Shown here: positions 1 through 31,677 of the stretch, piece by piece
Layout of the letters: the number at the start of each line of letters is the position of its first letter
How positions within the stretch are numbered: the stretch's first letter is position 1
Virus record (IMG/VR): IMGVR_UViG_3300025949_000066
Span: 1-31,677 of that record
Source: a virus
Reading direction: 5' to 3' (one strand)
DNA length: 31,677 nt
Position numbers and translations under genes: made by a program
The notes under the pieces: model-generated
The model's database searches: none
The model's input: the letters and a program-made list of their open reading frames with translations, nothing else
Told to the model about the DNA's origin: nothing

Positions 1-499
1 TGCCGGTAGCCGTGAAATTGCTGTAACCGCTCGGGCCGGCGCTGATACTGGCGCTCGTGTTGACCGCAGCGGCTGCAAACCAGAGATAGTCTTGCGTGCC
101 GCCGAAGGAGGTGTTGGAGGGCGGATCCGCATTTCCGCTGGTGCTACTCGAATTGTTGACCCCCGCCCGGTTGATCGTCCCCGAATTCGGCATCGGGATG
201 GAATAGGCGTGGGCTGCGTAGGTAGCCGATGGCGAAAAGGTGAATTGCGGATTCGTTTCGGCGTTGGACGCGGCCAGCACGCTTTGCTGATAACAGCCGA
301 GGAAAATGCCGCCGCTATTGCCCCCCTTGATCAAAACCCAGCCCGCCGGTGGCGTTACGGTCGTTACGGATTTAACCGCCAGATACACCAGCAGGTAGTC
401 GCCCACAGCATGTGTATCGAGTGTAACGGTTGCCGTTCCCACAGTGCTCGATGACGAGCTAACGTGCGGCGTGGCGCCTCGTGGCGTAGGCGCAGCCAT
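1..499 (-). CDS. Phage virion-associated beta-rich protein, 3' part cut by window edge
   Basis: Open reading frame from an ATG at 499 running off the left edge of the window; about 166 residues are visible. After a Ser-rich start it reads as alternating beta strands, with motifs such as a GDYLLVYLAVK strand, PAGW near residue 57 and a later GGTQDYLWFA segment. This pattern of small hydrophobic, Thr/Ser/Gly-rich strands is seen in phage fibre-like or decoration proteins of unknown role. The start ATG overlaps the stop of the upstream gene (TGATG at 501-497), so it is probably translated by coupling. No enzymatic motif is visible. A specific function cannot be assigned; being a virion component is inferred from position and composition. 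Confidence 0.7.
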   Translation of the reverse strand, partial: MAAPTPRGATPHVSSSSSTVGTATVTLDTHAVGDYLLVYLAVKSVTTVTPPAGWVLIKGGNSGGIFLGCYQQSVLAASNAETNPQFTFSPSATYAAHAYSIPMPNSGTINRAGVNNSSSTSGNADPPSNTSFGGTQDYLWFAAAAVNTSASISAGPSGYSNFTATG

Positions 500-1239
500 C
501 AGATATTCGCCACGGTTTCAGCGGTGATGACGATCGACGTCACCGAACTGGATACGGTTGCGGTCCAAGCATTGTTGGCAGTGGCCTGCTTGGCAGCACT
601 GCCGGCATCCGCCGAGAAGCCCACGGTAGCCGCCGCAGGAACCGCGAAGACGTAGCGGGTGGTGCCAGCGGTCGCGTCCTTGATGGTCACGGTGACAGCT
701 GTTGCCGACGTGTTGGTAATGATCAGCCGATAGAGGTCCGCGAACACGCCCGAGCCGCCAGCGGTCACGATCGTGGTCTCGCTGGTGCCGGTGATGGTGG
801 TGGTCTGGATCGCCTTCACCTCGCGCAGCGCCGGGATCGATACCAAATCCCCAAGCTTGCTGAAACGAGCATTCACGACCTGAGCATCGCTGACCGCCGT
901 AGGGTTGCCTGTCTTCGCCAAGCCGCCCGTCGTCACAGGCGCGAAGGATAGCGCGCTTCCGGCCGCCGTCGCACCGATGATCGCACCTGCGGCGGTCGGA
1001 TCGACCTTCACGCCGTTATAGTAGAAGGCGACCTGGAGGCTGCCGTCGGTATCGGTGACGCCGTTCAATGCGGTGACTGTGGCGGCGGTATTGGTGACAG
1101 CACTCGCGAGGTTGGTGCTGTCGTCAGTAGCAAGCGCCACCGACTTGGAATCAGCCGGAGCGGCCCGACCGTTGGGGTTGGTCGTTACCGGCTGTGGATT
1201 GTTGGAAATGTCAGGGATATTGAAGGTCGTTCCGGTCAT
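499..1239 (-). CDS. Beta-rich virion protein, third member of a related local set (246 aa)
   Basis: A 246-aa Ala/Thr/Val-rich protein with no Cys, signal peptide or membrane segment. The N-terminal part carries a short V-A-L-A-T-D-D motif like the sV-x-iA-x-DD motif of the two proteins encoded upstream (1307-2002 and 2401-3606). The C-terminal 100 residues form a predicted beta sandwich (a strand ending RLIITNTSATAVTVTIKD, then a T-A-G-T-T-R-Y-V-F segment) whose strand order resembles the C-terminal domain of those proteins. The ATG at 1239 is preceded by an AAGGA Shine-Dalgarno (SD) sequence 7 nt away, and an intrinsic terminator sits just upstream of it. A surface or fibre-associated structural role is inferred; family is not recognised. 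Confidence 0.75.
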   Translation of the reverse strand: MTGTTFNIPDISNNPQPVTTNPNGRAAPADSKSVALATDDSTNLASAVTNTAATVTALNGVTDTDGSLQVAFYYNGVKVDPTAAGAIIGATAAGSALSFAPVTTGGLAKTGNPTAVSDAQVVNARFSKLGDLVSIPALREVKAIQTTTITGTSETTIVTAGGSGVFADLYRLIITNTSATAVTVTIKDATAGTTRYVFAVPAAATVGFSADAGSAAKQATANNAWTATVSSSVTSIVITAETVANI

Positions 1240-1259
1240 TTCAGTTCCTTCCGGGCATT

Positions 1260-1281
1260 AAAAAACCCGCTCGGAGGCGGG
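1260..1281 (-). terminator. Intrinsic terminator between two virion protein genes
   Basis: Read on the minus strand: CCCGC, a 6-nt loop, GCGGG, then six T. It lies after the stop of the 1307-2002 gene and immediately before the SD of the 499-1239 gene, so it should attenuate rather than abolish expression of the last genes. Confidence 0.75.
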
Positions 1282-1306
1282 CGAATGGGACAGATTGTGA
1301 GAGGGA

Positions 1307-2002
1307 TCAGGCGGCGGTGTAGCCTTGTGCGTTGACGAAAACCGAGCCCGTTCCAGAAGCGGTCAGCGTGACGAACTCCATGAGGGTGTTCGCCGTCCCC
1401 TTGAGCGGGCAGGTGAATTTGATCTCCGCGCCCACGAACGAACCGCCGGTGTTGATCTTGCCGCGCCAAAGCACTGTCCCGCCCGCGCCGTCGCGGATCG
1501 CGATTTCCGTCGCGGTCCCAAGCGTGTCGGCGAAGATTTGCATGCCGGTGAGGTAGTTGCGCACGCCAGAGCCGGCCGCCGCCGCGATCGTTACTGCGGT
1601 GGTTGTGTTCGTGATGCCGCCCGAGGCCGCCGCATAGTTCCAGCGGGAACCACTCAGCGCGAATTGCTGCACCAATAATCCAGCGGCGTCGCTGGTAAAT
1701 AGTGCGATCAATGACGTGAGCCGTTGTGCTATACGCTGAAGCCGTCCATTCAGGCCGGACGATGCGGTATCTGAAGCGGGCGCAGTTTCGGCCAGCGCCC
1801 CGATCGCGGTAACGGCAACGTCATCGTTGGCGAGCGTGATGCGCTGGACGCCGGCACTGACATTGCCAGCCCCACCAAGCGCATCGGTCGCCGCTCCATC
1901 GGCCCCCAAGTTTGGCTTGACGCGCTGATACTGGACGCCGCCGACGTCATCGGTTGCAACCGTGGCGCCAGTTCCTGGAGTAACTGCTACATTATCGACC
2001 AT
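1307..2002 (-). CDS. Beta-rich virion protein, paralogue of 2401-3606 (231 aa)
   Basis: A 231-aa protein clearly paralogous to the product of 2401-3606. The N-termini share a T-P-G-T-G-A-T-x-A-x-D-D-V-G-G block followed by Y-Q-R-V-K. The middle shares ETAPASDTASSGLNGRLQRI and QRLTSLI. The C-terminal domains share GSRWNYAAASGG, AIRDG-x-GGTVLWR and LKGTANTLME. It lacks the roughly 150-residue central insertion of the longer paralogue. These features suggest a conserved attachment region plus a C-terminal beta-sandwich domain. Family members occur near lysis and tail genes of other phages, but no function is established here. The ATG at 2002 follows an AGGGTAGG SD-like sequence. Probably a virion surface or fibre-associated protein (inference). 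Confidence 0.8.
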   Translation of the reverse strand: MVDNVAVTPGTGATVATDDVGGVQYQRVKPNLGADGAATDALGGAGNVSAGVQRITLANDDVAVTAIGALAETAPASDTASSGLNGRLQRIAQRLTSLIALFTSDAAGLLVQQFALSGSRWNYAAASGGITNTTTAVTIAAAAGSGVRNYLTGMQIFADTLGTATEIAIRDGAGGTVLWRGKINTGGSFVGAEIKFTCPLKGTANTLMEFVTLTASGTGSVFVNAQGYTAA

Positions 2003-2041
2003 ATTTGCCTACCCTTGCTGGGAGAGATGAGAGACCGCCCG

Positions 2042-2404
2042 CTAAAACTGACCGGCCGCAAGATCAGGGGTGACGAACGACTTGAACCATCCGGAAAGCT
2101 TTGAGATTGCGCTTACATCAGGAGCCGGCAATCCTTCTTTCGAGAGCACCCGCGCCAGTTCGTCTGGTTCAATGTTAATGATCTGATCGACCTTGGCTGT
2201 TCCGATGTTTGCCATCTTCGGTACTGGCGCGCGCTCGATCGGCTGCCATTCATGGATAAAGCCTGTGTTAGTCTGCAACTCGGCGATTCGCGCGCCGAGG
2301 GTTTGGGCAGGAGCCGGCCCCTCCGTGAATGTCTCGACAATCTCCGATCCGGCCGGGTTGCCGTCCGAGTCCACCAAGGGGCGCGTGATGTAAAAGTCTG
2401 TCAT
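2042..2404 (-). CDS. Hypothetical phage protein (120 aa)
   Basis: A 120-aa soluble protein with no recognised domain. The start is a beta-like segment (residues 1-30), followed by GARIAELQTNTGFIHEW. The second half is more acidic and helical, containing INIEPDELARVLSKEG and ISKLSGWFKSF. It sits between the two large paralogous beta-rich proteins. Its ATG at 2404 overlaps the upstream stop as ATGA (2404-2401), which fixes the start and suggests translational coupling to the 401-aa protein. It could be a chaperone or small virion partner of the flanking proteins, but nothing in the sequence proves this. Confidence 0.75.
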   Translation of the reverse strand: MTDFYITRPLVDSDGNPAGSEIVETFTEGPAPAQTLGARIAELQTNTGFIHEWQPIERAPVPKMANIGTAKVDQIINIEPDELARVLSKEGLPAPDVSAISKLSGWFKSFVTPDLAAGQF

Positions 2405-3606
2405 GCTGCCTGGTATCCTTGAGCGCTAAAGTAGACCGCGCCCGCCCCCGAAGCGGTCAACGTCACCACCTCCATCAAAGTGTTCGCCGTACCCTTCAGG
2501 GGAACGGGAAATTCGATAGTGGTTAAGGAAAGGCCGCCGGTCTGGATCTTGGTCCGCCAAAGCACCGTTCCAGCGGCACCATCGCGGATTGCAACCTCGG
2601 TCGCATTGGTCAAGGCGTCGGCGGCAATCTGAACGCTCGTCACATAATTGCGGACCGAGGCGCCCGCTGCCGCGATGAACGTCACCGCCGTGGTTGTATT
2701 ACTAATACCACCAGACGCCGCTGCGTAGTTCCAGCGCGATCCCGTAAGGGCGTGAGGCTGGGTGACCGCGCCGGCAGTATCGCCCCGCTGACGGTCCCAA
2801 GTGGAGCCGTTGTAAACGAAGCCGTAGTTCGTAGTTGAAAGTATTGATGACGTAGAGGTGGTTGCTACTGCATCGTTATTGGTTGCACCAAAAACCGCAA
2901 CAACGTTCGCCCCTGAATTGATGAGCTGGGTATAAAGCGCCCCCCTTGCGGTAACTTGCAGGTCAGTTCTTTGAGTGTTTGTGTAGGTGGGCAGGGTTGA
3001 ATTATAAACACCCCCGACCTTTACCGGGTTGCCGCTATCCGTGGCGGCCGAAGCAACATTGCCGCCAACAATCAATGGCGTTGCACTGGCGATACCCTGA
3101 ACGGTGATTACATCGGTCGAAGCTGAGCCTGCCGTGCCCAATGCGGGCTGTTTTGCCGCTGTTGCCGCGCCGGTCGGGAGTGAAACGGTGCCCGTGATAT
3201 TGGTGATATTCCATGCGCCGGACTGAGAGGCTGGGAACGCCGTATCTGTATTGGGCACGACGGATAACGAGTTGGCCCCAGTTTGAGCCCCAAGTGAAGT
3301 CGGAAATTGCCCAATGAGTGAGGTAAGCCGTTGTGCAATGCGCTGAAGGCGGCCATTCAAACCTGAAGACGCCGTATCGCTGGCTGGTGCAGTTTCGGTG
3401 AGAGCGCCAGTTTGCAAAACGACCGTGTCGTCACTTGCAATTGTGACTGGAAGCGATGCCGATTTTGTCGTTTGCCCAGGCGCAAGATCAGTAGCCACGC
3501 CGTCAACGCCGACACCGATCTTGACCCGTTGGTAAAGAATGCCGCCGACATCGTCAGCTGCGATCGTTGCGCCCGTCCCAGGTGTGATTGTGGTATTGTC
3601 GGCCAT
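2401..3606 (-). CDS. Beta-rich virion protein with central insertion (401 aa)
   Basis: The 401-aa long form of the local paralogue set. The N-terminal block (D-D-V-G-G-I-L-Y-Q-R-V-K), the ASDTASSGLNGRLQRIAQRL helix near residue 90 and the C-terminal domain starting GSRWNYAAASGG match the 231-aa protein of 1307-2002. Between them is an extra segment of about 150 residues, rich in Thr, Val, Asn and Gly, whose strand-loop pattern (for example VFGATNNDAVATTSTSSI) suggests an inserted beta domain. No enzymatic motif, signal peptide or transmembrane helix is visible. The ATG at 3606 has a GAAGG SD 9 nt upstream. It follows the spanin genes after about 115 bp of non-coding DNA. A tail or head fibre-like role is inferred. 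Confidence 0.8.
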   Translation of the reverse strand: MADNTTITPGTGATIAADDVGGILYQRVKIGVGVDGVATDLAPGQTTKSASLPVTIASDDTVVLQTGALTETAPASDTASSGLNGRLQRIAQRLTSLIGQFPTSLGAQTGANSLSVVPNTDTAFPASQSGAWNITNITGTVSLPTGAATAAKQPALGTAGSASTDVITVQGIASATPLIVGGNVASAATDSGNPVKVGGVYNSTLPTYTNTQRTDLQVTARGALYTQLINSGANVVAVFGATNNDAVATTSTSSILSTTNYGFVYNGSTWDRQRGDTAGAVTQPHALTGSRWNYAAASGGISNTTTAVTFIAAAGASVRNYVTSVQIAADALTNATEVAIRDGAAGTVLWRTKIQTGGLSLTTIEFPVPLKGTANTLMEVVTLTASGAGAVYFSAQGYQAA

Positions 3607-3723
3607 ATCAGCTTGCCTTCGTTAGAAGGAGAAGAAGCCCAATTGGCTGGCCAGCGGTGCTTGGCGAACCTCCGCCGCCAGAAGAATTAGCCGGCCGCGC
3701 CAGCCCAAGGTTAAGCCCAAGAG
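3607..3723. other. Short intergenic stretch
   Basis: This gap of 117 bases lies between the spanin stop and the 401-aa protein. Apart from the GAAGG SD for the latter, no promoter, terminator or reading frame is evident. Confidence 0.5.
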
Positions 3724-4221
3724 TCATCGCGGCGTCCGATCTATGGCATGTTGTGCGCGATAGAGGGCTTGCCAGCCTTCGGCGGTCTCTAGCGCGGTGT
3801 TGCAGATGGGGAGGTCGGCTGTCTCAACCATGACGGTTTCTGGAGCGGTTGCAGCAGTGCCGCTGGGGCCTCCCAAGTCGTAGGGCAGATGGGCTTGGCC
3901 GGAACCGCCATGATCGGCTCGGGCCGCGAGCCACAGCCTTGTAAGCTCGGCATTGCGAGCATGAAGAGTATCGAGATTTGCTTGCGCATCATGGGTTGCT
4001 TTCTGCTGCTGATGTTCGATCGAGCGGGCTTGCTGGAGCGCGTTGGCGGTGGCTTGAACGCCAGCAGCGCGCCATGTCGCGATGTCTTGCGCGCGAGCGG
4101 ATTTCTCGGCCGCGATGTCATGCTTCAGACTGCTGATGCGGAGCGTCTGCACTCCAAGCATCAGAGCAAGGATCGCCATAGCACCGTATTTCCAGTAGCG
4201 GAGAGCGAGTGCCCAGGTCAT
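3724..4221 (-). CDS. Rz-like i-spanin (inner-membrane spanin subunit, 165 aa)
   Basis: Predicted inner-membrane spanin subunit, which with its lipoprotein partner fuses inner and outer membranes in the last step of Gram-negative host lysis. One N-terminal transmembrane helix lies at about residues 11-27 (KYGAMAILALMLGVQTL). A long Ala/Gln/Glu-rich periplasmic coiled coil follows (about 30-100), typical of Rz. A longer frame upstream exists, but the ATG at 4221 is chosen because it forms an ATGA overlap with the stop of the holin-like gene and the upstream residues look non-coding. A second lipoprotein gene is nested out of frame within it (3789-3989), the classic Rz/Rz1 arrangement. The C-terminus is Pro/Thr-richer and carries one Cys. 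Assignment rests on topology and context. Confidence 0.85.
   Translation of the reverse strand: MTWALALRYWKYGAMAILALMLGVQTLRISSLKHDIAAEKSARAQDIATWRAAGVQATANALQQARSIEHQQQKATHDAQANLDTLHARNAELTRLWLAARADHGGSGQAHLPYDLGGPSGTAATAPETVMVETADLPICNTALETAEGWQALYRAQHAIDRTPR
3789..3989 (-). CDS. Rz1-like o-spanin lipoprotein, nested in the i-spanin gene (66 aa)
   Basis: Out-of-frame gene wholly inside the i-spanin gene. It encodes a type II signal peptide: MRKQ, a hydrophobic stretch ISILFMLAMPS, then lipobox LQGC with the lipidated Cys near residue 19. The mature part is short and proline-rich (P-E-P, P-A-K-P, further prolines), as in Rz1 o-spanins. A tandem ATGATG (3992/3989) marks the start; either Met is possible. 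SD is weak, so coupling to i-spanin translation is likely. Together with the i-spanin it should form the periplasm-spanning lysis complex. Confidence 0.82.
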   Translation of the reverse strand: MRKQISILFMLAMPSLQGCGSRPEPIMAVPAKPICPTTWEAPAALLQPLQKPSWLRQPTSPSATPR

Positions 4222-4460
4222 GGAGCCTCGCTCGTCGTTGCATTGGCCTTTGCAACGCCGATATCCTTCGCTGCCGTAGCCGCACCGCTCCCGGCATTGA
4301 GAAGCCCCCAGCCGGTGCCAAATTCGATGATGTTGAAGGCGTGATCGCGAAACAGGTGAACCCCGGCAAAAACGATGCCAGCCATGGCTCCGGCGAACCA
4401 TGCCAGCCGCGCAACTTCGAGATGATGATTGCCGACACCTCGGAGGAAATTGAAGGTCAT
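4218..4460 (-). CDS. Holin-like small membrane protein (80 aa)
   Basis: An 80-aa protein with one clear transmembrane helix at about residues 17-37 (ARLAWFAGAMAGIVFAGVHL) and a second, Gly/Ala-rich weakly hydrophobic stretch at about 43-63, then a short polar tail. Its gene lies between the amidase and the i-spanin and overlaps both by ATGA junctions (4460-4457 and 4221-4218). Size, topology and position fit a holin that would permeabilise the inner membrane for the endolysin. Two other small membrane proteins in the same cassette (4888-5139, 5132-5236) are competing holin or antiholin candidates. Confidence 0.7.
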   Translation of the reverse strand: MTFNFLRGVGNHHLEVARLAWFAGAMAGIVFAGVHLFRDHAFNIIEFGTGWGLLNAGSGAATAAKDIGVAKANATTSEAP

Positions 4461-4891
4461 GGCGCCTCACCCTCCATGATCAGCCACGCGCCGACGTTGA
4501 AGCTCGGGCACGCCTTCGCCACGCCGGGCCAGTCATGGTGACCAAGGATCTTGATGCCTGGATAGCGGACCTTGTACGTGCGGATCAGCGTCAGCAGCGT
4601 CTTCTTCTGTGCATCCGTTCGCGTGTCTTTCGGATGCTCATTGTGGGCATCCATGCCGCCGATATAGCAAATCCCAATATTGCCTGTGTTGTGGCCGCCA
4701 ACATGCGCGCCGAGCTGATCGTCTCGCAGCGTGCGGACATCCGTGCCATCAAGTTCAACGACGTGATGGTATGAGGTCTGCCCGAACTTAGCCTGATCCC
4801 ATTGGGAAATGGTCGCGGCCTTCACGTCGCGGCCTTCCGGCGTGGCTGCGCAGTGTATGGTGAGGAATTTGACGGGGCCGAGCGGTTTCAT
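4457..4891 (-). CDS. Endolysin: T7-lysozyme-type N-acetylmuramoyl-L-alanine amidase (144 aa)
   Basis: Zinc amidase of the amidase_2/PGRP fold, cutting the bond between N-acetylmuramic acid and L-alanine in peptidoglycan. Visible family signatures: zinc ligand H13 in the FLTIHCA strand, Y41 and H42-H43 in the SYHHVV segment, the conserved GAHVGGHNTGNIGICYIGG core (61-79), and the C-terminal GHHD (117-120) with zinc ligand H118, then K126 and zinc ligand C128 in AKACPSF. This layout matches T7 gp3.5. Length (144) is typical. No signal peptide, so release should need a holin. The ATG at 4891 overlaps the XhlA-like stop as ATGA. Whether it also inhibits an RNA polymerase, as T7 lysozyme does, cannot be judged. 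Confidence 0.93.
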   Translation of the reverse strand: MKPLGPVKFLTIHCAATPEGRDVKAATISQWDQAKFGQTSYHHVVELDGTDVRTLRDDQLGAHVGGHNTGNIGICYIGGMDAHNEHPKDTRTDAQKKTLLTLIRTYKVRYPGIKILGHHDWPGVAKACPSFNVGAWLIMEGEAP

Positions 4892-5139
4892 CCGTGTCCT
4901 CCAAGAGCCGTCCTGACCAAGGCAAAGATCGCGCCGGCAACACTCATCCCCGTGGTGACGATGAACAGCGCACCGGCCCAGAAACCGACGCCCTTCGCCT
5001 GCTGTGTGTTCAGCTTCCCGATCATGTTCCCGAGCGCGTCGATCTTGCCGCCCACATTCGCGATATCGTGCTTGATCGTTCGCACGTCCGCCTGAAGCGA
5101 ACCAATGTCGCGCGCAACGGCAAGATCGTTCTCAGTCAT
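4888..5139 (-). CDS. XhlA-like small membrane protein with coiled coil (83 aa)
   Basis: An 83-aa protein with an N-terminal heptad-like region (residues about 6-48, with repeats around LQADVRTIKHDI and IDALGNMIGKL) followed by one transmembrane helix (about 52-76). This is the layout of XhlA/haemolysin-type or related phage proteins that accompany holins. Its ATG at 5139 overlaps the stop of the 160-aa membrane protein (ATGA) and also lies 8 nt inside the end of the nested 34-aa frame. Role in lysis is inferred from topology and from being directly upstream of the amidase; a regulator of holin function is equally possible. Confidence 0.7.
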   Translation of the reverse strand: MTENDLAVARDIGSLQADVRTIKHDIANVGGKIDALGNMIGKLNTQQAKGVGFWAGALFIVTTGMSVAGAIFALVRTALGGHG

Positions 5140-5236
5140 CGCTCGTCCAGTTCGCGAGCCAGTGCAGAACCGCCCACGCCGCCGCGCCAGAGGTGAGCGT
5201 CAGGACGACCCCGGCGATTACGCTTGCCACCCCCAC
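5132..5236 (-). CDS. Possible nested membrane peptide, out of frame (34 aa)
   Basis: Within the 3' end of the 160-aa membrane protein gene, another frame encodes a 34-aa peptide with a single strong hydrophobic segment (VASVIAGVVLTLTSG through AWAVLHWLA) and an acidic end (TSDD). GTG at 5236 is preceded by GGGAG at 8 nt spacing; GTG at 5245 or 5230 are alternatives. In the overlapping frame, the 160-aa protein reads as a Gly/Arg-rich, low-quality tail beginning exactly here, so this frame looks at least as protein-like. Size and hydrophobicity fit a pinholin- or antiholin-like peptide. Existence is a prediction from reading-frame quality and the SD only. Confidence 0.45.
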   Translation of the reverse strand: MGVASVIAGVVLTLTSGAAAWAVLHWLANWTSDD

Positions 5237-5618
5237 AGGCCGCACTCCCAAGAACGATGATCTGGCACAGGTTGACGATGCGAAGCACCCACCAGTAGCT
5301 GAGGACATCCGCCCACAGCCCGGCAAGTCGCAGACCGTCGATCATGCAGCAGACCAAGAACCCCAGTAAGACGAGAGCCCCCGCCGTGGTGGCATGAGTG
5401 CGGCCCATTATGTGGAGCCACCCCAACAGGAGAACCGTGCAGAATATGTCGGCGATGATGTAAAAGCCGTAGACAGCGGCGTCGCCGGTCATGAGCTCAT
5501 AGCCAGACACGAGGACGAAGCTGATCAGCATCGACCCCGCCGCCGCCAGCGTCCAACCATCGCACAAGGCCAAGGCTGCGGCGCAAGCGATTAATAGCGC
5601 GATCTGATCAGCGATCAT
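5136..5618 (-). CDS. Polytopic membrane protein in the lysis cassette (160 aa)
   Basis: A 160-aa protein with about five hydrophobic helices: roughly residues 3-19, 22-38, 47-69, 79-96 and 106-127. The last 33 residues are Arg/Gly-rich and coincide with an overlapping membrane-peptide frame (5132-5236). The ATG at 5618 follows the stop of the 28-aa peptide gene by 3 nt, and its TGA overlaps the next ATG. The family is not recognised. Five helices are more than a canonical class I holin has, so it could be an unusual holin, an antiholin, or a superinfection-exclusion membrane protein placed in the late operon. Confidence 0.65.
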   Translation of the reverse strand: MIADQIALLIACAAALALCDGWTLAAAGSMLISFVLVSGYELMTGDAAVYGFYIIADIFCTVLLLGWLHIMGRTHATTAGALVLLGFLVCCMIDGLRLAGLWADVLSYWWVLRIVNLCQIIVLGSAACGGGKRNRRGRPDAHLWRGGVGGSALARELDER

Positions 5619-5621
5619 CGG

Positions 5622-5708
5622 CTAGTCCTTGGACGGCTTTACAGGGGCCGTCGGCTTCGTCGGCTTGGGCTTTGACCGGCTGCTCGGCGGTCGTCCGGTT
5701 GATGGCAT
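5622..5708 (-). CDS. Small Lys/Pro-rich basic peptide (28 aa)
   Basis: A 28-codon frame starting ATG at 5708 with a good SD (GGGAG, 7 nt spacing). The product is strongly basic with K-P-K-P-T-K-P-T-A-P-V-K-P repeats toward its C-terminus. It begins 34 nt after the tailspike stop and ends 3 nt before the 160-aa membrane protein start. The SD and position at the head of the lysis operon support a real gene. It might serve mainly as a translated leader for the membrane protein or bind nucleic acid or membranes; no function is known. Confidence 0.5.
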   Translation of the reverse strand: MPSTGRPPSSRSKPKPTKPTAPVKPSKD

Positions 5709-5742
5709 GGCAGTTCTCCCTGTTAGATTACGAAAGCTGACA

Positions 5743-7734
5743 TCACAGCATCGCCCCCTGGCCTGGATTGATGATGACGTGCCCAGACACATTCCCTTGC
5801 GTGGTGATGGCCGATCCGCCACTTCCCCCGCTCCGGATGCGATCGGTAGTCGCGCCATCCATGATCCCAGATACGTCCAACAATAGGTTGGCGTTGCCGC
5901 TCACCAGATTGATGCCATAGGTAAATACACCGCTACCTGAGACGGTAATCGTAGGCATGATCCTGCATCGACTACTGTCTTGAATGGAAACAGCTACTGG
6001 CGCCGTAAGAGCCTGGCTTTGAATGAACTGAGGGGCAATTTCGCAACCCTGCGAATTATTGATCACGACGCCGTTGAGGCAATTGAGGAGCTTCGTGCCA
6101 CGAACGACGACATTGCCCATATCCGTGAGTTGGAGACCAGCACCGCCGCTCCAATGCCCGTGCAACTGCCCTCCCAGCAGCGTCACGCCGGAGCCGCTAA
6201 AGATGCTGATCCCATAAGATGCGGAGCCGTTTGACGCTACGTAAGGGGCGATAATCTCGATGGCGGCCCCGGCGTTGATGTCGCCAACCTCGATCCCGAC
6301 CGTGTCGCATTGGTCGACAATGGGGTGATCGATATGGACATCGACTGATGACGGGTAGGACAGGCCAGGAGCGCTCAGGACAATTCCCTTGCTTGTCCCC
6401 GCCACCTCGAAATCCCGGACGAAGGTGTCGACAAACGCCCCCTTCATCAAAAGCGCGATTGGAATATTGGGGTCAGACGTGCCGCCGCTTTTCCGGTTGG
6501 CGACACCAACGCAACGGTTCAGGTAAATGCTGGCGTTGCCGCCCGCATAGCCGAAGGTGCGGTTGCCATCGAGAAACCATCCCCGGCACGTATCGTAATT
6601 GCCGGCAGTCGTCGGGCTGTCTATCCGCGCCTCGACATCATCGAATTTCGTGTAGATGGTGGCACCGGCATAGACGCCGCACGCGCTGTTCTGGATTAGA
6701 AGATTACTGAATCTGCATTTCAGAACATATTGAACACGAAGGCCGCTGCCGACCGTGTCCTCGTCGTTGATCATGCCCCAAGGGGCCGGAGCGACCGTTC
6801 GCCAGATCGCAAGATCCTGTATCGTTACATTCTTGAGAAAGCCACCTTGAAGCTGGTCCTGCTCCACTGCGCCCGCAGGCTGGGTGTCGTATCCAACCTT
6901 GACGATATTGGCGGTGGCGGAAGCCATCGTGATGCGCGTTCCGGTTCCGGAGGCGCGGTTGAAGCGGCTCGATCCCTTAACTGTACGATTTTCCGTCTGG
7001 ATGGCCCAAGTGGCCGAGATCGAATAATCTTTCGCACCTAGATGAATGACAGGGCAAAGCGTCTCGCATGCGTTGAGGGCGGCCAGCCAATCCCCGCTAT
7101 TGTCGTAGAACCATTCCGGATAGCCGTTGATGCCATCCCACACCCGCACCCAACAACCGGACGCGGACGAAATACTATCACTCTTGACGTAAAGTCCTTG
7201 AAGAGGGTCGTTCCCGACCAACGGGGCATAATTACCGGTGTGCCAGATGAAGTATCCCTCGCGCCCAGCCTCGGTCAGATAGGCCACTTGCCCAACCCCA
7301 GCAGGAACAATGCCAGCGAGGATCGACCGATTGGCCGCGATAAAGCCGATCAGCGAACCGACGCTGAACAGCGCCACTTCGAAATGAATAGCATCAACAC
7401 CCGGACGCGGCGCACTGGCCCCCGTCACCCGCCAATAGGAATCGGTCTGGAGAGACCCATCGACCACCGAAACCTGCGTTCCCACGACAACGTCGCGGCT
7501 GCCGTCGAAATCGAGCGCGCGATTCCAGTCAGAACTGGAGGCGTCATAAATGCCGTTTTCGACCGGGTCGGTTTGGTTTTTGACCAGCACCCGGTCCCCA
7601 GCGGACAGTGCAACACCATCTATCGTTTGCAGGCCAGATAATGCGATGTTGACGGTCGTCGCTACACGGCACGGTGCCTTTACGGCAACCGACGTGGCGA
7701 GTCCCGCCAGCCTATCTGTGTAGGTGGCCGGCAT
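5743..7734 (-). CDS. Tailspike / tail fibre with right-handed beta-helix region (663 aa)
   Basis: Predicted receptor-binding or polysaccharide-degrading tailspike. Residues about 1-115 match a widespread phage tail-fibre N-terminal region: VKAPCRVATTVNIALSG, then D-G-V-A-L-S-A-G-D-R-V-L-V-K-N-Q and NGIYDA, ending near DSYWRVTG. From about residue 190 to the end, the protein consists of short repeating strands (runs such as GVYAGATIYTKF, GIVLSAPGL, GVVINNSQG and GNANLLLDVSG) typical of a right-handed parallel beta helix of the pectate-lyase type. No lyase active site can be assigned by eye. The gene is preceded by an intrinsic terminator and a GGGGA SD, so it is probably expressed by read-through or its own weak promoter. 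Confidence 0.88.
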   Translation of the reverse strand: MPATYTDRLAGLATSVAVKAPCRVATTVNIALSGLQTIDGVALSAGDRVLVKNQTDPVENGIYDASSSDWNRALDFDGSRDVVVGTQVSVVDGSLQTDSYWRVTGASAPRPGVDAIHFEVALFSVGSLIGFIAANRSILAGIVPAGVGQVAYLTEAGREGYFIWHTGNYAPLVGNDPLQGLYVKSDSISSASGCWVRVWDGINGYPEWFYDNSGDWLAALNACETLCPVIHLGAKDYSISATWAIQTENRTVKGSSRFNRASGTGTRITMASATANIVKVGYDTQPAGAVEQDQLQGGFLKNVTIQDLAIWRTVAPAPWGMINDEDTVGSGLRVQYVLKCRFSNLLIQNSACGVYAGATIYTKFDDVEARIDSPTTAGNYDTCRGWFLDGNRTFGYAGGNASIYLNRCVGVANRKSGGTSDPNIPIALLMKGAFVDTFVRDFEVAGTSKGIVLSAPGLSYPSSVDVHIDHPIVDQCDTVGIEVGDINAGAAIEIIAPYVASNGSASYGISIFSGSGVTLLGGQLHGHWSGGAGLQLTDMGNVVVRGTKLLNCLNGVVINNSQGCEIAPQFIQSQALTAPVAVSIQDSSRCRIMPTITVSGSGVFTYGINLVSGNANLLLDVSGIMDGATTDRIRSGGSGGSAITTQGNVSGHVIINPGQGAML

Positions 7735-7753
7735 ATTTTTGTCCCCGGAAATG

Positions 7754-7776
7754 AAAAAGGCGGCTCAAAGACCGCC
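7754..7776 (-). terminator. Intrinsic terminator upstream of the tailspike gene
   Basis: On the minus strand: GGCGG, an 8-nt loop TCTTTGAG, CCGCC, then TTTTT. It lies 20 nt before the tailspike ATG. With the opposite-strand cargo gene it separates the virion-core operon from tailspike and lysis genes. Confidence 0.72.
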
Positions 7777-7868
7777 GGTCATGCGCACTTCGGCGCAACT
7801 GTGATTACTAGCGATTTCCTAGCATGAACGTAGCGGTTGGGTCAATGTTATGGTAGGCAGCGCGACTC
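7777..7868. other. Divergent intergenic region between tailspike and cargo gene
   Basis: This stretch of 92 bases must hold the start signals of the plus-strand cargo gene. A weak -10-like TGTTAT at about 7848-7853 and an AGGCAG SD-like sequence are visible, but no convincing -35. Nothing else is recognised. Confidence 0.3.
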
Positions 7869-8183
7869 ATGAGATACCTTGCCTTGCTCGCGCTCGTTGC
7901 CGCTCCAGCCTATGCCCAATGCAGCGATGAAATGCCTGCGCTCTTGCGGGTCGCCAAAGAGTGCATGGTGCAGGACAGCCGCAAACTCATTCGATCCGGC
8001 GAGAACGCTGAAAGCATCGCAACCGCCAGCCTGATCAACTGCGCGCCTGTCGTCAATCCGGTGAAAGCGGGATATGATCGATGCTACACCCCTGAGGCAG
8101 CCCAAGCCCTCAAACCCGCAATGGAGAAGGCCCTGCGTCAAATCGCTGTTGCGGAAGTCGTCAACGCAAGGGCCGGGCGCTAA
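7869..8183 (+). CDS. Secreted small Cys-containing protein, plus-strand cargo gene (104 aa)
   Basis: An opposite-strand gene inside the late cluster. Residues 1-16 form a classical Sec signal peptide (MRYLALLALVAAPAYA) with a predicted cut AYA|Q. The mature 88-residue protein has four Cys (about 18, 32, 58 and 72), which could form two periplasmic disulfides, and is mostly helical. It lacks any recognised domain. Its TAA overlaps the end of the giant 2265-aa gene by 4 nt, tail to tail. These traits fit a moron, possibly altering the host envelope or blocking superinfection. That role is inference from secretion and gene orientation. Confidence 0.7.
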   Translation: MRYLALLALVAAPAYAQCSDEMPALLRVAKECMVQDSRKLIRSGENAESIATASLINCAPVVNPVKAGYDRCYTPEAAQALKPAMEKALRQIAVAEVVNARAGR

Positions 8184-11100
8184 TCCTTGATCCGTCCCGT
8201 CGTAAGCCCCTCGTACCAGTCGTGCAGCGTTTCCGGGTCCTGCTTGCCGTTCGCCCAGTCCATGACGAACTGAGCTGCTGGGGCGGGCTGCCCGAGCGGT
8301 AATGACGTGATGTAGCCCACGCTTTCCACAGCATTGCGCACCGCCCGCTTGGACGCATGGGTTTCGTCATAGGGATCGGCACCCGGTAAGCCTTCCGGGA
8401 TATAATCATCGAGCGAATGCCAGATATCCTTCCCGGCGTTCCATATCGTTGTTCCCGCGCGGTCGAGCGGGGACGCGGAGAAATCGAATCCGGTCAAGCC
8501 GGACTGCACCCATGAGCCAACAACCGGAATACCGGTAAACATACCAGCCACCGATCCAATGGCGAGATATTTGGCCCATGATTCGTCATCATCCGGTCCG
8601 CCTCCAACCAGCGCTCCAAGAGCCGTAGACAGCAGGTTCGGGGCCAGCATCAGCCACCACGCCCGCGCCATCAACCGGGGGATATCAGATGTCTTGCGTT
8701 CACGGATAGCCGTGCCCGTATCGCGCAAAAGCTGCGACTGCGCATTGTAATAAGCGGAGCCATAGGAATAGAACATCACGAGCAAGCTGGGCATGCCCTT
8801 GACGCGCTGAAGCGCGGACGTGTTCATGATGCCCGCGCCGCCTTGGGAAGCGTTGACGACATAATCACCCAGCGCCACCGCATCCTCTTCCGACATGCCT
8901 TCAGCAAGGCCCTTGTTATAGCCCGCAAACCATGTCGGAATGACGACCACGCGGTCCATGATGCCAATGCCATAGAAGGCAAAGCGCCGTGTATCCGCGG
9001 CAACACCATGCTTGCCTTCCAGCTTGGCGAGTTCCTGCGCTTGTGTCAGGTCCACGTTCATCATGCGGTGCCGGATGACGCCCGATTTCTCCATCGCAAA
9101 GTTGGTTGCCTCGCGCGACCCCATCCCGGCCACCGACTTCATGCCAGACGCGAACCATCTTTCGCCATTGCTACCGAGTTCTGCAATCGAGTTGCCATAA
9201 CCGGCTAGCTGCTTGATCATCGTGCCAAGACGGTAGCCCATCCCCATCATCGACATGCTGGACCGCATCTTGTTAGCGATCAGGTCCATGCCTTCAGCGC
9301 CGGTTTTCTCCGTGGCGAACTCATTGGCGATTGCCTTGAGCCAAGGACGGAACTGCTTCTGCATCTCGATGCCGAGCCGGTCGCGGATCGCCTCGACGAT
9401 CCTTGGATCCGACAGGATCTTATCCGCCTGCATGACGGCCTCGCGGTGCGTGAAATCATGCACCACTTCCATCATATGCCGCTGGCTGATCCCCGGCGCG
9501 AGCGAGACATAATAGGTTGCGCCGGTTCGTTCCTTGGTGAACCCGTTGCGTGTGATCGCGCGCGTGAACAGGACATTGAACAGATCGTCCGACTGCATCG
9601 CACGGTCGAGCTTAGGATTTTTGGTGCTGTCGGGGACGAGCGGGTAATATCCCCCCGGGAACACGCCGTGCCGCGTGACGATTTGCTGAGGCTCGACCTT
9701 CGGCGGCGCAATCCCGTTGATGCGCTTGTACATCGCCTCGATTTCAGGCCAGAACGAGCCGACCAGATCAAGGTCACGCTGCACATATTCCCATTCGGCC
9801 TGCGTCATCTCGCGGTCTAGCGCGGCAAAGGCGGCTTGCTGGTCCCATCCAAACCCTTCGGACAGCACGCGCCAGTTCTCCGCAGTCCCGGCGTTGCGCG
9901 CCATCTGATGAAGCTGGGTACGCGACCACACCGTCGAACCGTCATAGCCCGGCATTTCGGGGATGGTGACATGCTCCACGAACCTGCGCTTGATGCCATC
10001 CGGCACGGCAGCGAGGCTGGCGATCGTGGAAGCTTGTATCTCATTATGCAGATCATTCTGCCGCTCTAGCGCGTGCGCGAGCGGACGCCCTATCAGGCGA
10101 TTGAACGGTCCGTTCGTGCTGTTGCCATCCAGCACATAAAGCATCCGGGTCATCTTCGTCATCGAAGCGTGGGCGGCCAAGGCCACCATCTTGAGCTTGC
10201 CCCATCGCCCGGGCTCCAAATTTCCGACTGGTGGAGATGGCGGGAGCTTGTCGATAGAGCCCAGTATTTCCGCGCGTGCGGCTTCGTAATCCCGCTGCTC
10301 CTTGCCATCGAGCAGCTTTTGCTTGAGCCGGCCAAGGTGCATGATTTGCTGAACGGCATCATCGAGCCCGAACAGGTTTTCGATGGAAAGCCGCGACCAG
10401 TGCGTTTGCCCGAGAATATTGGCGAAAGTGTCGGGGACGGCGATGTCGTAACCCTCAGCCTGTCGCGCCTGCGCCCATTGCTCGAAGGACTCGGCGCGAT
10501 CCAACTGGCGCTGAGAGACAGTGCGGAAATTGACCTGTTCGAGTAGGCCATGCGCCTGATCGAGATAGGCTTGGTCGACGGACTTCATCGTCGCGCGCTT
10601 GGCGATCCGCCCCATCCGCGCAACCGCGATATCGATCCGATCCTTGGCGTTCTTGGCTTCAGCGATCAGCGCATTGTTGAGCATCTGGGCCTGCTTCTGG
10701 CGGAATGTCTCGTCGGCATCGCCCTTCAGCATCGCTTCTTCGGCGGCCTTGGCGGCTTTGGCCGCAGCGCGCGCATAGCGTTGAATGGCGGTCCCGGAGG
10801 TTGCCTCGACGACCTTGCTCTCGGATATCTTGCGCTGCGCCCATTCACGCGCCAGCCGGTAAGGCGTGGGCCTGTCGCCAGTCCTTTTGCCGAGTTGGCG
10901 CAGTTCGGACGCGATGACCTCGCCCTGCTTTCCGTTGTGGATGGCAGCAAGCGCCTCTTCCTCGATCGACCCATCATTGAGCGGATCGCCGTGCCGCTCG
11001 CGCATGACCGCCTGCGTCTCTTCGTCAATCATCACTTGCTTGGCGGAACGCTTGTCGCCGGCCTCACGCAATTGGCGGGTCCGCTCGCCAATTCCCATCA

Positions 11101-14100
11101 GCGCGCGAACCATTTCATCGCCGGTTCTAAAACCCGACAGTTCGGCCAGCTCGTCGGCATTGACGCCCTTCTCGGCATAGACCGGAGGCACGCGGTTCGG
11201 CAGCAGCCGCAGCGCATCCTCTCCGTACTTGTCAACCAAGGCTTGGCGGTCGAGCCGCTGCCCGCCCTTGATGGCCTCCATTGCGCGCCACTCCGGACGG
11301 GCATTGACGCGATCGGTCACTTCGCCCCGGACGTTGGCTTCTTCGTCCTTATAGGCTTTGGTGCGAGACTGGCGGATGGCCTGCATCGTCTTGTAGAGAA
11401 GCTGGTCGAACGCTTCGTCGCGGGCTTCCGTGGTGGATTTCTGATAAGCGGCGAACTCAGCTTCGGTCATGCCAGCCTGTGCGGCATCGGTAAACAGCGC
11501 CTTGATGTTCTGCTGCTCACGCGCTTGCGAGATTTCTTCGTCGGTCGCAACCAGCCGGTCCATCACTTCCCGGATTTCAGGAGTGATCGGGGACCGTAGA
11601 TTGTCCACGACCTGGTATATGTTCAGCAGCCACGAACGGAACATGTCGAAGATCTTGCGCAATCCGGCGTTCGGAGACTTGCCCTCCATCAGATAGCGTT
11701 CGAACCCGCGCGCCCACAGTTCGTGAGCATCGACCGGGATTTGGCCGTCTTCCAGCTTATGCCCATTGGCTGCGAACCAGTCGGTGACAGCCTTCCAATC
11801 GGCTTTCAGTTGGTCGGGTGCGTTCAGTGAAAGCGCATCGGCCTTCAGTTCCTCAAGGAATAAATGGCCGCCCTCATGCAAAAAGGTGCTTTGATCCCGC
11901 GCCTGAAACAGATCGATGATGGCGCGGCCTTGGTCGAAGCTGATCTTGCCACGGGGGCCGTCGTGGAAGGATTGCTCGTAGGACTTGATCGAGACGCGGC
12001 TGTCATCGAACACGACGTAATTATAGGTGCCATCGCCGTCTGCGCGTGAGCCGCCATCGAGATATTTGATGCCGGCGATGCCCGCCTTGTGGAGCGTCAT
12101 GGATGCCCGGACATCCGCTCTCTTGCCGTAGGTGCTGGGGTCGGAGTGATTTAGCCCGACCGTGTGATAGATGTCGCGGCCGACGGAGGCGGCGAACGAA
12201 ATGGGCAGGCCCTCAAACTCGCCGCCGTCGGTCGAATCCTTATAGCCAATCTTTGCCAGCGCCTCCTTCACCTTTGGCGGCTGCTCACTCAGCGGCTTAT
12301 CCCACAGCAGATATTCATCATCCTCGGGGATATCGACTTCGTAGAGGCGGCCTTTATCCCGAAACGAAACAGCCTTGCGGTGGGCACGCAACCAGTCCGC
12401 CGCGGTCTTGACGCTGGCTAGGTCGGACGCCGCCATCATTGCTAATGCCTCGTCGACACCTCCCGCCGTCTCCACCATTTGCAAGGCCAGCATCGCGTCG
12501 AAGCGGGGGTCATCGCCATTGGCCGTTTCGTCGGAGTTAAGCTCGTCCTGCAACTCCTTGAACGTCTTGCCGTCAAACTGCGCTGTATCTCGAAAGTCGT
12601 TGCTGAGTGTGCGGCGATAATACTCCGCCACGCCCTTCTTGCCCGCGAAATACAGCCCATAGCCATAAACTTGCGCGCCTTCGCCAGTGCCGATCTTATC
12701 GGTTGAGAACTTGTCGAAGATATGCGGCGAGCCGTGGAAGGCGGACTGATTTAATCCCCCCTCACGCGCAGCCTGATAGCGCGCGACCGCATCCCTGATT
12801 TCCTTCGGCGATGCCTTGTTATGGTTGACGCCTTCCTGCGCGAGAATGTCGGCAAGCTCCTGCGCGGCCTGTCGCATCTCGGCGGTCTGGTTTGCCCCTT
12901 GTGGAAGATGGCGAGGCTTGCCGCGAAGCTCTTGACCTATAACATCAAGAAACTGTGCCGTTGTGGGACGCTCGGTAAACTCGGGCAGATACCCGGCTTC
13001 CCATGCCCGTTGCGCCATGTCGTCGAGCGAATTGGCGTGCTTCTGGCCGGGGATGAATGTCGTCTGCGCTTCATCATGCGGCTTGATAAGTTTCTTTCGG
13101 AAACTCTTTTCGCGATGCCACTTGTCGCCGCCCATCGACGCGATGTCGCCGCCACGATCTTCTACGCCGCCATTCTTGGCGATGAAGTCGAGGAGAGACG
13201 GTCCTGAATTTTCCTTCCCGCTGCCCTTCAGAGCCGCGATGACCATGTCCAGTCCGTCGGCCGCCTGAACCTTGCCTAGCGTCTCAGGAAGCGCCTGATT
13301 AACATCGAGATGGTCATATTCGTTGCCGGTGAGCGGTTGGCCCATGCGAGCCGCACGAGTCACTGCACGAGCGGTCAGAAGCTGAGCCTGCGCGTCCGCT
13401 GCGTTTTGAGTAAAGCCGGCATTGGTCAGCTTGTCGCGCACCGACTGGTAGAGCATCATGCGCGGTTGGTTCTCAAACTCCTGCTTTTGCAACTCGCCTT
13501 CGAAATTGTCGCCTATGGACGACAGTTGATCCTTTAGAGCGCGGGCTTCATTCAGAGACAGTCCGCCGGGCGAAAGCCGGGCATCATCCTTGAGCGCTTC
13601 CCATATCGGCGTCCCGGCAAGGTGCGCGGCGAAGTCCGATGTCTTCATGACGACATCACCGCCGGTTGCAAGCGCTTCGTCTATCTGACCGGGAATCGAG
13701 TGGTCGAAATCCCAATGGCTGGTATCGTGCCAATCCATGCCCTGCGATTGGAAATATTCAGCCACCTTTTCGCCGGGCCAATACACATGCTCTGCCGGCG
13801 TGCCATCGGATTGCATCGCCATGAACTTGGCGAATGCGGAAGGGTCACGCGCACGGACCTTGCTTTCGGTTGAGCCGGCAGCAATGTCTTGAAGAAGCGA
13901 TGCGTCGGCTTGAGCCTGTGCCTTGCGGTCATGATTGACGATGGTGTTGACAATCGCCTGTGAGCCGTGCGCGACGCCAGCGGAAACCGTGCCGCCGACC
14001 GCAACCTGTATGGCGGTTGCGAGCATGGACTTCGGCTGCTCGGCAAGGAAATCCTTGATCGGCTTATCTGGATTGAGCGTGATCCACTCGTTGAGGTTCT

Positions 14101-14977
14101 GATATTCCTGCGTCGCAATTTCGTTGGGCAATTCGGACTTCAGGAAGTCGATCACCTTGCGCCCAAAGGTTGCCCCAACCTGTGTATCGTGCGCAAAAAC
14201 CTTGGCTGGGGCCAGTTCAAACACAGCCTCTGAAGCTGCCTGCGTCGTGGCAAACAAGGCAGACTGCCCCACGCTCTTTCCCGCGTCCCGAGCTTGCTTA
14301 TAGGATTGGCCGCCCTGTTGGCCGCCAGCCAATGCGGCGCCGGCCTCGGGCGCACCCATTGCCGACAGGACCAATGTCGCAGCCTGCGTCGGGACGTTCG
14401 AAAGACCCTGTTTCAGATTGCTGCCAATGAAGGTGCCGGGATCCTTGCCGTACCACCGCGCCTGCATCGCAGCACCGGCGTCCTGCTGGCGCTTCATCCA
14501 GTTCGCAGCGGTGTCGAGAACAGTTGCGCCCTGTTCGCCACTCGCCCAGCGATCCGCCGCAGCCAACCCCTCAAACGCCATGCGGCCAACGCCATAGAGC
14601 CCCGATGTCAATGCGGGAACGCCGGCAGCGACACCACGAGCGGCGTGCTCTCCAACGCCAGCAACGCCGCTCATCAGCTTGGCGATCGATGAAAGATTGT
14701 CCGTATCATCCTTCGCAAGCATCGCATTGCGCGGGTCCGCCGCCCATTGCCCAATGACGGGGCTGTTTCGGATCGCCTCGCGCGCCTTTATCTGCTGAGC
14801 CGTTTGCTCGACCGCCGAGAGATTGCGGTCGACCAAGTCAGGAGGAAGGCTCAGATCGCGGGAAAGCGCATTGGCGCGGCCTACCTGATCAGGATTAGCA
14901 GGCGAGGAGAAGCCATTTGCCGCCGCCTCATCCCGCGCCCTGATGCGCTGGGCCAGATCGATAACCGCATCGCTCAT
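8180..14977 (-). CDS. Giant polyvalent internal virion protein with ADP-ribosyltransferase-like and zincin motifs (2265 aa)
   Basis: Largest gene, in the T7 gp16 position after the gp15-like gene, whose stop it overlaps (ATGA). Visible parts: a helical Ala/Gly-rich N-terminus; a conserved region typical of large polyvalent phage proteins near residues 600-690 (TTFIPGQKHANSLDDMA); an ADP-ribosyltransferase-like domain about 745-1000, with FHGSPHIFDKF (H748), GEGAQVYGYGLYFA (Y771-A778) and a terminal NYVVFDDSRVSI; then a zincin motif HEGGH (H1034, E1035, H1038) in FLHEGGHLFLEEL. Long charged coiled-coil regions follow (about 1100-1550). Near the C-terminus are hydrophobic stretches at about 2100-2130 and 2136-2162. 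It is probably ejected into the host with the DNA, combining cell-entry and host-modifying roles; that coupling is inference from family knowledge of polyvalent proteins. Confidence 0.85.
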   Translation of the reverse strand: MSDAVIDLAQRIRARDEAAANGFSSPANPDQVGRANALSRDLSLPPDLVDRNLSAVEQTAQQIKAREAIRNSPVIGQWAADPRNAMLAKDDTDNLSSIAKLMSGVAGVGEHAARGVAAGVPALTSGLYGVGRMAFEGLAAADRWASGEQGATVLDTAANWMKRQQDAGAAMQARWYGKDPGTFIGSNLKQGLSNVPTQAATLVLSAMGAPEAGAALAGGQQGGQSYKQARDAGKSVGQSALFATTQAASEAVFELAPAKVFAHDTQVGATFGRKVIDFLKSELPNEIATQEYQNLNEWITLNPDKPIKDFLAEQPKSMLATAIQVAVGGTVSAGVAHGSQAIVNTIVNHDRKAQAQADASLLQDIAAGSTESKVRARDPSAFAKFMAMQSDGTPAEHVYWPGEKVAEYFQSQGMDWHDTSHWDFDHSIPGQIDEALATGGDVVMKTSDFAAHLAGTPIWEALKDDARLSPGGLSLNEARALKDQLSSIGDNFEGELQKQEFENQPRMMLYQSVRDKLTNAGFTQNAADAQAQLLTARAVTRAARMGQPLTGNEYDHLDVNQALPETLGKVQAADGLDMVIAALKGSGKENSGPSLLDFIAKNGGVEDRGGDIASMGGDKWHREKSFRKKLIKPHDEAQTTFIPGQKHANSLDDMAQRAWEAGYLPEFTERPTTAQFLDVIGQELRGKPRHLPQGANQTAEMRQAAQELADILAQEGVNHNKASPKEIRDAVARYQAAREGGLNQSAFHGSPHIFDKFSTDKIGTGEGAQVYGYGLYFAGKKGVAEYYRRTLSNDFRDTAQFDGKTFKELQDELNSDETANGDDPRFDAMLALQMVETAGGVDEALAMMAASDLASVKTAADWLRAHRKAVSFRDKGRLYEVDIPEDDEYLLWDKPLSEQPPKVKEALAKIGYKDSTDGGEFEGLPISFAASVGRDIYHTVGLNHSDPSTYGKRADVRASMTLHKAGIAGIKYLDGGSRADGDGTYNYVVFDDSRVSIKSYEQSFHDGPRGKISFDQGRAIIDLFQARDQSTFLHEGGHLFLEELKADALSLNAPDQLKADWKAVTDWFAANGHKLEDGQIPVDAHELWARGFERYLMEGKSPNAGLRKIFDMFRSWLLNIYQVVDNLRSPITPEIREVMDRLVATDEEISQAREQQNIKALFTDAAQAGMTEAEFAAYQKSTTEARDEAFDQLLYKTMQAIRQSRTKAYKDEEANVRGEVTDRVNARPEWRAMEAIKGGQRLDRQALVDKYGEDALRLLPNRVPPVYAEKGVNADELAELSGFRTGDEMVRALMGIGERTRQLREAGDKRSAKQVMIDEETQAVMRERHGDPLNDGSIEEEALAAIHNGKQGEVIASELRQLGKRTGDRPTPYRLAREWAQRKISESKVVEATSGTAIQRYARAAAKAAKAAEEAMLKGDADETFRQKQAQMLNNALIAEAKNAKDRIDIAVARMGRIAKRATMKSVDQAYLDQAHGLLEQVNFRTVSQRQLDRAESFEQWAQARQAEGYDIAVPDTFANILGQTHWSRLSIENLFGLDDAVQQIMHLGRLKQKLLDGKEQRDYEAARAEILGSIDKLPPSPPVGNLEPGRWGKLKMVALAAHASMTKMTRMLYVLDGNSTNGPFNRLIGRPLAHALERQNDLHNEIQASTIASLAAVPDGIKRRFVEHVTIPEMPGYDGSTVWSRTQLHQMARNAGTAENWRVLSEGFGWDQQAAFAALDREMTQAEWEYVQRDLDLVGSFWPEIEAMYKRINGIAPPKVEPQQIVTRHGVFPGGYYPLVPDSTKNPKLDRAMQSDDLFNVLFTRAITRNGFTKERTGATYYVSLAPGISQRHMMEVVHDFTHREAVMQADKILSDPRIVEAIRDRLGIEMQKQFRPWLKAIANEFATEKTGAEGMDLIANKMRSSMSMMGMGYRLGTMIKQLAGYGNSIAELGSNGERWFASGMKSVAGMGSREATNFAMEKSGVIRHRMMNVDLTQAQELAKLEGKHGVAADTRRFAFYGIGIMDRVVVIPTWFAGYNKGLAEGMSEEDAVALGDYVVNASQGGAGIMNTSALQRVKGMPSLLVMFYSYGSAYYNAQSQLLRDTGTAIRERKTSDIPRLMARAWWLMLAPNLLSTALGALVGGGPDDDESWAKYLAIGSVAGMFTGIPVVGSWVQSGLTGFDFSASPLDRAGTTIWNAGKDIWHSLDDYIPEGLPGADPYDETHASKRAVRNAVESVGYITSLPLGQPAPAAQFVMDWANGKQDPETLHDWYEGLTTGRIKD

Positions 14978-16962
14978 TGGCGGGCCTCCGCGAGGTAAGC
15001 CGCATAAACCTCGGTCCCGCTGGGCTGGCGTCCGAGAATGGGGGCCATCAGTTTGGAGATCCGGTCGAAGTCGGGCTGCGGGATATGGACCTGCCCCTCG
15101 CCCTTCGCCTCAAACCCGAACATCTCATTGTCGCCTTGGGTAAAGGCGATCATGCGGCGATCGGCCATCTTCTGAATGTCCTCGGCGCCGGGCTTTTTCC
15201 CAGGATTGTTCTGCTGCCAGATCTGAATGTCGTGCAGCAGCGTCTTCTCCAGATTGTAGACGCGGCCATTGATGGCCTCGATCTTGGGAACATCCTCCGA
15301 CCTGTTCGGGTTGAGCCCGATCGTTGTCAGCCCCTTGGCCTTGCGCAAGGGATCGATCACCGACCGCACGGTTGCGATCGACGCCGCGTCGGTCTGGCTA
15401 TCGGTCTTGCCCAGGATTCGGTTGCGTTCTGCAACCATCTTTTCCCAATCGCCGTCATCGAGCGAATTGCGATATTGGATCGGGTTGAGTGCGGCGAACT
15501 GCGCTGGATGGGTCGCTGCCATCTCGCTCAATTTCACATAGGTGTTCGGATCGGTCGCAGGCTTCTGCCCAGACCTGAGCGAGTTGCCGAAGCTGATCAT
15601 GTCGTCATGATATTTGGCCGGCACCATCGCGCGCACCGACGGGGGGAGCGAGAACCAGTTGCCGCCATTATTGACCAGCAATTGCTGCGCCGTCTCGACC
15701 GCTGTCTCCTCGCGTTGATCCTTGGCCTGCTTCGCAACCTCAAAGCGGGTTGCAAACTCCGAGCGCGCCTTGCTGATGTCTTCCGCTGTGGCATCGGGAT
15801 GGATCTTGCGGTACATGGATACCGCTTCGTCCGTATTCTGGGGAGGCGTGCCGCTTGACCCCGGATACCATGCGACGTGCCAGTGCGGGGCGGTTCCTTG
15901 GTTCGGGCCTCGACCAGTTTCCGCGATGGCCTGTTTAATGTGCAGCCCATGCGCTCCGAGTGTCGCCGTGAATTGTTCGAGCGTAACTCCATGAATAGGC
16001 CTTACATCGATTGCATGTGGCTCACCGCTCGCATCAGGAATGTGATCGCTATTATATGCCCTCGTAACCCCGCGCGCGATCAGCGCGTCCTGTTCTGCCC
16101 GTGTGCTGCCAAATCTGCCAATATGCGCCCCAGGGAACAGCGAGGTAATGAGGCTCGGAACACTTGCCGGCGGTGCCGTGGAATGGCCACCAGCCATCAC
16201 CGCATCGATATCGCCAAGCCGCTTCTGATCGTTCTCGGCGCCGTCGAGCTGATGGTTGAGACTGATGAACGCCTCGTCGCTCAAAAACCCCTGGAGCGAT
16301 TTCATCGTCGTCCTGGCGCCCGCATAATCGCCTTGGTCGATCTTGGAGCTTACCTGTCCCGCAGCGTAGCCAGAACCCCATTCATCTTTCAGTTGAGCAG
16401 CCTTGATCGGGTCCATGCCCTTGGCGATCATGCCTTGGATGATTTGGCCGGCCGTCTTGACCGATTGCACGCGAGTTTCATCGTCAGGCGCATTGCGCGC
16501 CGCAGCCCTCAGTTCATCGAGCGAGCTAAGGCCATTCCCAATCTCGGTCGCCGTCTGCTTTTTCTGCGCAAGGTCGCGGACCTCGCTCAGCCCTCGCGCG
16601 GTATCGAGTTGCGTATCGATTTCGAACGCGCGCCGATCGCTGCTATTCTTGATTTGCGAAAGCGCGGCCTGCCGGGCCTTACCCATCGCCTCGTTATAGC
16701 GCTGCTCATAGGTCGCATAATCCGGGTCGTTCTGAAGCTGCTGCCGCATGTTGATGTCAGCGGACAGCAACGAGGTTTTTGCCGTCGCGTAATCGAGCTT
16801 GTCCTGCTTTTCGAGTTGCTGGTTGCCATATGTTTGAAGCTGATCACCAACCTGCGAAACCGCCTCGCCCACGGCATCGGCATTGCGAACGGACGCGACT
16901 TGCCGATTGGAAACGGGAACCGGGCGATTGCCGAGATCCGCAACGCTAGGAAGGCGCGCCAT
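14974..16962 (-). CDS. gp15-position internal virion protein with M15-like peptidase domain (662 aa)
   Basis: Predicted internal core or ejection protein. The N-terminal 280 and C-terminal 270 residues are mostly helical, as in gp15-like virion proteins. Between them, at about 285-370, is a compact domain with the signature of M15/VanY-type zinc peptidases: NSDH (H307), then EPHAIDV (H316, D319), then PHWHVAW (H360, H362). This layout, His...Asp...His-Trp-His, cuts cross-links or stem peptides in peptidoglycan in known family members. Presence in an ejected core protein suggests local cell-wall opening during infection. ATG at 16962 overlaps the upstream stop (TGATG). Exact zinc ligands are inferred by motif only. 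Confidence 0.83.
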   Translation of the reverse strand: MARLPSVADLGNRPVPVSNRQVASVRNADAVGEAVSQVGDQLQTYGNQQLEKQDKLDYATAKTSLLSADINMRQQLQNDPDYATYEQRYNEAMGKARQAALSQIKNSSDRRAFEIDTQLDTARGLSEVRDLAQKKQTATEIGNGLSSLDELRAAARNAPDDETRVQSVKTAGQIIQGMIAKGMDPIKAAQLKDEWGSGYAAGQVSSKIDQGDYAGARTTMKSLQGFLSDEAFISLNHQLDGAENDQKRLGDIDAVMAGGHSTAPPASVPSLITSLFPGAHIGRFGSTRAEQDALIARGVTRAYNSDHIPDASGEPHAIDVRPIHGVTLEQFTATLGAHGLHIKQAIAETGRGPNQGTAPHWHVAWYPGSSGTPPQNTDEAVSMYRKIHPDATAEDISKARSEFATRFEVAKQAKDQREETAVETAQQLLVNNGGNWFSLPPSVRAMVPAKYHDDMISFGNSLRSGQKPATDPNTYVKLSEMAATHPAQFAALNPIQYRNSLDDGDWEKMVAERNRILGKTDSQTDAASIATVRSVIDPLRKAKGLTTIGLNPNRSEDVPKIEAINGRVYNLEKTLLHDIQIWQQNNPGKKPGAEDIQKMADRRMIAFTQGDNEMFGFEAKGEGQVHIPQPDFDRISKLMAPILGRQPSGTEVYAAYLAEARQ

Positions 16963-17414
16963 CAGCCGTACCTTCCTGCAAGGCTGGAGCCAGTCGAAAG
17001 GATGGAGCTAACCCCCTTGATGATGCCAGCCGTCTTGACGTTCTTCGCTTCAGTCCTGCGTGCAGCCGCCTGCGCTTCATCGGAACGCGCCTGCTCCTCG
17101 CCATTGTACAACGCGGTCAATGCCCGATATTCCCCCTCACCCGAGATGTTCGCCAGCAGGTTGACGACCGTAGGATCATCCGCCCCGGCGCCCGAGGCGG
17201 CGGCCCTTGCAACGCCCGTCGACACCAGCAACCCCGCCTGCCGGCGCTCTTCCATCGCCTGTCGCTGGGACGTCGCACGCTCATTCCCGGCCATCATGTC
17301 GAGTTGATCAGCTTGAGAACGCAGATCCTTTGCCTGCGCATTGGCCCCCAGGATAGAGCCACCAGCAGATAAACCAGCCCCCGCAAGCATAATGAAAGGC
17401 GCGGCTTGTGCCAT
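16962..17414 (-). CDS. gp14-like internal virion protein (150 aa)
   Basis: A 150-aa Ala/Gly-rich protein with hydrophobic segments at both ends (about 5-25, FIMLAGAGLSAGGSILGA, and about 128-146) and a charged helical middle (RQAMEERRQAG, EEQARSDEAQAAARRTEAK). This is the usual appearance of the small core protein encoded between gp13 and gp15 homologues in T7-like phages, which inserts in the outer membrane during ejection in T7. Its start overlaps the previous stop as TAATG (17416-17412), and its stop overlaps the next start as TGATG. Assignment is by position and composition, not strong sequence identity. Confidence 0.75.
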   Translation of the reverse strand: MAQAAPFIMLAGAGLSAGGSILGANAQAKDLRSQADQLDMMAGNERATSQRQAMEERRQAGLLVSTGVARAAASGAGADDPTVVNLLANISGEGEYRALTALYNGEEQARSDEAQAAARRTEAKNVKTAGIIKGVSSILSTGSSLAGRYG

Positions 17415-17776
17415 TAGTCATGCCCCCAGATGTAAACTGCTTCGCCATCGATCCGGTCCCAGAACCGGAACCCGAGCCGTTTCAGGATATGCGGCGCCCG
17501 CCTTTCCCCGCGCTCGCGGATCGCGAACACAGGCAAGGGCGACGCCTTGATTTCCCCCTCAAGCCATTTGAGCAACCGCAGGATCGTCATGCATTTGAGA
17601 TGCGGCCTCAGTTCCTCGGAGAACCAGCAGAAGATCCCCCGCGCTGGACGGGTCAACGTCATGCCGATCACGCCCGCCAATTGTCCGTCAAGATCCACGG
17701 CACGCGCCTTGAAGCTGCATGTCTCGCTATAGACCTTGCGCACGTCCTCCGCCGTGGCAGGCCTAGCCACGAGCAT
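17414..17776 (-). CDS. gp13-like GNAT-fold protein (120 aa)
   Basis: A 120-aa protein that reads as a GNAT-like acyltransferase fold: MLVARPATAEDVRKVY opening, LAGVIGMTL central strand, a helix TILRLLKWLEGEI, then A-P-H-I-L-K-R-L-G-F-R-F near the end. T7 gp13 and its relatives (DUF2833-type) in the same position have this look. The usual acetyl-CoA pyrophosphate-binding loop (Q/R-x-x-G-x-G/A) is not visible, so it is probably a structural or assembly protein and not an active enzyme. Its start lies 14 nt inside the end of the nozzle gene. Confidence 0.75.
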   Translation of the reverse strand: MLVARPATAEDVRKVYSETCSFKARAVDLDGQLAGVIGMTLTRPARGIFCWFSEELRPHLKCMTILRLLKWLEGEIKASPLPVFAIRERGERRAPHILKRLGFRFWDRIDGEAVYIWGHD

Positions 17777-20417
17777 TGGTTTCCAGCCCGATCAGACAAG
17801 CCAGCAACGTCACCGGCTTCATTGGGCCGGCTTCAAGACATAGCCGGCTGTCAGTCGACCAATCGCCGGGAAAGGTGAACTCTTCCGCGTCGTACACGTC
17901 CCTGACCGCTTCAGGATCAACATCATCCGCCAGTTCAACCAGCGGCAGGTCGTCCATGAAATCGAACGAAGGCCCGTAGCGAAGCCCAGTCGGGTGGATG
18001 CTCTTCGCAATGATCCCGAGTGAGTGGACCCGCTTCTTTTGCAACAGCGCGGTCATGCCATCGGTGACGCCATAGGCAAGCTTGGTCGACTTATATTGGG
18101 CCGTGTAGGGAAGGCCCACGCAATAGCCTTGGCTATAGGGAACGGAGATGGCCCCGCTGGCCACCGTGAAAGCACCCTTATATTGCCCATCGGCCCAGCA
18201 CGCGACGCTGCAGCCTTCGAGATGATCGAGACCACTGATTGAGGAACCAGAACCAGTCCCCGCCAAAAACGCATCGGCCTGCTTGTTGATGGTGCCGCCG
18301 ACGCATTCCGACTCCATCGCCCAGCGCTCATGATAGCGGACAGTGGCCCCGTTCACCGTTCGCTTGATCGTATAGACGACCTTATCCTCGACCGCCCCAG
18401 GCTGGACATAGACATCCTCGACCGTTCCATCGGTTTCGAAATCGACCCAGCACTGAATTTCCTCATTGGGGTCGAAGATGAGAATTGCCACAGTCCCGTC
18501 CGAGCGAATGCAATGCAGCCGCGTCTCGGGCTGCCTCTGAACGGCTACGCGAACGATGGAGGGAATCCCCACCTCCGGGACATGAGCCGCAAGGTCGGTC
18601 GCTTCATAATCATAGACATCGGAATTATAGGCGGTCTGGAACAGCTTGGCGCCCGAACGCTGCACGAACGAGCCATTGGTATCGATCTTGACTGCCCCGA
18701 CCGCAGCCGCGCCCTGCCCCGAAATCGCCTTGAGGTTGAAGTTCGTCGGCGTAAGCGGCTCATCCAGTGACGATGAACGAGCCGCCCACACGCTGCCCCC
18801 GGCTCCGATCATGAGCCTTTGCAACGGAAGAAGCCAGTGGATCTTGTCAACAGGCCCGGAACCGATCGAGCGGTTGATCGGCCCTGAATCGCCCTCCGTG
18901 GCATCGCTGAAGCTGTAGAAATTATCCGACACAGATCCCTGAACACGATCCTTGCCAGCCCACCACAGACGCCCCTCGTAAAATGCAACCGCAGAGGGAT
19001 AGCCACGATAATCCGACCAATAGCTTTCCGACCAATCGGAACTGGCTGTAGGCTTCGCGAAATCCTGCAATACCTGCGCCGAGACATGCGTGGTATCGGT
19101 GAACGCCGTTATCCGCGCGATACCCGTCTGTGAGCCCGAGGAGATGGAAATCGATGCCGTCGCAGTTCCGGAGGTGTAATTGCCCGCCTTGCAGCCGATG
19201 CGATAATAGAGAACCTGATTGTCGAGCTTGTCATTATAGCTTTCGGAGACGTTGGTCGTGAAGCTGCCGGCGGTAGCGTCGATCCAGTCCCCAGGCGCGC
19301 TGATCGAATATTGCAAGGTAAGAGTGGCGGTCCACGTCCCCGTAACAATGATCCCGAACGCGCGCGAATTGCCGACACCCACAACCTTGATCGGATCGGA
19401 GAACTGATCTTCCCCGGTAATCTCGACCGAAGCCGCCTGTCCGGTCTGGACCAGTTTGAACAAGGCCCCGACATGGGTTGAACGGAACAAGGCCGCCGAT
19501 GAGGTCAGCGTCACATCGCCCTTCACAGCCGATGGCGTGATCGTGATCGGCCCCGTGTTCTGCACCTTGAACGGACCATCATCGGACTGGTAGACCACGA
19601 TCGACCAGCTATCCGTAGCACGGCGCTCGATCTTGCGCTGCCTGTAGCCCGAGCAGGCAATGAATATGATATCCCCCGACTGATCCCAGCGCAGGCTCGT
19701 CAGGTCAGCTTCCGCCCAAGGCGCGGTGATTTCCATCGTGCCCGCAGGGGCAATGGCGATGGAATCGAGCAGCGAGACATATTCCTTGTAACTGAACAGG
19801 TCGATGTAGAAGTCGCCGCTGGGTGTGAGTGCAAGCGAGTGGAAACCCGTCCCTAGTTCGGTTTCAGCGATGTAATTGTCTCCGCCCGCCGTGGAGCCTA
19901 CCGCGATTTTGACCGGGCCGCGTGCCACGACGATGTTGAGCGCATGCCGGACGCCGACATTGGAGACGGCGACTTGTTGCCGTCGCCGCGCAGCGCCCGT
20001 TCCCGTCCCCTTGAGCGACAAATAGCCGCCCGTCGCCCATTGCGAGACAGCGGAACCCGTATCCTGATCGGACCAGCCTGAAACATCGCTGTTGAAGGTG
20101 CCGTTGGCGATGGCGGTCGTGACGGAGGACCGCGTGATCAGCGAGTCATTGACGCGCACCCGCATCACCCCATCAGTGATTTCCAGATCCGCCGTATCGT
20201 CGATTGCAAACTCGAACGGGATGGTGATTGCCTTCGAACTGTTGCGCGTGGTGCCGAGATATCCGGTCCCCGGCCGCAGCATCATCGACCCGAGCGCGCG
20301 CGGCATCCAGTTGGTCTGAATTTCAGCCGAGAGCGCCGTCCGCTTGAAGTCGACGCGCGCTAGGGCGAGCGGAGAAATCAGCCCGCGATTGAAGGCAGTG
20401 AGAAGCGCCTGCGCCAC
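17763..20417 (-). CDS. Tail tubular protein B / nozzle, T7 gp12-like (884 aa)
   Basis: Large beta-rich tail nozzle protein. Family-typical opening: NRGLISPLALARVDFKR, then LRPGTGYLGTTR and IPFEFAIDDTADLEI. These are conserved at the start of gp12-like tail tubular proteins in podoviruses. Later landmarks include YPSAVAFYEGRLWWAG and a VSDNFYSFSDATEGD segment near the middle, common to the family. The start codon is GTG at 20417, directly abutting the TAG of the adaptor gene (TAG-GTG). Length is close to T7 gp12 (about 800 aa). It should form the distal channel below the adaptor ring. Confidence 0.9.
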   Translation of the reverse strand: MAQALLTAFNRGLISPLALARVDFKRTALSAEIQTNWMPRALGSMMLRPGTGYLGTTRNSSKAITIPFEFAIDDTADLEITDGVMRVRVNDSLITRSSVTTAIANGTFNSDVSGWSDQDTGSAVSQWATGGYLSLKGTGTGAARRRQQVAVSNVGVRHALNIVVARGPVKIAVGSTAGGDNYIAETELGTGFHSLALTPSGDFYIDLFSYKEYVSLLDSIAIAPAGTMEITAPWAEADLTSLRWDQSGDIIFIACSGYRQRKIERRATDSWSIVVYQSDDGPFKVQNTGPITITPSAVKGDVTLTSSAALFRSTHVGALFKLVQTGQAASVEITGEDQFSDPIKVVGVGNSRAFGIIVTGTWTATLTLQYSISAPGDWIDATAGSFTTNVSESYNDKLDNQVLYYRIGCKAGNYTSGTATASISISSGSQTGIARITAFTDTTHVSAQVLQDFAKPTASSDWSESYWSDYRGYPSAVAFYEGRLWWAGKDRVQGSVSDNFYSFSDATEGDSGPINRSIGSGPVDKIHWLLPLQRLMIGAGGSVWAARSSSLDEPLTPTNFNLKAISGQGAAAVGAVKIDTNGSFVQRSGAKLFQTAYNSDVYDYEATDLAAHVPEVGIPSIVRVAVQRQPETRLHCIRSDGTVAILIFDPNEEIQCWVDFETDGTVEDVYVQPGAVEDKVVYTIKRTVNGATVRYHERWAMESECVGGTINKQADAFLAGTGSGSSISGLDHLEGCSVACWADGQYKGAFTVASGAISVPYSQGYCVGLPYTAQYKSTKLAYGVTDGMTALLQKKRVHSLGIIAKSIHPTGLRYGPSFDFMDDLPLVELADDVDPEAVRDVYDAEEFTFPGDWSTDSRLCLEAGPMKPVTLLACLIGLETNARG

Positions 20418-21227
20418 CTAGAAGTCTTCCAGGACAGCCGCGTAATAAGGCCAGGCCGTCGGAGTAGGAGTCGGAGTGGGCGTAGGCGTCGGGGTGGGTG
20501 TTGGAGTTGGGGTTGGGGTAGGTGTCGGCGTAGGTGTCGGCGTAGGTGTTGGGGTCGGAGTAGGCACCGTGCCAGGAGGAAGCGAGGACACCACAATGGC
20601 ATCCCGCGAGAACGTCCCGCGCATGCGTGCGCTGATCCAGCCCCCACGCGGCATAAAGCGCGTCGGCTGGTTCATCATGTCGTTGCCGCGAGCCAGCGTC
20701 AGCGCCGCCTTGAATGTCTTCTCGACCCGGTCGATCAGGCCGGAACTGGACTGCGTGAGGTTGCCGACGATCTCATTGGCCAGGTATGCCTCTACCAGCT
20801 TGGCGAAGCTTTCCGGCCACAGGCTCAGGTCAGCTCCATAATCCAGATCATTGGACACCCAGCGCACGAAAATGGTGGGGATCGGCGCGTACCAATAACC
20901 GCGCTCCGACGAGTAATCGAGCAGCGGTTCCTTGAAATACTGGTCGCGACAGACAGCCGACACCCGCACCAGATCTTCCGGCTGATCGAACGCATAGGTG
21001 TAGCCGAATGCCGGCTCGACCGATGGCGAATAGTCGACCTGTGCCGAGCGCATCGCAAAGGTCCATTGGCCCAGTTCGAGGCAGGCCTTGACCGCTCCAT
21101 CGGTATTGCCATCACCCCATGCCGCATCCAGCAGGCGACGAGGCTCCCGATTCTCCGACAGGGTCGCAAGGCGTCTTTCTTGGCAGAGTCTCAAAGCGCC
21201 GTTATAAATCGAGAGCTTGTCGGCCAT
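20418..21227 (-). CDS. Tail tubular protein A / adaptor, T7 gp11-like, with Pro-Thr repeat tail (269 aa)
   Basis: Adaptor ring protein between portal and nozzle. The family pattern is clear in residues 1-200: SIYNGALRLCQERRLATLSE, then WTFAMRSAQ, a FDQPEDLVRV segment and WPESFAKLVEAYLANEIV. Residues about 221-257 are an uninterrupted (Pro-Thr)18 repeat followed by a short hydrophobic/acidic end AWPYYAAVLEDF. T7 gp11 has about 196 residues, so the tail is extra. ATG at 21227 abuts the upstream TAA. The tail probably extends as a stiff linker with an attached C-terminal peptide; partner unknown. Confidence 0.88.
   Translation of the reverse strand: MADKLSIYNGALRLCQERRLATLSENREPRRLLDAAWGDGNTDGAVKACLELGQWTFAMRSAQVDYSPSVEPAFGYTYAFDQPEDLVRVSAVCRDQYFKEPLLDYSSERGYWYAPIPTIFVRWVSNDLDYGADLSLWPESFAKLVEAYLANEIVGNLTQSSSGLIDRVEKTFKAALTLARGNDMMNQPTRFMPRGGWISARMRGTFSRDAIVVSSLPPGTVPTPTPTPTPTPTPTPTPTPTPTPTPTPTPTPTPTPTAWPYYAAVLEDF
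20457..20564 (-). repeat. Tandem 6-bp repeat encoding (Pro-Thr)18
   Basis: Eighteen consecutive Pro-Thr codon pairs in the adaptor gene. All four Pro and all four Thr codons are used in a mixed way, so the DNA is not a perfect microsatellite. That argues for selection on the peptide and against a recent slippage burst. The reverse strand gives a spurious Gly-Val open frame. Confidence 0.95.
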
Positions 21228-21659
21228 TTACGCCGCCATCAACTCTTTAACGCGGGCCTCGGCGCGTTCCTTGGTCGGGATGTCGCGCTCGATCATTGCC
21301 TTGTCGCTGTCGCGGATGATGACGAACTTCGCCGCGCCCTTGAACTCAGCATGATAGGTCTCGGTCGCCTGCGACTTGTCGGCATCGTTCAAGTCGACGT
21401 GGAACAGTAGGGCCATGGTGGGGATTGCCACCCCAATCGCGGTCTGGATCACGTCGAGGACGAGAATCTCGGCATACCACGCATTGTCTTCGGCGCGGGC
21501 CTCGATGACGTCTCCAGTGCGCAATTGGCGCGAGACGTGCACCCAATAGGCGCGGTCGAGCACGTCCTCGATCTTGCCGCCAAGCTCCACCGTGATGCGG
21601 TAACGTTGCCGTACCTCTTCGCCGCGAAACAGGCGGCCGAACATCGGTCGTATCGTCAA
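21228..21659 (-). CDS. Unknown virion-region protein with small beta-barrel-like segment (143 aa)
   Basis: A conserved-looking 143-aa protein encoded between the capsid genes and the tail adaptor. The central part (RAYWVHVSRQLRTGDVIEARAED through AWYAEILVLDV) resembles a small beta barrel; the end is helical and charged (ERDIPTKERAEARVKELMAA). TTG at 21659 is chosen because AAGGAG lies 7 nt upstream; the next ATG at 21644 lacks a well-spaced SD, and a frame extending to 21782 would run through the terminator. The position suggests a head-completion, decoration or head-tail joining role (inference). Confidence 0.7.
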   Translation of the reverse strand: MTIRPMFGRLFRGEEVRQRYRITVELGGKIEDVLDRAYWVHVSRQLRTGDVIEARAEDNAWYAEILVLDVIQTAIGVAIPTMALLFHVDLNDADKSQATETYHAEFKGAAKFVIIRDSDKAMIERDIPTKERAEARVKELMAA

Positions 21660-21677
21660 GTGGTTTCTCCTTCTTGC

Positions 21678-21711
21678 AAAAAAGAAGGGCCGCCGGATGA
21701 GGGCGACCCTT
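21678..21711 (-). terminator. Strong intrinsic terminator after the capsid genes
   Basis: On the minus strand, AAGGGTCGCC pairs with GGCGGCCCTT (10 bp with one G-U), loop CTCATCC, then CTTTTTT. It ends just before the SD of the 143-aa gene. It likely lowers expression of tail genes relative to capsid. Confidence 0.88.
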
Positions 21712-21738
21712 GAGTTGGACGACTGGGAGAGGAACGTT

Positions 21739-22017
21739 TCAGTCGCTATTGGTCTGCGCAATGGCCGTGCCGTCGCTGACATCGGCGATGCCGGTCGACG
21801 AGCTAGCGGTAATCACCGTGCAAAGGCTGGTCGTGGGCGTTGCGGTGTCGCGGACGATCACCGTGTCACCAACGCGCATGCCGAGAGCATAACCGTTGGT
21901 GAAATAGCCCGAGGTGTTCACGGTCGCGATGGCGTCCGCGCTCTCATAATACCAGAGCCGGCCACCAACAATTGCCTGGCTTTGCAGACGCGGCGGAGTG
22001 GAAGTCGAATAAGTCAT
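21739..22017 (-). CDS. Small capsid-associated protein (92 aa)
   Basis: A 92-aa Thr/Ser/Ala-rich beta protein encoded directly after the major capsid protein, with 12 nt spacing and a strong SD (AAGGAGG). It opens MTYSTSTPPRL and contains GGRLWYYESADAI, TNGYALGMRVGDTVIV and a repeated Thr/Ser strand pattern. It is expressed from the same promoter as the capsid protein and lies before the terminator, so it should be made in large amounts. That and its size fit a head decoration or stabilisation protein. Family not certain. Confidence 0.72.
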   Translation of the reverse strand: MTYSTSTPPRLQSQAIVGGRLWYYESADAIATVNTSGYFTNGYALGMRVGDTVIVRDTATPTTSLCTVITASSSTGIADVSDGTAIAQTNSD

Positions 22018-22029
22018 GTCAAATCCTCC

Positions 22030-22881
22030 TTATTCCGCAGCCCAGGCCGAGCTGTCATGATTCATGACAACCACGCCCGTGTTCTGAAGCAGCGTCGAGC
22101 CCATGTAGATCGAGGTGCGGGCAAACGAATAATCGTCTTCCTCATTGTACCCGACCGCCGACATGATGCCGCCCGAGTTGACCGCATGGCCCACAGCGGA
22201 TTTGTGGTACATGAAGCACTTCTCGGAAGCGCCGCCGGCGCCCGGTAAGCCGATGTGCGACACGAAGTTGATGCCCATCCACTTGTAGTAGCCGGACTTG
22301 TCGGTCCACGAAGCGTCGCCGCTGTCGATCGGCTTGCGGGTCACATAGTCCGAATTCGAGAACTCGGACGCCTGCATCAGGTAGCCAATGAAGCCGGGCG
22401 AAACGGCGGCCCAGATGTTGCCGTCGTCTGGAACGCCGCCCTGCTGAAGAATGACCTTCGAACGGATCACCATCTGCAAGGAAGCCTGCGCCGTGGCGCC
22501 GGTGTCCTGCGTGCCGGTGTTGAGGATCGTGATGATGTCATCGTCGATCTTGCGATTGATGACGGCGGCCGAGGTCATCTGCATGATCGCGCGCTGGTTG
22601 CCCTGCGACGCGAAGATGTTGAAGCCCGACTTGTTCACCTTGTCGTGCCATTCGACCAACGTCGCCGAGGTCTGGGTCAAGCTATCGGAACGCGACGGGA
22701 TGAGACCATTGACGCCACGGGTAACGGCGGTCGCGCCACCAGTGCCGGCGACGAGGAATGTCGCGGTGTTGCCCTTGATCTCGACTTCGGTCGTGACGGA
22801 TTCGCGCAGCAGGCTCTCATGCGCCTCGAAGGTGGCGATGAACTCCTGCCGATATTGGGTCTGAAATGCAGTATCAGCCAT
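22030..22881 (-). CDS. Major capsid protein (283 aa)
   Basis: Predicted HK97-fold major capsid protein of a podovirus. It begins MADTAFQTQYRQEFIATFE and has central landmarks NRKIDDDIITILNTGTQDT, then VILQQGGVPDDGNIWAAVSP and ending near TGVVVMNHDSSAWAAE; these recur in the capsid proteins of BPP-1-like and related short-tailed phages. The length is short for a T7-like capsid protein but usual for this group. ATG at 22881 has GGAGG at 6 nt. It is the first gene after a strong sigma70-type promoter and follows scaffold, as expected for head assembly. Confidence 0.87.
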   Translation of the reverse strand: MADTAFQTQYRQEFIATFEAHESLLRESVTTEVEIKGNTATFLVAGTGGATAVTRGVNGLIPSRSDSLTQTSATLVEWHDKVNKSGFNIFASQGNQRAIMQMTSAAVINRKIDDDIITILNTGTQDTGATAQASLQMVIRSKVILQQGGVPDDGNIWAAVSPGFIGYLMQASEFSNSDYVTRKPIDSGDASWTDKSGYYKWMGINFVSHIGLPGAGGASEKCFMYHKSAVGHAVNSGGIMSAVGYNEEDDYSFARTSIYMGSTLLQNTGVVVMNHDSSAWAAE

Positions 22882-22942
22882 AGCTGGCCTCCAATGAAAA
22901 ATCGTTGTCAGGATTTCTCAGAGGTGGCCGTTGTCTGGGGCC

Positions 22943-22968
22943 GGATCGGGAGCCTTGCGGGGCGATCC
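22943..22968 (-). other. Inverted repeat in the capsid mRNA leader
   Basis: GGATCG and CGATCC flank 14 nt within the untranslated leader of about 145 nt between promoter and capsid ATG. A second arm pair, GCCAG and CTGGC, lies nearer the promoter (22997-23023). No T-run follows, so a leader or mRNA-stability structure is more likely than a terminator. Confidence 0.4.
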
Positions 22969-23031
22969 AGATACCCTAACGGGGTCTGATATGGTGCCAG
23001 GGCGGCCGAACCGGGAACTGGCGATGTTCAG

Positions 23032-23060
23032 TCTTTAATTGAAACCTAGAGGTATGTCAA
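23032..23060 (-). promoter_or_regulatory. Sigma70-type promoter for the capsid genes
   Basis: On the minus strand: perfect -35 TTGACA (23060-23055), 17-nt spacer, -10 TAAAGA (23037-23032). It directs the major capsid protein and the 92-aa protein after a structured leader. This is the best promoter visible in the window and implies host RNA polymerase use. Confidence 0.75.
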
Positions 23061-23066
23061 TACCAC

Positions 23067-23174
23067 TCAATCATTATCCGCAGCGCGCCAGTGCACGCCG
23101 AACACGCGCAGCAGAATCATCGTCGACCACATGAAGCCGGGGCGAAAATCCATCAGGATCACGCCGTCGTTCAC
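23067..23174 (-). CDS. Small hydrophobic protein between scaffold and capsid (35 aa)
   Basis: A 35-codon frame starting GTG at 23174, overlapping the scaffold stop as GTGA, with GGGAG at 8 nt. The product has a hydrophobic centre (FMWSTMILLRVFGVHW) and polar ends. SD, overlap and phage style support translation. It ends just before the capsid promoter. Function unknown; a small membrane or assembly peptide is possible. Confidence 0.55.
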   Translation of the reverse strand: MNDGVILMDFRPGFMWSTMILLRVFGVHWRAADND

Positions 23175-24103
23175 TTCAGCCGCTCCCGCGCGGTCAGCAG
23201 CTCGCGATAACGGGACTGCATGCGCTCATCCTTATTGTAAACGGACCGGTTCTCGCGCATCGTCTTCTCGATCTTGGCGATCTCGTCGGCAATGGCGTCC
23301 GCCTGATTGGCCCCGGCACCAGGCACAACCGTCGCGATCGGGTTGTCTTCGAGCGCACGCGCGACCAGCCATTGACGAATGGCAGGATTGTAGCCGAGCG
23401 GCACGCCATTGGCATCGAGCCCCTTGTCGAAGGCATCGCGGACAGGCTCGGGCAGCGCCGACACATAGTTGACGAGGATGTTCTCGTTGCGGCGATATTC
23501 GCCCGGCTGCGCCCATTCCTCGCGCAAGGCGTCCTCGCACGTCTTCTTGGCGACCGAGACTTGGTTCAACTGCTCGGCTGCCTGCTGATCGACGATGTCA
23601 TAATATGCCTTCAGCGCGGCATTGGTGACGGCGCGCGGGGCGTTGGCTTCATGCATCGCGGCAACGAACGTATCAACCGCGGGCTTGTCGTCATCGCCGA
23701 TAACGAGCCCGTCCGGAAGCTTTTCAAGATAGGCGTCAGCGCTATCCGGAATATCCAGCGCCTTGCGAAAAGCCGCCTTCTCTTCGTCGGTCGAATCCTC
23801 GCCCAGCGGCTCGATGACAGCACCGGACGAAAGTTTATTGCGGAACTTTCCCAGCGCCTCGACCATTGCCTTGGGCGATTGATAGCGGCCGGCGATCTTC
23901 AGAAGCTTGTCATCGCCGCCAGTAAAGTGCGTGCGCCAGTCGAAATCATCGGGGAGGACAAACGGCTTGTCTTCGGTCGCGGCCTCTGGGGTTGCAGTGT
24001 CGCCGCCATTCTCGACAACCTGCGTGCCACCATCACCTTCCTGCGTGACTACCGTCGTATCGGTAGTAGCAGCTTCCTCCGTCGTCGCTGTATCAGTCGT
24101 CAT
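23171..24103 (-). CDS. Scaffolding protein (310 aa)
   Basis: Predicted head scaffold. The N-terminal 45 residues are low-complexity, very Thr/Glu/Asp-rich. The rest is acidic and helical, with DWRTHFTGGDDKLLKIAGRY and ALGKFRNKLSSG early on. The C-terminus is charged (EIAKIEKTMRENR, ending LTARERLK). This matches podovirus scaffolds that carry a common DFDWR...L.r..s..a...a.g...nKl region. It precedes the capsid gene. Start ATG at 24103, 11 nt inside the end of the Bbp19-like gene, with AGAGG SD. It should guide procapsid assembly and then leave. Confidence 0.85.
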   Translation of the reverse strand: MTTDTATTEEAATTDTTVVTQEGDGGTQVVENGGDTATPEAATEDKPFVLPDDFDWRTHFTGGDDKLLKIAGRYQSPKAMVEALGKFRNKLSSGAVIEPLGEDSTDEEKAAFRKALDIPDSADAYLEKLPDGLVIGDDDKPAVDTFVAAMHEANAPRAVTNAALKAYYDIVDQQAAEQLNQVSVAKKTCEDALREEWAQPGEYRRNENILVNYVSALPEPVRDAFDKGLDANGVPLGYNPAIRQWLVARALEDNPIATVVPGAGANQADAIADEIAKIEKTMRENRSVYNKDERMQSRYRELLTARERLK

Positions 24104-24365
24104 GTTTTACCTCTGTTGTCGCCAGGTGGATTATCTGGAGCCCCACGAACCGCCGCCCTTCGGCGAATGCGGTCTCGCAAGGATCGGTTCGGAATGATTT
24201 GGTGCCGACGCCAGCCGCTTCCCTGACCAGCCATTCGAACACGGCACGCTGCTGCGTCTCGGAGGCATTGCCGTGAGACAATGCTTTCATGCCTGCGTGG
24301 ATGACCGGAGTGTAAGGCGCGGCCTGATCGACCGGCTCTTTCTTCGGGATCGGGATGCGCTTCAC
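24093..24365 (-). CDS. Bbp19-like phage protein (90 aa)
   Basis: A 90-aa protein with the pattern of the Bbp19 family named from Bordetella phage BPP-1: a helical central part FEWLVREAAGVGTKSFRTD, then ETAFAEGRRFVGLQIIHL. Relatives are encoded near the portal and scaffold of podoviruses. Role not established. Start is GTG at 24365 with a GTGA overlap with the 55-aa gene. The tail of the protein overlaps the scaffold start by 11 nt. Confidence 0.72.
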   Translation of the reverse strand: MKRIPIPKKEPVDQAAPYTPVIHAGMKALSHGNASETQQRAVFEWLVREAAGVGTKSFRTDPCETAFAEGRRFVGLQIIHLATTEVKHDD

Positions 24366-24529
24366 AACTTCCCCGCCTCGATGACCTCAATACCGGGGAA
24401 CATCTTTCGCCACTTGGCTGCTACGAAGGGGCCAGGAGCGTACAGCCGCAATGGCTCAACTGGCTTGGATTCATTCTGTAACAAGATCTGCGCGGCGCGT
24501 AATAGCGCATCCCTATTGGCGCCGCTCAA
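24362..24529 (-). CDS. Small unknown protein (55 aa)
   Basis: A 55-aa frame starting TTG at 24529, which overlaps the previous stop as TTGA, with a GGGG SD-like run at 7 nt. Sequence landmarks are DALLRAAQILLQNESKPV, then APGPFVAAKWRKMFPGIEV. Amphipathic and basic. Being exactly bounded by start-stop overlaps on both sides (TTGA and GTGA) argues that it is real. No family recognised. Confidence 0.6.
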   Translation of the reverse strand: MSGANRDALLRAAQILLQNESKPVEPLRLYAPGPFVAAKWRKMFPGIEVIEAGKL

Positions 24530-24621
24530 GCCACCACCCCAACGATGAACCCCATGAACAGCCCGCCGATGAAAGCAATGAGCATGCCGCCAGCTACAAA
24601 GAGAGCCAGCACGTCACGCAT
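24526..24621 (-). CDS. Single-pass membrane peptide after portal (31 aa)
   Basis: A 31-aa frame starting ATG at 24621, overlapping the portal stop (TGATG). After MRD the product is almost wholly hydrophobic with glycines (LALFVAGGMLIAF, then IGGLFMGFIVGVVA). It should form one transmembrane helix, probably with GxxxG-type packing. Too short for family assignment. Translational coupling to portal is likely. Confidence 0.55.
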   Translation of the reverse strand: MRDVLALFVAGGMLIAFIGGLFMGFIVGVVA

Positions 24622-26285
24622 CACGCAGCCATCGCATCGGGAGAGTTTTGCGCATCGGGACCAAGCGCCTGCCCAGCCTTGCCCACCTGTTCGGCTGCGG
24701 TAGCTCCGGCATTAATCTGCTCGATAAGCTGTTGCGCCTGCTGAGCCTGGCGCTGCTGATCAATGATCTGCTTCGCATCATCCTCGGAGCGCAGCCATTT
24801 CGCTGGAGCAACGGCCGAGAGCACGTCGCGACCCGCCGTGGTGATGTCGACATTGGCCCCAAAGGTCGGGTCAAGCGCCAAGGTATCGGCAATGATGCCC
24901 TTCACCTCGACGAACACCTGCGCCTTCTGCTTTTCGATCGCGTCGTGCAGCGGGCTTTCGAAGCTGAACTGGACATCGGAGCCCTGCAATGAATCCGGGA
25001 TTTCCTCGGCCGGCCCAAACACACCATGCGCCAGCAGCAACTCGAACGTCGTCTCGCAAATGGCTCCATTGTAATTGGACTCGACCGGCTCGAAGATCGG
25101 GGCAGACGCCCTGATAAACTCCTGAATACGCTGCCCCACCTCATAGGCTGTCATCTCGGGCCCTTGCGCCGGGAGATTGAGCTTGTTGAGGTAGAAGGCG
25201 TCCTTCAGCGTTTCCACGACCTGCTCGCGTAGATCCACGCCGAACGGGATGCCGGATTTGTCGATGGTGAGCGGACGCACCACTTGACCCATCCGCTCGT
25301 CATATTCGGGGTCGACCGAGGTAAAGCCACCGGCATATAGCGCCAGATCACTGCGCAGCGCCTCGCCCACACCAATCATCGGCGGATTGGTTGCCTTCTC
25401 ACCTGCCTCGATCAGCGTGGCCGTCATCGCCTGAAGCAGTCGAGCTTCGGGGAGCGCCGCGCCGGCAGCGGGAGAAAATCCGTATTGCGACCCACTCACT
25501 GTCTGCCAGCGAGGAATAACATACATCAAATAGTTCTGGCCGGTGACTTCGATGACATGGTCATTGTCCACGTCGACAAAGATCGAGACAAAGCGCGCAC
25601 GCTTGCCCTTGCCGGGGAAGTCGCCGGGGTAATCCTCGACCGGCATCACGATATGCCGGACATTGACCTCGCAATAGGGATCAGCCTTCGGGCCCTTCAG
25701 CTTCTCAAGGATCTTGGGGTGGACCTTGTCGTGGAACACCTTCGATTGCTCGATCGCGGTCGACTTCCATTTGCGATGGACGGTGCAGACCTTGCCGCGC
25801 ACATCATTGGCCCAAGCGACATCGCGGACATGCCAGCAGCGATAGAGCAGCTTGTTGACCGAATAATCGACCTCAACCGTAATGACGGCGTTGCCGATCG
25901 CAGCGAAGTCGTGATCCGCCTCCTTGGTCGCGCGCGTGAACAGCGAATCCGGATCGTACATTGCGCGGCGCATGACCGCCGTCTTGGCCTCAAGCCATTG
26001 CTTGGCGGCTTGATCCTCCTGATCCTCGCGGGTTGTCGCGGCATGGAACCAGTCGATCGAGGTGGGCCGAAGCATCGTCGAGAAGATGTCGCCCAGCTCG
26101 CGGCGCATGATGACGGGAATGGAGGTGGCGAGATTGTCAGCATAGTTGACGCCAGGCGTGCGCATGGCCGTGAAATCGGCGCGCTCAGGGTACAGGTTTT
26201 CCGTAGTTTCCTGCCAGAACGACATGAGCGTCGAGCGCTTGCCGAACAGATGATCGCCCTGCTGGACAAGCTGCTTTGCGTCCAT
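24621..26285 (-). CDS. Portal protein / head-to-tail connector (554 aa)
   Basis: Predicted podovirus portal. Landmarks near the start: FWQETTENLYPERADFT, then NLATSIPVIMRRELGDIFS and STMLRPTSIDWFHA. Further on are the FAAIGNAVITVEVDYS region and RCWHVRDVAWANDVRG, then QYGFSPAAGAALPEARLLQA. This series characterises connector proteins of the BPP-1/T7-like group. Length of 554 is typical (T7 gp8 536 aa). The C-terminal 60 residues are Gln/Ala-rich and probably form the barrel or tail. ATG at 26285 overlaps the stop of the winged-helix gene (TGATG). It forms the dodecameric DNA channel and docks the terminase. Confidence 0.9.
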   Translation of the reverse strand: MDAKQLVQQGDHLFGKRSTLMSFWQETTENLYPERADFTAMRTPGVNYADNLATSIPVIMRRELGDIFSTMLRPTSIDWFHAATTREDQEDQAAKQWLEAKTAVMRRAMYDPDSLFTRATKEADHDFAAIGNAVITVEVDYSVNKLLYRCWHVRDVAWANDVRGKVCTVHRKWKSTAIEQSKVFHDKVHPKILEKLKGPKADPYCEVNVRHIVMPVEDYPGDFPGKGKRARFVSIFVDVDNDHVIEVTGQNYLMYVIPRWQTVSGSQYGFSPAAGAALPEARLLQAMTATLIEAGEKATNPPMIGVGEALRSDLALYAGGFTSVDPEYDERMGQVVRPLTIDKSGIPFGVDLREQVVETLKDAFYLNKLNLPAQGPEMTAYEVGQRIQEFIRASAPIFEPVESNYNGAICETTFELLLAHGVFGPAEEIPDSLQGSDVQFSFESPLHDAIEKQKAQVFVEVKGIIADTLALDPTFGANVDITTAGRDVLSAVAPAKWLRSEDDAKQIIDQQRQAQQAQQLIEQINAGATAAEQVGKAGQALGPDAQNSPDAMAA

Positions 26286-26617
26286 CAGATCAACCCCCAG
26301 GCAAGCCCGCGTCCATGCAGGGAGCGAACCGGATTAGGCGCGCTATGCTCGACCAGTTTGCGCCGTGCGCGCAGCAGGAACACCGAAACAACATTAGGAT
26401 CTTCAGAATCGGAAACTCGCGTCAGAATGGCCTCGCGGCTCACAGGACGCCCCTTCGCTTGGGCAACGGTGTAGAGCGTCAGCGCCTCAGCCAAGGTTAG
26501 CCCCAGGTCATCCCCATGGAACTGTGCAGCCCCACGCGGATCGAGCATGAAACCATCGCGGTCGATCACCTCATCGCGGGCAAGATTATACCCGCACGAG
26601 GGGCAGATATGGCTCAC
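26285..26617 (-). CDS. Winged-helix DNA-binding protein with N-terminal CxxC (110 aa)
   Basis: An unusual regulator-like gene inside the packaging and head operon. N-terminus has one zinc-knuckle-like CPSCG (C5, C8) but no second Cys pair, so a full ribbon would need other ligands or dimerisation. Residues about 40-110 read as an OmpR/PhoB-type winged helix: LTLAEALTLYTVAQAKG, then V-S-R-E-A-I-L, then the recognition-helix-like VVSVFLLRARRKLV and a wing SLHGRGLAWGL. Receiver domain absent. Start GTG at 26617, GTGA overlap with the upstream gene. It may regulate late transcription or act in DNA packaging; both are inference. Confidence 0.75.
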   Translation of the reverse strand: MSHICPSCGYNLARDEVIDRDGFMLDPRGAAQFHGDDLGLTLAEALTLYTVAQAKGRPVSREAILTRVSDSEDPNVVSVFLLRARRKLVEHSAPNPVRSLHGRGLAWGLI

Positions 26618-26835
26618 CCGCCCAGCGTTCCTGATAGGCCGGCACTGGAACCGCCAAGGATCGAACCCTGCTGCGTAGAACCTAGGCGCCGACGCAGCCG
26701 CTGGCGCGGATCAGTGCCGCTCGGGTTCAGCGGCGTAATCTCAGGCTGGGGCGAAGTTGGAGCGGGATCAGCAGCCTTCTTCTTGCCACCGCCCAACACG
26801 CCAAGAGACAGCGTCTTGATGATCTTCTTACCCAC
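26614..26835 (-). CDS. Small basic Gly-rich protein, copy 2 of a tandem pair (73 aa)
   Basis: A 73-aa protein that is paralogous to the one encoded immediately upstream. The start reads MGKKIIKTLSLGVLGG, and the end is SGTLGG; the middle is Pro/Ser-rich with an RQRLRRR patch. GTG at 26835 is preferred because it aligns with the paralogue's N-terminus and overlaps its stop by 8 nt. The longer frame up to 26904 lies over the end of the upstream gene. Similar small proteins with a conserved GTLGG-type end lie near portal in other podophages; role unknown. Confidence 0.65.
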   Translation of the reverse strand: MGKKIIKTLSLGVLGGGKKKAADPAPTSPQPEITPLNPSGTDPRQRLRRRLGSTQQGSILGGSSAGLSGTLGG

Positions 26836-27058
26836 CGAGCGTGCCTCCGCTGGTGTCCGTGAGAATGGTCGACGTGCGGCCACCACGCTGCATCTGCGCT
26901 GCAATCGCTTTCTTGCGGGCGTTCAGGATGGTCTGGTCATCCGGCAACGGCATGACCTGTGGCCCCTGAGCCGTAGCATCCGGCTTGCTCTTTTTGAGCC
27001 CAAAAAGATTCCCGCCAAGAATCCCAAAACTGGCTACCCTAAGTATCTTCTTTGCCAT
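26828..27058 (-). CDS. Small basic Gly-rich protein, copy 1 of a tandem pair (76 aa)
   Basis: A 76-aa protein: MAKKILRVASFGILGG start, K-K-S-K basic patch, ILNARKKAIAAQMQRGGR helix, and a terminal STILTDTSGGTLGG. Shares beginning and end with the 73-aa downstream protein. The N-terminal 16 residues are amphipathic and basic and could contact membrane or DNA. ATG at 27058 begins 2 nt after the upstream gene's stop. Expression is presumably coupled along the operon. No known function. Confidence 0.7.
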   Translation of the reverse strand: MAKKILRVASFGILGGNLFGLKKSKPDATAQGPQVMPLPDDQTILNARKKAIAAQMQRGGRTSTILTDTSGGTLGG

Positions 27059-27060
27059 CT

Positions 27061-27249
27061 TTACACCGCCTTACGGACAAGATCGAAATACGGCCTGCCA
27101 TTTATGACCGCACGCGAGCGGACGAAACAGTGCCGCTCCTCGCTGTTAAAACTGCGCCCTTCGACAAGAAACGAGCCGGCCTCGTAGCCTGGCATCTTTT
27201 CGAGATAGGCCCTCTGCGCGCTCTCAAGTCTATCCAGAATTTCTTCCAT
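27061..27249 (-). CDS. Small hypothetical protein (62 aa)
   Basis: First gene of the minus-strand portal operon. A 62-aa protein with a helical start (MEEILDRLESAQRAYLEKM) followed by a beta-like basic part (FLVEGRSFNSEERHCFV, then GRPYFDLVRK). ATG at 27249 is chosen over an in-frame TTG at 27279 because an AAGGA SD precedes it at suitable distance. No recognised domain. Confidence 0.65.
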   Translation of the reverse strand: MEEILDRLESAQRAYLEKMPGYEAGSFLVEGRSFNSEERHCFVRSRAVINGRPYFDLVRKAV

Positions 27250-27325
27250 CTCAGCGCTTCCTTGGAAATCCCATGACAAGAAACCGCCAAAGGTCTAAAA
27301 CCAGTGCGGCTTCTTGGAGGGAAAA
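27250..27325. promoter_or_regulatory. Divergent intergenic region, promoters not clear
   Basis: A 76-bp gap from which the minus-strand portal operon and the plus-strand cargo gene diverge. For the plus strand, ATGACA at 27273-27278 and CTAAAA at about 27295 form only a weak -35/-10 pair (16-nt spacing). No good minus-strand promoter is seen. Confidence 0.25.
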
Positions 27326-27808
27326 ATGAACGATATCGAGACCAGAGAACTTGAGGATTTGAAGCAGTCGGTCCTACTTGAAGAGGACTTCCATTTAGCG
27401 GCCACGTTATTCGTCAAGATCAATGACTTAGAAGACTACATAATCGACGAGGAGAAACCGAACGCACATTTTGATGAAGTGAGGCGTGAACTCGAATCTT
27501 TTAACCAGCATCTGCAAGACCGTGTGCTGAACCACGCCGTCAAGGCTACGCTGGAAACGCTCACGAACAAGCAAGCCTACGAGGTTTATGTCACTTCAGA
27601 GGGTGTTGAGATCGAGGCTCACCCTATGTTCGCCATGGCCAGCGACAAGGACATTAGAGAATATCTCGATGGATTGTGGCAGTCTCCGTTCACCACGATA
27701 ACCCTTTCGTGGCAACGTATCGTCGAAAGAACAGAGCCAGAGGATCGTAGCAAACTGGCGGACATTCTGGAGCTTATGGCTAAGAACATTCGCGAGAATA
27801 AGGTTTAA
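27326..27808 (+). CDS. Acidic soluble cargo protein on the plus strand (160 aa)
   Basis: Second opposite-strand gene within the late cluster. ATG at 27326 has an excellent SD (GGAGG, 5 nt); an upstream in-frame ATG at 27314 lacks one. The 160-aa product is strongly acidic and helical in its first half (LKQSVLLEEDFHLAAT, DLEDYIIDEEKP), then has a short strand region (AYEVYVTSEGVEIEAH) and a charged helical end. No signal peptide or membrane segment. Codon choice is more A/T-ending than in its neighbours, suggesting recent gain. Its TAA overlaps the terL stop by 4 nt, tail to tail. Function unknown; a defence, anti-defence or host-control role would be typical of such morons but is unproven. 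Confidence 0.75.
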   Translation: MNDIETRELEDLKQSVLLEEDFHLAATLFVKINDLEDYIIDEEKPNAHFDEVRRELESFNQHLQDRVLNHAVKATLETLTNKQAYEVYVTSEGVEIEAHPMFAMASDKDIREYLDGLWQSPFTTITLSWQRIVERTEPEDRSKLADILELMAKNIRENKV

Positions 27809-29388
27809 CGCTTCCTTGAGAATGTCGGCCCTCGGCCAAAAACGACATTGGGCACGACAGGCCGGCGATGAGACTGCGCCGCCTTCCGCCATTCGGTTGC
27901 CTCAGTCACGGCCTTGGCACCCGACCACCAGCACATCACGGTCGCGTCGCCCTTGTCCGGCGAGCGGCCAAGACGCTTCACCAGCTTGTCCTTTGGCTCC
28001 AAGTGGATGACCATACCGCCCTTGCCCGACTTGGTTTCGAACGTCGGGGCGGTCAGATCAGCCAGCAATTCCTTGTCAGGCGGCAGCGCCATCGTGGCAC
28101 CACCCGGTTGCGTCGGGTCCAACGCCTCGCGCAGCAGCCAATAGGCCTCGGTGCGAACATTGGCGAAGCGCAGTTGATTGTCCCGCGTCCGCCGTACCGA
28201 TTCCTTGACGCCCATATAGCCAACGGCATCAACGCCATTCTTGACCAGATGCGCCTGAGCATCGCCACCCCAGCCACCACCAAGGTCGACAATCACCTTC
28301 GCATTATCGAGGCGCTTGGCGAGAACCCTGCCAGCAACATCGGCCCCACCCGGCGTTTCAACACCAGGAATGGCAATCGGATCAGCGAACCAGTCATCGT
28401 AGCGAATGGCGATGACCGTCTTGTCAGTTCCCCCTTGCGCCACGTCGACGCCGATCGCGCACATCGGGATATGCGGAGCAGGCTGTGGCTTCCAGCGGCG
28501 TTGGGCTTCCTTCACCCATTCGGTCGGAATACATTGGTTGAGTTCGTCCTGAACGCCGGCCGCGAAGTCACCATATTTGAGCTGGGAGCGGAGCGGTTCG
28601 GGGAGGCTGTCGATCTTGGCGCGATATTCCGCCGTGTCGCGATATGGGTTGTCTGAAAGAGCAGCCGGGATGAAGGTGAAGGACAACACCTCGCGCTGCT
28701 TGCCGTCTAGCCATGCGTCCTCAGGACCATCAACCCAGATAGGCGCTCCGTCGTCCATGATGGCGTAGCGCAATTCTCCGGCATCAGCTTTCCGTGGATG
28801 GTTAGGATCGAGCCACGGCGCGAACCATTCCTGCATCCAATAGCCGTCAGCCGATCGCGGCGGATTGGACGCGAGAACGACCCTTGCCCTTTGCCCTTCA
28901 GGCCCACGGTTCCAGGCCAGAAGAGACGCCACCTGTTCGCGCAGAAACTCGCCAGCCTCGTCATAAACGATCAGATCGCGCTCGCGGCCGGCGTGCTTGT
29001 TCCAGTCTCCAGCGAGCTGCATGCCCGCTAGTTTGAGCGAACGGCCATCAGGCCAGTTCCATTCCTTGTCGGTGCCGTTGAAGCCAGCTGTCCCGTAGAT
29101 TTCCTTGCCGGCGGCTTCGAGCCCATCCGTCTGGGCTGATTCCCTGCGAAAGATGATCGAGCGTTTGTGCTCCTGCGCCAGCCCGACCGAGAGGAAGGTC
29201 TTACCTCCCGCCGCTTGTCCGCCATAGAGCAGGACATCGGCCTGGCTGAGATAGGCGTCGGTTTGAGGTCCCGGCAGAGGAACGAACCGCAGATCCTTGA
29301 CCGCTGCCTGAGCCAGCCTCTTGACGTTCTCGCGCTCGTTTTCGGGGAGTTCCTGAAACCTGGCGAGAACGTCGTCGAGGAGTGACAT
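27805..29388 (-). CDS. terL: Terminase large subunit (527 aa)
   Basis: Packaging motor ATPase and nuclease. ATPase: Walker A GGQAAGGKT (56-64) and Walker B LIVYDEA with D143-E144; ASNPP (173-177) fits the coupling motif. RNase-H-like nuclease acids: D315 in IGVDVAQGGTDKT, D368 in VIVDLGGGWGG and D481 in KGDATVMCWW. All key residues are present and length is normal. The ATG at 29388 overlaps the upstream stop (TGATG). An unusual feature is that a virion-like protein gene separates it from terS. It should bind the portal and translocate DNA. Confidence 0.95.
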   Translation of the reverse strand: MSLLDDVLARFQELPENERENVKRLAQAAVKDLRFVPLPGPQTDAYLSQADVLLYGGQAAGGKTFLSVGLAQEHKRSIIFRRESAQTDGLEAAGKEIYGTAGFNGTDKEWNWPDGRSLKLAGMQLAGDWNKHAGRERDLIVYDEAGEFLREQVASLLAWNRGPEGQRARVVLASNPPRSADGYWMQEWFAPWLDPNHPRKADAGELRYAIMDDGAPIWVDGPEDAWLDGKQREVLSFTFIPAALSDNPYRDTAEYRAKIDSLPEPLRSQLKYGDFAAGVQDELNQCIPTEWVKEAQRRWKPQPAPHIPMCAIGVDVAQGGTDKTVIAIRYDDWFADPIAIPGVETPGGADVAGRVLAKRLDNAKVIVDLGGGWGGDAQAHLVKNGVDAVGYMGVKESVRRTRDNQLRFANVRTEAYWLLREALDPTQPGGATMALPPDKELLADLTAPTFETKSGKGGMVIHLEPKDKLVKRLGRSPDKGDATVMCWWSGAKAVTEATEWRKAAQSHRRPVVPNVVFGRGPTFSRKR

Positions 29389-29924
29389 CAGACGGTGAAC
29401 GGCACCGCGATGATGTCGTACCAGACCCGCACGTAAAGCGGGCTGTCGCCGGTCGTGATTTCGCCCGAGAGCAGGTGAAGCACCACATCAGCATTCGCCA
29501 CCGGAGCATAATCGCCGGCAGTGGTTGTGACAGAACCCGGCATGCCAGCCATGCGCGTCTGCGCGGTCGTCTGATCGAGGAAGCCAGTCGTCTCGATGAC
29601 GGACGAACACTGCGCGCCCGAACCGTTGGTGTATTTCAGCACCAAATCCTCGCCAGACGCGATACCGGCATAAGCGGTGCCGGCGGGCTTGGAGATCGCC
29701 ACGCGCAACGGGATGATCGCGAAACCTGCCCCCAGAGCAGGCACGACCGTCTGCGGCGTGGCGTTGAGCGCCAGAAGCTGGGCCGAGGTGACGGTCGTCG
29801 CCTTGAATGTCCCGAGCAGCGTTTGCGCGCCGTTGAGGTGATTGAAAACAAGCCCACCCTTGTCGGCAATGCCGAAGCGCTTGCCATAGATGGACGTGCG
29901 ATTTTGCACAGGCGGTGCAGCCAT
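29388..29924 (-). CDS. Beta-rich virion-like protein between terminase genes (178 aa)
   Basis: A 178-aa beta-rich protein lacking catalytic motifs. Landmarks: LNGAQTLLGTFKATT, LLALNATPQTVVPALGAG, then YAGIASGEDLVLKYTNG and ending LYVRVWYDIIAVPFTV. It looks like a small structural or decoration protein. ATG at 29924 has AGGAG at 6 nt. It lies between terS and terL and is translationally coupled to terL, an uncommon place for a structural gene. Family not recognised. Confidence 0.72.
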   Translation of the reverse strand: MAAPPVQNRTSIYGKRFGIADKGGLVFNHLNGAQTLLGTFKATTVTSAQLLALNATPQTVVPALGAGFAIIPLRVAISKPAGTAYAGIASGEDLVLKYTNGSGAQCSSVIETTGFLDQTTAQTRMAGMPGSVTTTAGDYAPVANADVVLHLLSGEITTGDSPLYVRVWYDIIAVPFTV

Positions 29925-29959
29925 GATTAACTCCTATCAGTGCTTGGTTGCTTGGAGAT

Positions 29960-29980
29960 GCGCTCTCAGGCCCCGAGCGC
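29960..29980 (-). other. Inverted repeat between terS and the next gene
   Basis: GCGCTC and GAGCGC arms separated by 9 nt in the 63-nt gap. No T-run, so not an ordinary intrinsic terminator; perhaps an mRNA processing or stabilising hairpin. Confidence 0.35.
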
Positions 29981-29987
29981 GGGGGAT

Positions 29988-30422
29988 TCAGTGTGCGGTC
30001 GGCTGAGCACCGCGCGCCAGCGTAAACGCGATAGCTTTCGCCATGTCTCGGTCTGACATGTCGGCCGTCTCGATCGGGCCGCCGTCCTTGCCGGTGAGTT
30101 CTGAACGCTCCACGATGAGCCCTAGGACCTTAGCCTTGCCCATGGTTGCCGAGATTGCGGCAGCGGGAGCCTCTAGATCGCGCGCGAACGTGCGGTCCTC
30201 GTCAAGCTGGGCCGCAATGTCGTAGACCGTGATTGCAGCTTTCTCGGCTGCTACAGCCTTCAATTCCGCCACTCTGGCAGCAACCTTATCATTTCTTATC
30301 AGCCGCGATGCATTGGCCTCTACAGGCTCATATCCAGCCAGCCGATATGCTTCGATCTGAGAATTCCCCTTCGCCAACTCCTGTGCGAAGCGTTCGTGAC
30401 GGGCATTCTCAAGGACAGGCAT
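29988..30422 (-). CDS. terS: Terminase small subunit (144 aa)
   Basis: DNA-recognition subunit of the packaging enzyme. N-terminal helix-turn-helix region of the terminase_2 type: HERFAQELAKGNSQIEAYRLAGY, followed by A-S-R-L-I-R-N-D-K-V and ARVAELKAVAAEKAA. A helical oligomerisation part follows (YDIAAQLDEDRTFARDL, then MGKAKVLGLIVERSELTGKDG). ATG at 30422 is chosen over the adjacent GTG because it gives a TGATG overlap with the upstream gene. Its site of action (pac or cos) is not identifiable in the window. Confidence 0.88.
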   Translation of the reverse strand: MPVLENARHERFAQELAKGNSQIEAYRLAGYEPVEANASRLIRNDKVAARVAELKAVAAEKAAITVYDIAAQLDEDRTFARDLEAPAAAISATMGKAKVLGLIVERSELTGKDGGPIETADMSDRDMAKAIAFTLARGAQPTAH

Positions 30423-30703
30423 CACGCCACCACGATAACCTTGTGGCCCGGCAGAACCCCGAAATCATGCCATACACCGGCAGGAAGCGGGATCTTGTTC
30501 GTTACCCCGGTCGGAGCGGTGCCGAACTCGATATTGCAAGCCGTCGTCGTGTATATTGCTACCAGCGTGGTGCCGAGTGTGAAAGCGCTTGAAGCCGCTC
30601 CGCCGATTGATAGCACCTGCCGAGCGCGCGGCGGCATCTGGCGCACGGGCGCCTCGCTGGAGATGACGGGATTCAGTTCAAGCACCGTGACTTCGTTTGC
30701 CAT
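30422..30703 (-). CDS. Small virion-associated protein (93 aa)
   Basis: First gene of the leftward late block. A 93-aa beta-rich protein: MANEVTVLELNPV start, AFTLGTTLVAIYTT middle, then IEFGTAPTGVTNK, I-P-L-P-A-G and FGVLPGHKVIVVA end. Proteins with this strand pattern are found near terminase genes in phages and are suspected decoration or fibre components. ATG at 30703 has GGAG at 7 nt. Role unproven. Confidence 0.7.
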   Translation of the reverse strand: MANEVTVLELNPVISSEAPVRQMPPRARQVLSIGGAASSAFTLGTTLVAIYTTTACNIEFGTAPTGVTNKIPLPAGVWHDFGVLPGHKVIVVA

Positions 30704-30719
30704 CCATCATCTCCGGAAA

Positions 30720-30748
30720 ATTGCAGCGTTCAATCACTTAACGGTCAA
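30720..30748 (-). promoter_or_regulatory. Possible promoter for the terminase operon
   Basis: On the minus strand: TTGACC (30748-30743), 17-nt spacer, TGCAAT (30725-30720). The -35 fits well and the -10 only moderately. It would start transcription just before the SD of the 93-aa gene. Confidence 0.4.
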
Positions 30749-30924
30749 AGAAGGGTGATTAACCCCGGCGCGCCCGTATTGCCCTAAGAGGGAGCGAAAG
30801 CCTCGCAGGCGCCGCTGCTGTCGTCTGCAATGAAAGCGCGCCACATGAATTATCCCGTCACAGCACGGCGAACCCTCGGGGGAGGTTGAAAGGTCGCTTG
30901 GCATGCGACGGGTCCGCCGGAGCG
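30749..30924. other. Intergenic region right of the terminase block
   Basis: No convincing reading frame. It contains a short hairpin TCCGC-CGGA-GCGGA at 30912-30925, next to the plus-strand ATG at 30925, and a CCCT-AAG-AGGG arm pair near 30781-30793. A packaging site could lie here, but nothing identifies one. Confidence 0.3.
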
Positions 30925-31200
30925 GATGGGGTTAGTCGATAGAATCGACGGCGATTATCAACTTATGGCGTATCAGCTCTTGCCGAACAATCTCACGAAC
31001 CTGCTTAAAGCATTGTGGTTCATCCTCAGATGAGGCGCTGCGGGCTTTTGATGCTGGGGATGGCAAATCCGTTTCCATCGCCTTCCCGTTCTTTCGATCG
31101 CACTGCCTTGTGAATGACTGGTGTGGCCCCGGCGTTGACATCGACCTTCTGTCTGATCCGATCGAGCTAGTGAACGGAAAACTCACTCTGGTCCACTAAA
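30925..31200 (+). pseudogene. Possible frameshifted plus-strand gene
   Basis: Two protein-like frames overlap end to end. Frame A: ATG at 30925 to TGA at 31031-31033 (35 aa, containing YQLMAYQLLPNNLTNLLKAL). Frame B, +1 to A, continues to TAA at 31198-31200 with a balanced, globular-looking sequence (AFPFFRSHCLVNDWCGPGV, then DIDLLSDPIELVNGKLTLVH) but has no ATG, GTG or TTG start. Joining them near 31000-31030 would give a roughly 90-aa protein. It may be a decayed gene, a sequencing error or a +1 frameshift. A minus-strand alternative (30932-31186) competes for the same DNA. Confidence 0.35.
30932..31186 (-). CDS. Uncertain small protein, alternative to the plus-strand frame (84 aa)
   Basis: Minus-strand frame with GTG at 31186 overlapping the upstream 63-aa gene stop as GTGA, in the style of this phage. 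The N-terminal 60 residues are Ser/Arg/Pro-rich and look like antisense translation. The last 25 (FKQVREIVRQELIRHK) form a credible helix. An internal ATG at 31078 after GGGAAGG would give 48 aa. Conflicts with the plus-strand candidate at 30925-31200; probably only one is real. Confidence 0.3.
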   Translation of the reverse strand: MSFPFTSSIGSDRRSMSTPGPHQSFTRQCDRKNGKAMETDLPSPASKARSASSEDEPQCFKQVREIVRQELIRHKLIIAVDSID

Positions 31201-31374
31201 TGGCGGGCTTTCGAGATAGTCGCGAATACGCCGCCGCATGATCCGCAACTCTTGCTCGATAGAGTCGGCATGTTGCTCCATCTCGCGGAGCACACCCCTG
31301 CATTCGTCCACAATCCCATTGTTAGAGCGCCGGACTGTCGCCGAATCACTATCATTTTCTGATCGGTACGTCAT
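31183..31374 (-). CDS. Small charged coiled-coil protein (63 aa)
   Basis: A 63-aa protein with a polar start (MTYRSENDSDSATVRR) and a helical, heptad-like second half (VLREMEQHADSIEQELRIMRRRI). ATG at 31374 has an AGAGG sequence 11 nt upstream, rather distant. It is the first minus-strand gene left of the tRNA-like element. No family recognised. Confidence 0.5.
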   Translation of the reverse strand: MTYRSENDSDSATVRRSNNGIVDECRGVLREMEQHADSIEQELRIMRRRIRDYLESPPFSGPE

Positions 31375-31418
31375 GTATATAATTGCCTCTTACCATCCGC
31401 CGATTCGTGGGGCAAGTT

Positions 31419-31504
31419 GGGAGCGCTCTATCCAGTTGAGCTACGCCATCAGGTCTCTAGAAAACCATCATCTGGCGGCGGGGTTCGAACTCGCAACCTC
31501 TCCC
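31419..31504 (-). other. Permuted tRNA-like element (3' half before 5' half)
   Basis: On the minus strand, a tRNA 3' half comes first: anticodon-stem strand GGGAG (31504-31500), variable loop AGGTT, T stem GCGAG, T loop TTCGAAC, CCCGC, acceptor CGCCAGA (31477-31471). After a 20-nt spacer comes a 5' half: acceptor GATGGCG (31450-31444), TA, D stem GCTC, loop AACTGGATA, GAGC, G26, then CTCCC (31423-31419). The halves match each other: CTCCC pairs fully with GGGAG, the acceptor pairs in 5 of 7 positions, and tertiary positions fit (G18-G19, A15/U48, G26/A44). No normal-order tRNA can be drawn, and U33 and CCA are absent. It may be an attachment-site relic, a captured tandem-tRNA junction, or a permuted tRNA. 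Confidence 0.6.
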
Positions 31505-31598
31505 TCGGTCATCAATATAGTCTATAATCGCACCAAAAGGAAGGCGATTCGGGATCAGGGCGACGAGCCGGTGGAGGGGTTGGGGAGGTTTGGCAGCG

Positions 31599-31677
31599 AT
31601 GCCTGAGCCAGTTTATGACCTACGCACCGGCAAGCAGGTTGCGGTCGCCTATTGGCCCGAGGAATTGCCGGAGCCTA
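31599..31677 (+). CDS. Plus-strand gene start, cut by window edge
   Basis: Open frame from ATG at 31599 to the right edge (26 residues: MPEPVYDLRTG, then AVAYWPEELPEP). GGAGG lies 10 nt upstream. Another coding-like plus frame without a usable start ends at 31606 (ending GLGRFGSDA), overlapping by 8 nt, and a TATAAT lacking a good -35 lies at 31523-31528. It marks the switch to rightward genes, perhaps the early region. Too little is visible for a function. Confidence 0.55.
   Translation, partial: MPEPVYDLRTGKQVAVAYWPEELPEP

Follow-up and report, generated by a model that had tools for sequence, protein, structure and literature searches.

A permuted tRNA-like module in a T7-like podovirus fragment, possibly an orphan tRNA mimic of the Y RNA kind

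Known Y RNAs have a tRNA-like body joined to a stem that binds Ro60/Rsr, and circularly permuted tRNA genes are found in red algae and archaea. In the account given in PMC8394870, YrlA has D, T and acceptor arms resembling those of tRNA; DusA and TruB modify it, and it tethers Rsr to PNPase. The tRNA-like domain of YrlA has been proposed as a competitor of an anticodon nuclease (in a passage of PMC7790460), and mycobacteriophages are reported to carry Y RNAs (as stated in PMC12282133). The Rfam model of YrlA (RF02553) describes the tRNA-mimic module of these RNAs as a T arm, an acceptor-like hairpin and a D arm within a closing stem. Here we describe a module with the same order of arms in IMG/VR record IMGVR_UViG_3300025949_000066, the 31,677 nt of which (hereafter the window) are the structural module in a fragment of a soil phage, a T7-like podovirus, and include genes for TerS, TerL, portal/head-tail adaptor, capsid and tail proteins.

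Arrangement and pairing of the module

On the minus strand, from 31504 to 31419, direct reading shows the 3' half of a tRNA ahead of the 5' half. An earlier note on this DNA had reported T-arm and D-arm halves in reversed order on the minus strand, 20 nt apart, and its coordinates and pairings proved correct. The parts, in 5' to 3' order on this strand, are as follows.

31419..31504, minus strand: permuted tRNA-like module, consisting of 3' half, 20-nt spacer and 5' half (sequence, RNAfold, Rfam, recurrence)
31500..31504, minus strand: closing (anticodon-like) stem, 5' strand GGGAG, 5/5 pairs with 31419-31423 (sequence, RNAfold)
31499-31495, minus strand: variable region AGGTT (sequence)
31478..31494, minus strand: T arm GCGAG-TTCGAAC-CCCGC, 4/5 pairs, mismatch A52 x C62 (sequence)
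31471..31477, minus strand: acceptor-like 3' strand CGCCAGA, 5 contiguous pairs with TGGCG 31448-31444
31451..31470, minus strand: 20-nt spacer between the acceptor strands, forming an extended acceptor loop (RNAfold)
31444..31450, minus strand: acceptor-like 5' strand GATGGCG (sequence, RNAfold)
31425..31441, minus strand: D arm GCTC-AACTGGATA-GAGC, with G18G19 and A14/A21, 4/4 pairs (sequence)
31419..31423, minus strand: closing (anticodon-like) stem, 3' strand CTCCC (sequence, RNAfold)

The 3' half is thus made up of the closing strand GGGAG, the variable region, the T arm and the acceptor strand CGCCAGA, and the 5' half of the acceptor strand GATGGCG, T8 and A9 leading into the D arm, G26 directly after that arm, and CTCCC. 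The complementarity of CTCCC and GGGAG noticed earlier holds at all five positions, and the stem is formed by RNAfold. Acceptor pairing is 5/7, the same count as before, with the pairs contiguous from the inside and pairs 1-72 and 2-71 broken. In the spacer (31470-31451), a GGUUUU/GAGACC hairpin is possible. The best unconstrained structure in RNAfold (-28.6 kcal/mol) has the closing, acceptor and D stems together with the hairpin in the spacer, and a structure with the canonical T arm is less favorable by about 3 kcal/mol (-25.6). The module shows no excess folding stability (z -0.34).

Several parts of a complete tRNA are missing. Neither an anticodon loop nor U33 is present in the sequence after CTCCC or on either side of the module, and the acceptor end lacks CCA, which bears out the earlier remark that U33 and CCA are absent and that the T and acceptor stems (4/5 and 5/7 pairs) are imperfect. 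ARAGORN calls no tRNA in the module and no complete tRNA on either flank, Rfam gives no match for the module at gathering thresholds, and no promoter or terminator of the module was found by consensus. The idea of a group I intron with permuted exons was dropped, as no intron family was found by Rfam at even E 5.

To judge how well the two halves fit, ordered pairs of tRNAs from the fetched loci were scored for at least 5 contiguous acceptor pairs together with a 5/5 anticodon stem. Of the 270,504 pairs that differ in isotype, 126 (0.047%) have such pairing, as do 0.56% of the 16,256 pairs that share an isotype. The module halves therefore fit far better than unrelated tRNAs do and belong together: they come from a single permuted tRNA or from two copies of the same tRNA, or they form a structure maintained in this arrangement. 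In the library of tRNAs from fetched loci, the 5' half is nearest to tRNA-Arg(CCT). The isotype of the 3' half is ambiguous, and its best library match is no tRNA-Arg but an ARAGORN call within a Y RNA locus linked to TROVE.

Comparison with YrlA and a survey of viral contigs

At permissive thresholds YrlA (RF02553) is the sole Rfam family at the module, with 26.5 bits in the window (E 0.003, model positions 23-85) and 26.8 bits (E 0.0025) in the related phage contig G001. The score of the window module is far under the gathering cut of 69 bits. Moreover, ordinary tandem tRNA arrays score 25-31 bits with the same model, so that 26.5 bits decides nothing, and the match was not taken at face value. 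A second model (R1), built from TROVE-linked phage Y RNAs, was likewise rejected as a discriminator, since it gives the window 39.9 bits, within the range of the tandem-tRNA controls (39-57). We further searched for Ro-binding motifs with flank profiles, using one half of the phage Y RNAs for training and the other for testing. The 5' flank of the window module scores -0.4 bits, like shuffles, and its 3' flank 3.2/1.5 bits, like tandem tRNAs, and the flanks of held-out phage Y RNAs have median scores of 15-19 bits. Two candidate Ro motifs, GGUGCGA in the 5' flank (from the R1 alignment) and ACUUG past the closing stem, were given up because the flank test gave no signal. No Ro60/TROVE gene is present in the window (G000), G001 or a third contig, G002, all of which are fragments, and none of these contigs has an RtcB gene.

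The module shares with the YrlA RNAs of a Rhizobium etli plasmid (L020/L022) and Gordonia phage Boopy (L021) the order of the arms, the closing stem and canonical T and D loops, and like stem-closed Y RNAs it has no anticodon loop on either side. It differs from YrlA in having neither a Ro-binding basal stem nor a Ro/TROVE gene, in the 20-nt spacer within the acceptor loop and the T-stem mismatch, and in its score, 26.5 bits against a cut of 69. The window module is not a member of YrlA as defined; by analogy, it may work like, or once have worked like, the effector module of YrlA.

Two observations were made at these reference loci. In Gordonia phage Boopy (MK894436), an annotated tRNA-Leu (88742-88830) overlaps a YrlA match of 52 bits (L021:1980-2079), with a gene for a Ro-like protein about 1.2 kb away, and the tRNA-Leu annotation is probably wrong. 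The Rhizobium etli plasmid bears an array of several YrlA-like RNAs (57, 98 and 33 bits; L020:3852-4424) with RtcR nearby, located between the TROVE gene and the next gene, which is RtcB in the related plasmid L022.

We scanned viral contigs with one narrow DNA pattern for the permuted order and obtained at least 119 matches (L024-L140). Among the matches listed, 26 are tandem tRNAs, all with 0-4 contiguous acceptor pairs. It is evident that the two kinds are split by the acceptor hairpin: among the matches listed, 52 of 74 non-tandem cases have at least 5 contiguous acceptor pairs, whereas none of the 26 tandem controls does. They are also split by gene content, a TROVE/Ro60 gene being found in the fetched locus of 46 of the 76 non-tandem cases but only 1 of the 26 tandem controls among the matches listed. 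An alignment of 39 copies, 38 of them from viral contigs and one the Gordonia phage reference, reveals numerous compensatory changes in the hairpin. These results suggest that permuted modules outside tRNA arrays in viruses are usually Y RNAs, and phage Y RNAs appear to be widespread in viral contigs. Also in this survey, ARAGORN calls tRNAs at the 3'-half side of 13 distinct non-tandem cases among the matches listed. One permuted tRNA-like element (L132:2653-2776) stands alone and has an acceptor hairpin of 7 bp. A promoter-like TTGACA-N17-TATACT sequence immediately precedes it, a GC-rich hairpin and then AAAAA come after it, and no TROVE gene lies in its 4-kb locus.

With 5 acceptor pairs, a 5/5 closing stem and no flanking tRNAs, the window module falls on the non-tandem side of the split. 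It resembles the IMG/VR phage Y RNAs with TROVE genes (L024-L140) in its permuted order, strong acceptor hairpin and viral location. The latter, however, usually have an anticodon-arm-like hairpin, a conserved 5' GGUUACUUC-type flank and a 3' Ro-binding flank, which the window lacks. Of the three readings offered in the earlier note, a tRNA mimic fits best, given the module order of Y RNAs and the many phage examples. We therefore tentatively favor the reading that the module is an orphan, reduced or decaying tRNA-mimic RNA of a T7-like podovirus, Y-RNA-like and of the YrlA kind, a reading that may well prove wrong.

Phage context and competing explanations

The neighborhood of the module and the block common to the window and G001 are defined by the following features.

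27805..29388, minus strand: terminase large subunit (PHROG 979, E 2e-37)
29988..30425, minus strand: terminase small subunit, downstream of the module and on its strand (PHROG 51, E 6e-13)
31386..31677, no strand assigned: block common to the window and phage G001, 98.3% identical, with homology ending 33 bp past the module
31600..31677, plus strand: divergent small gene (MPEP gene), MPEPVYDLRTGKQVAVAYWPEELPEP..., cut by the window end, 60 aa in G001

The module is thus placed between the divergent MPEP gene and the terminase side. It recurs in two other viral contigs, being identical in G002 and lying within 292 bp of 98.3% identity in G001, a temperate relative whose structural genes are syntenic with those of the window. 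The window and G001 differ by 5 substitutions, of which none is in the tRNA-like helices (0 in 66 nt, which is not significant), and one of them, 31456 A>G in G001, keeps a pair of the spacer hairpin as U-G. Conservation of the module is weak: only two distinct copies are known, with no informative covariation, and searches through TerL, MPEP and the MPEP-adjoining gene gave few further relatives and no third distinct copy. Homologs of the MPEP gene are present in G001, G002, G005 and G006, and in G005 and G006 the module does not adjoin the gene. Two side observations concern the window and G001. Diverged repeats of about 330 bp are common to two proteins (231 aa and 401 aa) encoded within 1307-3606 of the window, and likewise in G001. 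In G001, just downstream of the module (L002:288-364), ARAGORN calls a tRNA-Ser(cga) that includes two T-arm-like hairpins, has a poor fold and may be another tRNA remnant.

The main rival of the tRNA-mimic reading is a recombination scar, in which the tRNA halves were left by tRNA-directed integration, by aberrant excision or by the capture of a tandem-tRNA junction, and which would be ancestral and no longer functional as RNA. We regard this as possible but doubtful. The homology between the window and G001 ends 33 bp past the module, and the MPEP homologs of G005 and G006 are without it, which together place the module at a mosaic junction. The relatives, moreover, integrate in tRNAs. Past the homology break G001 has a tyrosine integrase with an attP of its own, a tRNA 3' end including CCA, located about 3.5 kb from the module. 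In G006, a 52-kb phage contig ending in tRNA-Arg(CCT), the two ends carry a direct repeat of 127 bp (L155:1-127 and L156:2767-2893) that comprises the 5' half of this tRNA as far as the anticodon loop, plus upstream sequence; on integration, the 5' half of the tRNA seems to come from the phage. The phage group thus uses tRNA attachment sites, and the similarity of the module's 5' half to tRNA-Arg(CCT) is also in favor of a scar, as is the T-stem mismatch, which suggests that there is no selection for the tRNA fold.

Against this, the 3' half finds its best library match at the TROVE-linked Y RNA locus rather than in tRNA-Arg. As tRNA attachment sites normally do, those of G001 and G006 keep the anticodon loop, whereas the module keeps none on either side. 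These sites (G001 attP, G006 attL/attR), which belong to related temperate phages, are like the module in consisting of tRNA segments with a cut close to the anticodon, but the module has both halves, in reversed order, with no loop core and away from an integrase. In fact no integrase is encoded in the window, and the module is not the attP of any integrase found. An exact host tRNA donor was sought for either half and rejected, as neither half has an exact match among 84,980 GTDB species genomes, of which the host species, probably alphaproteobacterial, may not be one. Finally, a junction of unrelated tRNAs pairs as well as the module in only 0.05% of cases, so a scar would need two copies of one tRNA. 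The suggestion of the earlier note that the module is an attP captured from two tandem host tRNA copies is thus weakened by the want of an integrase, of exact genome matches and of a loop core.

It is unlikely that the module is what remains of an ordinary phage tandem tRNA array after deletion of the outer halves. Tandem tRNA junctions are similar in sequence and score equally with the YrlA and R1 models, but there is no complete tRNA on either side according to ARAGORN, 5 acceptor pairs are seen in 0 of 26 tandem pairs, and both cuts would have to fall exactly at the anticodon stem. A plasmid match of 72% identity that seemed permuted (H41) was rejected, since the Streptococcus record in question has an ordinary array of tandem tRNAs there.

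Chance resemblance or an assembly artefact is very unlikely. The few copies known could be read this way, but the module occurs in three contigs of two distinct viruses and consists of long tRNA modules with matched stems, and the independent contigs in the main refute this explanation.

Least probable of all is a functional circularly permuted tRNA gene, whose transcript would have its anticodon end ligated and its acceptor end trimmed: the 3' half encoded ahead of the 5' half as in the red-algal and archaeal genes, the complementary anticodon stem and the canonical elbow residues speak for this proposal of the earlier note, but unlike those genes the module has no anticodon loop with U33, no CCA and no complete acceptor stem (1-72 and 2-71 being broken), the T stem is mismatched, RtcB is absent from the contigs, and the literature searched yielded no published bacterial or phage example of a permuted tRNA gene.

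Implications of a Ro-free tRNA mimic

If the module is an orphan tRNA mimic, its minus-strand transcript would be expected to stack the T-arm/acceptor-like helix and the D-arm/closing-stem helix, joined by the contacts of the tRNA elbow. The folded module would then be a tRNA body with neither an anticodon loop nor a free 3' end. There is neither a Ro stem nor a Ro gene here, and the RNA, if still functional, would most likely act as a free tRNA look-alike. Such a molecule would occupy tRNA-binding proteins, e.g., modification enzymes, PNPase and anticodon nucleases, and without Ro and without an anticodon loop it would be a look-alike that cannot be cleaved. More broadly, there is a small chance that phages use permuted tRNA bodies lacking both Ro and an anticodon loop to decoy, on their own, enzymes that bind tRNA (host anticodon nucleases, for example), and that the window element and orphans such as the L132 element are early examples of a class derived from Y RNAs that works without Ro60.

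What had looked like an odd "permuted tRNA" is now tied to a known, little-studied kind of RNA, the Y RNAs. As the controlled scan shows, many phage contigs carry permuted tRNA mimics, which usually accompany Ro60 genes and in part are called tRNAs by a standard program. The Ro-free copies, if functional, would be uncleavable tRNA look-alikes in the conflict between phage and host over tRNAs.
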